Shown: one piece after another, positions 1-59,166 of the stretch
Position numbering within the stretch: the stretch's first letter is position 1
Layout of the letters: every line of letters starts with the position of its first letter
The notes under the pieces: generated by a model
The model's database searches: none
What the model was told of the DNA's origin: nothing
What the model saw: the letters and a program-made list of their open reading frames with translations, nothing else
Source of the DNA: an uncultured cyanobacterium
GTDB lineage: Bacteria > Cyanobacteriota > Cyanobacteriia > PCC-6307 > Cyanobiaceae
Length of the DNA stretch: 59,166 bases
Direction: 5' to 3'
Assembly (NCBI GenBank): GCA_903917565.1
Contig: CAIXBB010000015.1
Coordinates: 1 to 59,166, forward strand
Program-made: the position numbers and the translations under genes

Positions 1-139
1 AGGGCAACGTTGGAAACGGCCTGAGGGAAAGACCAGCTCCGGGGAGAACCCCTCAGTACCGGAAGCCAAGGTCCCTGGGACAGAAGCTCACCCCATTGCA
101 CCCGGAACTGCCGGATGCAATGGGCGACAGACTCCTAGG
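1..139. repeat. Left copy of a 139-bp terminal inverted repeat
   Basis: Positions 1-139 are the exact reverse complement of 59026-59164; base i pairs with base 59165-i and the match stops at position 140. The inner edge is the palindrome CCTAGG (134-139). Inside the repeat, 92-124 form an imperfect hairpin: 13 pairs, one C/A mismatch and a 5-nt loop AACTG. CTGAGGG (21-27) can also pair with CCCTCAG further in. No reading frame is recognisable. It may be the end of an insertion element, a MITE or another multicopy sequence; I cannot name the family. Confidence 0.9.
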
Positions 140-529
140 CCGTCAAGGCTTATGTAAGGAGACGGAAGAGTACGCCTCAGCGCCAGCGATTTAAGCGGAT
201 ATCATAGGGACTGGAGATCCATGTGCCACCGAATTCGTGGTGCCTGGGAGAAAGCCTTCCCCTCCGGGGTTGCTCACGGGCTCGGGGCAGTGGGCGAAGG
301 GGTTGGTTAACCATGGGAGCCCAGGCAGGGGTGTTGGACCCCGGGTCAGGGCAATGCATCGCCTCAGAGATTGAAGATGGCGCCTATACTGAAAAGCCTG
401 GCCCCTCAGCCCAAGCGGATCAGGTTGTAGGCGATCATCTGCAGGCCTTAGCTTGCCTGTTGTCACCCACATAGGCGGACCCCTGCCAAATCGTCACCGT
501 CCAGGCCACTCCAACAACAACTGGGGAGA
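140..529. other. Non-coding stretch, no gene recognised
   Basis: About 390 bases between the left repeat and the first gene. Short open frames here have no recognisable domain and no ribosome binding site. It may be flank or remnant of the repeated element at the window edge. No tRNA, rRNA or CRISPR-like structure was seen. Confidence 0.5.
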
Positions 530-1339
530 TCAAATCACTGTTGTCGCAGGGACCTCTCTCTTGCCGTAGACGATCGCGTGAAGCTCAGGATCCTGCATGT
601 AATGAAGGATCCTGGCCGGATAATCCAGCTTGCCGTTGTGTAGATAGGCCAGCGTGGCGGCGACCTTGGCGTCCCGTTGATCACTGCTCACCTTGAGAGA
701 ATGGCGAAGCGGTACGCCCAGCAACTTCTGCAGTCGAGCCAGCTGGCCGGCCAGGACTCTGACATTCGCGTCCGGATTCAGCAGTTCGTCCACCGCGGCG
801 TCCACATCCTGCTCCGAAGCCTTCGGCTTCAGCAGGCCTTGTTGCACCAGTTCGCCCACACTCAGCTGGGCTGGACCATGGTCGCGGAAGAGTCCCGAAT
901 GGGCTGCGATCGGCAGATCCTTACCTGGCTTGGCGTGCTGCATCTCGTCGTACAAAATCGCCGCCATGAGCATGGGATTGACCCCCCGGCGCCGGCCCTC
1001 GGCCAGCAGCGTGGGCACCAAGCTCTCCAGGCGCCGGAGGGTGTGGGACCGCAAGGGAGCCAGCTCGTCCAACCCTTCGGTGAACAACTGGGCCAGATCT
1101 GGCTGGGGCCCGTGGACTCCGAAGCGTCGTTCCAGTTCGTGGAGTTCCTCCGGGGTGAACATTGCCGAATCGGGGGAGGTGCTCAGGCTGACCAGGCGCA
1201 GAGGGCGTCCCGGCGCTTTCTCGACAGCAACAGGCGGGGCAAGGGGCCCGAACCGGAGAACCATCAGGGCGAGCATCAACCCCACCGGCCATCGACCAAG
1301 CCGGAAGATTCGAGGCAAGGGGGGGTCAGGTCGAGCCAC
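530..1339 (-). CDS. Membrane-anchored or exported protein with a lysozyme/transglycosylase-like region
   Basis: A 269-residue protein. A hydrophobic stretch at about residues 19-37 follows a basic N-terminus and looks like a signal peptide or anchor. Residues 121-135 (NPMLMAAILYDEMQH) and 149-164 (GLFRDHGPAQLSVGEL) resemble the catalytic-helix and substrate-loop pattern of lysozyme-fold lytic transglycosylases, with E132 as candidate acid; this is inference from motif shape only. The GTG start has no clear ribosome binding site, so Met22 is an alternative. It stands alone on this strand, with gene-poor DNA on both sides. It may act on peptidoglycan. Confidence 0.55.
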   Translation of the reverse strand: MARPDPPLPRIFRLGRWPVGLMLALMVLRFGPLAPPVAVEKAPGRPLRLVSLSTSPDSAMFTPEELHELERRFGVHGPQPDLAQLFTEGLDELAPLRSHTLRRLESLVPTLLAEGRRRGVNPMLMAAILYDEMQHAKPGKDLPIAAHSGLFRDHGPAQLSVGELVQQGLLKPKASEQDVDAAVDELLNPDANVRVLAGQLARLQKLLGVPLRHSLKVSSDQRDAKVAATLAYLHNGKLDYPARILHYMQDPELHAIVYGKREVPATTVI

Positions 1340-2175
1340 GGGGGGTAGGAGAGAGGGAGCGGGGCAGAAACTGATTGCCAGATTGATCAGGGGATTCTAT
1401 GACCCCCTTTCCATCTCCAGCGGCCCTGCGGTTCTCCCCACCGGGCTGAGGGGGCAGGAAGGGAGCAGGCAAGCACGGCCGCCGGCAGGGTGAGGTCCTG
1501 TGGGGATCGGACCGTCCCAAGAGGCTCTGGTGATGCTGGGTCAGTCCATGAATGATCTGGTCGTCGACACATCTGGGGGACACATCCCTCACGGCGCTGA
1601 TCGATCAGGAGATCGACCGCTGTGATCTGCAGGTGGGGATCGCCAGCCTCTGCGTTCGTCAGACCTCCTGCTCCAACTGGTACCGCTGCACTGGCAGTTT
1701 GGGTTCAAGGTTGCTCAGCCTGTTGAGCTCCAGGAGGCAGACCGCCTGAACCAGAACACGAATCAGCCAAGCCATCCTCCCGCTGATTCAGTGCACATCC
1801 TTTGCCCCTTCTATGCACGGACATGCCGCACGGGGGCTGTGCGTCTCAAAGATTCCATGGCTTGGGATAAAGCAATCGAATTTGAAAGAGAGGGAGATTC
1901 AGAGGTGTCCGCGCGGTCCGGAGTGTCCGGAGTGGGGTGTGGCAGCGGAAAGGGACCGGCCGGCGATTGAGGAGCCTGGCTTTCGGGGTTCATGGGATCG
2001 CGTCCTCGGGGGCAGTGGGCTTGGGCCAGCGCCAGAAGCCCTGAGGGCAGGTGCGTTGAGGGGCACGTCCTCAAGGAGATGCCGACGAACATGGAGTTCC
2101 CGACTGAGGGGGATGGGGCCCTTGCGCCGGGTGTTTCGGCGAGAGTGGAGACCCCCACCCCTGGGCCGTTTCGCC
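1340..2175. other. Long gene-poor stretch
   Basis: About 830 bases with no convincing gene. A 65-codon + frame at 1552-1749 and the frame running from 1813 into the methyltransferase have no recognisable domain; the latter is very rich in Arg and Pro upstream of residue 122, as expected from a GC-rich shadow. The stretch probably contains the methyltransferase promoter, but I cannot point to one. Confidence 0.45.
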
Positions 2176-3177
2176 ATGAGTGCTCCCACGCCAGAGCGTT
2201 TGATGCAGTTCGCCTTCGCCTACGCCCCGCCCCTGATGATTGAGGCGGGCGTACGCCATGGACTCTTCGATGCCCTCGCGAACGGGGCCCGGAACCTGGA
2301 GGAACTGACCAAGGAAAGCGGCTGCTCAGGCCGGGGCGTGCGGATCCTCCTCGACGCACTGGTGGCGCTTGAACTGCTGGTGAAGATGGGCCCGGCTACC
2401 TACGGCCTCACCCCCGAGAGCGAGGCGTTTCTGGTGAGCGGCCGACCCAGCTTCCAGGGCGGTCTCTTCCGCCATGTGAGCGGTCAGTTGCTTCCACCCT
2501 GGCTGGAGTTGAGCGAGGTGGTGCGCACCGGTCGGCCCGCCACCGCCATCAACCGCGAGGGGCCGGGGGCGTCTTTCTTCCTCCAGTTCGTCAACGACAT
2601 CTATCCCCTCAGCGCCCCTGCCGCCAGCAGCCTGGCTGAGCATCTCGTGGTGGCCGAGGCGGGTCCGTTCAGCGTGTTGGATCTTGCCTGCGGCTCCGGA
2701 GTTTGGGGCATCACCCTGGCCCAGGCTTCACCCCAGGTACGGGTCACCGCAGTGGACTGGGAGGGGGTGCTGCCCCTGGCACGGGCCAACGCGGAGCGAC
2801 TGGGTCTGGCCGATCGCTTCTCCTGGGTAGCCGCTGATCTGCTTGAGGCCCCCCTCGGCAGTGGCCACCGGATCGCCACCCTCGGCCACATTGTTCACAG
2901 CGAGGGCGAGGAGCGCAGCCGGGCCCTCTTCCCTCGCCTGTTTGGGGCGCTGGCCCCAGGTGGCACCCTCGCAATCGCCGAATGGCTCCGCAATGACGAG
3001 CACACCGGCTCCGCCGCCGCGGCCATCTTCGCGGTGAACATGCTGGTGAACACCGAGGCTGGCGACACCTACTCCTTCGCCGAACTTCGAAGCTGGCTCG
3101 AAGCCGCCGGTTTCCGCGACGTGCGCACCCTGGAGGCGCCGGGCCCCTCGCCCCTGGTGCTCGCCACCCGTCCCTAA
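2176..3177 (+). CDS. SAM-dependent O-methyltransferase (acetylserotonin/CrtF-like)
   Basis: A 333-residue class I methyltransferase. The N-terminal helical part (about 1-100) looks like the winged-helix dimerisation domain of the plant/bacterial small-molecule O-methyltransferase family. SAM motif I is VLDLACGSGVWG at 167-178. The later GHIVHSEGEE segment occupies the place of the family's catalytic His motif. The ATG at 2176 fits this domain start; the frame is open further upstream, but that part has no protein-like composition. Substrate unknown. No partner genes are adjacent, so it may be a lone acquired gene next to transposon debris. The family call is firm, the reaction is not. Confidence 0.8.
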   Translation: MSAPTPERLMQFAFAYAPPLMIEAGVRHGLFDALANGARNLEELTKESGCSGRGVRILLDALVALELLVKMGPATYGLTPESEAFLVSGRPSFQGGLFRHVSGQLLPPWLELSEVVRTGRPATAINREGPGASFFLQFVNDIYPLSAPAASSLAEHLVVAEAGPFSVLDLACGSGVWGITLAQASPQVRVTAVDWEGVLPLARANAERLGLADRFSWVAADLLEAPLGSGHRIATLGHIVHSEGEERSRALFPRLFGALAPGGTLAIAEWLRNDEHTGSAAAAIFAVNMLVNTEAGDTYSFAELRSWLEAAGFRDVRTLEAPGPSPLVLATRP

Positions 3178-3233
3178 GAGATCGCGGAAAAACCTGAACG
3201 CCTCTGCCAAAATGGTCAATTTTCCAAGATCTG

Positions 3234-3341
3234 ATGCGAGGTCAGCAGGAGCGCAGCGGCTCCTTGTTCTCCTACGTTTCGATCGAGGAGCGGATCCAGG
3301 CGGACTATCCGTTGCGGCGGATCCGAAAGCCAGGGCATTAG
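3234..3341 (+). pseudogene. N-terminal remnant of an IS5-type DDE transposase
   Basis: The 35-codon frame begins MRGQQERSGSLFSYVSIEER and continues with IQADYPLRRIRK, then reads PGH and a stop. This start is typical of IS5/IS1182-type transposases (MRG...SGxLFSYVxLExRxxxDHPLRxIR). The rest of the transposase is missing, so this is a truncated and presumably dead copy. The DNA just after it has a short inverted repeat AATCCC-AAC-GGGATT, but I cannot assign it as an element end. Confidence 0.7.
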
Positions 3342-3787
3342 GCCCTTGATTGACTCAATCCCAACGGGATTGGGATGGGATGAGGTGAGGCAACGTTCCG
3401 TGCTCGGGGGGATGGGCGCATTTCCCTGGCTGAAGGGACTCCAGGCTCAGTCCACCCCATCCCCACTCTTGTTCAGCATCAGCCCGAGACCGCCGCGCTC
3501 TCCTTCATCGACATGGAAGATTGCCCCACTGGCCCACCTGGATCGGGTGCAACGGATGATCAGCGGCAATCTGCTGGAGTGTCTTGCGACCACTGATGGC
3601 CTCCATGGCGACCCGGGCCTTGAACTACGGGCTGTGGGTGCGGCGTTTGCCCATGGGTGGGAGCCCCCTCTCAGGGGCGGTGCCCCGCCTCATTGGTTAA
3701 CGATGGACCCTGTCCCAAAAACCCAGACCACCTCAGTGGGTTCTCCTTGAGCAGGGGGACGCAGTCACACCTGCTCACAACTGACAG
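3342..3787. other. Gene-poor stretch after the transposase remnant
   Basis: About 445 bases. A 134-codon + frame (3346-3750) has no recognisable domain. Given the transposase start just upstream, this may be scrambled mobile-element DNA. It should also contain the promoter of the efflux operon that starts at 3788; no promoter is evident. Confidence 0.4.
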
Positions 3788-5236
3788 ATGGGACGTCATA
3801 CCGGAGGCACCAGCAGTAGCCATGGTGTATGGACAGCCGCCGCACCCGCCGCGAAGACCCCCCGCCTCCTGCAGACCGTCCTGAGCCAGCCCGTGACCGG
3901 GCCCCAGCCGCGGACGGCACGTCAACGCTGGCGGGTGTTCGCCGCCGGTTCGCTGACCGTGTGCCTGGCCGGCGCTGGATGGCTGAGCTGGCATCAGGGA
4001 CAGGCCCGCGCCCGGCAAGCCGCCCTGGTCGCCCAGACCGCACCGGTGGAGCGCAGCAACGTGGTCCTCAAGGTGACGGCGGCTGGTTCGATCCGCCCCA
4101 CCACGCCTGTGAACATCAGCCCCAAGCAACCGGGTCGCGTCACGGCCCTGTTGGTTGATCAGGGGGATCGGGTCAGGGCCGGCCAGGTGCTGGCGCGGAT
4201 GGACGACAGCAACCTCAGGGGCACGCTGATGAAGGCCCAGGGAATCCTGGCGGCCGCGGAAGCCAACCTGCACAAGCTGCGGGCCGGCAACCGGCCCCAG
4301 GAGATCGAGACCGCCCGGCGCAATCTGCAGGCAGCCGAGGCCGATCAGATCGCCATTCGCTCCTCCTACCTCAGCAACCGGCAGCTCTACGGATCCGGCG
4401 CGATCGCTCGGGTGAGCTTTGACGCCAGCCGGTCGGCGTTCCTTGCCGGTGAAGCCCGGGTGCGGTCCCTGAGGGCCCAGCTGGATCTCGCCAGCGCCGG
4501 CAGTCGTGCCGAGGACATCACCAGTGCAGCCGCCCAGGTGCTTCAGGCGCGGGGGGATCTCGCCACCATCAAGGCCCAGGTCAACGACACTGTGATCCGC
4601 GCCCCCTTTGCGGGGGTGATCACCCAGAAGTTTGCCGACGTCGGGGCGTTCGTGACACCCACCACCTCGGCCAGCGCCACCAGTTCGGCCACCTCGTCCT
4701 CCATCCTGGCCCTGGCCAGCGAACTGGAAGCGGTGGCCAACGTGGCGGAAGTGGACGTGGGAGCGATCCGGCCCGGCCAGTCGGTGGACCTGCAGGTGGA
4801 TGCCTTCCCCCGTCAGCTGTTCCGCGGAACGGTCCGGCTGGTGGCTCCGGAAGCTGTGGTGGAGCAGAACGTGACCAGCTTCCAGGTGAGAATCACCCTG
4901 GCAGGGGACGCCCGCGGCAAGCTCCGCTCCGGCATGAACCTCACGGCCAACGTGCTGGTGGGCCGGCGGTCCGATGCCCTGCTGATCCCCACCCCGGCGA
5001 TCGTGAGTGAACGGGGCGGCACCGGGGTGATGCTGCCAGGCGACAACGGTGCTCCCACCTTCAGGCCGATCCAGGTGGGCGCCACGATCGGCACCCGCAC
5101 GGAAGTGCTGCGTGGCCTGAAGCCAGGCGATCGGGTCTTCGTGTCCGTGCCGGGCCGGCGTCAGCCCAACGCCCGGCCTGTGTCCGGGTCCTCGCCTTTC
5201 CAGCAGCAGCGGGGCCAGGGGAGGATGCCGCGTTGA
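3788..5236 (+). CDS. HlyD/MacA-type periplasmic adaptor subunit of an efflux ABC transporter
   Basis: A 482-residue membrane fusion protein that links an inner-membrane transporter to the outer envelope. A single N-terminal membrane segment (about 47-67) is followed by a barrel-sandwich half, an Ala/Arg-rich helical hairpin, the second half-motif 'RAPFAGVI', and C-terminal beta-barrel domains. The first roughly 45 residues are low in structure, so a later start is possible. It is first in an operon with a MacB-like permease (4-nt overlap) and its ATPase. This order matches MacA-MacB and cyanobacterial DevBCA exporters. Substrate unknown: macrolide, peptide, lipid or glycolipid are all possible. 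Confidence 0.85.
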   Translation: MGRHTGGTSSSHGVWTAAAPAAKTPRLLQTVLSQPVTGPQPRTARQRWRVFAAGSLTVCLAGAGWLSWHQGQARARQAALVAQTAPVERSNVVLKVTAAGSIRPTTPVNISPKQPGRVTALLVDQGDRVRAGQVLARMDDSNLRGTLMKAQGILAAAEANLHKLRAGNRPQEIETARRNLQAAEADQIAIRSSYLSNRQLYGSGAIARVSFDASRSAFLAGEARVRSLRAQLDLASAGSRAEDITSAAAQVLQARGDLATIKAQVNDTVIRAPFAGVITQKFADVGAFVTPTTSASATSSATSSSILALASELEAVANVAEVDVGAIRPGQSVDLQVDAFPRQLFRGTVRLVAPEAVVEQNVTSFQVRITLAGDARGKLRSGMNLTANVLVGRRSDALLIPTPAIVSERGGTGVMLPGDNGAPTFRPIQVGATIGTRTEVLRGLKPGDRVFVSVPGRRQPNARPVSGSSPFQQQRGQGRMPR

Positions 5237-6501
5237 TTGGGCGGCGCCGGCGCGAGCGGAATGGCGTTGATCTGGCCGAGACGATCGCGCTCGCCTGGTC
5301 GTCGCTGCTGGCTAACCGGATGCGCTCCGCCCTGACGATGCTGGGCGTGATCATCGGCATCGGCGCTGTGATCAGCATGGTGACGATCGGACGCGGCGCC
5401 CAGCTGCAGACGGAGAGCCAGTTGAAATCGCTGGGCTCGAACCTGGTCTTCGTGCAGAGCGGTGTGGCCGCCAGCGGCGGCCCCGCTTCTCGGGGCGCAG
5501 GCTCAGCCAGGACCTTGATCTGGGAGGACGCCAAGGCGATTGCCGCGTCCATCCCGGCCGTGGCGGATGTGGCGCCGAACCTGAGTCAACGCACCCAGGT
5601 GGTGCTGGCCGATCGCAACACCAACACCACGGTGGTGGGCAGCACTCCGGCCTACGTGACGGTGCGCGACTTCCTGCCCCTGAGCGGCCGGTTCTTCAAC
5701 CAGGCCGAACTCAACCAGGCCGCCAGGGTGGCCGTGCTGGGGCAGACCGTCGTCGACAGCCTGGGGTTGACGGAGCGCAGCGCTCTGGATCGCACGATCC
5801 GCATCCGCGGCGAGATGTTCACCGTGATCGGCACCCTGGAGTTCAAAGGCAGCACCGGATTCCGCGACCAGGACGATCAGGTGCTGATTCCTCTCACCAC
5901 GATGGCCGCGAGGATTGTGGGGATTAACAGCACGGCAGGAGTGTCGGTGGAGAGCATCGCGGTGTCGGCGCGGTCGGCCGAGAGCATGGAGGCGGCGGAG
6001 TACCAGATCACCAACCTGCTGCGGTTGCGCCACAGAATCATGCCGCCCCGGGAAGACGACTTTCTGATTCGCAACCAGGCCGATCTCGTCAATGCCTCCA
6101 ACGCCGTCGCCAACGTGTTCACGGCGCTGCTGGGCGGATCAGCCGCCATCTCCCTGTTGGTGGGGGGGATCGGCATCATGAACATCATGCTGGTGTCGGT
6201 CACCGAGCGGACGCGGGAGATCGGCATCCGCCGCGCCATCGGAGCCCGCTGCAGCGACATCCTGCGCCAGTTCCTGATCGAATCGACGGTGCTCTCCCTG
6301 GCGGGTGGATTGCTGGGGGTTCTGCTTGGGGTGGTGGCGTCGTTGGCCATCAATTCGGTCTTCGGCTGGAGCGCTGGAATCGCCCTTGATGCGGTGGGTT
6401 GGTCGCTGGCCTTCTGCCTGGTGATCGGCGTGTTCTTCGGTGCCTATCCCGCCAACAAGGCTGCCCAGCTCGATCCGATGACGGCCCTGCGAAGCGACTG
6501 A
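5233..6501 (+). CDS. MacB/DevC-type ABC transporter permease
   Basis: A 422-residue FtsX-family permease. Membrane segments lie at about 34-52 and then three near the C-terminus (about 297-321, 350-375, 385-405), separated by a large periplasmic MacB core domain. The cytoplasmic motif TERTREIGIRRAIGA and the C-terminal AAQLDPMTALR are hallmarks of the family. Start is TTG at 5233, overlapping the adaptor stop codon and suggesting translational coupling. Unlike MacB proper, the ATPase is not fused but encoded by the next gene. It probably drives mechanotransmission-type export with the upstream adaptor. Confidence 0.88.
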   Translation: MIGRRRRERNGVDLAETIALAWSSLLANRMRSALTMLGVIIGIGAVISMVTIGRGAQLQTESQLKSLGSNLVFVQSGVAASGGPASRGAGSARTLIWEDAKAIAASIPAVADVAPNLSQRTQVVLADRNTNTTVVGSTPAYVTVRDFLPLSGRFFNQAELNQAARVAVLGQTVVDSLGLTERSALDRTIRIRGEMFTVIGTLEFKGSTGFRDQDDQVLIPLTTMAARIVGINSTAGVSVESIAVSARSAESMEAAEYQITNLLRLRHRIMPPREDDFLIRNQADLVNASNAVANVFTALLGGSAAISLLVGGIGIMNIMLVSVTERTREIGIRRAIGARCSDILRQFLIESTVLSLAGGLLGVLLGVVASLAINSVFGWSAGIALDAVGWSLAFCLVIGVFFGAYPANKAAQLDPMTALRSD

Positions 6502-6504
6502 ACC

Positions 6505-7182
6505 ATGCTGCAACTGCGACGGATCACCAAGACCTATCGGATGGGGGAGATGGCGGTGGAGATCCTGCACGGCATCGACCTGACCATCCTTCGCGGCGCG
6601 TACACGGCGATCGTGGGCACCTCCGGATCAGGCAAGTCCACCTTGATGAACATCCTCGGTTGCCTGGAGCAGCCGAGCAGCGGCCAGTACTACTTCGATG
6701 CCCGCGACATCACCCTGCTGAGTGACAACGAACGCACGGACATCCGCAACTTTCAGATCGGCTTCGTGTTCCAGCAATTCAACCTGTTACCGCGCCTGAC
6801 GGCGCTGCAGAACGTGATGCTGCCGATGGTCTACGCCGGCTATGGCCGCGAGGAGCGGAGGGAACGGGCTGCGGCGATGCTGGAGCAGGTGGGACTGGCT
6901 GATCGCATGGCCAATCGCCCAAACCAGCTCTCCGGCGGCCAGCAGCAGCGCGTTGCGATCGCCCGCGCCCTGGTGAACCAGCCCGAGCTGCTGCTGGCCG
7001 ATGAACCCACCGGTGCCCTGGATACACACACCGGCGAGGAGGTGATCGAGCTGATTTCCGGTCTCCACGCCGGTGGCCTCACGATCGTGCTGGTCACGCA
7101 CGACCCCTCGGTGGCCCAGAACAGTGGGCGGATCATCCAGATCCAGGACGGGCAGATCTGCGGCGACAGCCAGGGGACCTGA
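6505..7182 (+). CDS. MacB/LolD-type ABC transporter ATPase
   Basis: A 225-residue nucleotide-binding protein. Walker A is GTSGSGKST at 38-46, the Q-loop lies in FVFQQFNLL, the signature is LSGGQQQ and Walker B is LLLADEP, followed by an H-loop 'VTHD'. All catalytic elements look intact. It is the third gene of the adaptor-permease-ATPase operon and starts 3 bases after the permease stop. It energises that exporter from the cytoplasmic side. Confidence 0.92.
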
Positions 7183-7483
7183 TGGAGCAGGCCAATGGAT
7201 CGCTGCAGCAAGGCCGGTATGGGCAGGCGATGGGGTTCCCCAGCTCGCCGTTCGGGCTGCGGTCGTCCGCTGGGCCCGGGCGGCCAGGGACGCTGCCTCC
7301 CGTGGCGTGGCCCTAGAGAGGCAAAGGCGATCTCGCAGAAAAAGTTGGCGTTGATCGCCACCGGTCCGTGGCGACGTCCAGGATCACGTTGGAGTTCACC
7401 AGCACCATCAGCCGGCGTCTCCGCGGGTGAGGGCGAGCCGTTCATCGGTGCTGAGGCGGGTTGGCAACCGCGCCTGGCGCCCG
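7183..7483. other. Intergenic stretch between convergent genes
   Basis: About 300 bases between the ABC ATPase (+) and the diguanylate cyclase (-). The short open frames have no recognisable domain. I see no clear terminator hairpin with a T-run. Confidence 0.4.
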
Positions 7484-8308
7484 TCAGCCCGCCACCACCA
7501 CCCGGTTCCGCCCGGCGGCCTTGGCGTCGTAGAGGGCGGCGTCGGCGGCGCGCAAGCCGCTCTCCAGAGCGGCCAGGTCCAGCCCCTCCACCGGCGCCAG
7601 ACCGCCCGAGAGGGTGACGCGCCGCTCGGGCGCTCCAGGGTGGGGCACCATCGCCGCCGCCGCCCGCAGCCGCTCGAGCAGGGGCCTGGCACCCTCCGCG
7701 TCCACGCCGAGCAGCAGCAGCGCGAACTCCTCACCGCCGACCCGCGCCAGCACGTCGCCCGGGCGCAGCACCCCGCGCATGGCCGTGGCCACATCGCGCA
7801 GCACCGCATCGCCCGCCCCATGGCCCCAGCCGTCGTTGATGGCCTTGAAGTGGTCGATGTCGAGCATGGCCCCCGCCACCGGCCGGCCATCGCGCGCGAC
7901 GGCGGCGAGCGCCGCGCCGGCGGCCTCGGCGAAGCCCGTGCGGTTGGGCAGGCCAGTCAGTGGATCGTGCCGCGCCGCGGCGGCCAGCGCAGCCTCCATG
8001 GCGTCGCGCTGGCGCAGGGTGGCCAGCGCGGCGAGCACCAGGGCGGGGATGGAGATGTCGAGCAGCACCCACACCCAGCTGCGCCAGACAATCGGCTCAC
8101 CCAGCTGGCCGAGCGCCACGAGCACCCCGTCCTCGAGGGCGAACACCCCGAGAGCCAGCATCACCGCCGCCGCCAGCCGGGACCGCCAGCGCCGCTGCCG
8201 CGGCTGGGCTGGCAATCGAGCCCGATACAGGGCGCCCCGCGCCGCCAGAGCGCAGAGCAGGGCCGTCGCGCCCCGCAGCAGAAGAAAGGCAAGATCGGCG
8301 GCGGTCAC
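7484..8308 (-). CDS. Membrane-bound diguanylate cyclase (GGDEF)
   Basis: A 274-residue protein predicted to make cyclic di-GMP from two GTP. Three hydrophobic segments (about 5-25, 45-62, 78-97) anchor it, followed by a GGDEF domain: DPLTGLPNR (115-123), [10 protein letters not shown] (150-159) and the active loop GGEEF (191-195). The RPGD at 182-185, five residues before the loop, is a canonical inhibitory I-site, so product feedback is expected. There is no EAL domain and no periplasmic sensor of useful size. It faces the ABC operon convergently and is divergent from the Nudix gene. Confidence 0.9.
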
Positions 8309-8482
8309 AGGGTCAGGTTCTCGGGCTCCGGGGGCGCCGACGCTCCAGGGGTGTTGCCCATGAAGTTAGGGGCGGATCGACGAGGTGCCATGGGCGGCGA
8401 TCTTCCAGCCTGCATGGCCCCCATCCCTGGCCAGAATCCCCCCAACGATCGCCCCCCTCGCCTCCATGGCCCCCCTCCACCC

Positions 8483-8902
8483 ATGAGCTTCGCGGTGGCG
8501 CTGGCCATGCTGGAGCGCGAAGGCCAGTGGCTGCTGCAGCTGCGGGACGACATCGAGGGCATCGTCCATCCAGGCTGCTGGGGCCTGTTCGGCGGCCACC
8601 TCGATCCGGGGGAGGGGCCGGAGCAGGCGATCCTGCGCGAGCTGGAGGAGGAGATCGGCTGGGGGGCACCGCCGCTGTCGCTCTGGTTCGAGCACCACGA
8701 CAGGCAGCTCAGCGCCTACTACTTCCGTGGCCCCCTCACGGTGCCCCTGGCGGCACTGCAGCTGAACGAGGGACAGGACATGGTGCTGGCTGGCCTCGAT
8801 GAGCTGCGGAGTGGTCAGATCTGGAGCCCCAGGCGGCGGCAGTGGAGGGGCCTGGCCCCCTCCCTGGAGCGGGTCGTGGAGCGACTCGGTACAAAGAACT
8901 AA
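8483..8902 (+). CDS. Nudix hydrolase
   Basis: A 139-residue enzyme with a perfect Nudix box at 38-60: G38, E44, R52-E53-L54, E56-E57, G59. The family hydrolyses nucleoside diphosphates linked to another moiety; the substrate cannot be told from sequence. The ATG at 8483 gives the usual Nudix length; the open frame extends upstream but reads as GC-rich shadow. It is a single-gene unit, divergent from the GGDEF gene. Confidence 0.85.
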   Translation: MSFAVALAMLEREGQWLLQLRDDIEGIVHPGCWGLFGGHLDPGEGPEQAILRELEEEIGWGAPPLSLWFEHHDRQLSAYYFRGPLTVPLAALQLNEGQDMVLAGLDELRSGQIWSPRRRQWRGLAPSLERVVERLGTKN

Positions 8903-9124
8903 GAAACGGTGAGTGATGCCTTAAGATCTGAGAAGTCCCACCGTCCTCCTGCGTCTCATGGTTGATGAGGATGCGCTTCCCGGCAAGATTCACAACAATG
9001 GCCCCAGGCCCGCGTTCGGAAGCTGTACCACCAGCCACCCCAACAATGGCGCCAGCAGGCCGGCCGGCCCGTTCCGATTCCCTGAGATGAGCAGCGCCTT
9101 GAAGGCCCCCCCCGGGGTAAGGCA

Positions 9125-10144
9125 ATGACCAACGTCTGGTGTGTGCGCGCGGGCGGAGGGATGTACGCAGAGAGTTTCCTCAAGGGCGGCTTCGTGGGCA
9201 TCGGCTGGCGTGAGATCAGCGAGGATCTCGGCCCCGTCAAGACCCGAGAGCAGCTTTATTCCGTCGTGCGGCGCTATTTCCCGACGATTCAGAGCGCGAT
9301 CCTGCTCTCCAATTACGTCAATGAGATCCATCGCTTTCTGTTTGAGATCCAGCCCAACGACCTTGTGATCATCCCCTCGGCGGATGCCGACCTGCTCAGC
9401 TACGGCGTTGTGGATGAGGGCACCCCCTATTACGACCCCAGCGGTAAGGACGGCTGTCCCCTGCGGCATCGGCGCCCCGTCACCTGGGCGGCCGAACCGA
9501 TTCAACTGGACCACTTCACCGCACCATTCCGGAATTCCATCCGCACCCTCCTCGACGTTCCGGCCCACACCCGGATGCGGTCGCTGCTGACGGTCTTCAT
9601 GGTGGAGCACAAGGACGAATTCATCCGGGCCATCGGCCGCCCCGAGGTGGTGGCCACTGCCCAGCCGGCCACCACGAAGGGGGCTCACCGTGTCGTGCTC
9701 GAACAGCTGATGCAGCTGACGCCGCCCGAATTCGAGCGGCTCGTGGTTCACCTGCTCGATGCCCTTGGTTTCGAGGACTGGGAACGGGCCGAGCACCACG
9801 GGGCGCTGCGCGATTTCTTCGATGCCTGCGGTGCCATGAGCCTGCCGTTCCCGGCCCGCATCCGCATCCATGCCCGTTTTCACCGCGGCAACCTCGGGGC
9901 TCGGATCGGCGCCGACGCGGTGCGGGAGCTGCGTCAGTTCATTCCCTTCGGCGACCATGGCGTCTACATCACCACCGCCGATTTCCAGCCGGCGGCCGCC
10001 ACCGCGGCCGCAGAAGAGGGCTTCGCCAGGATCAGCCTCGTCAACGGCCAGCAGCTGGCCGATCTGATCGCCCGCCACTGGACCCATCTCCCCGGTGACA
10101 TCCGGGATCGTCTTTCGCTCGAACAGGCGCTGGTGAAGAACTGA
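9125..10144 (+). CDS. Mrr-like restriction-type protein with altered nuclease motif
   Basis: A 339-residue protein. The N-terminal part (about 3-120; VWCVRAGGGMYAESFLKGG and later NDLVIIP) matches the PUA/EVE-like domain found in front of many Mrr nucleases. The C-terminal part (about 198-315) has the Mrr_cat layout: LTPPEFERLVVHLLDALGF, then VRELRQFIPFGDHGVYITT and ISLVNGQQLADLI. The usual (D/G)GGVD...QxK core is replaced: RDFFDACG at 229-236 and IHARFH at 248-253, so Gln is His249 and the catalytic Lys is Arg251. It could be a degraded nuclease, a DNA-binding regulator or an unusual active form. No methyltransferase partner is adjacent. Confidence 0.7.
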   Translation: MTNVWCVRAGGGMYAESFLKGGFVGIGWREISEDLGPVKTREQLYSVVRRYFPTIQSAILLSNYVNEIHRFLFEIQPNDLVIIPSADADLLSYGVVDEGTPYYDPSGKDGCPLRHRRPVTWAAEPIQLDHFTAPFRNSIRTLLDVPAHTRMRSLLTVFMVEHKDEFIRAIGRPEVVATAQPATTKGAHRVVLEQLMQLTPPEFERLVVHLLDALGFEDWERAEHHGALRDFFDACGAMSLPFPARIRIHARFHRGNLGARIGADAVRELRQFIPFGDHGVYITTADFQPAAATAAAEEGFARISLVNGQQLADLIARHWTHLPGDIRDRLSLEQALVKN

Positions 10145-10244
10145 GGGGGGATGAATCCCTCCATGGCCCCAGGAACTGAATCCGGACGGACCCTGGGCGG
10201 ACGGTAGGTCCTGCTACCGGAGCTGTCCCGCCTCCGACCGCAGA

Positions 10245-11111
10245 GTGACACGGCAACAACGGGTCACAGGCGTGCAGGATCTGGTGGGGACGGTGCAGAC
10301 GCTCTGGCGCTACCCGGTCAAATCGATGCTCGGAGACTCTCCCCAGCGGCTGGATGTGGAGGCCCGCGGCATCCGGGGCGATCGGGCCTATGCCCTGTGG
10401 GACCACGCCAGCGGCCGGGTGGCGAGCGCCAAGAACCCACGCCTCTGGAAGGATCTGCTCGGCTACCGCGCCCGCTTCCGGGACGAGCCCGCGCCATCCG
10501 CCCCCCTGCCACCGGTGCTGATCGGTCCACGGCAGGGGGACGGGGTCACCGAGCTCTGCAGCGACGCCGCCGATGTCGGCGCGTTCTTCAGCAAGCTGTT
10601 CGGGCGCCGGGTGAGCCTGCTGGACACCCCCCCGGAGGGCGCCAGCCTCGACCAGTACTGGCCCCCGGTGGAAGGCCGCGCCTTCCAGGACGAAACCAAC
10701 GCCCTGGAATTGCCCGCCGGCACCTTCTTCGATGCCTGTCCCATCCACGCCATCACCACCGCCACCCTGGAGCGGTTGCGTCAGCTGGAACCCCAGCTCG
10801 ACTTCGCCGTCGAACGCTTCCGCCCCAACCTGCTGATCCGCACACCGGAGGGGGCCGATGGCTTCGTGGAGGAGACCTGGAGCGGCTCCTGCCTGCGGAT
10901 CGGCGAGCAACTGGTGCTGCGGGTCGACGGCGGCTGCCCCCGCTGCGTGGTCACCACCCTGGCCCAGGGAACCCTGGGGCAAGACCTGGAGATCCTGCGG
11001 GCCACTGCCCGCCACAACGGCGTGGTGGCCGGCATCCGCCTGAGCGTGGTGGCCCCCGGCCCGGTGGCCGTGGGCGATCCGGTGCGACGGCTCAGGCCAG
11101 ACCAACCGTGA
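10245..11111 (+). CDS. MOSC-domain protein (molybdenum cofactor sulfur-carrier type)
   Basis: A 288-residue protein. The N-terminal MOSC_N beta-barrel contains YPVKSM at 23-28; the MOSC domain follows to the C-terminus with the conserved cysteine cluster GGCPRC at 229-234, C234 being the expected functional one. MOSC proteins bind or transfer Mo cofactor sulfur (as in YiiM, YcbX and the Moco sulfurase tail). It starts with GTG at 10245; a later GTG is possible. It leads a + operon with moaD and moaE, which supports a role in Mo cofactor handling. Exact reaction unknown. Confidence 0.85.
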   Translation: MTRQQRVTGVQDLVGTVQTLWRYPVKSMLGDSPQRLDVEARGIRGDRAYALWDHASGRVASAKNPRLWKDLLGYRARFRDEPAPSAPLPPVLIGPRQGDGVTELCSDAADVGAFFSKLFGRRVSLLDTPPEGASLDQYWPPVEGRAFQDETNALELPAGTFFDACPIHAITTATLERLRQLEPQLDFAVERFRPNLLIRTPEGADGFVEETWSGSCLRIGEQLVLRVDGGCPRCVVTTLAQGTLGQDLEILRATARHNGVVAGIRLSVVAPGPVAVGDPVRRLRPDQP

Positions 11112-11161
11112 GGGCGCCCCGTGGCCCAGAGTCACCCCAGTGATCCCTTCGCCGCCGTCCC

Positions 11162-11446
11162 TTGGCCGCCCCCTCTCCAGACCTCGCCGCCGCGGTGCGG
11201 GTACGGCTGTTCGCCGCCCTGCGGGAGCGGGCCGGCTGGGGTGAGCGCCTGGTCCCCCTCGAGGCCAGCCTCACCAGTGCCGCCGATCTCTGGCACCGGT
11301 TGGCCCTGGACGACGGCCCGGTCGCAGACGCCGGTGTTCTCTCGCCCAGCATCCGCGTCGCCATCAACCAGGCCTTCGCCGCCCCCGACACCCCCCTGCG
11401 CCCCGGCGACGAGGTGGCCTTCCTGCCCCCGATCACCGGAGGCTGA
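11162..11446 (+). CDS. moaD: MoaD, molybdopterin synthase small (sulfur-carrier) subunit
   Basis: A 94-residue ubiquitin-like protein ending PPITGG; the terminal Gly-Gly is thiocarboxylated and donates sulfur to precursor Z on the MoaE subunit. The core VRVRLFAALRERAG is typical. Start is TTG at 11162; a GTG about 11 codons later would give a more usual 81-residue length. It lies between the MOSC gene and moaE (3-base gap), which is the standard MoaD-MoaE pairing. Product goes to the NarB cofactor. Confidence 0.85.
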   Translation: MAAPSPDLAAAVRVRLFAALRERAGWGERLVPLEASLTSAADLWHRLALDDGPVADAGVLSPSIRVAINQAFAAPDTPLRPGDEVAFLPPITGG

Positions 11447-11449
11447 CCA

Positions 11450-11911
11450 ATGCAGACCCCCAGCCCAGGACACCCGATCGTGGTGCAGCTCCTGGAGGCC
11501 CCCTTCCAGCCCCTGGAGTTGCTGGCCGTGTGGCAGCGGAGCCTGGGCCCAGCCGCCACGGCCGCCGAGAGCCACTTCATCGGCCGCGTGCGCCCCACCA
11601 CCGCCACCGGCGCCCCCCTGGAGACCCTGGAGCTCGAGCATTACCCCGGCATGAGCGAGGCCCAGTTGCGGGCCCTCGCCGAGACCTGCGCGACGCGCCA
11701 CGGAGCTGGGGCGGTGCTGGTGGCGCACCGGGTGGGGCGAATCGGGCCGGGGGAGGCGATCGTGCTGGTGGCCGTCCAGGCGGACCGGCGCGGCCCGGCG
11801 CTGCGCTGCGTCCAGGAACTGCTGGAGGATCTCAAGCACCACGCCCCCTTCTGGAAACGGGAGTGGAGCGGCGGCAGCGGCACCTGGGTGGCCGGCAACA
11901 CCCCCCTCTGA
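11450..11911 (+). CDS. moaE: MoaE, molybdopterin synthase catalytic subunit
   Basis: A 153-residue protein that inserts two sulfurs into cyclic pyranopterin monophosphate to form molybdopterin. Seen: FIGRVR near residue 43, HRVG at 93-96, and the active-site pair K129 and K136 in KHHAPFWKREW, matching the two catalytic lysines of E. coli MoaE. It follows moaD with a 3-base gap. Full length and intact. Confidence 0.92.
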   Translation: MQTPSPGHPIVVQLLEAPFQPLELLAVWQRSLGPAATAAESHFIGRVRPTTATGAPLETLELEHYPGMSEAQLRALAETCATRHGAGAVLVAHRVGRIGPGEAIVLVAVQADRRGPALRCVQELLEDLKHHAPFWKREWSGGSGTWVAGNTPL

Positions 11912-11944
11912 CCCTCTCCCCTCTCCTCCGCCCCCTCTCCCCTC
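11912..11944 (+). repeat. Pyrimidine tract with a 12-bp direct repeat
   Basis: The gap between moaE and the next gene is almost pure pyrimidine on the + strand. CCCTCTCCCCTC occurs at 11912-11923 and again at 11933-11944. It is slippage-prone DNA and the transcript here would be unstructured. No function is claimed. Confidence 0.7.
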
Positions 11945-11956
11945 GCCTCCCGTCCA

Positions 11957-12526
11957 ATGGGCCAGTCCTGCGGCGCCCTCACCGCCGACCACATCACCTT
12001 CATCACCGCCCAGAAGCTGTTCTTCGTCGGCACCGCAACCGCGGACAGCACGGTGAACGTGTCGCCGAAGGGAAGGGATGCCCTGCGGGTGCTCGACGAG
12101 CAGCGCGTGGTCTGGCTCAACCTCACCGGCAGCGGCAATGAAACCGCCGCCCACGTGCAGCTGTGCCCGCGCATGACCCTGATGTTCTGCGCCTTCGAGG
12201 GCCCACCCCAGATCCTGCGGCTCTACGGCACCGCCCGCACCATCCAGTGCGGCGAGGACGGCTGGGAGGCCCTCTACGACCTGTTCGAGCCCCTGGCCGG
12301 CGCCCGCCAGATCTTCGATCTCCGCATCGACAAGGTCCAGACCTCCTGCGGCATGGCGGTGCCCACGTACAGCTACGGCGGTGACCGCACCGCCCTCGAC
12401 AGCTGGGCCCGCCGCAAGGGGAGCAAGGGCCTGGAGCGCTACTGGCAGCGCAAGAACCGCCGCAGCATCGATGGCCTCCCTGCCCCGATCCCAGCCCCCA
12501 GGACGGCGGACGCCACCAGCGACTGA
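11957..12526 (+). CDS. Pyridoxamine 5'-phosphate oxidase-like flavin-binding protein
   Basis: A 189-residue protein of the PNPOx-like split-barrel family. Seen: TADHITFITAQKLFFVGTA, then VNVSPKG and a central VWLNLTGSGNETAAH, as in the 'pyridoxamine 5-phosphate oxidase family protein' group found in many bacteria and cyanobacteria. These bind FMN or F420-like cofactors; the substrate is unknown and it is unlikely to be the true PdxH. It follows moaE after the pyrimidine tract and ends one base from the convergent moeA stop, so it may be co-transcribed with moaDE. Confidence 0.8.
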   Translation: MGQSCGALTADHITFITAQKLFFVGTATADSTVNVSPKGRDALRVLDEQRVVWLNLTGSGNETAAHVQLCPRMTLMFCAFEGPPQILRLYGTARTIQCGEDGWEALYDLFEPLAGARQIFDLRIDKVQTSCGMAVPTYSYGGDRTALDSWARRKGSKGLERYWQRKNRRSIDGLPAPIPAPRTADATSD

Positions 12527-12527
12527 C

Positions 12528-13784
12528 TCAGAGCAGGGGCAGCCGCAGCAGCTGGGCCCACAGTTCCTCGCCGGCCTCCAGGGCGCCCGTCTCGGCGGGG
12601 ATCTCCAGCAGCAGGTCGGCCCCCTGGAGCGAGCCGATGCGGGAGGAGGCCTGGCTGCCCTCCACCAGGGCCAGCAAGGCGCCGTCGCCATCCACCTGCA
12701 ACCGGGCCCTGGCCAGTTCGGGCCGGCCGGCGCCCCGTTTCAGCGCCGACGCCAGGCGCACCTTCAGCCGCGGCAGCAGCACAACCTCGCCCCCCTCCAG
12801 GCGTTGCAGGGCCGGCCAGAGCAGCTGCAGGGCCGTGATCGCCGCGGCCACCGGATTGCCGGGCAGGCCGAAGAAGGGCCGCGTCCCCAGCCGGCCGAAG
12901 GCGAAGGGCCGGCCGGGCTTGAGGAACAGCTTCCAGAAGCCCACCGTCCCCAGCTCGGCCAGCAGGGGCCGGATCCAGTCGCTGTCGCCGGCCGACACCC
13001 CGCCGGTGCTGACCACCACGTCGCAGCCGGCGGCCAGCTCCAGCAGCGCCCGGCGCAGGGACAACGGATCATCGGCCACCACCCGCTGCTCGCTCACCCC
13101 GTAGCCCAGCCGCTCCAGCAGCGCCCGCAGCAGGGTCCCGTTGCTCTCCCAGATCTGGCCCGGCCCCCGCGCCGCGCCGGCCGCCACCAGCTCATCACCG
13201 CTGATCAGCAGCCCCACCCGTGGCTGGGCGGTCACCACCAGCGCCGCCACACCGCAGCTGGCCAGCCGCCCGAGGGCGGCCGGGCCGAGGCGCACTCCGG
13301 CGGGCAGCAACTCGTCGCCGGCGGCGGCCTCCTCCTCGGGGGCCCGGATCCAGGGGTTGGGTCCAGCCTCTCCGGTGAGCACCAGGCTGTCGGCGCCGAC
13401 AGTCACGCCGGCAGACTCGGGGCGCACCAGCTCCTGGGGCAGCACCCGCCGCGCCCCCTCGGGCAGGGGCGCGCCGGTGAGGATCCGGATCGCTTCCCCC
13501 TCCACCAGCACCGTCCCGTAAGGGGCTCCGGGGGCGGAGCGTCCCACCAGGCGCCAGCGACGGCCCGTGCCGGGGGCCTCGGCCTCGGCAATGGCGTAGC
13601 CATCCATGATCGAGGCCCGGAATCCCGGCACGGCCTCGGGGGCCCGCACCGGCTCGACGCTGACCCGACCCAGGCACTGCCCCAGCGGCAGCCGCTCACG
13701 GCCCTGCAGCGGGGTGATCGCCGCCAGCACCCGGCGGCGCGCCTCCTCCAGGGGCAGGCCTTCGCGGGGGAACGGTTCAGCCAT
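12528..13784 (-). CDS. moeA: MoeA, molybdopterin molybdenumtransferase
   Basis: A 418-residue enzyme that ligates molybdate to adenylated molybdopterin. Seen: MDGYA at 60-64, the MogA-like motif [12 protein letters not shown] at 259-270 and GLPGNPVA at 306-313, then a C-terminal beta domain. Full family length. It overlaps the moaC end by 8 bases and is the last gene of a - operon that also contains molybdate transport and cobA. Confidence 0.95.
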
Positions 13785-14337
13785 CGGTCTCCCCGGCCGG
13801 GCCCTGGACGGCGGGGTGCTGCCAGGGGCCCCGGCGCCCCCCCTGCTTGCGCAGCAGCCGCACCGGACCGATGGTCATGGCCGGATCGGCCGACTTGACC
13901 ATGTCGTAGAGGGTGAGCAGGCCCACCTGCACGGCCGTGAGCGCCTCCATCTCCACGCCGGTGCTTCCGTTGGTGCGGGCGCTGGCCTGCAGCCGCAGGC
14001 CGCTGCCGTCGGCGGTGGGCTCGATCAGCACCTCCAGGCCGGTGAGGGCGATCGGATGGCACAGGGGGATCAGCTCCCAGGTGCGCTTGGCGCCCTGGAT
14101 CGCCGCCACCCGCGCCACCGCCAGCACGTCCCCCTTGGCCGCCCGGCCCTCGAGCACGAGGGCCAGCACCGCCGGCGCCATGCTGATGAAGCCCTCGGCC
14201 ACGGCGCGGCGGTCGCTGGCGGGCCGATCCCCCACCTCCACCATGTGCACCTGGCCGGCGGCGTTGAGGTGGGAGAGGCCGGGCTGGCTCATGCCGGGGC
14301 GGAGGCGTCGGGACGGTGCCTCCAGCATGGCGCTCAT
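13777..14337 (-). CDS. moaC: MoaC, cyclic pyranopterin monophosphate synthase
   Basis: A 186-residue protein for the second half of precursor Z formation. Seen: [19 protein letters not shown] near the start, PLCHPI at 91-96, [10 protein letters not shown] at 126-135 and LYDMVKS around 143-149 with the catalytic Asp-Lys pair. I chose the ATG at 14337 because it overlaps the modBC stop as ATGA; the ATG at 14292 would give 171 residues, closer to the usual 160. MoaA, its partner, is not in this window. Confidence 0.92.
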
Positions 14338-16184
14338 CGCAGCGGCAGCAGGCAGCCCGCGGGCAGGGAAAGCACCAGGGGGCCTGCCGCGACGGCCTGG
14401 CCCAGGGCGCCCCAGACGCGCCGGCGCAGCTCCACCAGGATCGGCTCCACGGGCCCGGCCCCCGCCGGGCTGGCCTCCGGTACCACAAACACTGTGACGT
14501 GAAGCGGTCCCTCGCTCACCCGCGTCACCCTGCAAGGCCAGTGGTGGGCCGCCCCGCTCACGGGGGCGGCGGCCAGCTCCAGATGGTTGGCCCGCATCCC
14601 CACATGGCGGACGGCCGCCTCCAGGGGCTTGGGCAGCTCCAGGTCCAGGCCCCAGGCCAGAGCCCGCAGCCGGGTGGGCCCGAGCCGCTGCACCGCCGAG
14701 ATGTTCTTGCAGCCAGTGAGCCGCGCCACGGTCACCGCCCCGGGGTGCTCAAACACCTCCCGGCGGGGACCGTGGCGCAGCAGCGCCCCCCGGTCGATCA
14801 CCAGCAGCTCCTCGCTCAGGCGGTAGGCCTCCTCCATGTCGTGGGTCACCAGCAGGGTGGGCACCCCGGAGCGGGCCACCAGCTCCTCGATCAACTGCTG
14901 CAGGCGGCGGCGGCGGTGGGCGTCCTGGGACGAGAGGGGTTCATCCAGCAGCAGCAGATCCGGTTCGGTCACCAGGGCCCGGGCGAGGGCCGCGCGTTGC
15001 TGCTGACCGCCCGAAAGCTGGGCGGGAAACCGCCGCGCCTGCTCCTGCAGCCCCACCGCCGCCAGCTGGGCGGCCACCCGGGCGTGGCGTTCGGCCGGCG
15101 GCAGGTGGGCCAGGCCGAAGCCCACGTTGGCGGCCACGCTCAGGTGGGGGAACAGGGCGTCGTGCTGAAGCATCACGGCGATGCGGCGCCGCTCCGGCGG
15201 CAGATCGAGTCCCCGCTCCGCATCGAACAGCACCCGGCCGTTGAGTTCGATCCGCCCGGCCTGGGGCCGCTCCAGGCCGGCCAGAAGGCGCAGCAGCAGG
15301 CTCTTGCCTGCCCCGGAGGGCCCAAGGATCGCCAGCTGGCGGCAGGACGTGTCCAGGGCCAGGTCGAAGCGGAAGTCACCGTGGCGCTGGTGGAGGTCGA
15401 AGCGGAGGCGGAAGGGGGTCCGGGGACGCAGGGGGGGCAGGGCCGCGGGGGGCGCCATGGCGGGGGTGGGCGGGGGCTCCCGGGCGGGGTCCGCCGTGGG
15501 AGCGCCCGGCCGCCGCAGCCGGCGGCCCCGGCTGAGAAACAGCTGCACCAGCCCCAGGCAGAGCCCGTTCAGCAGCAGCACCTGGCCGGTCCACACCCAG
15601 GCCTGGGGCAGGTCGCCGGCATCGACGGCCGCGTAGATGGCCAGGGGCAGGGTCTGGGTGCGGCCGGGGATGTTGCCCGCCAGCATCAGGGTGGTGCCGA
15701 ACTCCCCCAGGGCCCTGGCGTAGCCGAGGCTGAGACCCGCCCCCAGCCCCGGCAGCACCAGGGGCAGGGTGATCCGCCGCCACACCCGCCACGGCCCCGC
15801 CCCCAGGCTGCGGGCCACCCCCTCCAGGCCTGGATCCAGCTGCTCCAGCGACGCCAGCAGGGTCCGGTACATCAGCGGGAAGGCCGCCATCGCCGCACTC
15901 AGCACCGTGGCGGGCCAGCTGAACACCATCTCCAGCCCCAGCCGCGCCAGCGGCTCCCCAAGGGGTCCGTAGCGGCCCAGCAGCTGCAGCAGCACGAAGC
16001 CCAGGACCGTGGGCGGCAGCACCAGGGGCGACAGGAGCAGCAGATCGGCCGTGGCGCGCCGCGCCCCCCGCCAGCGCCGCACCCGGTCAGCGGCGAGGAA
16101 CCCCGCCGGGGTCACCAGCAGCACCGCCAGGGCAGCGCTGCGCAGGGACAGCACCAGGGGCGACAGTCCCTGGACGGCCTCCAT
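14334..16184 (-). CDS. modBC: ModBC fusion: molybdate ABC permease joined to its ATPase
   Basis: A 616-residue fusion. Residues 1-220 are a ModB-type permease with about five membrane segments and the ATPase-contact loop [20 protein letters not shown] at 121-140. A Pro-rich linker (about 226-257) leads to a ModC-type ATPase: Walker A GPSGAGKS 288-295, signature LSGGQQQ 390-396, Walker B LLLLDEP 410-416. The C-terminal 110 residues look like a molybdate-binding TOBE/Mop regulatory region. It starts one base into the modA stop (TGATG). Such fusions are known in cyanobacteria. Confidence 0.93.
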
Positions 16185-16996
16185 CAGGGGGCCCGATCGG
16201 GCAGGGTCTCGAAGCCGTCGCGGCGGAACTGCGCCTGGGCGGCGGGGGTGCGGAGGGAGCGCAGGTAGGCCAGGGCCAGCTGGGGCTGGCGGCTGCTGCG
16301 CAGCACCGCGCCGCTGTAGCGGATCGCGGCATGGCTGGCGGCCGGGGCCGTGGCCACCACCCGCAGCCCCCTCAGCTGCATCCCATCACTGCGGTACACG
16401 AACCCAGCGTCCACGTTGCCGGCGGCCACCGCCTGGGCCACGGCCCGCACCGACCCCAGGGGCACCAGTTTCGGGGTCACGGCGGCGCTGAGGCCGTAGT
16501 GGGCCAGCACCTGACGGGCGTAGTCGCCGGCCGGCACGGTGCCATCGCCGATGGCGATGCGCCCCACCCCTGGTCCCGCCAGGCCTGCGAAATCCAGGGG
16601 CTGTCGCAGCGCCCGGGCCGGCACCACCAGCACCAGTCGGTTGCCCAGAATGTCCTGGCGGCTGCCGGGCAACAGCAGGCCCGCCTTCTCCAGGGTGTCC
16701 ATCGGGCGGAGGCCGGCGGAGAGGAACACATCGGCAGGCGTCCCCTGCTGGATCTGCTGCTGCAGCAGCCCGGAGGCACCGAAGTTGAACTGGGGCGGCG
16801 CCGCACCCCTGGCGCTGGCGAAGGGGACCGCCAGGGTCTGCAGCGGCCCCGACAGGCTGGCCGCCGCGCTCACCAGCAGCGGGGCGGCGGCGGCCCTGGC
16901 CGCGGCCACCACTGCCCCGCCGGCCAGGAGCGGGCCGGCCAGCAGCGCCGCGCAGGCTGCACGACGGAGGCGGGGGGCGGCCATCGGACGCGGCAT
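16184..16996 (-). CDS. modA: ModA, molybdate-binding periplasmic protein
   Basis: A 270-residue substrate-binding protein. A signal peptide (about 1-38, Ala-rich hydrophobic core) precedes the mature start LLVSAAASLSGPLQTLA, typical of ModA, where the Ser residues contact the oxyanion. FNFGASGLLQQQIQQGTPAD and later motifs fit the family. It delivers molybdate (or tungstate) to ModBC, encoded immediately downstream with a one-base overlap. The mature ligand set looks intact. Confidence 0.92.
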   Translation of the reverse strand: MPRPMAAPRLRRAACAALLAGPLLAGGAVVAAARAAAAPLLVSAAASLSGPLQTLAVPFASARGAAPPQFNFGASGLLQQQIQQGTPADVFLSAGLRPMDTLEKAGLLLPGSRQDILGNRLVLVVPARALRQPLDFAGLAGPGVGRIAIGDGTVPAGDYARQVLAHYGLSAAVTPKLVPLGSVRAVAQAVAAGNVDAGFVYRSDGMQLRGLRVVATAPAASHAAIRYSGAVLRSSRQPQLALAYLRSLRTPAAQAQFRRDGFETLPDRAP

Positions 16997-17004
16997 CGGC
17001 GGCC

Positions 17005-17814
17005 TCAGAAGGGTATCGGCATCGCCACATCGGCGGGCGACGGCGCACAGGAGGGCACCCGTTCCCCCACCACCGCACCCACCACCACGATCGAGGGGGA
17101 GGCGAACGCCTCGGCCTCCACCAGGTCGGCCAGCACGGCCAGGGTGGCCACCAGCTGCCGCTGGCCCCGCACGGTGCCCTGCTGGATCACGGCGGCGGGG
17201 GTGGTGGGGGCCAGGCCCCCCTCGATCAGCTCCGTGACGATGTGGCGCAGGTTGTGCAGGCCCATGTAGATCACCAGGCCGTCACTGCTGCGGGCCAGGC
17301 CGCGCCAGTCGACGCCGGGGCGACGCTTGTCGATCTCCTCGTGACCCGTCACGAAGGTGACGCTCGAACCCGCCCGCCGGTGGGTGACGGGAATGCCGGC
17401 GTAGGCGGGGGCGGCGATGCCGGCGGTGACCCCCGGCACCACCTGCACCGGGATGCCGTGGGCCGCCAGGTGCGCCGCCTCCTCGCCGCCGCGGCCGAAC
17501 AGGAACGGATCGCCTCCCTTGAGGCGCACGATCAGGCGCCGGCGGCCGGCCAGTTCACGCAGCACGGCGTTGGTGCTGGGCTGGGACACCGAATGGTGGC
17601 CGCGGCGCTTGCCCACAAAGTGCCGCTCGCACCCCTGGGGCACCAGATCCAGCAGGGCGGTGGGCACCAGGGAGTCGTAGACGAGGGCGTCGCACTGCTG
17701 CAGCAGTCGGTGGGCCCGCAGGGTGAGCAGGTCCGGATCTCCCGGGCCGGCCCCCACCAGATACACCGTCCCGGGGCCGTCGTTCGCCGTGGGGGTCAGG
17801 GTGCCGTCCGTCAT
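17005..17814 (-). CDS. cobA: CobA-type uroporphyrinogen-III C-methyltransferase
   Basis: A 269-residue SAM enzyme that methylates uroporphyrinogen III twice to precorrin-2, the entry to siroheme and cobalamin. Seen: the Gly-rich SAM loop VYLVGAGPGDPDLLTLRA, the IVRLKGGDPFLFGRGGEE motif and PVTHRR. It is the single-domain form, lacking the CysG dehydrogenase/chelatase half. It overlaps the upstream chelatase as ATGA and precedes modA by 8 bases, so siroheme and molybdate genes share one transcript. Siroheme is the cofactor of NirA. Confidence 0.94.
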   Translation of the reverse strand: MTDGTLTPTANDGPGTVYLVGAGPGDPDLLTLRAHRLLQQCDALVYDSLVPTALLDLVPQGCERHFVGKRRGHHSVSQPSTNAVLRELAGRRRLIVRLKGGDPFLFGRGGEEAAHLAAHGIPVQVVPGVTAGIAAPAYAGIPVTHRRAGSSVTFVTGHEEIDKRRPGVDWRGLARSSDGLVIYMGLHNLRHIVTELIEGGLAPTTPAAVIQQGTVRGQRQLVATLAVLADLVEAEAFASPSIVVVGAVVGERVPSCAPSPADVAMPIPF

Positions 17815-18470
17815 GGCAACGCCATCAGCGCCTCCAGCAGCCCGGCCCGGAACCTGGGACGCTGCAGCAGCGGCACGCCCAGCGGCGACGGCAGGGCGTC
17901 GGTGAGCCGGTTGGCCGCCAGGGCCAGGGGCAGAGCGGGGCCAGGCAGGGGCAGCGGGGCGTCCTCGTGATTGGGGGCACTGTATGGAGTGGCGCGGCAG
18001 CGGCCACCGGTGACGGCCTCGAGGTGGGCCAGGAACGCCGCCCCCAGGGGGCCCTCCAGGGGGTGATGCAGCAGCCACGGCCCATTCGCCGGCGCCGAAG
18101 CCTCCGCCAGCGCCTTCAGCGCCGCCAGTTCGGCGGCCAGGACCCCCTGCCAGGCCGGCCACGCCCCCAGGAACGGCAGGCGCCGCAGCGGCCCGCGCTG
18201 ACGACAACGCTCGGCGATCCGCGGCACGTCCAGGCGCACATGGCTGCCGGGCAGGAGGAACAGGGGCACCAACAGCAGGGGGGCCGCGGCGCTGCCGGCC
18301 GGGAGGGCCGGGGTTTCACCGGCGGTCAGGGCCTCCAGCCCCACGGGCGCCCCGCGCCCCGCCTCCAGCTGGTGGGCAAGGGCCTGCAGTTCGGCGGGGA
18401 TCACGCCCCGGGCGCGGCCATGCACCACCAGCAGAAGGGGGCTTGCGATGATCCGGCCCATGCCCCTCAC
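17811..18470 (-). CDS. CbiX/SirB-like sirohydrochlorin chelatase
   Basis: A 219-residue chelatase candidate. LLLVVHGRARG at 13-23 supplies the first metal-site His, and LFLLPGSHVRLDVPRI matches the CbiX 'PxFLxxGxHxxxDIP' signature with the second His. It is intermediate in length between the small (about 120) and fused large (over 300) forms, and the C-terminal half is divergent. With cobA overlapping downstream it most likely inserts iron into sirohydrochlorin for NirA; cobalt insertion for B12 is the alternative. Confidence 0.82.
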   Translation of the reverse strand: MRGMGRIIASPLLLVVHGRARGVIPAELQALAHQLEAGRGAPVGLEALTAGETPALPAGSAAAPLLLVPLFLLPGSHVRLDVPRIAERCRQRGPLRRLPFLGAWPAWQGVLAAELAALKALAEASAPANGPWLLHHPLEGPLGAAFLAHLEAVTGGRCRATPYSAPNHEDAPLPLPGPALPLALAANRLTDALPSPLGVPLLQRPRFRAGLLEALMALP

Positions 18471-18491
18471 CCTACGGAAGCGGCAGGGCCC

Positions 18492-19250
18492 TCACAGCAG
18501 GGGATACTCCCCCAGCAGGGAAGCGACTCGATCCAGCAGGTTGTTGATCAGCCGGCGCCCCTGGCGCTCCCCCTCCTCTCCCCAGAGCGCCTGGCCGGCC
18601 CGCAGCTGGTCGACTCCGTCCGGCCCGAGAGCCATCCGCACATAGTCATCGTCCTCGTCGAGCCAGGTCTGCAGGGCGGCCTCCGTCACTTCCACGTGGA
18701 ACTGGAGTCCGTGAGCATGGTGGCCGATCCGGAACATCTGCTCGGCGCAGAGGGGAGTGGACCCCAGCAGGGTGGCCGCGGCCGGCAGCTCGATCCGGTC
18801 CCCATGCCAGTGCAGCACCGGCAAGGAATCTCCGAGCCCGGCGAGCACCGGTTCCTGCCCCTGCGGCCGGGTCCAGGCCACCGGACCCCAGCCCACCTCG
18901 TAGGCCCTCACGGGCGGCTCCCCCGCCATCAGCGGCACCACCTGGCCCCCGGCGGCATGGGCCAGCAACTGGGCCCCGAGGCACAGGCCGATCACCGGCC
19001 GCTCACACTCCAGGCACTCCCGCAGCAGGGCCACCTCCCCCTTCAGCCAGGGGAAGGCCTGCGAGCCGATGTCACCAACGCCCATGGGTCCGCCCAGCAC
19101 CAGGAGGGCCTGGTCAGGTCCGAGCCGGGGCCAGGGCTCCCCCTGGTCGGGCCGGCACACCGTCACCGCCCAGCCCCGGCGTCGGGCCTCCTCGGCGAAG
19201 CGGCCAGGGCCTTCCCGCTCCAGGTGCTGGAGTACCACCAGGTGGGTCAT
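18492..19250 (-). CDS. Class I glutamine amidotransferase
   Basis: A 252-residue GATase1 protein related to GMP-synthase-type amidotransferases (YfeJ/gamma-glutamyl hydrolase-like group). The nucleophile is C90 in IGLCLGAQLL, and the His-Glu pair is H185/E187 in LQFHVEVTE. LVLGGPMGVGD builds the oxyanion side. It lies 21 bases upstream of the chelatase on the same strand, so it may head that operon. The acceptor substrate is unknown. Confidence 0.85.
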   Translation of the reverse strand: MTHLVVLQHLEREGPGRFAEEARRRGWAVTVCRPDQGEPWPRLGPDQALLVLGGPMGVGDIGSQAFPWLKGEVALLRECLECERPVIGLCLGAQLLAHAAGGQVVPLMAGEPPVRAYEVGWGPVAWTRPQGQEPVLAGLGDSLPVLHWHGDRIELPAAATLLGSTPLCAEQMFRIGHHAHGLQFHVEVTEAALQTWLDEDDDYVRMALGPDGVDQLRAGQALWGEEGERQGRRLINNLLDRVASLLGEYPLL

Positions 19251-19313
19251 GGGTGGGCAGGACAGCGATGGGAGCCCCAGCATGGGGGCGTGCGTCGGTC
19301 CAGGCCAGGATCC

Positions 19314-19535
19314 ATGCACAGCGATCCGACCATCAGCCAGCTGTTGGCGCTGTTGATCGGGTCGGTCGGCCTGGGCTACACGATCTATGGCAAGAAGCAG
19401 GCCCATGCCGTGGCCCTGGGCTGTGGGGTGCTGCTGATGGTGGTGCCCTACGTCATCAGCAACCTTCCCGCCCTGGTGGCCATGGCTCTGGTGCTGATGG
19501 GGCTTCCCTTTCTTCTGAACCGCTTCCTCGCCTGA
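19314..19535 (+). CDS. Small two-helix membrane protein
   Basis: A 73-residue, very hydrophobic protein with helices at about 8-25 and 33-70 and a short basic loop (GKKQAH). It looks like a conserved picocyanobacterial family, but I cannot assign a function. It starts a + gene set with DUF924 (3-base gap), a 53-residue protein, an APC permease and an OpuB-like fusion. Confidence 0.75.
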   Translation: MHSDPTISQLLALLIGSVGLGYTIYGKKQAHAVALGCGVLLMVVPYVISNLPALVAMALVLMGLPFLLNRFLA

Positions 19536-19538
19536 ACC

Positions 19539-20084
19539 ATGCCGACCCCGGAGGAGGTGCTGCGCTTCTGGTTCGAGGAGATTCCCCCCTCCGCCTGGTT
19601 CCGGCCCGGTCCCGAGCGCGACAAGGCCGTGCAGGAACGGTTCGGGGAGCTCACCGAACAGGCCCTGGCCGGCGGCCTGGCCCCCTGGGGCGAGCGCGCC
19701 CCGGACGCCCTCGCCCTGCTGCTGGTGCTCGACCAGTTCCCCCGTCAGATCTGGCGCGACCAGGCCAGGGCCTTTGCCGGCGATGGCCAGGCCCAGGCCC
19801 TCACACGGCGGGCCCTGGAGGCTGGCTGGATGGCAGCGGAGCCGGCCCCCGAACGGCGGCCCTTCTGGCTGATGCCCCTGATGCACAGCGAAGATCTGGC
19901 CCTGCAGGAGCTGGGTCTGCCCCTGTTCGAGCGCCACACCGACCCGCGCACGGCCGACTTCGCCCGGCGCCACCAGGCGGTCATCGCCCGCTTCGGCCGC
20001 TTCCCCCATCGCAACCAATTCCTCGGCCGGCCCAGCAGCCGCGAGGAACTGGCGTTCCTGCAGCAACACGGCTCCCGCTTCTGA
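19539..20084 (+). CDS. DUF924 family protein
   Basis: A 181-residue protein of the DUF924 family: VLRFWFEEIPPSAWF at the N-terminus, then LALLLVLDQFPRQIWR and FWLMPLMHSEDLALQE, which are the conserved signatures. The fold is all-helical and TPR-like; the biochemical role is unknown. It is widely conserved in proteobacteria and cyanobacteria. It starts 3 bases after the small membrane protein. Confidence 0.9.
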   Translation: MPTPEEVLRFWFEEIPPSAWFRPGPERDKAVQERFGELTEQALAGGLAPWGERAPDALALLLVLDQFPRQIWRDQARAFAGDGQAQALTRRALEAGWMAAEPAPERRPFWLMPLMHSEDLALQELGLPLFERHTDPRTADFARRHQAVIARFGRFPHRNQFLGRPSSREELAFLQQHGSRF

Positions 20085-20151
20085 ACCCTTGGCGCTGCCC
20101 GTCCCGCCGGGCCTGGCTAAGCAGTGGGTACCGCTCCGCTCCCGCCAGACC

Positions 20152-20313
20152 ATGGCCGCCCCTTTCCAGTCCCCCCACTTCGCCATCGCGCGCACGGAGG
20201 ACGGCTGGATCATCGAGGCCCGCGTCACCAAGGATCAGCAGGGCGACTGGCTCCTGAGCCGCCACGAACTGGAGGAGCTCCACGCCCTGCTGGAACGGGT
20301 GATCGCCTCCTGA
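20152..20313 (+). CDS. Small conserved hypothetical protein
   Basis: A 53-residue acidic/amphipathic protein containing FAIARTEDGWIIEARVTK and a C-terminal helix RHELEELHALLERVI. The composition looks like a real folded small protein. The frame opens earlier at 20089, but the ATG at 20152 is the likelier start. Function unknown. It lies between DUF924 and the APC permease on the same strand. Confidence 0.6.
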   Translation: MAAPFQSPHFAIARTEDGWIIEARVTKDQQGDWLLSRHELEELHALLERVIAS

Positions 20314-20336
20314 CCCCCTCCGCTCCCCCCGATCCG

Positions 20337-21701
20337 GTGACCCCGGAGCTGGAGTCGCCCGGCCGCCTGCTCAACGTGCTGGGGGTGAGCTTCGGCATCG
20401 CCGGCGCAGTGGGGGGCACCATCGGCGCCGGCATCCTGCGCACCCCGGGCCTGGTGGCGGCCCAGATGGGCAGCGGCCCCTGGGTGGTGGCGGCCTGGCT
20501 GGCCGGCGGCCTCTACGCCCTGCTCGGCGCCATCGCCGTGGCGGAGCTGGGGGCGAGCCTGCCCCTGGCCGGTGGCTGGTACGTCTACGCCCGTCGCTGC
20601 TTCGGTGATGCCGCCGGCTTCACGGTGGGCTGGATGGACTGGATCGGCCACTGCACCGGCATCGCCTGGGTGGCAATCACCATCGGGGAGTACGCGATGG
20701 TCCTGCTGCCGGGGCTGGAGCTGCCTGGCAAGCTGGTGGGGCTGGCGGTGGTGGCCCTGTTCAGCCTCATCCAGCTGCTGGGGGTGGAGGCCGGCAGCGG
20801 CAGCCAGAAGCTGCTGAGCCTGGCCAAGGCGATCGCCTTCCTGGCGGTGGTGGCGGCCTGCTTCCTGCTGGGCGGCCCCGACACCCGCGCGGCCGCCAGC
20901 GCGGCGTTCCCCACCGCTGCAACGGCCCTGGCCACCCCGGTGGGCTGGGCCGGCCTGGCGGTGGCACTGGTGTTCTCCCTGCAGGCGATCGTCACCACCT
21001 ACGACGGCTGGCACAGCCCCATCTACTTCTCCGAGGAGTTCAGCGAACCCCAGGAGGACCTGCCCCGCTCCCTGATCGGCGGCGTGCTGGCGGTGATCGT
21101 CCTCTACACCCTGTTCAACCTGGCCCTGCTGCGGGTGCTGCCCCTGCCGGTGATCGCCGTCTCCAGCCTGCCTGTGGCGGATGCGGCCGCCCTGCTGTTC
21201 GGCAGCTTCGGCGGCCAGGCGATCACCGTGCTGGCCCTGGTGTCCCTGGCGGGCCTGATCAACGCCTCGATCATGGGCGCCCCCCGCATCCTCTACGGCC
21301 TCAGCCGGGACAAGCTGTTCAGCCCCCTGGTCGACCGGGTCAACCGGGGCGGCACCCCCACCGTGGCCCTGGTGCTCACCAGCCTGGCGGCCGCCCTGCT
21401 GGTGCTCTGCGGCGACTTCACGATCCTGCTGGGGCTGGCGGCGTTCCTCTACGTGAGCCTCTACCTGGTGGGGATCGTCTGCCTGTTCGTGCTGCGCCAC
21501 CGGGAGCCGGAGCGACCACGGCCGTTCAAGGCCTGGGGCCACCCGTGGAGCACCGCCGTCGTGCTGGTGGGGTCGATCGCCTTCCTGGTGGGCGCCCTGC
21601 TCAACGACACCGCCAACAGCGGCTGGGCCCTGCTGCTCATCGGCGTGAGTGTGCCCCTGTTCCAGGTCACCCGGGCCCTGACGCCGGCCGAAGCGCCATG
21701 A
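20337..21701 (+). CDS. APC-superfamily amino acid permease
   Basis: A 454-residue membrane transporter with about 12 predicted helices. The first helix has GGTIGAGILRTPGLVAA, the substrate/Na-site loop of the APC family, and IYFSEEFSEPQEDLPRSLIG is the conserved central loop. GTG at 20337 is the most likely start because no ATG is available upstream of the first helix. It probably takes up or exchanges an amino acid or polyamine; specificity cannot be read. It overlaps the next gene as ATGA. Confidence 0.88.
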   Translation: MTPELESPGRLLNVLGVSFGIAGAVGGTIGAGILRTPGLVAAQMGSGPWVVAAWLAGGLYALLGAIAVAELGASLPLAGGWYVYARRCFGDAAGFTVGWMDWIGHCTGIAWVAITIGEYAMVLLPGLELPGKLVGLAVVALFSLIQLLGVEAGSGSQKLLSLAKAIAFLAVVAACFLLGGPDTRAAASAAFPTAATALATPVGWAGLAVALVFSLQAIVTTYDGWHSPIYFSEEFSEPQEDLPRSLIGGVLAVIVLYTLFNLALLRVLPLPVIAVSSLPVADAAALLFGSFGGQAITVLALVSLAGLINASIMGAPRILYGLSRDKLFSPLVDRVNRGGTPTVALVLTSLAAALLVLCGDFTILLGLAAFLYVSLYLVGIVCLFVLRHREPERPRPFKAWGHPWSTAVVLVGSIAFLVGALLNDTANSGWALLLIGVSVPLFQVTRALTPAEAP

Positions 21702-23299
21702 CCGGCCCCTGGCCACCGGCCTGGTGGGACGGCGCCCTGGCGGCGGAGATCCTGCAGCGCAGCGGCGAGCACCTGCTGCTGGTGGGCACCGCCATCGGAC
21801 TGGCCCTGGTGATCAGCCTGCCGCTGGGTCTGTGGATCAGCCGCCGGCCCCGCTGGGCCGGGCCGGTGCTGGCAGTGGCCAGCACGGTGCAGACGGTTCC
21901 GAGCCTGGCGATCTTCGGCCTGCTGCTCACCGTGCCGCTGCTGGGAGGCATCGGCACCACGCCGGCCATCGTGGCCCTCACCCTCTACGCCCTGCTGCCC
22001 CTGCTGCGGGGCCTGGTCACCGGCCTGGCCCAGGTGCCCCCGGGACTGAAGGAGGCCGGGCAGGCCCTCGGACTCAGCGACCGCCAGGTGCTGCTGCGCG
22101 TGGAGCTGCCCCTGGCCCTGCCCACCCTCATGGCCGGCATCCGGGTCGCCACGGTGATCGGCGTGGGCGTGGCCACGATCGCCGCCGCCATCGGCGCCGG
22201 CGGCCTGGGGGTGTTCATCTTCCGGGGCATCGCCACGGTGAACAACGGCCTGATCCTGGCCGGGGCCCTGCCGGCCGCTGCCATCGCCCTGGTTGCCGAT
22301 GGCGGCCTGGGGGTGATGGAGAAACGGCTGGCCGAGCCCCGTGCGAAGGGACCCACCGGCGGCCGGCGGCGGGTGCTGCGGCTCGCCTGGCTCCTGGCGG
22401 GCCTCGCCGTCGGCACCGTGCTGGCGCTGCGGCTGCTGCCGCCCGCCGGTACAGGCACCGGCACGGTGCGGATCGGCAGCAAGAGCTTCACCGAGCAACT
22501 GATCCTGGGCGAACTGCTGGCCCAGCAGATCGAGGCCACCACCCCGTTGAACGTGCAGCGGGACTTCGGACTGGGGGGCACCGGCCTCATCCACGCCGCC
22601 GTGCGCAGCGGCCGCATCGACGGCTACGTGGAATACACCGGCACCGCCTGGACCACCCTGCTCGACCAGCCGCCGCCATCACCGGAATCGGCGGATCCGG
22701 CGCTGCGGGTGTTCGAGCAGACGCGCCGGCTCTATGGCGAGCGCTTCGGACTCACCGTGTTCCCCTCGCTGGGGTTCGAGAACAGCTTCGCGATCCTGGT
22801 GCGCGGCGCCGAAGCGCGCCGGCTGGGGATCGCCACGATCAGCGAGGCGGCCCCCAATACCCCCGGCTGGCGGGCGGGCTTCGGCTACGAATTCCTCAAC
22901 CGGCCGGACGGCTTCGCCGGCCTGGCCCGGCGCTACGGGCTGCGCTTCACCCAGCCGCCCGAGGCCATGGATCTGGGCCTCACCTACCGGGCCCTGGCCG
23001 AGGGGCGGGTCGACCTGATCGCCGGCGACACCACCAACGGCCTGATCCCCGCCCTCGACCTGCAACAGCTGCTGGACGACCGCCACTACTTCCCGCCCTA
23101 CGACGCGGTGCCCGTGTTCAACACCGCAACCCTGCGGCGGCGCCCGGAACTGGTGCCCGTGATCGAAGCCCTGGCCGGCCGGATCCCCGCCGCCACCATG
23201 CAGCGCCTCAATGCCCAGGTCGACCTTGACGGCCTGGGCGTCGCCGAGGTGGTGCGCCACTGGCGCCTTCAGCAGGCCGGTGCGGCCGGGGCCGACTGA
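21698..23299 (+). CDS. OpuB/ProWX-type fusion: compatible-solute ABC permease plus binding protein
   Basis: A 533-residue fusion. Residues 20-205 are a ProW/OpuBB-type permease with the EAA loop KEAGQALGLSDRQVLLRVEL at 118-137. A further membrane segment (about 227-246) places the C-terminal OpuAC-like binding domain (from about 257: VRIGSKSFTEQLILGELLAQ) outside. Such fusions import glycine betaine, choline or related osmolytes, or glucosylglycerate-like solutes. No ProV-type ATPase is adjacent, which is odd; it must be encoded elsewhere or shared. Start overlaps the APC stop. Its last 31 bases overlap the opposite uspA gene. Confidence 0.9.
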   Translation: MTGPWPPAWWDGALAAEILQRSGEHLLLVGTAIGLALVISLPLGLWISRRPRWAGPVLAVASTVQTVPSLAIFGLLLTVPLLGGIGTTPAIVALTLYALLPLLRGLVTGLAQVPPGLKEAGQALGLSDRQVLLRVELPLALPTLMAGIRVATVIGVGVATIAAAIGAGGLGVFIFRGIATVNNGLILAGALPAAAIALVADGGLGVMEKRLAEPRAKGPTGGRRRVLRLAWLLAGLAVGTVLALRLLPPAGTGTGTVRIGSKSFTEQLILGELLAQQIEATTPLNVQRDFGLGGTGLIHAAVRSGRIDGYVEYTGTAWTTLLDQPPPSPESADPALRVFEQTRRLYGERFGLTVFPSLGFENSFAILVRGAEARRLGIATISEAAPNTPGWRAGFGYEFLNRPDGFAGLARRYGLRFTQPPEAMDLGLTYRALAEGRVDLIAGDTTNGLIPALDLQQLLDDRHYFPPYDAVPVFNTATLRRRPELVPVIEALAGRIPAATMQRLNAQVDLDGLGVAEVVRHWRLQQAGAAGAD

Positions 23300-23790
23300 A
23301 CCTCCGGATCGCTCCCGGCGGCTGGGAGTTCGGGGCGCCGAAAGACGAGCACGGGCAGGTCGGTGTGGGTCAGCACCCGCTGGGTCTCGCTGCCCAGCAG
23401 CAGCCCGGCGAGGCCGCGGCGGCCATGGGAGGCCATGAAGATCAGGTCACAGCCGTGGCGGATGGCGGCATCGATGATCGCCTCGTGGACGACCGGATGG
23501 TGGCCCACGGCCGTGTCGCAGTGGACGCCGGCCTCCTCGGCCATGGCCAGGGCCCGCTCCAGCAGCGAGGCGGCGTAGGCCCGCTCGGCCTGGCTGAACT
23601 GCTCCACCACGGCGGGATCGAGCAGCACCGGATCGCCATAGATGGAAGCCTGCGGAGGCATCGCCAGATTGGCGAGCACGTGCAGAAAGGTGATGGTCGC
23701 CCCTGCCTCACGGGCGAAGCTCACCGCCCGCCGGATCGTGCCGTCGGAGAGATCCGAGCCATCGATGGGCACCAGCAGGTGACGGAACAT
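23269..23790 (-). CDS. Universal stress protein (UspA family)
   Basis: A 173-residue protein: MFRHLLVPIDGSDLSDGTIR at the start and IFMASHGRRGLAGLLLGSE later, with GS and a following VLTHTDLPVLVF strand, as in ATP-binding UspA proteins. The glycine spacing is shorter than in some ATP-binders, so nucleotide binding is likely but not certain. It may help under stress or starvation. It is convergent with the OpuB-like gene and upstream-linked to the HEAT-like gene (10-base gap). Confidence 0.9.
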   Translation of the reverse strand: MFRHLLVPIDGSDLSDGTIRRAVSFAREAGATITFLHVLANLAMPPQASIYGDPVLLDPAVVEQFSQAERAYAASLLERALAMAEEAGVHCDTAVGHHPVVHEAIIDAAIRHGCDLIFMASHGRRGLAGLLLGSETQRVLTHTDLPVLVFRRPELPAAGSDPEVQSAPAAPAC

Positions 23791-23800
23791 CGGCCTCGCC

Positions 23801-24517
23801 TCATGCGCGCTGGGGTGGATCCCATGATCGCCCCCCTGCGAGGCGCCGCTCCACCCGCTGCGCCAGTTCCGGGGCCAGCCTGCCCTGCTCAAGGCCGGCC
23901 AGGTCCGTCAATCCCCCCGGCAGGCGGGCCAGCAGATCCACGGCCGTCGCGGCAACGGCGGAATCGAGATCACCGACCAGGGTGCGAAGGGCCTGCCGCA
24001 GGGGAGCCGCCGGCCAGGCCCCGAGCCCCACCGCCAGACCCTCCAGGGCGGCCCGGCGCTGCTGCTGTGGCAGGGGGGCCAGGGCCCACCGCCGCAGCAG
24101 CTGGAAATCCTCGGGATCGCGCTGGTGGCCCAGCAGCGGCAACAACAGCACGCAGCGCCCAGGGCCGGTGCTGACTCCCTCGAGGGCCTGCCGCAGCAGG
24201 GCCCGGCAGTGGGGATGGCGGCGGCGCCCGATCACCGCGAGCAGGGCCGGGTCGGCCGCGGGATCGGCCAGCCACCAGGCCAGCAACCGGGCCGCCGCCG
24301 GGCCGTCCAGCCGGTCCTCCAGGGCGCCCAGCAGATCCGTGGCAGGCACCAGCCAGCCGGCCTCCACCGCCTCCAGCCAGGGCTCCAGATCGAGGCCGTC
24401 CTCAGCGCGCAGACGCCGCAACCAGGGCCAGCGATCGGGGTTGCCGGCCGGAGGCAGCAGCTGCGGCAGGGCCTGGAAGGGAGGCGTCCCGGTCAAGCAC
24501 GCCTCCCCAGGGACCAT
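23801..24517 (-). CDS. HEAT-repeat-like protein near nirA
   Basis: A 238-residue protein made of repeated amphipathic helix pairs rich in Leu, Ala and Arg (for example FQLLRRWALAPLPQQQRRAAL), consistent with HEAT/armadillo-type repeats. No catalytic motif is seen. I chose the ATG at 24517; the frame continues upstream to 24634, but the extra part is not protein-like. HEAT-repeat proteins occur near nitrate genes in cyanobacteria and could act as assembly or regulatory partners, but that is inference. It is the upstream gene of uspA on the - strand. Confidence 0.6.
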   Translation of the reverse strand: MVPGEACLTGTPPFQALPQLLPPAGNPDRWPWLRRLRAEDGLDLEPWLEAVEAGWLVPATDLLGALEDRLDGPAAARLLAWWLADPAADPALLAVIGRRRHPHCRALLRQALEGVSTGPGRCVLLLPLLGHQRDPEDFQLLRRWALAPLPQQQRRAALEGLAVGLGAWPAAPLRQALRTLVGDLDSAVAATAVDLLARLPGGLTDLAGLEQGRLAPELAQRVERRLAGGRSWDPPQRA

Positions 24518-24655
24518 CGCGACCCACCGGCAACGCGTCTCAACAGCGCAGACCGGGGATGATCTGTCGCCATTGATACGTTTGGTGCGCCAGCCCTGGC
24601 CTGCTGAGGCCCCGGGGCTACAACGAAATGACACCAGACGTCAGGCAGGTCTCCC

Positions 24656-25087
24656 ATGGCCTTCAGCGGTACCGATGTCATGCACCATCCCCCCATCCGA
24701 CGGCCACAGGGTGAGCCGCGGGGATGGGGCCGGCCCTGCCAGGCGGCGCGAGCCGTCAGGCCAATCGAGGAGAAGGAACGCCAGCTGGTGCTGACGCTGA
24801 CGGCCCAGCTGGCCGCTGCGCAATTCATCCGGGCCGACCAGGCCAGCGTGGCTCGCCTCTGGAAGGAAGTGGCGGCCCTGGCGATTGATCCCGAACGGGT
24901 CATCCGGCTTCTCTACGGGGGACAGGATCTGAACGACAGGGCCACGCTGGCCGAGATGGACCGTTGCTGGCACCCGGACGTTCCCCGGGGCAGGCGTTTC
25001 CCCTGGGACAGGCCCGCCGTCAGGCGTGGGGCGTCCGCCTCCGGGCGCCGAAGCGTTCCACCAGCAGCTCTTCCAGCACGTCGCTGA
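24656..25087 (+). CDS. Small hypothetical protein convergent with nirA
   Basis: A 143-residue frame whose middle (about 35-105) reads as genuine amphipathic helices: IEEKERQLVLTLTAQLAAAQ, then VARLWKEVAALAIDPERVIRLLYGG. The last 68 bases overlap the 3' end of nirA in opposite orientation, and that tail is Arg/Ala-rich like a shadow, so the true protein may be shorter in function. No family recognised. It is divergent from the HEAT-like gene. Confidence 0.45.
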   Translation: MAFSGTDVMHHPPIRRPQGEPRGWGRPCQAARAVRPIEEKERQLVLTLTAQLAAAQFIRADQASVARLWKEVAALAIDPERVIRLLYGGQDLNDRATLAEMDRCWHPDVPRGRRFPWDRPAVRRGASASGRRSVPPAALPARR

Positions 25088-26588
25088 GCTCACTGAGGGG
25101 AACGCCCTTCTCGTGCAGTTCGGCCAGCCGTGGCTCCTGGCCCATCGACCCGTCCAGGAAGATCTTGACCGCCTCCACCATCTGCCCGTCCTGGCGGGCC
25201 TTGGCACCCATCAGCCCTATCTGGCCCATGTAGGGCTGCCCGCAGGCGTTCGGGCAGCCGGTCCAGTGGCTGCGCACGGCCTCGGGCAACTCCAGTCGGC
25301 GCTCCAGTTCCTCGATCACGGCCTGGGCGGTGCTCTTGGTGGGGATCAGGGCGAAGCTGCAGTAGCGGCTGCCCGTGCAGCTCACCGCTTCGGCCTGCAG
25401 GGGGCCGGGCTCAAGACGGAAACGCTGCAGCAGGGGCTCTGCCCGCAGCGCCTCCAGCCGATCGGTGGGGACATCCACGATCAGCACGTTCTGGGCTTCG
25501 GTGAAGCGCAGCTCGCCGCTGCCGTAATCGCGGGCCAGCCGCGCCAGTTCGAGCATGGAGCCGGCGTCGAGGCGCCCCATCGGCACGTGCAGCCCGGCCC
25601 AGTGGCGGCCCTGCTGCTTCTGGGGTTGGACCCCCAGGCCATCGCGGGGGGCCCGGCTCACCAGATGGCGGCCATCGTGGGGGAACACCGAAGCGGCCGG
25701 AACTCCGGCCAGCCGGGCGTAGCTCTCGAGCACGGCTGTTCGATAGGGCTCCAACCCCAGGCTGTCGATCAGGAACATCAGCCTGCTCTTGTTGCGCTGC
25801 ACCCGATTGCCGTGGGTCTCGTAGTGCTGCAGAACCGCCAGGGTGAAATCAGGCAGCTGATCACCCCGCAGCCACAGCCCCAGGGGAATGGCGAGCTCGT
25901 TGCGCTGGGCCGAGAAGAACCCACCCACCATGACGCCGAATCCCACCTCCCCCTGGGGGTCGTGCGGATGGGGCGCCGGCAGGTAGGCCAGGTCGTTGTG
26001 CAGCAGGAAGCTGTCGGGGGCGCCGCCCACGGCCACGTTGAACTTGCGCGGCAGGTTGCGCGGACCATCGGGGGCCAGCAGGCGCGCCTGGATGGCCGCC
26101 ACCGGGGAACGGGTGTCGAGGAATTCCTCCGGATCGATGCCCGCCAGGGGGTTGCCGGTGATGTTGCGGGGATTATCATGGCCCGACTGACGGCTGGTGA
26201 GCCCCACCTGCTCCAGGCCCGCCATCAGGGGCGCCATGTCCTCCAGCAGCAGCCCGCGCAACTGCAGGTTCTGGCGGGTGGTGATGTCGGCGCTGCCATG
26301 GTCGCCGCAGCGATCCACCACATCGGCGAGCACCTCGAGCTGATCGGAGCGGATCACCCCGTTCGGCAACCGCAGCCGCACCATGAAGCGCCCGGGGGTG
26401 ACCGGTCGGAAGAAGATGCCCAGCCACTTGAGCCGGATGGTGAGGGTGGCCTCGTCGAGGGAGTCCCAGCCCTGGCCTGCCAGTTCGGCCAGCCGAGGGG
26501 CCAGATCCAGACCGCAGAGGTCGGCCTTGGCCTGCTCGATCTTGCTGAGGGCAGGCGCGGTGGGTTCGGAGCCTTGGGTGAGGGTCAT
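25020..26588 (-). CDS. nirA: Ferredoxin-nitrite reductase
   Basis: A 522-residue siroheme/4Fe-4S enzyme that reduces nitrite to ammonium with electrons from reduced ferredoxin. The cluster ligands are C404, C410, C445 and C449 (CTGSRYC and GCPNACGQ), the standard C-x5-C-x34-C-x3-C pattern. ITTRQNLQLRG is the conserved substrate/siroheme segment. The start at 26588 (MTLTQGSEP) is preferred to an ORF extension. It is divergently placed from the TrpD2-like gene that precedes nrtA. Complete and probably functional. Confidence 0.96.
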   Translation of the reverse strand: MTLTQGSEPTAPALSKIEQAKADLCGLDLAPRLAELAGQGWDSLDEATLTIRLKWLGIFFRPVTPGRFMVRLRLPNGVIRSDQLEVLADVVDRCGDHGSADITTRQNLQLRGLLLEDMAPLMAGLEQVGLTSRQSGHDNPRNITGNPLAGIDPEEFLDTRSPVAAIQARLLAPDGPRNLPRKFNVAVGGAPDSFLLHNDLAYLPAPHPHDPQGEVGFGVMVGGFFSAQRNELAIPLGLWLRGDQLPDFTLAVLQHYETHGNRVQRNKSRLMFLIDSLGLEPYRTAVLESYARLAGVPAASVFPHDGRHLVSRAPRDGLGVQPQKQQGRHWAGLHVPMGRLDAGSMLELARLARDYGSGELRFTEAQNVLIVDVPTDRLEALRAEPLLQRFRLEPGPLQAEAVSCTGSRYCSFALIPTKSTAQAVIEELERRLELPEAVRSHWTGCPNACGQPYMGQIGLMGAKARQDGQMVEAVKIFLDGSMGQEPRLAELHEKGVPLSELSDVLEELLVERFGARRRTPHA

Positions 26589-26813
26589 GCGGAAAAGGAT
26601 CCATCCGCGCAAACGGATGGCAGCACCTGCCGGGCAGGACGAACGAAAGCGGGAACCTCACTGGGCGGTGTCTCGATCCGGAGAGTCCAGGCAGGGACCG
26701 GTGAGGCCATGCTGCGGTCCGACCAAACGCCGATGAGAGCTGCGTCGTCGGAAGGGATCGAAGGTCGGGGAGCGCCTGAGACGGCTGCGCTGACCCCTTG
26801 ATGTGAGGAAGGT

Positions 26814-26827
26814 TTAGTTTCTTCTAC
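26814..26827. promoter_or_regulatory. Weak NtcA-like site between nirA and the TrpD2-like gene
   Basis: On the - strand this reads GTA-GAAGAAAC-TAA, one mismatch from the NtcA consensus GTA-N8-TAC; on the + strand it is TTA-N8-TAC. It lies 226 bases upstream of nirA and just upstream of the other gene. No convincing TAN3T -10 box follows on either strand, so this is a candidate only. Confidence 0.25.
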
Positions 26828-26841
26828 GGAGGCCCAAGCTC

Positions 26842-27966
26842 TTGTTGCCACTGTTACCGATCCCAGCCGTGCCGGAGCCCTCCTCCCCGGACAACCGGCG
26901 CCATCCGCCCAGCGATCGACGCTCCGCCCGCCTGCTGGCCATGGGTTGCGAACGGGCCCGCTTCCGCGAACTGATCGGCAAGGTGGGCAGCGGCGAGCAC
27001 ACCAGCACAGGCCTCGACCGCCACGAGGCCAGGGAAGCCATGGACCTGATGCTGCGGGGAACCCCCAGCGAGGCGCAGGTGGGAGCCTTCCTGATCGCCC
27101 ACCGGATCCGCCGCCCCCTGCCGCTCGAGCTCACCGGCATGCTCGACAGCTACCGGGAGCACGGACCGGTGCTGACCACCCCGGGCCGGAGGGCCCTGTG
27201 TTTCGGGGTGCCCTACGACGGCCGAAGCCGCACGGCGCCGCTGCTGCCGCTGGTGGCGCTGGTGCTCGCCGCCGCCGGCCAGCCTGTGGTGCTGCATGGC
27301 GGCGACCCGATGCCGGTGAAGTTCGGGGTGAGCCTGGCGGAACTGTTCGGAGCCCTGGGCATCGAATGGCGGGGCCTCACCCTGGGTGCGGTGCAGCAGC
27401 GCCTCGATCGCCACGGCCTGGCCCTCACCCATCAGCCCGATCATTTCCCCGCCGCCGAGCGGCTCGTGGGGGTGCGCGACGCCATCGGCAAGCGGCCGCC
27501 GGTGGCCAGTCTGGAGCTGCTGTGGACCCCCCACCGCGGCGACCACCTGCTGGTGAGCGGCTTCGTGCATCCGCCCACCGAGAGCCGCGCCTGGGAAGCC
27601 CTGCGGGCCGCCGGCGAAGCGGATGTGATTACCGTGAAGGGGTTGGAGGGATCCACCGACCTGCCCACCACCCGGGCCGGCATCACCGCCTGGATGCGCC
27701 GGGAGAGGGTGGAGCGGATCCTGCTGCACCCCCGCGACCACGGCATCGTGGCGGCCGAGGTGCCCTGGGAAAGCCTGGAGTGCTGGCAGGCCCAGGCACT
27801 GGAGGCCCTGGCCGGCACAGGCCCCCTGGCAGACCCCCTGCGTTGGAACGTGGCGGCCTGGCTCTGGTTTTCCGACCAACTGGCGGATCTGCCCTCCGCC
27901 CTGGACCAGGCCAGGGCCCTGCTGGCGGCCCGCTCCGGCCTGCGGCAGGCCGAGGCCCTCCGCTGA
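26842..27966 (+). CDS. Anthranilate phosphoribosyltransferase-like protein (TrpD2 group)
   Basis: A 374-residue protein of the TrpD/nucleoside phosphorylase class III fold: an N-terminal helical domain (RFRELIGKVGSGEHTSTGLD, EAMDLMLRGTPSEAQVGAFL) and an alpha/beta domain. The canonical PRPP loop GTGGD is replaced by YDGRSRT, as in TrpD2/YbiB-like proteins, so a tryptophan role is unlikely; TrpD2 relatives bind nucleic acid. Such a gene next to nirA/nrt is seen in other picocyanobacteria as I recall it. The TTG at 26842 or the ATG at 26941 could be the start. Confidence 0.8.
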   Translation: MLPLLPIPAVPEPSSPDNRRHPPSDRRSARLLAMGCERARFRELIGKVGSGEHTSTGLDRHEAREAMDLMLRGTPSEAQVGAFLIAHRIRRPLPLELTGMLDSYREHGPVLTTPGRRALCFGVPYDGRSRTAPLLPLVALVLAAAGQPVVLHGGDPMPVKFGVSLAELFGALGIEWRGLTLGAVQQRLDRHGLALTHQPDHFPAAERLVGVRDAIGKRPPVASLELLWTPHRGDHLLVSGFVHPPTESRAWEALRAAGEADVITVKGLEGSTDLPTTRAGITAWMRRERVERILLHPRDHGIVAAEVPWESLECWQAQALEALAGTGPLADPLRWNVAAWLWFSDQLADLPSALDQARALLAARSGLRQAEALR

Positions 27967-28048
27967 GCGCCCCAGCCTCGGACCCCGATCGTTGTCACTC
28001 CAGCGGGCTGACCGAGGCGCAAGGAGTCCGGCAGCCATCGGGGCATCG

Positions 28049-28062
28049 GTAGCAATCGCCAC
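28049..28062 (+). promoter_or_regulatory. Weak NtcA-like site upstream of nrtA
   Basis: GTA-GCAATCGC-CAC, one mismatch from GTA-N8-TAC, 204 bases before the nrtA start in the 299-base gap 27967-28265. The best -10-like sequences (CAGATT at 28087, TTATTT at 28091) are weak. Nitrogen control by NtcA of nrtABCD is established in other cyanobacteria, so this is worth testing. The rest of the gap shows nothing else. Confidence 0.3.
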
Positions 28063-28265
28063 TGCCGAGCGGCGCGGCGGCATGGTCAGATTATTTCGTT
28101 GGTCAGCTTCTGCGCCGACTCGATCTTTCCGATCCCCGGGTCAGGCCACTGCGTTCCGAAGCCGACCCGGATCTTCCCAGACCTCCCCTTCGACCTCCCA
28201 GCGCAGGTCGGAACTCTGACGACGTCAACGTCGGCTGATACCCCCCTGTTTTCCTGCACCTTTCA

Positions 28266-29543
28266 ATGTCTGTCTTCACCCGTCGCACCTTCCTGATCCG
28301 TACGGCCCTTGTCGGCACCGCCTTCTGCCTCCCGGTGGGCCTGGCCGGCGCTGCCCTCGCCGCCCCGGGCAAACCGGAAACCACCACCGTGGAGCTGGGC
28401 TTCATCGCCCTCACTGACTCCGCCCCGCTGATCATCGCCAAGGAGAAGGGCTACTTCGCCAAGGAGGGGATGACCGGAGTGGAGCTGAAGAAGCAGACCT
28501 CCTGGGCCGTGACCCGCGACAACCTTGAACTGGGCGGCGCCAGGGGAGGCATCGATGGCGCCCACCTGCTGACACCCATGGCCTATCTGCTCACCACCGG
28601 GGCCATCAGCAAGAGCAATCAGCCGGTACCGATGAACATCCTGGCCCGCCTCAACGTGAACGGCCAGGGCATCTCGATGTCGAAAGAGTTTCTCAAGTAC
28701 AAGTTCACCGTGAAGTCGCCAGGCCTCAGCAATGCGGTGGAAGAGAAAAACAAAACCGGCGACAAGTTCAAGGCTGCTGTCACCTTTCCGGGAGGATCCC
28801 ACGACCTCTGGATGCGTTACTGGCTCGCCGCCAACGGCGTGGATCCCAACAAGAAGGCGGATCTGGTGGTGATCCCACCACCGCAGATGGTGGCCAACAT
28901 GCAGTCGGGAACCATGGACACCTTCTGTGTGGGTGAACCCTGGAACGAGCGCCTGGTGAACAAAAAGCTTGGCTATACAGCCCTCACCACCGGCGAGATC
29001 TGGAAGGATCATCCCGAAAAGGCCTTCGCCATGCGGGCCGACTGGGTGAAGAAGAACCCCAACGCCGCCCTGCGGCTGCTGATGGCCGTACAGCAGGCCC
29101 AGAAGTGGGCTGACAACCCCGCCAACACCAAGGAGCTGGCCACGATTCTGGCCCAGGACAAGTATGTGAAGGCCTCGGTGGATGACCTGCTCCCCAGGCT
29201 GCAGGGCACCATCGATTACGGCACCGGCAAAGTCGTGAAGAACAGCCCCCTGAAGATGAAGTTCTGGGCCAACAACGCTTCCTTTCCCTACAAGAGCCAT
29301 GACACCTGGTTCGTGACCGAGGACATCCGCTGGGGCTACCTGCCGAAGGGCACCAACATCAAGGCTCTGGTTGGCAAGGTGAACCGTTCCGATCTCTGGC
29401 GTGAAGCCGCCAAGGCCAACGGAATCAAGGAGATTCCCGCCAGCGACTCCAGGGGCGTGGAGGTCTTCTTCGATGGCGTCAGATTCGATGCCACCAATCC
29501 GATGGCCTATCTCAACGCCCTCAAGATCAAGACCCTCAAGTAA
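28266..29543 (+). CDS. nrtA: NrtA, nitrate-binding protein of the nitrate ABC transporter
   Basis: A 425-residue nitrate/nitrite-binding protein. The N-terminus TRRTFLIRTALVG (R6-R7) is a twin-arginine-type signal followed by a hydrophobic stretch and AALAAPGK, so Tat export is likely. The mature part has LGFIALTDSAPLIIAKEKGY and GSHDLWMRYWLAANGVDP, standard for NrtA. It starts the nrtABCD operon with gaps of 42, 1 and 1 bases to the next genes. Expected to be induced by nitrate and repressed by ammonium. Confidence 0.96.
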   Translation: MSVFTRRTFLIRTALVGTAFCLPVGLAGAALAAPGKPETTTVELGFIALTDSAPLIIAKEKGYFAKEGMTGVELKKQTSWAVTRDNLELGGARGGIDGAHLLTPMAYLLTTGAISKSNQPVPMNILARLNVNGQGISMSKEFLKYKFTVKSPGLSNAVEEKNKTGDKFKAAVTFPGGSHDLWMRYWLAANGVDPNKKADLVVIPPPQMVANMQSGTMDTFCVGEPWNERLVNKKLGYTALTTGEIWKDHPEKAFAMRADWVKKNPNAALRLLMAVQQAQKWADNPANTKELATILAQDKYVKASVDDLLPRLQGTIDYGTGKVVKNSPLKMKFWANNASFPYKSHDTWFVTEDIRWGYLPKGTNIKALVGKVNRSDLWREAAKANGIKEIPASDSRGVEVFFDGVRFDATNPMAYLNALKIKTLK

Positions 29544-29585
29544 GACCAGTAACCCCGTCTTCTTCCCTTCGACCTCCCCTGTGCG

Positions 29586-30428
29586 ATGACCACTATCCCG
29601 GCCCCGGCCGCCGCCCGGCGGCGCCCAGCCCCCCCCTGGCTCAAGGGCCGCCTGGTGCGCTCCCTCAAGGCGCCCGTCGTCTGCATCGGTCTGACCCTTC
29701 TGCTGTGGCAACTGCTCTGCCAGCTCGGCAGCGGCGATTTCCCCGGCCCCATTCAGGTGATTCAGCAGACCTGGAATCCCTACATCCGCACGCCCTTCTA
29801 TGACGACGGCGGCACCGCCAAGGGCCTGGGCTGGCAGATCCTGATCTCTCTGCAGCGGGTGGCGATGGGCTACAGCCTGGCCGCGGTCGTAGGCATCGCC
29901 GCGGGGTTGGCCCTTGGCCTCAATGCCTTCGTGCGCAAGGGGTTCGACCCGATGATCCAGGTGCTGCGCACGGTGCCGCCGCTGGCCTGGCTGCCGATCT
30001 CCCTGCTGATCTTCAAGCAGGCCGACGTGGCAGCGGTGTTCGTGATCTTCATCACCGCCGTCTGGCCGATCGTGCTGAACACAGCTGTCGGCATCCGCGA
30101 GGTGCCGCAGGACTACATCAACGTGGCCCGGGTGCTGCGGCTCGGCAAGCGCAGCTACCTCACCGATGTGCTGATCCCAGCCACGGCTCCCTACGTCTTC
30201 ACCGGTCTTCGGATCGCCGTGGGTCTGGCCTGGCTGGCGATCGTGGCTGCTGAGATGCTCAAGGCCGATGGCGGCATCGGCTTCTTCATCTGGGACGCCT
30301 ACAACGCCGGCGGCGATTCCAGTACGAGCCAGATCATCCTGGCGATCTTCTATGTGGGCCTGGTGGGCCTGCTGCTCGATCGTCTGGTGGCCTGGGCCGG
30401 GCGCGCCGTCAGCAAGGGGGCCAGCTGA
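29586..30428 (+). CDS. nrtB: NrtB, nitrate ABC transporter permease
   Basis: A 280-residue permease with six predicted helices. The conserved cytoplasmic loop (around NVARVLRLGKRSYLTDVLIP) contacts the NrtC/NrtD ATPases. Family length is normal. The stop is followed after one base by the nrtC start. It forms the membrane channel for nitrate/nitrite import. Confidence 0.95.
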   Translation: MTTIPAPAAARRRPAPPWLKGRLVRSLKAPVVCIGLTLLLWQLLCQLGSGDFPGPIQVIQQTWNPYIRTPFYDDGGTAKGLGWQILISLQRVAMGYSLAAVVGIAAGLALGLNAFVRKGFDPMIQVLRTVPPLAWLPISLLIFKQADVAAVFVIFITAVWPIVLNTAVGIREVPQDYINVARVLRLGKRSYLTDVLIPATAPYVFTGLRIAVGLAWLAIVAAEMLKADGGIGFFIWDAYNAGGDSSTSQIILAIFYVGLVGLLLDRLVAWAGRAVSKGAS

Positions 30429-30429
30429 G

Positions 30430-32442
30430 ATGACCAGTCGCTTCCTCACCGTCGACCACGTCACCCAGGTGTTCCGCCTGGAAGGCGGCGGCCGCTACGT
30501 CGCCCTGCGGGACATCGACCTGCAGGTGGCCGAAGGAGAGTTCGTGTCGCTGATCGGCCACTCCGGCTGCGGCAAATCAACCCTGCTCAACCTGATGGCA
30601 GGCCTGGCCCAGGCCAGCAGCGGAGGCATCCTGATCAACGGGCGGCAGGTCACCGAGCCTGGACCTGAGCGGATGGTGGTCTTCCAGAACTACTCCCTGC
30701 TGCCCTGGAAGACGGTGCGGCAGAACGTCGCCCTTGCGGTGGATGCGGTGTTGAGGGATCTCAGTGCCGCCGAACGCCGCACCCTGGTGGAGCTCAAGCT
30801 GCAGCTGGTGGGGCTCACCGCAGCCGCCGATCAGTATCCGGCTGAACTCTCCGGTGGTATGAAGCAGCGGGTAGCCATCGCCCGGGCCCTGGCGATCCGG
30901 CCGAAGCTGTTGCTGCTGGATGAGCCCTTCGGCGCCCTCGATGCCCTCACCCGCGGCAATCTGCAGCAGCAGCTGATGCGGATCTGCCAGGAATCGGGGC
31001 TCACCACCGTGATGGTGACCCACGACGTGGACGAGGCGCTGCTGCTGTCGGATCGGGTGGTGATGATGACCAATGGCCCCGAGGCGGGCATCGGCCAGAT
31101 CCTGCGGGTGCCGATCCCCCGCCCCAGGGAGCGGCTGGACTTGATGGAGCATCCCGACTACTACCACCTGCGCAGCGAACTGATCAGCTTCCTGCAGCAG
31201 CAGCGCCGGCTGAGGCAACGCCGTTCCGCCGCCCAGCAGGTCCGCCGCAGGGCACCGGCCGGGCCGACGGTGGTGCGGGTGGGTTACCTCCCGGGTCTCG
31301 ACATCGCTCCGCTCGCCCTCGCCCTCGACAGGGGGTTGTTCGATCCCCTCGCCGTGGCGGTGAGCGCGGTGGCCTTCGGCGACTGGGACAGTCTCGAACA
31401 GCAGCTGGTGCAGGGCGGGATTGATCTGGCGATCACGGCGGCCGATGCGCCCCTGGCTCTCAGCCTGGGGCTGGGGGAACGCACCCCCTGGCCCGCCATC
31501 ACCCCGATGACCGTGAGCCGCAACGGCAACGCCCTCTGCCTGGCCCGACACTTCCTCGACAAGGGGGTGCTGGACCTGGCCAGCCTGCGCGACCGGCTCA
31601 CGGACTCGGCCACGCCCCTGCGGATCGCGGTGCCCCAGCAGCACGGCCTGGCGGAGCTGCTGCTGCGCCACTGGCTGGCCAGCGGCGGCATCGACCCCGA
31701 CCGCCAGGTTCGTTTCCTGGCCCTTTCGCCCCTGTCAATGCAGACCGCCCTGGTGGCAGGGGAGCTCGATGGATTCAGCGCGGGCCGCTACAGGGCGGCC
31801 CGCGCCGTGGATGAGCGGCTGGCCTACGTGCTGGCCACCGATCTGGACATCTGGAAGGGGCACCCGGAGAAGGTGGTCACCTGCTCGGAAGGATGGGCCG
31901 ATGACCACCCCGAGGCGCTGGAAGCCTTCTGCAGCGCCCTGTTGCGGGCGGGGGAACGCTGCGACGACGGCGACCAACGGGAATATCTGATCGGCCTGCT
32001 GAGCCGACCGGAATGGCTGGGATCCGGCTCCTCGGTGGCCCTGCAACGCCAGTTCGACTACGGCACCGGTGCCAAGCCGGCGCAACTGCTGCGATTCAAC
32101 CAGTTCCATGCGGATCGGACCTACCTTCCGAATCCTGCGGAAGGCGCCTGGCTGCTCACCCAGTTCAGCCGCTGGGGTTGGTCGCCGTTTCCCAGCAACC
32201 GGGTGGAGGTGCTGAGCCGGATCTACCGCCACGATCTCTGCCAGGGCGCCATGGAGCATGCCGGTTACGCCGTGCTGCATCCAGAGCGCAAGCCCTTCGT
32301 GCTGGCGGATGGTCTGCCCTTCGACCAGGACGAACCCCTGGCCTACCTGCGCAGCCTGCCGGGCCATGTGCAACCGGCAGTGGCGCCGCTGCCGCTGCCC
32401 ACCCCTTCCGTCGACGCCCCCCCTTCCCTCGCCAGGTGCTGA
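30430..32442 (+). CDS. nrtC: NrtC, ATPase with NrtA-like regulatory domain
   Basis: A 670-residue two-domain protein. Residues 1-260 are the ATPase: Walker [10 protein letters not shown] at 43-51, signature LSGGMKQR, Walker [13 protein letters not shown]. From about 275 a NrtA-like domain follows ([20 protein letters not shown]). In Synechococcus elongatus this domain is the sensor through which ammonium inhibits uptake; the same role is expected here. Start ATG at 30430 directly follows the nrtB stop. Confidence 0.95.
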
Positions 32443-32443
32443 G

Positions 32444-33298
32444 ATGCCCGCCATGCTCCAACCCTCCGGATCCCCCATCACCACTCCCTTCGTACCGTCG
32501 TCAACCGAGGCCCCTCCGATCCTGGAGTTCTCCGGCGTGGGCCACGTCTTCCAGACCCGCCGCGGTCCTTTTGAGGTGCTCCGGGACATCAACCTGAGCG
32601 TGCGGCAGGGGGAGTTCCTCTGTGTGATCGGCCACTCCGGCTGCGGCAAGAGCACCCTGCTGAACATGGTGTCGGGCTTCCTCAGGCCGAGCAGCGGCAG
32701 CGTCAGCCTTGATGGCGTACCGATCGAGCGGCCCGGTCCCGACCGGATGGTGGTGTTCCAGAACTACTCCCTGCTGCCCTGGAAGACGGTGTGGGAGAAC
32801 GTGGCGCTGGCCGTCAAGGCGGCCCGGCCGGAGCTGCCTGCCTCCGCCCGCCACCAGGTGGTGGAACACCACCTGGAGATGGTGCATCTGCTTGACTCCC
32901 GCGACCAGCGGCCGGGCCAGCTCTCCGGAGGCATGCGCCAGCGGGTGGCGATCGCCCGGGCCCTGGCGGTGCAGCCGGCGGTGCTGGTGCTCGACGAACC
33001 CTTCGGGGCCCTCGATGCGATCACCAAGGAAGAGCTGCAGGAGGAACTGCTGGCGATCTGGACCGAGCAGAAGCCCACGGTGCTGATGATCACCCACGAC
33101 ATCGACGAGGCCCTGTTCCTGGCCGATCTGGTGGTGATGATGACCAACGGCCCGGCGGCCGGCATCGGTGAAATCCTCCAGATCCCCTTCGAGCGTCCCC
33201 GCCGCTACGAAACCATCCAGAACGATCCCCGCTACGGGCGGCTGCGCAACCAGGCGATGGACTTCCTGTTCCGGCGTTTCGCCCATGACGACCAGTGA
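32444..33298 (+). CDS. nrtD: NrtD, nitrate transporter ATPase
   Basis: A 284-residue ATPase that pairs with NrtC. Walker A is GHSGCGKST at 63-71, signature LSGGMRQR and Walker [14 protein letters not shown] Pro/Ser-rich N-terminal tail precedes the domain. It starts one base after the nrtC stop. Its stop overlaps the GTG of the broken gene that follows. Confidence 0.95.
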   Translation: MPAMLQPSGSPITTPFVPSSTEAPPILEFSGVGHVFQTRRGPFEVLRDINLSVRQGEFLCVIGHSGCGKSTLLNMVSGFLRPSSGSVSLDGVPIERPGPDRMVVFQNYSLLPWKTVWENVALAVKAARPELPASARHQVVEHHLEMVHLLDSRDQRPGQLSGGMRQRVAIARALAVQPAVLVLDEPFGALDAITKEELQEELLAIWTEQKPTVLMITHDIDEALFLADLVVMMTNGPAAGIGEILQIPFERPRRYETIQNDPRYGRLRNQAMDFLFRRFAHDDQ

Positions 33299-33494
33299 CC
33301 CCACAGGAGATTGCCGGGATCACCGTCGCCGAGGGCCACACCCTGCTGCTGGATCCTGAACAGACGTCGACGCGCCCCAACCAGGGCAGCACAGCCTCAA
33401 TGACTGGGCGGTGGATCTGCTGCTGATTCGCCACCTGACAACGGCAGAACAAGGCCTCACGGCCCTGTTGCGGTGGCTGGCTGAACGGAGGTGA
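33295..33494 (+). pseudogene. Short frameshifted gene after nrtD
   Basis: A GTG at 33295 overlaps the nrtD stop (GTGA) and opens VTPQEIAGITVAEGHTLLLD, then PEQ. In another frame the DNA continues as APQPGQHSLNDWAVDLLLIR and then HLTTAEQGLTALLRWLAERR to a stop at 33494. Both halves read like one 65-70-residue protein, with the frame change at about 33360-33375. It is either a recent pseudogene, a programmed frameshift or a sequencing error. I do not recognise the family; position suggests a nitrate-linked accessory protein. Confidence 0.5.
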
Positions 33495-33537
33495 CAGGAG
33501 GCTCGCCCCGAGGCTGGTGGAGCAGCCGGCAGCCGAC

Positions 33538-35760
33538 TCAAGACTTCGATTCGGACCGGAGCACTGGATGGTCGCCGGCGTGCGACAGCGTCCGCATTGA
33601 CGGCGCCGCGATCGGCTTCAGCGTCACCGCCGCGGCCTTGAGTTCCGGCTGCTGGGAGATCGGGCAGGCCAGTTCGTGCATCAGCCGGTTCGCCTCGCAG
33701 GCCTGCTCCTGGGCCGCCCCCCAGTGCATGGGAAGGAACACCGTGCCCTGGCGAATGCGATCGGTGATCTGCACGGTCGCCGTCACGGCACCCCTTCTGG
33801 AGATCACCTCAGCCCGGGCGCCATCGATCAATCCATGCTCTTGGGCGTCGGCGGGGTTCACCTCCAGCAACGGCTCGGGATGGGGCCGCATCAACCGCTC
33901 GACATGGGCCGTGCGGGTCATGGTGTGCCACTGCTCCAGGTAGCGGCCCACGGTGAGCACCAGGGGGTAGTCGCGGTCGGGGGGTTCGCCAAGCCCCATG
34001 GGCTGTTCGCTGATCAACCGGGCCCGGCCGGAGGCTGTTGGGAAACGGCCGGAGGTGTAAAGGCGCGGAGCACCCTCGCCCGGAGCGGTGCCGGGGGGGA
34101 ACGGCCATTGCTGGGGGCCGTGCTCCTGCAGCAATCCATGGCTGAGGCCGCTCAGATCGCACACCCGTCCGGCAGTGATGGCCACAAATTCAGCGAACAC
34201 CTCTGCCGAGGATCCATAGCGGAACTGCTCCTCGAAGCCCAGGCGCCGACCCAGCTCGGCGAAGATCGCCCAGTCGGGTCGAGCCTCCCCAGGGGCCGCA
34301 CGAAAGGCCGGGCAGTAGGTGACGCGGCGCTCGGAATTGGTCATCACCCCAGCCTTTTCGCTCCACTGCATCGCCGGCAACACCAGGTGAGCCACGGCTG
34401 CGGTTTCGGTGCCGGCGTAGGCCTCGTTGAGCACCACCATCGGGCAGCGGGCCACGGCGGCCCGAACACGATCGAGCCAGGGAAGGCTCACCAGCGGATT
34501 GGTGGCCGCCACCCACCAGAGCCCCAGTTCATCGCGCTCCATCGCCTCGATCTGCTCCCAGACGGTGAGTCCCGATTCCGGTGCAATGGCACCGGGGGCC
34601 AGGCCCCAGTGGTGTTCCAGCTCGGCGCGGTGCCCGGCATCGGTGACGTTGCGGTAGCCCGGCAGCAGCCGGGCCAGGCCACCGGCTTCCCGGCCCCCCA
34701 TGGCATTGGGCTGGCCGGTGAGGGAAAAGGGTCCCGCGCCGGGCCTGCCGATCTGGCCGCTGACCAGATGCAGGTTGATGATCCCCGCCACGGTGGCGGT
34801 GCCCTCCACGCTCTGGTTCACCCCCATCGACCAGAGACTGAGGACCGCCCGGCTCTCGGCCCAGCGGGCCGCGAGTTGGCGCAGCTGCTGCTGCTTGATA
34901 CCGCAGAACCGGCTCACCCTCTCGGGCGTCCAGCCCGCCCAGAGCTCCTTCAGTGCATCGAAGCCCTCGGTGGACGCCTGCACATAGGCCCGATCCACCC
35001 CGCCCCGCTCCAGCAGCAGGTGGCCGAGGCCGTGCAGCAGTGCCAGATCGGTGCCGGGCCGGATGGCCAGGTGCAGGTCAGCCGCGTCGCTGGTGGCCGT
35101 GGCCCGGGGATCCACCACCACGATCTGCACGGCCTGCTTCTGCTTGCGCTTGCGCTTCAGCAGGCGCTGGAACAGCACCGGATGGCACTCGGCCGTGTTG
35201 GTGCCGATCAGCAGCACCGTATCGGCCTGATCCAGGTCGTCGTAGCAACAGGGGGGGCCGTCGGAGCCGAAACTGCGGACATAGCCCGACACGGCCGAAC
35301 TCATGCAAAGGCGCGAGTTGGCGTCGAAGTTGTTGCTGCCAAGCGCCCCCTTGATCAGTTTGTTGGCAACGTAATAGTCCTCGGTCTGGAACTGCCCGGA
35401 GCCATACATCGCGAGACCTGCCGGCCCCTGCTCGGCCACGGTGCGACGCACCTGGGCCTCCAGCAGGTCGAAGGCCAGATCCCAGCTGATCGGCGCGAAG
35501 GGTTGGTCGGTGCGCTGCCGATAGAGCGGCGTGGTGAGCCGGTTGCGGTCCAGGGTCTCGCCCACCGTGGCCCCCTTGACGCAGACCTGTCCCAGGGAGG
35601 AGGGGTGGTGGCGGTCGCCGCGGGCCGTCCAGAGCGCTTCGCTGCCGGCCGCTGCCGCCGTGGGGGGCTTCATCTCCAGGCCGCAGCCCACACCGCAGTA
35701 GGGACACTGGGCCCGGGCCGGGCCGTCGGCGTGGGGGAGAGGCGTGGAGGTGTGGCTCAA
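33538..35760 (-). CDS. narB: Assimilatory ferredoxin-nitrate reductase
   Basis: A 740-residue molybdopterin enzyme that reduces nitrate to nitrite with ferredoxin. The N-terminal 4Fe-4S cluster is bound by C19, C22, C26 and C60 (CPYCGVGCG and CVKG), and C152 in SRLCMSSAVSGY is the expected Mo ligand. The C-terminal part has the molybdopterin-binding fold (TVGRYLEQWHTMTRT). It is convergent with nrtABCD rather than in that operon, so it needs its own promoter; none resembling GTA-N8-TAC was found upstream. Cofactor genes lie at 10-17 kb. Confidence 0.96.
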   Translation of the reverse strand: MSHTSTPLPHADGPARAQCPYCGVGCGLEMKPPTAAAAGSEALWTARGDRHHPSSLGQVCVKGATVGETLDRNRLTTPLYRQRTDQPFAPISWDLAFDLLEAQVRRTVAEQGPAGLAMYGSGQFQTEDYYVANKLIKGALGSNNFDANSRLCMSSAVSGYVRSFGSDGPPCCYDDLDQADTVLLIGTNTAECHPVLFQRLLKRKRKQKQAVQIVVVDPRATATSDAADLHLAIRPGTDLALLHGLGHLLLERGGVDRAYVQASTEGFDALKELWAGWTPERVSRFCGIKQQQLRQLAARWAESRAVLSLWSMGVNQSVEGTATVAGIINLHLVSGQIGRPGAGPFSLTGQPNAMGGREAGGLARLLPGYRNVTDAGHRAELEHHWGLAPGAIAPESGLTVWEQIEAMERDELGLWWVAATNPLVSLPWLDRVRAAVARCPMVVLNEAYAGTETAAVAHLVLPAMQWSEKAGVMTNSERRVTYCPAFRAAPGEARPDWAIFAELGRRLGFEEQFRYGSSAEVFAEFVAITAGRVCDLSGLSHGLLQEHGPQQWPFPPGTAPGEGAPRLYTSGRFPTASGRARLISEQPMGLGEPPDRDYPLVLTVGRYLEQWHTMTRTAHVERLMRPHPEPLLEVNPADAQEHGLIDGARAEVISRRGAVTATVQITDRIRQGTVFLPMHWGAAQEQACEANRLMHELACPISQQPELKAAAVTLKPIAAPSMRTLSHAGDHPVLRSESKS

Positions 35761-35913
35761 GATCGCGGGCGCACAGAAGCAAGCGGCCTTCCAGCGGGCG
35801 CTCAGGCCTCAGCGGGGCTGTCGAACACAGCCATCAATCACCGCCCTGACCGGACCGGCCAAGCTTAAGTGACAGGGACGACTCCCTCCCCTGAGAACCC
35901 ATCCGTGACAACG

Positions 35914-36513
35914 ATGCAGAACGGTCCAGCCGCCACCGGCGAGGTGATCCTCATCCGGCACGGTGAAACGGCGTGGAGTCTCTCCGGTCAGCACACCGGC
36001 AGCACCGACATCCCCCTCACCGAGCATGGCGAAGCGGTGGCCAGTCGGCTCGCCCCAGTGCTGGCGGACCGCGACTTTTCCCTGGTGCTGTGCAGTCCCC
36101 TGCAGCGGGCCCGCCGCACCTGCGAACTGGCGGGCCTGGGTGGGCAGGCCAGCATCGATCCCGATCTGGCCGAGTGGAACTACGGTGCCTACGAAGGCCT
36201 CACAACGTCCGAGATTCACGCCAAGCATCCGGACTGGTTGGTCTTCCGCGATGGCTGTCCCGACGGGGAGAGTCCCGCCCAGGTGGGGGAGAGGGTGGAT
36301 CGGGTGATCCGCCGGGTTCGGGAGAACGGCGGCCGGGTGGCCCTGTTCGCCCACGGGCATCTGCTGCGGGTGTTCGTGGCGCGCTGGATCGGGCTGCCGC
36401 CCAGCCACGGCGCCCATTTCCTGCTCGATACCGCCACGGTCACGATCCTGTCCGACTACCGCGGGCTGCCGGCGGTGAAGTGCTGGAACGCACCCCTGGC
36501 CGCGGGCGCCTGA
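35914..36513 (+). CDS. Histidine phosphatase (phosphoglycerate-mutase-like)
   Basis: A 199-residue protein of the two-histidine phosphatase family. Catalytic motif LIRHGETAW has the nucleophile H16; the second His is in LFAHGHLLRVF. LAEWNYGAYEGL provides the acid. It resembles GpmB/CobC-type enzymes: alpha-ribazole phosphatase, sugar phosphatase or cofactor-independent mutase activities are all possible. The ATG at 35914 is chosen over the upstream GTG at 35869. It is divergent from narB and 65 bases upstream of pgi. Confidence 0.87.
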   Translation: MQNGPAATGEVILIRHGETAWSLSGQHTGSTDIPLTEHGEAVASRLAPVLADRDFSLVLCSPLQRARRTCELAGLGGQASIDPDLAEWNYGAYEGLTTSEIHAKHPDWLVFRDGCPDGESPAQVGERVDRVIRRVRENGGRVALFAHGHLLRVFVARWIGLPPSHGAHFLLDTATVTILSDYRGLPAVKCWNAPLAAGA

Positions 36514-36578
36514 TGGCTCCGCCGCGTTCCTTTACCTCCGCCGGGTAGGAGTGTTTGAAGACGTCGGCAGGAGAAACC

Positions 36579-38177
36579 ATGGAGTCCCTCTGGAATCGCT
36601 TCCAGGAATGGCTGTACTTCCACCCAGGCCTCCAGCTCCACCTGGATGTGAGCAGGATGCGCATCGACGCAGGGCTGCCGGAACGGCTGGATTCGGCCTT
36701 CGCCGGGGCCTTCGCGGCCATGGAGGCGCTTGAGGCGGGCGGCATCGCCAATCCGGACGAGGAGAGGATGGTGGGCCATTACTGGCTGCGCCATCCGGAT
36801 CTGGCCCCCAGCGAGGAGATCCGAACCGAGATCGTGGCGGTGATCGAGCGGATCGACCGGTTCGCCAGGGAGGTGCACCAGGGCACGATCCATCCGCCAT
36901 CGGCCCCCCGTTTCACTGATCTGCTTTCCATCGGCATCGGCGGCTCGGCCCTGGGACCCCAGTTCGTGGCCGCCGCCCTGGCCCCCGACCAGCCGCCCCT
37001 GGCCATTCACTTCATCGACAACACCGACCCCGCCGGCATCGATCGGGTGCTGGAGGGGCTGCGTGATCGGCTCGGCAGCACCCTGGTGATCGACACCAGC
37101 AAGTCCGGTGGTACCCCCGAACCCCGCAACGGCCTGCTGGAGGTGCAGCAGGCCTTCGCCGCCCAGGGGCTGGACTTCGAGCGCCATGCGGTGGCGATCA
37201 CCATGCCGGGCAGCCGGATGGACCTCCTGGCCCACGAACAGCACTGGCTGGCTGAGTTCCCCATGCACGACTGGGTGGGGGGCCGCACCTCCGTGCTCTC
37301 GGCGGTGGGCCTGGTGCCAGCCGCGCTGCAGGGCATCGACATCCGGGCGCTGCTGGAGGGGGCCCGGGTGATGGACGAGGCCACCCGCGTCCCCCTGGTC
37401 CGCTCCAATCCCGCCGCCCTGCTGGCCCTCAGCTGGTTCCACGCCGGAGATGGCCGCGGCAGCAAGGACATGGTGGTGCTGCCCTACAAGGACAGCCTGC
37501 TGCTGTTCAGCCGCTACCTGCAGCAACTGGTGATGGAATCCCTCGGCAAGGAGAAGGACCTCGACGGCAACGTCGTGCACCAGGGCATCGCGGTGTACGG
37601 CAACAAGGGCTCTACCGACCAGCATGCCTACGTCCAGCAGCTCCGGGAGGGCATCCCCAATTTCTTCGCCACCTTCATCGAGGTCCTTGAGGATCGCTGC
37701 GGCGAATCGATCGAGGTGGAGGAGGGAGTCACCTCGGGAGACTTCCTCTCCGGCTTCCTCATGGGGACCCGCCAGGCGCTGTACGACAACCAGCGCGATT
37801 CAATCACCCTCACGATCCGCCGCGTGGAGCCCCGCAGCGCCGGCGCTCTCATCGCTCTCTACGAGCGGGCCGTGGGTCTCTATGCCTCGTTGGTGAACAT
37901 CAACGCGTATCACCAGCCCGGCGTGGAGGCCGGCAAGAAGGCCGCCGCTGCCATCCTGGATCTGCAACGCAGGGTGATCCGGGTGCTTCAGTCCGCCGAG
38001 CGCCCCCTCCCCCTGGAGGACCTGGCCCGCCTGGCCGACGCCAGCGAAGAGGTGGAAACCATCTACCAGATCGTGCGCCACCTGGCCGCCAATCCCCGGG
38101 GCCTCCTCCTTGAAGGCGATCCAGCCCAGCCCAGGACCCTATCCGTTTCCCTCCGGCAGCTCGTTCTCCAGCCATGA
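36579..38177 (+). CDS. pgi: Glucose-6-phosphate isomerase
   Basis: A 532-residue enzyme that interconverts glucose-6-P and fructose-6-P. Seen: GIGGSALGP at 119-127 and [10 protein letters not shown], plus family-wide SSRMD/GGRTS segments ([20 protein letters not shown]). The ATG at 36579 follows a purine-rich GGCAGGAG site. The last 4 bases overlap the start of the transketolase-like gene (ATGA), so the two are translated together. Full length. Confidence 0.95.
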
Positions 38178-40102
38178 CCCTCACCCAACCCAGCGTCGCC
38201 AGCGCCTTCCCGATCGATCTGGGGGCCTACCGGCCCCTGAGCCTCGATCCGGCCCATCCCGAGCTCACCGATCCCCAGCGGGACGCCCTGCGCGCCAACA
38301 TCCAGCTCTGCCGGGACGCGATCGTCTTCTTCACCGCCACCGGGGCCGCCCGCGGGGTCGGCGGCCACACCGGCGGCCCCTACGACACCGTGCCGGAGGT
38401 GATGATCCTCGATGGCTTCTTCCGCGGCGCTCCGGAGCGCTTCGTGCCGGTCTTCTTCGACGAGGCCGGCCACCGGGTGGCCACCCAGTACCTGATGGCG
38501 GTGCTGCGGGGCCAGCTGCCGGCCAGCGATCTGCTGCGCTATCGGGCCGCCCATTCGCGCCTCCCCGGCCACCCGGAGCTGGGCCTCACCCCGGGGGTGG
38601 AATTCAGCTCCGGCCGGCTGGGGCACCTCTGGCCGTTCGTGAACGGGGTGGCCCTGGCCCATCCGGGGCGCACGCTCTTCTGCCTGGGCTCTGATGGCGC
38701 CCAGCAGGAGGGCGATGACGCCGAAGCGGCCCGCTTTGCGGTGGCCCACGGCCTCGACGTGAAGCTGGTGATCGACGACAACGACGTCACCATCGCCGGC
38801 CATCCCTCCCAGTACCAGAAGGGCTACGACGTGGGTCGCACCCTCGCCGGCCAGGGCCTGGCCACCCTCAGCGGTGATGGTGAGGATCTCGACGACCTCT
38901 ACGGCAGGCTCTGTGCCGCCGTGGCCACCGAAGGCCCGGTGGCGGTGATCAACAAGCGCCCGATGGCGGTGGGCATCGCTGGGCTGGAGGGCTCCACCCA
39001 CGGCCACGACGTGATTCCGGTCGACCTGGCGATCGCCTACCTGGAGCAGCGCGGCCAGAACGCCGCCGCCGCCGCCCTCAAGGCGATGGAGAAACCCACC
39101 AATCCAAACATTTACCTGGGCTCCAGCCGCACCACCGCCGCCAACCGCAACATCTTCGGCGACACCGTCGTGGCGGTGCTCTCCCGGCTGGATCCGGCCG
39201 AGCGCAAGGACACGGTGCTCTGCGTCGACTCCGACCTGGAAGGCTCCTGCGGACTCAGCCAGATCCGCAAGGCCTATCCGGAGATCTTCATCAGCGGCGG
39301 CATCATGGAGCGGGCCAATTTCTCCGCCGCCGCCGGCTTCGGCATGGAGAAGGGCCGCCAGGGCATATTTGCCACCTTCAGCGCCTTCCTGGAGATGTGC
39401 ATCTCCGAAATCACCATGGCCCGGCTGAACGGCGCCAACGTGCTCTGTCATTTCTCCCACGCCGGGGTGGATGACATGGCCGACAACACCTGCCATTTCG
39501 GCCTCAACAACTGCTTCGCCGACAACGGCCTCGAAGATGACCACCACCCCACCCGGCTCTACTTCCCCGCCGACGGCGGCCAGATGAAGGCCTGCGTGGA
39601 AGCGGTGTTCCACGATCCCGGCCTGCGCTTCATCTTCTCGACCCGCTCCAAGGTGCCCAACCTGCTGGATGGGGAGGGCAACGACCTGCACGGGGATGGC
39701 TACGTCTTCCAGCCGGGCCGCGACGAGGTGGTCCGCGAAGGCGACGCGGGCACGATCATCAGCTTCGGCGATTGTCTCTACCGGTCCCTCGATGCGGTGG
39801 AGCGCCTGCGCCAGGAGGGCACCGCCGTGCGGCTGATCAACAAGGCCAGCCTCAACGTCGTCGATGAAACGATGATGGAAACAATCGGCACTTCCCCCTT
39901 CGTGCTGGTGGTGGAGGCCTTCAACCGCCGCACCGGCCTGGGCAGCCGTTTCGGCACCTGGCTGCTTGAGCGGGGCTACCACCCGAAGTACGCGCACCTC
40001 GGCACCTGGCGCGAAGGCTGCGGCGGCCTCTGGGAGCAGGCTCCCCACCAAGGGATCGACAGCGCGGGGATTCTGGCCCACGTACGCAGCCTGCTGGGCT
40101 GA
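38174..40102 (+). CDS. Divergent transketolase-family enzyme
   Basis: A 642-residue thiamine-diphosphate enzyme. An N-terminal TPP domain has [19 protein letters not shown] where ordinary transketolase reads GHPGAPMG, the TPP motif [15 protein letters not shown] with the later DDND, then a pyrimidine-binding domain ([14 protein letters not shown]...[14 protein letters not shown]) and a C-terminal domain. The substitutions suggest a subfamily apart from the Calvin-cycle TktA. Its overlap with pgi and nearness to phosphoketolase suggest a sugar-phosphate role. Exact donor and acceptor unknown. Confidence 0.8.
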
Positions 40103-40140
40103 AACGGAACAACCTGTCGGGGCCAGGGGGCGGCATCCTC

Positions 40141-41949
40141 CTACTGCCGGTCCCAGTCGAGATCCAGCTTCACCGAGCCGCCGCTGGGCAAAAGGAAGGT
40201 GCGACAGACAAGATTCTCGTAAACGGGTTCCAGACCGTTGGGGCGTAGCACCACGAACTTGAATCGAATCGGTCGTCCCGCCGATTCATGAAAGCCCACT
40301 TCGGCGAACCAGACGTCCCCGTTGATGTATTCCAGGTGGGGGCACCGATCCACATCCCAGGTACCCAGCTCAGGGGCATCACCGCAGACCGCCATCACTT
40401 CGCCGGGATGGGTGACGTAGTCGTTGATCTGAAACTTGACCACCGTGGTGGCCTTCAGGGGTTCTCCCTGGACCGCGAGAACGAACGCACCCTTGCCGGG
40501 GATGCTCAGTTCTCGGATCGCTCCCTGATCCACCACGAAGCTCTGACCGGTGAGCAGGCAGGTGTGGGACCCGTCAGGAAGGCCGGAATGCTCGAGGTTG
40601 AAGCGAGCGGGCTCTCCCTTGTTGATGACGACGAGCACACGATTGTCACGATACCGGCGGGTGTAGGCATAGATCCCTTCCGAGATGTACTTCTGGCCAT
40701 GCCGGCCGTAGGAAAGGGCGCGATTGGTCTTGCGCAACAGGGCCAGATGTCGGATGATCTCCGCCAGTCTTGAGCCTGTCTCCCACGAGGTCATCATGGG
40801 CCGGTTGTAGGGGTCATGGCCTCCATTGGTGTCGTTCACCAGGTACTGCTCGGTTCCATAGAACAGACAGGGAATGCCGCGCAACGTCAGCAGCAGCACC
40901 GTGGCCAGCTCCAGATCCCCGTGGCTGGGACAGATGGAGAGAAAACGGGGCATGTCGTGGTTCTCGATGAAGGTCACCAGGGCGGTGGAGCGCCGGTAGA
41001 CCGGATCCAGCGCCAGCACCCCCTCGATCAGATGAAAGCCACCAGGCTCGTGGCCGCTGAAGGCGGAGCGGATCGCAGCGGCGAGGGCGAAGTCGAGCAC
41101 CGACACGCCGGTGTCGTTGGCATAGTGCAGGTAGCGCGAATCCCAGGGCGAGCCGAAGCCATACTCCCCGAACAGGAACGTGCCAGGTTTGCTGGCCTGA
41201 ATGTCCGCCACGAATTCCTGCCAGAACCACACCGGCATGTGCTTGAGCGTGTCGATTCGCAGGGCATCAAAGCCGAGATCAAGCCAGGCCTTGATGGCAT
41301 TCTTGATGTAATTCCTGAAGTCAATATTCCGCTCATTGAAGGTGGCCAGCCCAAGCATTTCAAAATGAATCAGCTGAAACTCGTCATTCCAGTCTGTGAT
41401 TTCAGGATAATGGTGGTAGAAATGGTTGGCGTCATTGTGGAAGTCGGCAAGCGGCACCCCGTCATCCGTAACGACTCCCTTGCTGCCATGCAGCTCAGGA
41501 GAGCTGTGGTTGCAGACAATATCCAGGACGATCTTGATATCCCGTTCATGCAGGGCTTTGATCATTCTGCGCAGGGTGCCACAAGTTTTCAGTGAAGTCG
41601 ATTCACCCGGCATGACGAAATGTGGATTGACCCGCTTGAAGTCCTTCGTCCAATAGCCGTGCATCGGACCATGGCCATGCTCGATGTCATCCACCTGCTC
41701 AAACAGGGGAGAAAGCCAGACTGCTGTGATGCCAAGCTGCTTCAGGTAGTCGGCCTTCTCGATGACCCCCTCGAGATCACCACCCCAGTAATGTCCCCAA
41801 TGGGTAAGACTCGGGTCATGGAGCCCCTTCTTGCTGATCTCATCATTGGCTTTGTTGCCATTGAAGAAGCGATCGATCACGATGAAGTAGATCGTCTCCT
41901 TCCGGAATTCCGCCTCCTGCTCGAACAACTGGTTGGCGGAGGTGCTCAT
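40141..41949 (-). CDS. GH13 alpha-amylase / cyclodextrin-glucanotransferase-like enzyme with starch-binding module
   Basis: A 602-residue glycoside hydrolase. The catalytic residues are D233 (ALRID), E262 (LFGEYGF) and D332 (FIENHD); CNHSS at 146-150 completes the conserved regions. The C-terminal 100 residues (VVKFQINDYVTHPGEVMAVC, GTWD) look like a CBM20-type starch-binding module. No signal peptide is visible, so it probably acts on cytosolic glycogen or maltodextrin. ATG at 41949 has an upstream AGAAGGG; the ATG at 41976 is an alternative. It lies convergent with the transketolase gene. Confidence 0.9.
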   Translation of the reverse strand: MSTSANQLFEQEAEFRKETIYFIVIDRFFNGNKANDEISKKGLHDPSLTHWGHYWGGDLEGVIEKADYLKQLGITAVWLSPLFEQVDDIEHGHGPMHGYWTKDFKRVNPHFVMPGESTSLKTCGTLRRMIKALHERDIKIVLDIVCNHSSPELHGSKGVVTDDGVPLADFHNDANHFYHHYPEITDWNDEFQLIHFEMLGLATFNERNIDFRNYIKNAIKAWLDLGFDALRIDTLKHMPVWFWQEFVADIQASKPGTFLFGEYGFGSPWDSRYLHYANDTGVSVLDFALAAAIRSAFSGHEPGGFHLIEGVLALDPVYRRSTALVTFIENHDMPRFLSICPSHGDLELATVLLLTLRGIPCLFYGTEQYLVNDTNGGHDPYNRPMMTSWETGSRLAEIIRHLALLRKTNRALSYGRHGQKYISEGIYAYTRRYRDNRVLVVINKGEPARFNLEHSGLPDGSHTCLLTGQSFVVDQGAIRELSIPGKGAFVLAVQGEPLKATTVVKFQINDYVTHPGEVMAVCGDAPELGTWDVDRCPHLEYINGDVWFAEVGFHESAGRPIRFKFVVLRPNGLEPVYENLVCRTFLLPSGGSVKLDLDWDRQ

Positions 41950-42131
41950 GGACCCTTCTGGGGCGATGGCAACCATGACGGGGCTATCCTGCGAGGGCGC
42001 TCGAACTACCTTGCTCCAGCCAGGAGATCGAGGGGTTAAGGCGGGAGACACCAGCCATAGGCACTGCTGATCGTCCCGTCCGAGCCCCTCGACAACACCT
42101 CATCACCGTGGCGTCATGAGGTCTCCGGGCG

Positions 42132-42362
42132 ATGCGATCCATGCCACTGTTTCTCCTGCGCGACGGTTCCATTCGTCGCCTCAGCGTTCTTCCCGAAGGG
42201 GTCTCCACCTGCATCTACCGGGATCGCTTTCAGCGCAAGGTCCATGCGGTGCTGGAGGCGCGAGGGGAAGCGAGCCTGTTGGCGGCTCAGCCGGCGCCAG
42301 AGCGGACATCGAGGCGACGCGCGCCCCAGGTGGCCTCCGACCAGGTGCCGCAGGCCGCCTGA
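42132..42362 (+). CDS. Small hypothetical protein
   Basis: A 76-residue frame (FLLRDGSIRRLSVLPEGVST in the first third, then a basic Arg-rich tail). Codon and composition look plausible for the first 45 residues only. It lies in the gap between the amylase (divergent) and the phosphoketolase gene. No family recognised; it may be a non-coding leader. Confidence 0.35.
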   Translation: MRSMPLFLLRDGSIRRLSVLPEGVSTCIYRDRFQRKVHAVLEARGEASLLAAQPAPERTSRRRAPQVASDQVPQAA

Positions 42363-42506
42363 GGTGAGTGGATGGGCGGCTGCAACTCCCTGCACCGATG
42401 TGCTTGATGTCGGATCCCTGACCTCCACCAGGGAGGAGCGTCGGGTTACCGGCTTTTAACGCGGGCAGGCGAAAGTTGACCCCACAGACCCCCGCATGTG
42501 ACGGCC

Positions 42507-44936
42507 ATGACCATCTCGACGATGGCACCCTTCGATGCCCACGCCTCCACACCGGATCTTGAGCAGGAGCTGTCCCTGATCGATGCCTGGTGGCGAGCCG
42601 CCAACTACCTGGCGGTGGGGATGATCTACCTGCGGGCCAACCCGCTGCTGGCCGAACCGCTGCGTCATGAGCACGTCAAGGCGCGGCTGCTGGGCCACTG
42701 GGGTTCCTCTCCCGGCCAGGCCTTCATCTGGGCCCATGCCAACCGGGTCATCCGCCATCACGACCTCGACATGATCTACCTGTCGGGACCAGGGCACGGC
42801 GCCCCCGGGGTGCTCGGCCCCACCTACCTCGACGGCAGCTACAGCGAGGTCTACCCCGACAAGAGCCAGGACGCCGATGGGATGCAGCGCTTCTTCAAGC
42901 AGTTCTCCTTCCCTGGCCACATCGGCAGCCACTGCACCCCGGAAACCCCCGGTTCGATCCACGAGGGGGGCGAGCTCGGGTACGTCCTGTCCCACGCCTG
43001 CGGGGCGGTGTTCGACAGCCCCAACCTTATCGCCCTGGCCTGCGTGGGTGATGGCGAGGCCGAGACCGGCCCCCTGGCCACCTCCTGGCACATCAACAAA
43101 TTCCTCAACCCGATCGGAGACGGGGCGGTGCTGCCGGTGCTGCACCTCAACGGCTACAAGATCGCCAACCCCACCCTGCTGGCCCGCATCCCCCACGAGG
43201 AGCTGGCCAACCTGATGCGCGGCTACGGCTGGGAACCGATCTTCGTCGAAGGCCATGAGCCGATGGCCATGCACCGGGCCATGGCCGCCGCCATGGACCA
43301 GGCGATCGGGCGCATCCTCGAGATCCGCGCCGAGGCTCGCACCAGCGGCGAGGCGGTCCGCCCCGCCTGGCCGATGATCGTGCTGCGCTCGCCCAAGGGA
43401 TGGACCGGACCGACCTCCCTGCACGGCAAGAAGCTGGAGGGCTTCTGGCGGGCCCACCAGGTGCCCCTGGCCGCGCCGAACACCGATCCCGAACAGCTGC
43501 AGCTGCTGGAGGAGTGGCTCAGGAGCTACCGGCCCGAGGAGCTGTTCGATGCCGACGGCACCCTGCGGCCCGAGCTGCAGGCGTTGTCGCCCCAGGGAAA
43601 TCGGCGGATGGGCTCCAACCCCCACGCCAACGGCGGCCTGCTACGCCGCAAGCTGCAGTTCCCGCCCCTGGAGGACTACGAGGTGCAGGTGGTGTCGCCA
43701 GGCGCCACGGAGGCGGAGAACACCTACCCCCTCGGGGAGCTGCTGCGCGACATCATCCAGGCGAATCCCTATTCCATGCGGGTGTTCGGCCCCGATGAAA
43801 CGGCCTCCAACCGTCTGCAGGCGATCTACGAAGTCAGCAAGAAGGTATGGATGGAGGAGTTCCTGCCGGAGGACCTCAATGGCAGTGAACTGGCCCGCAG
43901 CGGGCGGGTGGTGGAGATGCTCAGCGAACACACGCTGGTGGGGATGATGGAGGGCTACCTGCTCACCGGGCGCTACGGCTTCTTCCACACCTACGAGGCC
44001 TTCGCCCATGTGATCGCCTCGATGTTCAACCAGCACGCCAAGTGGCTGGAATCCTGCCTCCTGCATGCCACCTGGCGAGCCCCGATCGGCCCCTGGAACT
44101 GTCTGATCTCTTCCACGGTGTGGCGGCAGGACCACAACGGCTTCACCCACCAGGATCCCGGCTTCATCGACCTGGCCGGCAACAAGAGCGGCGACGTGGT
44201 GCGCGTGTATCTGCCGGCGGATGCCAACTGCCTGCTGGCCGTGGCGGAGGAGGCCCTGCAGGAAACCAACGTCTGCAACATCATCGTCTCCGACAAACAG
44301 AAGCACCTGCAGTACTTCACCCTGGAGCAGGCCAGGCGCCATGTGGCCAAGGGGGTCAGCATCGTCCGCTGGGCCAGCAACGACGACTGCGGCACTGAGC
44401 CGGATGAGCCGGATGTGGTGATGGCCTGTGCCGGCGACATCCCCACCAAGGAGACGCTGGCGGCGGTGGAGATCCTTCACCGTGAGATTCCGAATCTGCG
44501 CATTCGGGTGATCAATGTGGTCAAGCTGTTCGCCCTCACCGAGCCGAACGAGCATCCCCACGGCCTCAGCGACCGGGATTTCGACACCCTGTTCACCACC
44601 GACCGGCCGGTGATCTTCAACTTCCACGGCTATCCCTGGCTGATCCACCGGCTCACCTACCGCCGCACCAACCACGCCAACATCCACGTGCGTGGCTACA
44701 AGGAGAAGGGCAACATCAACACGCCCCTGGAGCTGGCGATGAACAACCAGATCGATCGCTTCAATCTGGTGATCGACGTGGTCAACCGGGTGCCCTTCCT
44801 GCGCTCCCGCGCCGCCCATGTCAAGGAGCGCATGCAGGATGCGATCCTGTCCCACCGCGCCTACGCCCACACCCACGGCACCGATGCCCCGGAAGTGACC
44901 GACTGGCGCTGGACGCTGCCGATTTCCGGGCGCTGA
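42507..44936 (+). CDS. xfp: Phosphoketolase (xylulose-5-P/fructose-6-P type)
   Basis: An 809-residue TPP enzyme that cleaves xylulose-5-P or fructose-6-P with phosphate to acetyl-phosphate plus glyceraldehyde-3-P or erythrose-4-P. Seen: SGPGHGAP at 93-100 and the TPP motif [10 protein letters not shown] at 181-190, plus INVVKLF near the C-terminus. Full family length. The ATG at 42507 is preferred to a GTG three codons earlier. Its stop overlaps the ackA start by one base (TGATG), so the two form an acetyl-P to acetate + ATP unit. Confidence 0.95.
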
Positions 44937-46039
44937 TGACGGACCCGGCCACAGCGAGCGCGCCCGGCAAGGGTGAGGTGCTGGTGCTGAACGCCGGCAG
45001 CTCCAGCCTCAAGGTCTCCGTGCACGGGCGCACGGGGACCCGCCTCTGGAGCGACCAGCGCAGCTGGAGCGTCGGCGCCGCCGAAGGCACCGCCCCCCAG
45101 GAGCGCCTGGAGGCGGTGCTGGAGGCCTGGCTGCCCGAGGCGCTGTCGGCCTGGGGGGATGGCCTGACCCTGGCTGGCCATCGCGTGGTCCATGGCGGTG
45201 AACGCTTCACGGCCCCCGTCCGGCTCGACCCGGAGGTGCTGGACGTGCTGGAGGAGCTGGTGCCCCTGGCTCCTTTGCACAACGGCCCGGCCCTGCGGGT
45301 GATGCGCTGGCTGAGCCGCTGGAAACCCGAGCTTGAGCAGTGGGCCTGCTTCGATACGGCGTTCCACGGCACCCTGCCAGCGGCGGCCCGCACCTATGCG
45401 ATCCCGGCCCGCTGGCGTGCCCAGGGCCTGCGCCGCTTCGGCTTCCACGGCCTCAACCATCAGCATGTGGCCGAAAGCGTGGCCCTGCGCCGCGCTGACG
45501 CCGCCGGCCGCGACGGGCTGCGGCTGATCAGCTGCCACCTGGGTGCCGGCTGCTCCCTCTGCGCCATCCGGGGGGGGCGAAGCATCGCCACCACGATGGG
45601 CTACACCCCCCTGGAGGGTCTGGTGATGGCCACGCGCAGCGGTTCGGTGGATCCGGGTCTGTTGCTGTACCAGCTGCGCCGGGGGGCCACGGTCGAGGAG
45701 CTCGCCCACGATCTGCAGCAGGAGAGCGGGCTGCTGGGCCTCTCGGAGTTGAGCCCGAGCATGAAGGACCTGCGCCTGGCCGCCGCCCAGGGCCATGGGG
45801 GGGCCCAGCTGGCGATCGCGGTGTTCCGCCACCAGTTGCTGCAGGGCATCGGGGCCATGGCCGCCTCCCTGGGAGGGGTCGATGTGGTGGCCCTCACCGG
45901 CGGCATCGGCGAGCACGATGGGGCGCTGAAGAAGGAGCTGGAAGCGGAGCTCGCCTGGCTGGGACCGTTCGAGTTGCTGCAGATCGCCGCCGATGAGGAG
46001 GGGGTGATCGCCCGTCACTGCATCGCCGCAGGCCCCTGA
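44936..46039 (+). CDS. ackA: Acetate kinase
   Basis: A 367-residue ASKHA kinase converting acetyl-P and ADP to acetate and ATP. Seen: VLNAGSSSLKVSVHGR at the N-terminus, the FDTAFHGTLP and FGFHGLNHQ His/phosphate motifs, SCHLGAGCSLCAI, and GGIGEHDGAL near the C-terminus. It is somewhat shorter than the usual 400 residues. There is no pta next to it, because phosphoketolase supplies acetyl-P directly. Start overlaps the phosphoketolase stop. Confidence 0.93.
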   Translation: MTDPATASAPGKGEVLVLNAGSSSLKVSVHGRTGTRLWSDQRSWSVGAAEGTAPQERLEAVLEAWLPEALSAWGDGLTLAGHRVVHGGERFTAPVRLDPEVLDVLEELVPLAPLHNGPALRVMRWLSRWKPELEQWACFDTAFHGTLPAAARTYAIPARWRAQGLRRFGFHGLNHQHVAESVALRRADAAGRDGLRLISCHLGAGCSLCAIRGGRSIATTMGYTPLEGLVMATRSGSVDPGLLLYQLRRGATVEELAHDLQQESGLLGLSELSPSMKDLRLAAAQGHGGAQLAIAVFRHQLLQGIGAMAASLGGVDVVALTGGIGEHDGALKKELEAELAWLGPFELLQIAADEEGVIARHCIAAGP

Positions 46040-46048
46040 GGTCTCAGG
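46035..46048. terminator. Possible shared hairpin between ackA and sdhB
   Basis: CCTGAG-GT-CTCAGG lies across the 4-base gap of two convergent genes. The stem is short (5-6 pairs) and no T-run follows on either strand, so termination activity is speculative. Confidence 0.2.
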
Positions 46049-46787
46049 TCCGCCGCCAGGATTCGCGGTGCATCCAGCTGATCCAGTCGGCGGAGATCTG
46101 CTTGGGGCAGGCGGCCTCACATTCCAGGTTGCTGCTGCAGCTGCCGAAGCCCTCGCTGACCATCTGTGCCTGCAGCGCCCGAGCCCGATGCGGCCGCTCC
46201 GGCTGCCCCTGGGGCAACTGGCCCAGGTGCGCCAGCTTGGCCGCCACGAACAGACTGGCGGAGGCGTTGCGGCAGCTCGCCACACAGGCTCCGCAGCCGA
46301 TGCAGGCGGCCGCGTCGAAGGCCTGGGCCGCCTGCTCGCGGGCGATCAGCAGGGCGTTCGCCTCCGGCGCGCTGCCGGTGTTGATCGAGCAGTACCCGCC
46401 TGCGGCGATGATCCGGTCGAAGGCGGAGCGGTCCACAGCCAGATCCTGCAGCACGGGAAATGACCTGGCACGGAAGGGCTCCAGCGTCAGCACCTCGCCA
46501 TCCCGGAACTGGCGCAGGTAGAGCTGGCAGACGCTGGTGGCGCTCTGGGGCCCCTGGGCCTGGCCGTTGACGAGAAAACCGCAGGACCCGCAGATGCCCT
46601 CGCGACAGTCGTGCTCGAACCCCACGGGACGACCCCCGGGAGCGATCAGCCGTTCGTTGAGCAGGTCAAGGGCCTCCAGCAGCGAGAGGTCGGTGGACAC
46701 GGCATCCAGCCCATGGACCTCGAAGCCACCGGGCATGCCGGGCCCGGCCTGGCGCCAGATCCTCAGGGTCAGCGAAACTGTTGGCAT
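46044..46787 (-). CDS. sdhB: Succinate dehydrogenase / fumarate reductase iron-sulfur subunit
   Basis: A 247-residue electron-transfer subunit. The 2Fe-2S domain has C61, C66 and C69 (CREGICGSC) and C87. The second domain has C162, C165, C168 and C172 (CIGCGACVASC) plus C217, C223 and C227 (CSSNLECEAACP) for the 4Fe-4S and 3Fe-4S clusters. It should link SdhA to the membrane quinone. It is separated from sdhA and sdhC by a 1.8-kb signalling gene on the other strand and so has its own promoter. Confidence 0.93.
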   Translation of the reverse strand: MPTVSLTLRIWRQAGPGMPGGFEVHGLDAVSTDLSLLEALDLLNERLIAPGGRPVGFEHDCREGICGSCGFLVNGQAQGPQSATSVCQLYLRQFRDGEVLTLEPFRARSFPVLQDLAVDRSAFDRIIAAGGYCSINTGSAPEANALLIAREQAAQAFDAAACIGCGACVASCRNASASLFVAAKLAHLGQLPQGQPERPHRARALQAQMVSEGFGSCSSNLECEAACPKQISADWISWMHRESWRRT

Positions 46788-46971
46788 CGGAACAGCCTTG
46801 GCAGGGGTACGCCAGGGTCAGCGTCGATTCTGCCGGCCAAGGGGGAAGCGTTGTCGTCATTCCGCGTCATCCGCACTCCAGCGGCCGCGGTGAAGAGGGG
46901 AAAAGGGCAACACTCAGTCAATTTTCAGATTAGGCTGGTCGTTCCTTCCCTGTTCAGGTCTCTGCCTCCGC

Positions 46972-48735
46972 GTGAACGACCAACGCAAGCTGGTGGTGGA
47001 ACTGCGCCGGTCGATGGGGCGGCTTGAGGCGGCCCTCGGCACCATCAGCGATGCCCTGGTGATCACCAGCTGCGAGGGGCGGGTGCTCTGGTGCAATGCC
47101 AGCTATGCCCGGCTGGTGAAGCGGACGTCCCAGAGTGTCCTGGGCGAATCCATTTACGACCAGCTGCCTCGCGACTGCGACTCTGCCCCCCTGCTGAACC
47201 CGGAGCTGGTCCTTGCAGGCGGCAAGCAGGGGGGACATTTCACCAAGGTGCTGCATCGTCACGCGCTGCATGCCCTCGAGATCGAGTGGAAACCCATTCG
47301 CAGCGAGAGACTGCGGCCCCTGATCTTCTGCTTCCGGGACGTCAGCGCCCTGCTCTCCTATGAACAGCTGCGGGTCGAGGCCGATCGGATTGAGCGGCGT
47401 CGCCAGCAGACCGAGAATCTGAACCGGGCTCTGGAGCTGGAACGCCTCGCCCTGGCCACCAAGGTGATGGAATGCCCTGTGACCGGTCTCCCCAACCGCC
47501 GCGGCCTCAACGTCAGCATCCGTGCCGCCCTGAAGGCCCAGCGGGAGAATGGCGGTCGGATCAGCATCCTGTTCTGCGATCTCAATTCCTTCAAGGAGAT
47601 CAACGACCTTCACGGCCATCAGATCGGCGACGAACTGCTCGTCGAGATCGGCCGCCGGCTGCAGCGCTCCCTGCGTTTCGGAGACATCCTGTCGCGCCTG
47701 GGCGGCGACGAATTCGTGGTTCTCACGATGGGCATTTTCGATGAGGGCGATGCCCTCCAACTTGCCATGCGCCTCAATGACGCCGTTGGCCAGACCTGGT
47801 CGTTGGAAGACCGCACAATCCGCCCCTCGATGAGCATCGGTATCACCATCTCTGATGATCCGGACATCTCCGTGGATGAATTGATCCGGCGGGCGGATCT
47901 TGCCATGTACGAAGCAAAGACCATCGGCGATCAGCACATCTCCTTCTATCATTCCTCTATCGACAAGAAGGTCAAGAAGAACATTCACCTTCGTCATCAA
48001 CTGGAGAGGGCGATCCAGCACGAAGCGATGTTTCTGGCCTATCAGCCGATCGTGAGACTGAGCGATCAGACCGTGGTGGGCCTGGAGGCGTTGCTGCGTC
48101 TGGGGGCGATCGCCTCACCGATCGCCACCCCATCGGAATTCATCCCCCTCGCCGAACGCACGGCCCTGATCCTGCCGATCGGCCGCTGGGTGATCAATGC
48201 AGCCCTCAAGCGCCTTCACCAGCTCCGCGCTGAGGGATCGGAGGTCACCATGGCGATCAACGTGAGTCCCCTGCAGCTGAAGGAAAGCGGACTCAGCGAC
48301 TACTTCCTCAGCCAGACGGAACGCTGCGGTGTGGATCCCGCCTGGACGGTGATCGAAGTGACCGAAAGCATCCTGATCGAACATCCCGACCTGGCCACAT
48401 CCGAACTGCGCCGCTTACGGGAGGCCGGCGTCAAGGTGCATCTCGATGACTTCGGAACGGGTTACTCCAGCATGTCCTGGCTGGCACGACTGCCGATCGA
48501 CACGATCAAGGTGGATCGCAGTTTCATCTCCGATTTCCTCCGCGATCACCGCAAGGCGGTGGTGCTCGAAGCCATGATTCGCCTCTCCCACGACCTGGGC
48601 CTGGGACTGATCGCTGAAGGCATCGAGACCACCGAGCAGCATGCGGGCCTGCTCGCCATGGGCTGCGTCCAGGGACAGGGTTTTCTCTTCGGTCGCCCAG
48701 AGCCCCTCAGCCGTAGCTGCGCGGTCCCGGTGTGA
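46972..48735 (+). CDS. PAS-GGDEF-EAL protein (cyclic di-GMP turnover)
   Basis: A 587-residue cytosolic protein. A PAS-like sensor (about 15-130, SDALVITSCEGRVLWCNASY) is followed by a coiled segment, a GGDEF domain (GGDEF at 244-248, I-site RFGD at 235-238) and an EAL domain (EAL at 372-374, DDFG at 492-495, then IKVDRSFI and AEGIETTEQ). Both domains keep their catalytic motifs, so it could synthesise and degrade c-di-GMP. Start is GTG. It sits between sdhB and sdhA, and its last 29 bases overlap the sdhA end. Confidence 0.93.
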   Translation: MNDQRKLVVELRRSMGRLEAALGTISDALVITSCEGRVLWCNASYARLVKRTSQSVLGESIYDQLPRDCDSAPLLNPELVLAGGKQGGHFTKVLHRHALHALEIEWKPIRSERLRPLIFCFRDVSALLSYEQLRVEADRIERRRQQTENLNRALELERLALATKVMECPVTGLPNRRGLNVSIRAALKAQRENGGRISILFCDLNSFKEINDLHGHQIGDELLVEIGRRLQRSLRFGDILSRLGGDEFVVLTMGIFDEGDALQLAMRLNDAVGQTWSLEDRTIRPSMSIGITISDDPDISVDELIRRADLAMYEAKTIGDQHISFYHSSIDKKVKKNIHLRHQLERAIQHEAMFLAYQPIVRLSDQTVVGLEALLRLGAIASPIATPSEFIPLAERTALILPIGRWVINAALKRLHQLRAEGSEVTMAINVSPLQLKESGLSDYFLSQTERCGVDPAWTVIEVTESILIEHPDLATSELRRLREAGVKVHLDDFGTGYSSMSWLARLPIDTIKVDRSFISDFLRDHRKAVVLEAMIRLSHDLGLGLIAEGIETTEQHAGLLAMGCVQGQGFLFGRPEPLSRSCAVPV

Positions 48736-50629
48736 TGGATCGGAAGACGAGCGGCTCGCTGTGGCGCACGGGCGTGCTGCCGGGCCGGTGCTCCCAGGCC
48801 GCGATGTGGGCAAAGCGTTCGTCATCCCGCAGGGCTTCCCCGGCTGGGGTCTGATGGTCCTCGCGGAAATGGGCGCCGCAGGATTCCTGCCGCGCCAGGG
48901 CATCCCGCAGCATCAGGTCCGCCAGTCCGAAGAAATCCTCCAACCGCAGAGCCTTCGCCAGCTCACCGTCGAGAACGCCCTCATCGCCTGGAATGCAGAC
49001 CTCCCCCAGGAAGCCGAGCCGCAGCGCCTCCAGTTCAGCGAGCGCCTCCGTGAGGCGATCCGCCCGGCGGCTGATGCCGCAGGCGTCGATCATCAGGTGG
49101 CCGAGCCTCCGGTGGAAGACATCCACGGGCTGGGAGCCTCCCGTGCCGCGCAGGGCCTCCATCCGTGACTCCACCGCCGCCAGGGCCTCGCGGCAGGCCG
49201 GGTGGTCGGCCGGCAGGGTGCCCGTGGTGGTTCCCGCCAGCCAGCCCGTCACCGTCGCCGGGGCGATGAAGTAGCCATCGGCCAGCGCCTGCATCAGGGC
49301 ACTGGCCCCCAGCCTGTTGGCGCCATGCTCGGAAAAGTTCGCCTCCCCGAGCACGAACAGACCGGGCACCGTGCTCATCAGGTGGTAATCCACCCACAGG
49401 CCGCCCATCGTGTAGTGGGGCGCGGGATAGATCCGCATCGGGGTGGTTCTGGGGTCGTCGCCAGTGATTCGTTCGTACATCTCCAGCAGGTTTCCGTAGC
49501 GGGCCTCGATCGCCGTCGTGCCATCCCGGGCGATGGCTTCGGCCAGGTCGAGATAGACGGAACGCCCCCCGGGTCCGACGCCCCTGCCCTCCAGACACAG
49601 CTCCCGGGCCCGCCGTGAGGCCAGATCCCTGGGCACCAGGTTGCCGTAGCTGGGGTATTGCCGCTCCAGGAAGTAATCCCGCTCCGCTGCCGGGATCGCC
49701 GCCGGCGGCCGGTCGTCGCCTGGCCGCAGCGGCAGCCAGATCCGCCCGTCGTTGCGCAGGCTCTCGCTCATCAGGGTGAGCTTGCTCTGGTGGACATCAC
49801 CGCTGGGGATGCAGGTGGGGTGGATCTGGGTGAAGCAGGGGTTGGCGAAGCAGGCACCACGCCGGTGGGCCTGCCAGATCGCGGTGGCGTTCGACTTCAG
49901 GGCATTGGTGGAGAGGTAGAAGACGTTCGAGTAGCCGCCGGTGGCCAGCAGCACCGCATCGGCGCTGAGCACCTCCAGGGCGCCGCTGATCTGGTGGCGG
50001 CAGACCACCCCCCGGGCCACACCGTCGTGGACGATCAGGTCGAGCATGTCCCGGCGGCAGAGCAGCTCCACCCTCCCGGCGGCGACCTGCCGCACCATCG
50101 CCTGGTAGGCGCCGTAGAGCAGTTGCTGACCCGTCTGGCCCCGGGCATAGAAGGTGCGGCTCACCAGGGCGCCGCCGAAGCTGCGGTTGGCCAGGGTGCC
50201 GCAGTACTCCCGCGCGAAGGGCACCCCCTGGGCCACGCACTGGTCGATGATCGAGCCGCTGATCTCGGCCAGCCGGTGGCAGCCGGCTTCCCGGGCGCGG
50301 AAATCGCCACCCCTCACCGTGTCGCGGAACAGCCGCTCGACGCTGTCGCCGTCGTTGGCGTAGTTGCGGGCAGCGTTGATGCCCCCCTGGGCCGCCACCG
50401 AGTGGGCGCGGCGGGGGCTGTCGTGGTACGTGAGCACCTGCACCCGATAGCCCTGCTCGGCCAGGCTGGCGGCCGCCGCCGCCCCGGACAGGCCACTGCC
50501 CACCACCAGGATCCGCAGCCGTTGCTTGCGGTTGGGGCTGATCAGCGGCAGGCTCTCCCGGCAACGCTGCCAGGCGGTCGCGACGGGGCCCTCCGGCAGG
50601 CGCGGATCCAGGGACGGCGTGGGGCTCAT
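48707..50629 (-). CDS. sdhA: Succinate dehydrogenase / fumarate reductase flavoprotein
   Basis: A 640-residue FAD subunit. The dinucleotide motif VGSGLSG is at 43-49; HSVAAQGGINAA contains the His expected to bind FAD covalently; ANRLGASALMQAL carries the substrate-site Arg. The catalytic dicarboxylate residues appear conserved. It overlaps the sdhC stop as ATGA, so sdhC-sdhA are co-translated. Family length and motifs are normal. Confidence 0.95.
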   Translation of the reverse strand: MSPTPSLDPRLPEGPVATAWQRCRESLPLISPNRKQRLRILVVGSGLSGAAAAASLAEQGYRVQVLTYHDSPRRAHSVAAQGGINAARNYANDGDSVERLFRDTVRGGDFRAREAGCHRLAEISGSIIDQCVAQGVPFAREYCGTLANRSFGGALVSRTFYARGQTGQQLLYGAYQAMVRQVAAGRVELLCRRDMLDLIVHDGVARGVVCRHQISGALEVLSADAVLLATGGYSNVFYLSTNALKSNATAIWQAHRRGACFANPCFTQIHPTCIPSGDVHQSKLTLMSESLRNDGRIWLPLRPGDDRPPAAIPAAERDYFLERQYPSYGNLVPRDLASRRARELCLEGRGVGPGGRSVYLDLAEAIARDGTTAIEARYGNLLEMYERITGDDPRTTPMRIYPAPHYTMGGLWVDYHLMSTVPGLFVLGEANFSEHGANRLGASALMQALADGYFIAPATVTGWLAGTTTGTLPADHPACREALAAVESRMEALRGTGGSQPVDVFHRRLGHLMIDACGISRRADRLTEALAELEALRLGFLGEVCIPGDEGVLDGELAKALRLEDFFGLADLMLRDALARQESCGAHFREDHQTPAGEALRDDERFAHIAAWEHRPGSTPVRHSEPLVFRSITPGPRSYG

Positions 50630-51273
50630 CCGCCCGCCACCAGCGGGACGGCGGGCCGCAGCACCAGGGCGAGCGGAAGCAGCGCGAAGCCCGCTCCCAG
50701 GAGCAGGGCCAGACCCCGCCCACCCAGGCGCAGGGCCGCCGCATTGGCGGGCTCCAGCAACCCCAGCCGGCGCAGGGCACTCTCGGCGCCATGCAGCAGG
50801 TGCAGTCCCGCCGCGGCCCCGGCGACCGCATAGAGGGCCAGGCACCAGGGCACCTGCAACACAGCCAGCACCGCGGCAAGTTCAGCGCCGTCTGCCGGCC
50901 GGTGCCAGCGCAGCTGAGCCAGGTGCAGGAGAAGGAAGAGCAGCAGCAGCGATCCACTCCAGGGGATCACCCGGGCCGCCAGGGCCGCCAGCGACTCCCA
51001 TGGCCCCTGGCGGCGGCTGCGCAGGGGGCCGGCGGCCGGGCCCCGGGCCTGGCAGTTGGCGCGGGCCCTGTGCAGAGACAGCAGGGGATGGCCCAGGACG
51101 GCCGCCAGCAGGGCGACCTCCAGCCAGGGGAGCCACACCTGGCGGTGCAGGGAGGTGGCGAAGCGTTCGAAACCCGTTGGATCCACCAGGGCCATCCCCA
51201 CGCCTCCCAGGTGGACGGCCAGGAACAGCACCAGGGCCAGGCCGGTGACGGCGATCCAGAATCCGACGATCAT
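50626..51273 (-). CDS. sdhC: Succinate dehydrogenase cytochrome b subunit (five-helix type)
   Basis: A 215-residue membrane protein with five predicted helices and several His residues on them (VHLGGVG, LGHPLLSLHRA, LLHLAQLRWHR, LHLLHG), as in the di-heme subunit of B-type succinate:quinone reductases. It would anchor SdhAB and take electrons to quinone. One subunit replaces SdhC/SdhD. It begins the sdhC-sdhA transcript and has no other - strand gene directly upstream. Confidence 0.85.
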   Translation of the reverse strand: MIVGFWIAVTGLALVLFLAVHLGGVGMALVDPTGFERFATSLHRQVWLPWLEVALLAAVLGHPLLSLHRARANCQARGPAAGPLRSRRQGPWESLAALAARVIPWSGSLLLLFLLLHLAQLRWHRPADGAELAAVLAVLQVPWCLALYAVAGAAAGLHLLHGAESALRRLGLLEPANAAALRLGGRGLALLLGAGFALLPLALVLRPAVPLVAGG

Positions 51274-51357
51274 TCAGCTGAAGGTGAACTCCCCTGGAGG
51301 CAAGGTGGCAGAAGGCAGCGGCTGGATCGGGTGGTGGACACTGGATGGGCGGCATCC

Positions 51358-52350
51358 ATGAAGCGGTCCGACCAGTCCCCTCTCGTCAGCGTCATCGTAC
51401 CCAACTACAACCATGCCGCCTTCCTCGGCGAACGCCTGCGGTCCATTCTCGGCCAGACATTCCAGAACTTCGAACTGATCGTTCTTGATGACGCCTCACC
51501 TGACGATTCACTGACGGTCATCCGGGAGCACCTGAAGGACCAGCCCCACCAATTACTCTGCAACGCGACCAACTCAGGCCAGCCCTGCTCGCAATGGCTG
51601 AGTGGATTGAAGCAGGCCTCGGGACGCTACATCTGGATTGCGGAGTCGGATGACACCTGCTCACCGCTGTTCCTCGAACGCATGGTGGGTCATCTGGACA
51701 TGGGCAGCGTGCTGGCCTACTGCCGCACCACCTCCATCGACGCCGAAGGCGCACCGATCGCCGACCAGAGCTTCTGGCCGGATTCCTTCGACGCTGAGCG
51801 CTGGAAGCGTTCATTCACGATCAACGGAGCGGCCTTATGTCGTGAGTTCATGGATCGGGGTAACGTCATCGCCAACGCCAGTTGCGTGGTCTTCCGCAAA
51901 CCCAATAGCACAATTCTTCAAGCATTGGGCTCGCTGACGGCTGGTCGGCGCTGCACCGGTGACTGGATCTTCTGGGCTCACTATCTGATGCGTGTGGGTG
52001 GATCAGTGAGCTTCGATTCTGAAGCGCTGTCCTGTTTCCGATCCCACAATCAAACCACCCGCAGCATCGTCAGTCGCAGCCGTGAAAAACTCCGCTTCAA
52101 CGAATACTCCTCCGCCATCGCATCGGTTTTGCGGATCACCCGGCCGTGGCCTCGCTGGCGTTGGTATGCCGTGGCCACCAGCGGAGGCTGGGACTGGATT
52201 CTGTACGAATACCTCTGGCGTTACAGGCCGTTGTGGCCTGAAAAGCTTTGGATTCAGATCCTCCATGGTCCCCTGCGGCTGGGGATCTACACCCGACTTC
52301 TGCAATCCCGGGTCCTGCGGCGGCGTTACTGGCGCTGGCCCAGCAGCTGA
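51358..52350 (+). CDS. Family 2 glycosyltransferase
   Basis: A 330-residue GT-A-fold transferase. The N-terminal VSVIVPNYNHAAFL with a following VLDDASPDDS and the later ESDD (DxD-like metal site) are characteristic. The C-terminal part is basic and aromatic-rich (WRYRPLWPEKLW), perhaps contacting membrane or acceptor. It is followed by a GT4 gene on the same strand, so both may build a surface polysaccharide. Acceptor unknown. Confidence 0.88.
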   Translation: MKRSDQSPLVSVIVPNYNHAAFLGERLRSILGQTFQNFELIVLDDASPDDSLTVIREHLKDQPHQLLCNATNSGQPCSQWLSGLKQASGRYIWIAESDDTCSPLFLERMVGHLDMGSVLAYCRTTSIDAEGAPIADQSFWPDSFDAERWKRSFTINGAALCREFMDRGNVIANASCVVFRKPNSTILQALGSLTAGRRCTGDWIFWAHYLMRVGGSVSFDSEALSCFRSHNQTTRSIVSRSREKLRFNEYSSAIASVLRITRPWPRWRWYAVATSGGWDWILYEYLWRYRPLWPEKLWIQILHGPLRLGIYTRLLQSRVLRRRYWRWPSS

Positions 52351-52419
52351 ACTGATCTCGATGGAGCCGGGTTGGGCCCAATCCCGCAGCTATCGTTAGC
52401 GCTCGCACACCATGGACAC

Positions 52420-53709
52420 GTGTTGAGAGTTGCCTTTGCCCATTACAGCCAGGCGAATGACATCAGCGGTGTGACCATTTGGGTGCTGGGGCTCGCCAGA
52501 CGACTGGCCAAGGATGGTATCTGCGTCGCCATCCATTTCGTGATCGCGCCCGGTGAACCGAGCCTTGAAGAGTGCGGTGAACCGCCCTTGTTCGAGGAGT
52601 TACGCCAACAGGGCATCGAAGTGTTCTCGGCTCCGCGACGGGACTGCCTGAAAGGGGATGTCCAGGAAACGCTCGCCTTTCTGAATCACTGGCAGCCAAC
52701 GGTTTTCCTGCCCCAATGCAAACCGGCCCACTATGCGGCGGCGGCGCAGGCCGGCTCCCGGGGGCTCCCCTGGGCGATCACCCTGCATTCGGATGACCCG
52801 GATTACTGGGCCACGGTCGGGGCCTTCGGGGGACCCAGATATGGAAGTTCCCTGGTCTGTGTATCCCGCCATATCCGTGACGAACTCATCCTCCGGCAAA
52901 TCAAACGGCCAGCGAGCGTGATTCCTTGTGGTGTGACCATTCCCGACCACATGACCACATTCCGGAAGGATCCCTTCAGGGTGGTGTTCAGCGGCAGGAT
53001 CTGGGAGCACCAGAAGCGCGCCTCGCTGGTGATTCAGACACTGATCAGAGCCTGTGGGTCCAGCGACTCCATCCACGCCACCCTGATCGGCGATGGCTAT
53101 GCCCGGGCGGCCTGTGAACGGCAGGTGGCAGAGGCCGGCCTCACCGGGGCGATCACGTTCAGCGGCCCCCTGCCGTCCAGCCAGGTTCAGGCCAGGCTGC
53201 TCGGGGCCCAGGCCATCCTGCTGATGTCCGATTTCGAGGGGCTGCCCATCGCCCTGCTGGAGGCGATGGCGGCCGGGGTGGTGCCGGTGGTGCGTCGCAT
53301 TCCCAGCGGCATCCCCGAGCTCGTGCATCACGAGCGCACGGGCCTGCTGGTGTCGGAGGATCCCGCCGAGGCGGCCCTGGCCCTGCTGCGGCTGGCCGAT
53401 GATCCCGATCTCTGGCAGCGCTGTTCAACGGCGGCCAGGGATCTCGTCGCTCAGCACTACAGCGCGGACAGCAGCTATGCCCTGTGGCGCCAGTTGCTGG
53501 AGGGCCTCGATCAGCCGTTCAACCCCGTCGCCACCAACCCCTATCCGATCGACAGCCGCTGGATCGACAGCCTGCGACGGATCGCTCCTTCCTTTCATCA
53601 GGAATACAACCAACCGAGGGCACGGACCACGACACTCCGGCAGGCCCTGCGCACAACCATCGCCCAGACCAAGCATCGGATCAAGCACCTGCTGAGCCGC
53701 CGTCCCTGA
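52420..53709 (+). CDS. Family 4 glycosyltransferase
   Basis: A 429-residue GT-B transferase. The N-terminus has VAFAHYSQANDISGVTIWVL for acceptor binding; the C-terminal domain has VVFSGRIWEHQKRASLVI and LLMSDFEGLPIALLEAMAAG, the GT4 EX7E signature. GTG at 52420 is preferred; a TTG at 52372 would add 16 residues. It follows the GT2 gene by 69 bases and probably acts in the same glycan. Sugar donor unknown. Confidence 0.88.
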   Translation: MLRVAFAHYSQANDISGVTIWVLGLARRLAKDGICVAIHFVIAPGEPSLEECGEPPLFEELRQQGIEVFSAPRRDCLKGDVQETLAFLNHWQPTVFLPQCKPAHYAAAAQAGSRGLPWAITLHSDDPDYWATVGAFGGPRYGSSLVCVSRHIRDELILRQIKRPASVIPCGVTIPDHMTTFRKDPFRVVFSGRIWEHQKRASLVIQTLIRACGSSDSIHATLIGDGYARAACERQVAEAGLTGAITFSGPLPSSQVQARLLGAQAILLMSDFEGLPIALLEAMAAGVVPVVRRIPSGIPELVHHERTGLLVSEDPAEAALALLRLADDPDLWQRCSTAARDLVAQHYSADSSYALWRQLLEGLDQPFNPVATNPYPIDSRWIDSLRRIAPSFHQEYNQPRARTTTLRQALRTTIAQTKHRIKHLLSRRP

Positions 53710-53779
53710 AGACGCCTCCCCGGGACCTGATCCGGCACCCACGCCATGGGAGGGTGCCAGGGATCCCCGGCTCGCTGCC

Positions 53780-55027
53780 GTGCGCCTCTCGCGCCCCTCC
53801 ACCCTCTTCTGCGCCTTCCTGACGCTGCTCAACGACCGGCTGGGGGAGAGCATCGTGTTCCCGCTGCTGCCGTTCCTGCTGGCGGGCTTCACCGCAGACG
53901 GCCGCACCCTCGGCCTGCTGGCCGGCAGCTACGCCCTCGCCCAGTTCGCCTTCACCCCCCTGATCGGCGCCCTCAGCGACCGCTACGGCCGCAAGCCCGT
54001 GATCACCGCCTGTGTGGCCGGCTCGGTGCTGGGCCTGGGCCTGTTCGCCCTCACCGTGATCCTGCCCTGGGGCCGCCTCTGGCCTGAGGCCGCCGCCGGC
54101 GGTCTGCCCCTGGCCCTCCTCTTCGCCGCCCGCCTGATCGACGGGGTGAGCGGCGGCACCGCCGCCACGGCAGCGGCCGTGCTGGCGGACATCTCGACAC
54201 CGGAGCGGCGGGCCCGGGCCTTCGGCCTGATCGGCGTGGCCTTCGGGCTGGGATTCATCCTCGGCCCGGCCCTCGGCGGCTTGCTGGGCCGCATCAACGT
54301 GAGCCTGCCGCTGCTGCTCGCCGTGGGTTTCGCGCTGCTGAACCTGTTGGTGGTGGTGACCCTGCTGCCGGAAACCCATCCGCCCCAGGCCCGTCTGCCC
54401 CTGCCCAGGCACTGGGAGCTGCAGCCCTTCGGCCAGCTGCAGCGGGTGTTCGCCAATCCCAGGGTCCGCCGCCTCTGCGCCGCCTTCTTCCTCTTCTTCC
54501 TGGGGTTCAGCGGCTTCACCGCCCTGCTGGTGCTCTATTTCAAGCAGGTGTTCGGCTGGGGGCCGGGCCTCTCGGCCGGCGCCTTCCTGGTGGTGGGCGT
54601 GGTGGCCACAGTGGTGCAGGGCGGATTGATCGGTCCGCTGGTGCAACGGCTGGGGGAGTGGCGCCTCACCCAGATCGGCCTGGGCTGCGTCATGGCGGGC
54701 TTCCTGCTGGTGCCCCTGGCGGAACGACAGAACGCGGTGCCCATGGTGTTCACCGCGGTGGCGATCCTGGCCCTTGGCACCGGTCTGGTGACCCCGAGCC
54801 TGCGCAGCCTGGTATCCCGGCGCCTCGCCGACACCGGTCAAGGCGCTGCCCTGGGCAGCCTGCAGGGGTTGCAGAGCCTGGCCAGCTTCCTCGGGCCGCC
54901 CCTGGCGGGGCTGGCCTACGAGACCATCGGCCGCAGCAGTCCGTTCTGGCTGGGGATTCTCCTGATGGCCGTCGTGGTGTGGCTTGTGGCGGCAGGATCC
55001 CAACGTCAAGCAGAGGCGACACCCTGA
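53780..55027 (+). CDS. MFS efflux transporter (DHA1, TetA-like)
   Basis: A 415-residue carrier with 12 predicted helices. The loop 2-3 motif GALSDRYGRKPVI and motif C-like GVAFGLGFILGPALGGLLG are hallmarks of drug/H+ antiporters. GTG start at 53780. The gene is monocistronic in appearance, 56 bases before ppk. The real substrate is unknown; export of small organic molecules is likely. Confidence 0.88.
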   Translation: MRLSRPSTLFCAFLTLLNDRLGESIVFPLLPFLLAGFTADGRTLGLLAGSYALAQFAFTPLIGALSDRYGRKPVITACVAGSVLGLGLFALTVILPWGRLWPEAAAGGLPLALLFAARLIDGVSGGTAATAAAVLADISTPERRARAFGLIGVAFGLGFILGPALGGLLGRINVSLPLLLAVGFALLNLLVVVTLLPETHPPQARLPLPRHWELQPFGQLQRVFANPRVRRLCAAFFLFFLGFSGFTALLVLYFKQVFGWGPGLSAGAFLVVGVVATVVQGGLIGPLVQRLGEWRLTQIGLGCVMAGFLLVPLAERQNAVPMVFTAVAILALGTGLVTPSLRSLVSRRLADTGQGAALGSLQGLQSLASFLGPPLAGLAYETIGRSSPFWLGILLMAVVVWLVAAGSQRQAEATP

Positions 55028-55083
55028 GGGCAGGATCGCCATTGCTACGTTGCCTTTTCTAAAGCTCGCGGAACTCCGCCGTT

Positions 55084-57225
55084 ATGTCGTCGCAGCCGGT
55101 CGTCGCTCCCGATCTCTACATCAACCGCGAGCTGAGTTGGATCGATTTCAACCATCGGGTGCTGTCCCTGGCCCTCGACGAGCACACACCCCTGCTGGAG
55201 CAGGCCAAATTCAGCGCCATTTTCAGCAACAACCTCGATGAATTCTTCATGGTGCGGGTGGCTTCGCTGAAGTCCCAGCTGGAGGCCGGGGTCACCAGCC
55301 GCAGCGACGACGGCCTGACGCCCCAGGAGCAGCTCGACGCGATCCACACCAAGCTGCGGCCCCTCCTGGAGATGCAGCAGCAGCACTATCGCCACTCCCT
55401 CAAGACCCACCTCGCCGAGTACGGCGTCCAGCTGCTGGATTACCTGAGGCTCAACGAGGCCCAGAAAACCTGGGCCGACGACTACTTCCGCAAGGCGATC
55501 TTTCCGGTGCTGACGCCCCTGGCCGTCGACCCGGCCCATCCGTTCCCGTTCCTGAGCAACCTGAGCCTCAACGTGGCGGCCCTGATCCGCGACCCGGACA
55601 CCGGCCGGCAGCAGTTCGCCCGGGTGAAGGTGCCCCAGAAGATCCTGCCCCGGTTCGTGCAGATACCCACCGAGCTGAGCGGCATCGTGCCCACCCCGGG
55701 CTTCACGGCGGTGCCCCTGGAGCAGCTGGTGGCCTTCAACCTGTGCAGGCTGTTCCCCGGCATGACCATCGAGGGGCACTACTTCTTCCGGATCACCCGC
55801 GACGCTGACCTGGAACTGCGGGACCTGGAGGCCGACGACCTGATGGAGGCCCTGCAGGAGGGGTTGCGCAAGCGCCGCGTCGGCGGCGAGGTGGTGCGGG
55901 TGGAGGTGGCCGACGAGATGCCCGAGGAGGTGGTGCACCTGCTGATGGAGGGCACCGACGTGGAGCCAAAGGACATCTACCGCACCAACGGCCCCCTCGG
56001 CCTCGACGATCTCATGAGCCTGATGGCGATCCCCCTCAGCCAGCTGCGGGACGCCCCCCACAATGGCCGCACCGTGCCGTCCCTGGTGCGGGCCCAGCGC
56101 AGCCAGCTGGAGGATGGGTCGATCAAGCAGGAGGAGTTCGAGAGCATCTTCTCGGTCCTGCGCCGCGGCGATGTGCTGCTGCACCATCCCTTCGACCTCT
56201 TCTCCACCTCGGTGGAGGAGTTCCTCAACCAGGCCGCCGCGGATGCTTCGGTGCTGGCCATCAAGATGACCCTCTACCGCACGTCGAAGGACTCGCCGGT
56301 GGTGGCCTCCCTGATCCGGGCCGCCGAGAACGGAAAGCAGGTGATGGCACTGGTGGAGCTCAAGGCCCGCTTCGATGAGGACAACAACATCCAGTGGGCC
56401 CGGCAGCTGGAGCGCTCCGGGGTGCATGTGGTGTACGGGGTGCTGGGGCTCAAGACCCACACCAAGGTGCTGCTGGTGGTGCGGCGCGAGAAAGGAGCCC
56501 TGCGGAGTTACGCGCACATCGGCACCGGCAACTACAACTCCAAGACCTCCTCGCTCTATACCGACATCGGTTTGCTCACGGCCCGGGAGGACTTTGGCCA
56601 GGACCTGGTGGAACTGTTCAACTACCTCACGGGTTTCTCCAAGCAGCAGAGTTTCCGCAAGTTGCTGGTGGCGCCCGTCACCCTGCGCAAGGGGATGGAG
56701 GGGCTGATCCGCAGGGAGATCGACCATGCGAAGGAGGGTCGCGGAGGACACATCCGGGCCAAGATGAATGCTCTGGTCGATCCGGCCATCATCGCCCTGC
56801 TGTACGAAGCCTCCGCGGCCGGCGTGCGGATCGAACTGATCGTCCGCGGCATGTGCTGCCTGCGGCCGGGGCTCGAAGGGGTCAGCGAAGGCATCAGCGT
56901 AGTTAGCGTGATTGGCCGCTTCCTGGAGCATTCACGACTCTTCTGGTTCGCCAACGGCGGCCAGCCGGAGATGTTCTTCGGCAGCGCCGACTGGATGCCC
57001 CGCAACCTGGACCGGCGCGTCGAGGCAGTGGCACCGATCGAGGATCCGCGCCTGCAGAAACAGATCGAGGCTTTGCTTGACCTTTATCTGACCGATACGG
57101 GTGCCTGGCACATGCACAGCGATGGACACTTTGCACAGCGTCAGCACTCCGGCGAGGCAAAACTGACGCAAATGCTCCTCATGCAACGCTGGCGCGGCGG
57201 CCTGACCACCAAGGCCAAAGCGTAG
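55084..57225 (+). CDS. ppk1: Polyphosphate kinase 1
   Basis: A 713-residue enzyme that polymerises the gamma-phosphate of ATP into polyphosphate. Seen: the N-terminal INRELSWIDFNHRVL, LKTHTKVLLVVRRE and AHIGTGNYNSKTSSLYTDIG, giving the two catalytic His residues. Full family length. Polyphosphate stores phosphate and energy in cyanobacteria. It precedes a group 2 sigma gene by about 115 bases containing a good promoter. Confidence 0.96.
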   Translation: MSSQPVVAPDLYINRELSWIDFNHRVLSLALDEHTPLLEQAKFSAIFSNNLDEFFMVRVASLKSQLEAGVTSRSDDGLTPQEQLDAIHTKLRPLLEMQQQHYRHSLKTHLAEYGVQLLDYLRLNEAQKTWADDYFRKAIFPVLTPLAVDPAHPFPFLSNLSLNVAALIRDPDTGRQQFARVKVPQKILPRFVQIPTELSGIVPTPGFTAVPLEQLVAFNLCRLFPGMTIEGHYFFRITRDADLELRDLEADDLMEALQEGLRKRRVGGEVVRVEVADEMPEEVVHLLMEGTDVEPKDIYRTNGPLGLDDLMSLMAIPLSQLRDAPHNGRTVPSLVRAQRSQLEDGSIKQEEFESIFSVLRRGDVLLHHPFDLFSTSVEEFLNQAAADASVLAIKMTLYRTSKDSPVVASLIRAAENGKQVMALVELKARFDEDNNIQWARQLERSGVHVVYGVLGLKTHTKVLLVVRREKGALRSYAHIGTGNYNSKTSSLYTDIGLLTAREDFGQDLVELFNYLTGFSKQQSFRKLLVAPVTLRKGMEGLIRREIDHAKEGRGGHIRAKMNALVDPAIIALLYEASAAGVRIELIVRGMCCLRPGLEGVSEGISVVSVIGRFLEHSRLFWFANGGQPEMFFGSADWMPRNLDRRVEAVAPIEDPRLQKQIEALLDLYLTDTGAWHMHSDGHFAQRQHSGEAKLTQMLLMQRWRGGLTTKAKA

Positions 57226-57283
57226 CCGTCACCACATAAGCAATATTTTTCAGGCAATATACATACAATCTTCCAGTGGATCC

Positions 57284-57312
57284 TTGTTGCATCCTTCCTG
57301 TGGTGCTACATT
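57284..57312 (+). promoter_or_regulatory. Candidate promoter of the sigma factor gene
   Basis: TTGTTG (57284-57289), a 17-base spacer and TACATT (57307-57312) fit a sigma-70-type promoter, 30 bases before the chosen ATG. The surrounding DNA (57230-57330) is markedly more AT-rich than the rest of the window. A second AT-rich segment TATACATACAAT lies slightly upstream. Confidence 0.45.
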
Positions 57313-57342
57313 ACCGCCAAATTCATTCGGGAGCCTGGGGTG

Positions 57343-58350
57343 ATGGGGACACCTCTGCATTCCGCCCTCTCACTGCTGAAAAGCAGTGCAGATGCGGTTT
57401 CGTCCAACAGGGCGAAATCCAGCGGCGGTTCAGTCAGTTCCAAGACAACAGCCCGCCAGGGGGGGCGCCTCAGCGCCGATTCCATTGGTTGGTATCTCAG
57501 CACCATCGGCCGTGTGCCGCTGCTTACACCGGCTGAAGAAATTGAGCTGGCCCACCATGTCCAGGCCGGCAAGAAGCTGCAGGCCCTCGTCGAAGGGGAG
57601 CTCACGGCGCGTCAGAAGCGTCAGCTGCGGATGGGCCAACGGGCCCGCGACCGCATGATGGCCGCCAACCTCAGGCTGGTGGTGAGCGTGGCCAAGAAGT
57701 ATCAGAATCAGGGCCTGGAATTGCTCGATCTGGTCCAGGAAGGGGCGATCGGCCTGGAGCGGGCCGTCGACAAATTCGACCCCGCCATGGGCTACAAGTT
57801 CTCCACGTATGCCTACTGGTGGATCCGCCAGGGCATGACCAGGGCCATCGACAACAGCGCCCGCACGATTCGTCTGCCGATTCACATCAGTGAGAAGCTC
57901 TCGAAGATGCGGCGCATCACCCGCGAACTCTCCCACCGCCTGGGGCGCCAGCCCAACCGGCTCGAGCTGGCCCACGCCTTGGGCATGCGGCCCGAGGAGC
58001 TCGAGGAACTGATGACCCAGAGCGCACCCTGCGCCTCCCTCGACGCCCATGCCCGGGGCGAGGAAGATCGCAGCACCCTGGGTGAACTGATCGCCGACCC
58101 GGCCAGCAACGAGCACTTCGATTCGATGGATCGCCATCTTCAGAAGGAGCACCTCGGTGCCTGGCTCTCCCAGCTCAATGAACGGGAGCAGAAGATCCTG
58201 CGGCTTCGCTTCGGGCTGGAGGGCTCCGAACCCCTCACCCTCGCGGAGATCGGCCGTCAGATCAACGTCTCCCGTGAACGGGTGCGGCAGCTGGAGGCCA
58301 AGGCGATCATGAAGCTGCGGTTGATGAGCAATCTCCACCAGGCCGCCTGA
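57343..58350 (+). CDS. Group 2 sigma factor of the RpoD/SigA family
   Basis: A 335-residue sigma-70 factor. Region 1.2 (DSIGWYLSTIGRVPLLTPAE), region 2 (NLRLVVSVAKKYQNQGLELL and YKFSTYAYWWIRQGMTRAI), region 3 and region 4 (LTLAEIGRQINVSRERVRQL) are all present. The acidic region 1.1 of the housekeeping factor is absent and the N-terminus is a short Ser-rich tail, marking it as group 2. It redirects RNA polymerase, usually under stress or nutrient shift. The ATG at 57343 is used; a GTG lies one codon earlier. Confidence 0.93.
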   Translation: MGTPLHSALSLLKSSADAVSSNRAKSSGGSVSSKTTARQGGRLSADSIGWYLSTIGRVPLLTPAEEIELAHHVQAGKKLQALVEGELTARQKRQLRMGQRARDRMMAANLRLVVSVAKKYQNQGLELLDLVQEGAIGLERAVDKFDPAMGYKFSTYAYWWIRQGMTRAIDNSARTIRLPIHISEKLSKMRRITRELSHRLGRQPNRLELAHALGMRPEELEELMTQSAPCASLDAHARGEEDRSTLGELIADPASNEHFDSMDRHLQKEHLGAWLSQLNEREQKILRLRFGLEGSEPLTLAEIGRQINVSRERVRQLEAKAIMKLRLMSNLHQAA

Positions 58351-58361
58351 ACCACCCTCCC

Positions 58362-59030
58362 GTGCTTGCAAGCCACTGGTTCGAACAGTTGGTGGGCGTA
58401 ACGGCGGTGAGCGCGTGGCTGGCTCTGATCAGCGTTGCGGCGCTGCGCTTGCGACGCCGCTGGCCTGAGCAGCGGGAATGGAGTCGCAAGCTGGTGCACA
58501 TCGGCGCCGGACCGGTGATCCTGATCGCCTGGGGGTTCGGCGTCGATCGGCTGATCGCCGTCCCGGCCGCCGGGGCCATCACCCTCTTGGCGGCCCTGAA
58601 TCACCGGATGCGGGTGCTGCCGGCAATCGAGGACGTGGAGCGTCGCAGTTACGGCACAATCGCCTATGGCGCCTCGATCACGCTGTTGCTGCTGCTCTGG
58701 TGGCCTGAGCATCCCACAGCGGTGGCCGCAGGTGTGCTTGTGATGGCCTTCGGTGACGGCGCGGCAGGTCTGCTGGGGCCTCTGATCCCCTCCCCCAGCT
58801 GGTCGGTGTTTGGGGAGCGTCGCTCTCTGGCAGGTACGGCGTCCATGGGTCTGGCCAGCTTCACGGTTCTGTCACTGCTGGCCTCTCTGGCAGATGGGCC
58901 CGCCCCAGGAGCATCCCTCATCGCCCTGATCGTCGTGGCGGTTACCGTGCTGGAGCAGTGGGCTTTCCTCGGCATCGACAACTTCACCGTCCCCATGGTG
59001 GCCGGGTGGCTGTGGATCCGCTTCACCTAG
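58362..59030 (+). CDS. Phytol/dolichol kinase-like membrane protein
   Basis: A 222-residue integral membrane protein with about six helices. RKLVHIGAGPVILIAWG and MAFGDGAAGLLGP are the signatures of the CTP-dependent polyprenol/phytol kinase group (VTE5 and Slr1652-like). It probably phosphorylates phytol from chlorophyll turnover for tocopherol or chlorophyll synthesis. GTG start 12 bases after the sigma stop, so they are likely co-transcribed. Its TAG stop lies inside the CCTAGG edge of the right repeat. Confidence 0.85.
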   Translation: MLASHWFEQLVGVTAVSAWLALISVAALRLRRRWPEQREWSRKLVHIGAGPVILIAWGFGVDRLIAVPAAGAITLLAALNHRMRVLPAIEDVERRSYGTIAYGASITLLLLLWWPEHPTAVAAGVLVMAFGDGAAGLLGPLIPSPSWSVFGERRSLAGTASMGLASFTVLSLLASLADGPAPGASLIALIVVAVTVLEQWAFLGIDNFTVPMVAGWLWIRFT

Positions 59031-59164
59031 GAGTCTGTCGCCCATTGCATCCGGCAGTTCCGGGTGCAATGGGGTGAGCTTCTGTCCCAGGGACCTTGGC
59101 TTCCGGTACTGAGGGGTTCTCCCCGGAGCTGGTCTTTCCCTCAGGCCGTTTCCAACGTTGCCCT
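59026..59164. repeat. Right copy of the 139-bp terminal inverted repeat
   Basis: Exact reverse complement of 1-139. It begins with CCTAGG, which overlaps the last five bases of the kinase gene, and the hairpin lies at 59041-59073, just past the gene end. It could act as a transcription end for the kinase, but no T-run follows. Two further bases (GA) after the match finish the window. Confidence 0.9.
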
Positions 59165-59166
59165 GA

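Follow-up and report, generated by a model that had tools for sequence, protein, structure and literature searches.

The open reading frame at positions 38174-40102 of the window, which is the whole 59,166-nucleotide stretch of uncultured cyanobacterial DNA analyzed here, encodes a protein (TKL) that, judged from its sequence, is a real, conserved, deep-branching accessory transketolase of an undescribed subfamily. No description of this family was found among the papers listed in searches limited to open-licence literature. The explanation that we favor, and to which we give about even chances, is that TKL is an accessory ThDP-dependent, non-Calvin transketolase that is attached at this locus to a phosphoketolase-acetate route. 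The relevant features of the window are as follows:

35869..36513, + strand: histidine phosphatase, a candidate sugar-bisphosphate phosphatase (solved relatives GPM2, 8.2e-43, and yeast YKR043C, 6.7e-29)
36555..38177, + strand: pgi, glucose-6-phosphate isomerase (NF010696, 856.7 bits, cut-off 671), overlapping the TKL start by 4 bases
38174..40102, + strand: TKL, transketolase-superfamily protein of 642 aa with an ATG start (open reading frame, Pfam, NCBIfam, 14 of 14 TktA active-site residues)
38366..38389, + strand: codons of HTGGPYDT, TKL residues 65-72, aligned to H26-M33 of E. coli TktA (from the start of the frame and the alignment)
40141..42051, - strand: alpha-amylase-type protein with CBM20, a member of a variable cassette (profile matches, locus comparison)
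42498..44936, + strand: xfp, phosphoketolase (NF003617, 1412.3 bits, cut-off 1143)
44936..46039, + strand: ackA, acetate kinase family (PF00871; NCBIfam ackA 279.2, below the cut-off of 293.4)

The pair xfp-ackA lies 2.4 kb downstream of TKL, beyond the opposite-strand amylase gene. The solved yeast relative of the phosphatase, YKR043C, corresponds to the protein YK23. Since GPM2 and YKR043C are its best solved relatives, the phosphatase in the window is regarded as a candidate sugar-bisphosphate phosphatase; FBPase activity is proven for GPM2, and yeast YK23 (SHB17) has both FBPase and SBPase activity (PMC4535450).

An earlier note on this DNA had located the frame by its HTGGPYDT segment and its TPP-binding GSDG...DDND motif, and both the coordinates and the motifs are right: HTGGPYDT occupies residues 65-72, GSDG residues 172-175, and DDND residues 201-204. 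The protein matches the Pfam models Transketolase_N (PF00456) with 50.1 bits against a gathering score of 22, and Transketolase_C (PF02780) with 40.0 bits against 25.9. No pyrimidine-domain Pfam model and none of the XFP_N, XFP, and XFP_C domains was matched at E 0.001; in the predicted models discussed below, residues 320-642 match the Pyr+C halves of solved structures. All of the NCBIfam transketolase models listed score TKL below their cut-offs. The best of them, NF004556, matches over nearly the full length (215.7 bits, cut-off 575), followed by NF004559 (181.4/488), TIGR00232 (65.5/682), and NF004558 (37.1/788), and the NCBIfam dxs model gives 42 bits under a cut-off of 466. The nearest solved sequences are transketolases, with a profile E of 2.1e-27 for human TKT. 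The gene is under purifying selection, with a dN/dS of 0.11-0.28 against six relatives.

Phylogenetic trees, with and without DXS, place TKL in a clade of its own with full support. The stem of the clade to the drawn root measures 3.48 and 3.35 changes per column in the two trees, the first of which drew a long-branch warning from the tool, and the DXS branch measures 3.21. Identity within the subfamily is 57-94%. Among 60 close genomes, 22 carry TKL, and in two of these the copy is broken; a 28% match in one further genome (G050) is left out of this count; in a phylum sample, in which three candidates were scored per genome, it is present in 30 of 386 genomes and 17 of 139 genera. The best 80 named loci, out of at least 532 relatives, are all cyanobacterial by title and come from Cyanobium, Synechococcus, Leptolyngbya, Nostoc, Fischerella, Chlorogloeopsis, and others. 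The protein sll0529, suspected at first to be a member of the family, was dropped as a putative phosphoketolase.

The active site was compared in an alignment of 59 rows, consisting of the window and 58 others, with 58 distinct sequences among the 59. Fourteen positions of E. coli TktA, comprising cofactor-binding, catalytic, and donor-phosphate residues, were checked, and all 14 residues are present in TKL in 59 of 59 rows. At the same positions, the DXS of this genome keeps 8 of 14, its phosphoketolase 9 of 14, and three short transketolases 13 of 14. The ThDP/Mg motif GDG..N and the catalytic Glu correspond to D174, E179, N203, and E379, the histidine set to H65, H100, H133, H278, and H441, and the donor-phosphate set to R325, S358, H429, and R491, together with D437; every one of these is kept in all 59 rows. 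The histidine and donor-phosphate sets are those generally assigned to the transketolase active site. The first motif letter within GSDG is S instead of G.

Within HTGGPYDT itself, all 59 rows agree at H65, G67, G68, and D71, whereas 54 share T66 and 57 share Y70. The conservation of these motif residues, together with the low dN/dS, indicates that the motif is real and not a product of chance. The window segment differs at E. coli positions 24, 27, 29, 31, 32, and 33 with the catalytic His retained. The earlier note had HTGGPYDT replacing the GHPGAPMG of normal transketolases; the replacement holds in the window, but GHPGAPMG is the E. coli wording only, and the loop varies among transketolases, reading GHPGLPMG in the TktA of the same genome and GHPTSSMS in the short transketolases compared, with GHLGPGLG in DXS. 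The use of the altered segment as evidence for a different substrate is thus not supported, because the loop varies generally and 14 of 14 residues are as in E. coli TktA. Two single residues, D71 and R148, appear from the alignment to be more telling than the segment as a whole: each is the same in all 59 rows, and none of the transketolases compared has an equivalent of either. The sites of the changes S24G, P27T, M31Y, G32D, and P115R (numbered as in E. coli) are expected from transketolase structure to be close to substrate and cofactor. R148 sits inside a G-x-L-G loop (GRLGH), which we take to be the same loop as that containing Gly117 and Leu119 of the N chain of a split transketolase, residues that hold the aminopyrimidine (PMC7661550). 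Since all 14 residues are kept and the segment varies among transketolases in general, ketol transfer between sugar phosphates is the best guess. TKL most likely has the chemistry of a transketolase, possibly with altered preference for donor or acceptor, or with a new substrate.

Among known enzymes, the TktA type (TIGR00232; E. coli and the TktA of this genome) is like TKL in the ThDP motif, the catalytic Glu, the histidine set, and the Arg-Ser-His-Arg set, but differs in the loop, in the GRLGH of TKL, in the low TIGR00232 score, and in the position of TKL in its own deep clade. The short transketolases (NF004556, PRK05899.2-2; animal TKT and actinobacterial forms) provide the nearest curated model and the nearest solved sequences, but form a separate clade, and at E. 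coli position 473, where TKL has His, Gln stands in all three that were compared. Phosphoketolase (XFP), which is encoded by a neighboring gene, is a distant member of the superfamily.

The genome also encodes a canonical TktA on contig 10 (G000:C10), an open reading frame of 672 aa scoring 519.6 bits with PF00456, so TKL is not its sole transketolase. The best BLAST stretch between the two proteins has 33% identity over 190 N-terminal columns. Because a separate canonical TktA is present, TKL is an additional enzyme, and a role outside the Calvin cycle, as the earlier note had proposed, is likely. The situation that would have spoken against the note, with TKL as the sole transketolase of the genome, was thus not encountered. 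A back-up isoenzyme that serves the Calvin cycle under some condition would explain active-site residues identical to those of TktA, and in a search of 32 TKL-bearing genomes, with two TKL-less comparators searched alongside, a canonical TktA was found in 30 and not in G010 or G143. The replacement of TktA by TKL in G143 is rejected, however, as TktA was found in 6 of 6 other tested genomes of its genus. The tktA region of a relative, G352 (L259 5618-14207, 8.6 kb), gave only short repeat-like matches in G143, with 40 of 340 candidates scored. This region also holds other genes and a FabF-like open reading frame, and since G143 lacks the 8.6 kb stretch at DNA level, its TktA gap looks like missing assembly. 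The G010 assembly is in 80 contigs. The divergence of TKL from TktA is, moreover, far beyond that of usual isoenzymes, and a back-up role in the Calvin cycle is considered quite unlikely.

Two AlphaFold2 models of TKL were made, from 21 rows (mean pLDDT 75.3) and from 58 rows (83.4), and fold searches with them listed matches to ThDP-enzyme chains only. By Z, transketolase and DXS match the predicted models about equally. For the Pyr+C half of the model, 289 residues match the split transketolase 6yaj at 2.2 A, with a Z of 32.5. Over 456-542 residues, the full models fit DXS-type chains at 3.0-4.0 A, but human transketolase only at 18.4-19.0 A, both measured on predicted single chains without a control. 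The active site lies between chains in transketolase and within one chain in DXS (PMC7661550). DXS thus shares the domain arrangement of the predicted models, while 6 of its 14 active-site residues differ. TKL could accordingly be imagined as a DXS-like carboligase with a within-chain site and perhaps an alpha-keto acid donor, in which R148 could meet a carboxylate. Single-chain prediction can, however, put a between-chain contact within a chain, several active-site loops are of low confidence in the models, and TKL keeps 14 of the 14 residues of which DXS keeps 8. Because the chains were predicted singly and without a control prediction, the DXS-like placing of domains is treated as a hint, and a DXS-like carboligase is very unlikely.

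Gene order was compared through the positions of the phosphatase, TKL, and xfp in 37 genomes of the genus (G000-G036). TKL is present in 13 of these (11 intact, 2 broken) and absent from 24. A same-strand phosphatase lies no more than 1.7 kb upstream of TKL in 9 of the 13, and xfp no more than 2.5 kb downstream of it in 7, so the nearness to phosphoketolase pointed out by the earlier note recurs in the genus. In 6 of the 24 genomes lacking TKL, the phosphatase abuts xfp at 102-135 bp; in the other 18, the two genes are on other contigs (12 genomes), one gene was not found (4 genomes), they are 450 kb apart (one), or the amylase gene stands between them (G001). The syntenic locus reads narB, phosphatase, a variable part, xfp, ackA, sdhB. 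The variable part is empty in G004, G008, and G022, among loci that were read; it consists of TKL alone in G003, G012, G433, and G435, of the amylase gene alone in G001 and G023, and of pgi-TKL-amylase in the window, G024, G025, and G002. The last of these is broken, with the pgi, TKL, and amylase matches each in pieces and phosphatase, xfp, ackA, and sdhB each in one piece. Two further genomes, G029 and G035, have phosphatase, TKL, and an amylase gene together, with xfp elsewhere.

The operon with pgi claimed in the earlier note fared less well. The 4-base overlap is present in the window, but pgi is directly upstream of TKL in only 4 of 11 intact genus copies (the window, G011, G024, and G025) and in the divergent Cyanobium locus L094, where phosphatase-pgi-TKL are 75, 72, and 77% identical and xfp is 3.7 kb further on. 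As functional evidence the TKL-pgi operon is kept as local only. Support is stronger for a link of TKL to phosphoketolase than for one to pgi, but in this genus only.

In the favored explanation, TKL would carry two-carbon ketol units from one sugar phosphate to another, with phosphorylated ketoses and aldoses as partners. Stored sugar would enter as G6P/F6P through the amylase and Pgi, phosphoketolase would yield acetyl phosphate plus E4P or GAP, TKL and the sugar phosphatase would regenerate xylulose-5-P and sedoheptulose-7-P from E4P and hexose phosphate so that the cycle can start anew, and acetate kinase would convert acetyl phosphate into ATP and acetate. The sequences themselves show the gene family, its conserved active-site residues, the second transketolase TktA, and the gene orders; that TKL binds the cofactor, which reaction it catalyzes, and which way the pathway runs are inferred, as is the pathway. 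A phosphoketolase-acetate kinase route is described for survival of dark, anaerobic, and osmotic stress in S. elongatus (PMC10365998). Against this explanation stand the 18 TKL-less genomes of the genus in which phosphatase and xfp are not adjacent, the failure of TKL to reach any of the listed NCBIfam transketolase cut-offs, a stem about as long as the DXS branch, D71 and R148 without a counterpart, the DXS-like models, and the 24 of 37 genus genomes without TKL. TktA, too, could serve such a phosphoketolase pathway.

Outside the genus, the phosphatase, pgi, xfp, and ackA were not found near TKL in any of 19 loci of other genera, pgi included, and neither these four genes nor the amylase gene occur in 70 of the 80 named loci. 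The other ten are eight of Cyanobium, one of Baaleninema (pgi 3.8 kb upstream), and one of Fischerella (ackA 2.7 kb upstream). The phosphoketolase link may therefore be local. A DeoR/GlpR-family gene lies divergently upstream of TKL in 21 of 108 loci, some genomes being counted twice; the gene opposite TKL in Nostoc sp. MS1 is annotated as of this family, and two such genes that were scanned gave GlpR and AgaR as best models, below cut-off. Between the DeoR-type gene and TKL, a motif, ATTCAAGCAYATTCRTGCA, read by eye from among the matches listed, has a single match in each of the four genomes tested, always before TKL (at most 2 mismatches); the reversed pattern, used as a control, matched once in G173 and nowhere in the remaining three genomes. 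It is possible that this motif is part of a promoter. No wider DeoR regulon was found by motif search in the four genomes, and the divergent gene with its once-per-genome motif points to a sugar-phosphate-sensing switch, which would act on TKL alone. Two related genomes have TKL within a cluster of polysaccharide type, where it adjoins a GmhB-like phosphatase, a type that acts on heptose bisphosphate.

These loci bear on the idea of the earlier note that TKL transfers ketol units from or to another substrate. This might be a sugar phosphate that is long or branched, a hexose phosphate that accepts the unit and becomes octulose phosphate, or a small aldehyde; the altered loop, along with the invariant residues D71 and R148, would determine the specificity. 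The GmhB-like neighbor and the DeoR/GlpR-type gene are consistent with it, as are the long stem, comparable to the DXS branch, and the absence of D71 and R148 from the transketolases compared. A precedent exists in plant transketolases 7 and 10, which convert G6P and F6P to octulose-8-phosphate (PMC4892735). The checked catalytic and donor-phosphate residues are nevertheless unchanged, the segment varies in ordinary transketolases too, and no conserved partner gene indicates one substrate. A different donor or acceptor is thus a tentative possibility.

The accessory transketolase on a phosphoketolase route that we favor resembles synthetic non-oxidative glycolysis, in which phosphoketolase and a carbon rearrangement give acetyl phosphate without loss of CO2, the rearrangement being carried out by transketolase and transaldolase or, in an SBPase variant, by a sugar bisphosphatase (PMC10468489). 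The synthetic pathway is engineered, and in TKL genomes such a route is suggested by gene order only. The order of the genes for phosphoketolase, transketolase, and bisphosphatase at the locus would fit such a module, the latter two being assigned by similarity only. A bolder and unlikely extension would make TKL a distinct ketol-transferase class, with transketolase residues on a DXS-like within-chain architecture, that completes a natural clustered non-oxidative glycolysis (sugar bisphosphatase, Pgi, TKL, phosphoketolase, acetate kinase) in freshwater-type picocyanobacteria and takes stored glucan to acetyl phosphate without carbon loss. The TKL module could also be a natural counterpart of the engineered carbon-saving pathway, and TKL a new scaffold for C-C bond formation. 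More broadly, the separation of light-driven carbon fixation from sugar breakdown in the dark in cyanobacteria could be illuminated by a conserved second transketolase clade that in some lineages seems to have a dedicated regulator and in another lies in a phosphoketolase operon.

Among 86 matching plasmid records, one, from Nostoc sp. MS1, matches TKL above 60%, at 72%; the other 85 are below 60% and include split transketolases, and 19 among the matches listed are at or below 28.1%. One more relative (57%) lies at a contig end beside Mu-like phage genes, probably in host DNA.

In five genomes of the same genus (G004, G006, G008, G017 and G022), the gene order runs directly from the histidine phosphatase to the phosphoketolase gene xfp in the absence of TKL, with the phosphatase upstream and a gap of 102-117 bp between the two. 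The same order is found in G005, where the gap is 135 bp and the phosphatase reading frame contains stops. In all three of the TKL-less phosphatase-xfp loci that were read (G004, G008 and G022), ackA follows xfp. The counterparts in the window are as follows.

35869-36513 (+), histidine phosphatase
42498-46039 (+), xfp and ackA

Judged from its sequence, the phosphatase upstream of xfp is a candidate sugar-bisphosphatase. At the corresponding locus of G002 (L291, C30:17000-30000), the matches to pgi, TKL and the amylase are each fragmented, and phosphatase, xfp, ackA and sdhB each give a single unbroken match.

In L061, L062, L063, L071, L171 and other loci, the intergenic space between TKL and the divergent DeoR/GlpR-type gene carries ATTCAAGCAYATTCRTGCA, a motif recognized by eye as conserved. 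Read in reverse, it consists of two GTGC-TGAAT-like repeats and is possibly an operator.

The most divergent TKL among the cyanobacterial genomes aligned (65%; L069 in G151 and L070 in G100) is part of a polysaccharide-type cluster whose other members include a GmhB-like phosphatase, an epimerase, an aminotransferase-like gene and an amylase. Cyanobium sp. Cruz-8D1 has at least two TKL copies among the matches listed (L081 and L092), with 94% and 78% identity to the window TKL. Two tandem copies, each with one in-frame TAG, occur at L076 (G115:C1:4757000-4776900). A TKL relative (57%) also lies at the end of a viral contig (L159, IMGVR_UViG_3300047169_000098) bearing what we take to be Mu-like phage genes; this end is probably flanking DNA of some host.

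An 8.6 kb stretch of G352, carrying tktA and a FabF-like gene, was not found among the 40 of 340 candidates scored in its near-complete relative G143, probably reflecting missing assembly. Additional transketolase-type genes (PF00456, 97-173 bits) occur in addition to TktA in G149, G173, G159, G050, G352, G145 and G296, all of which except G050 also carry TKL.
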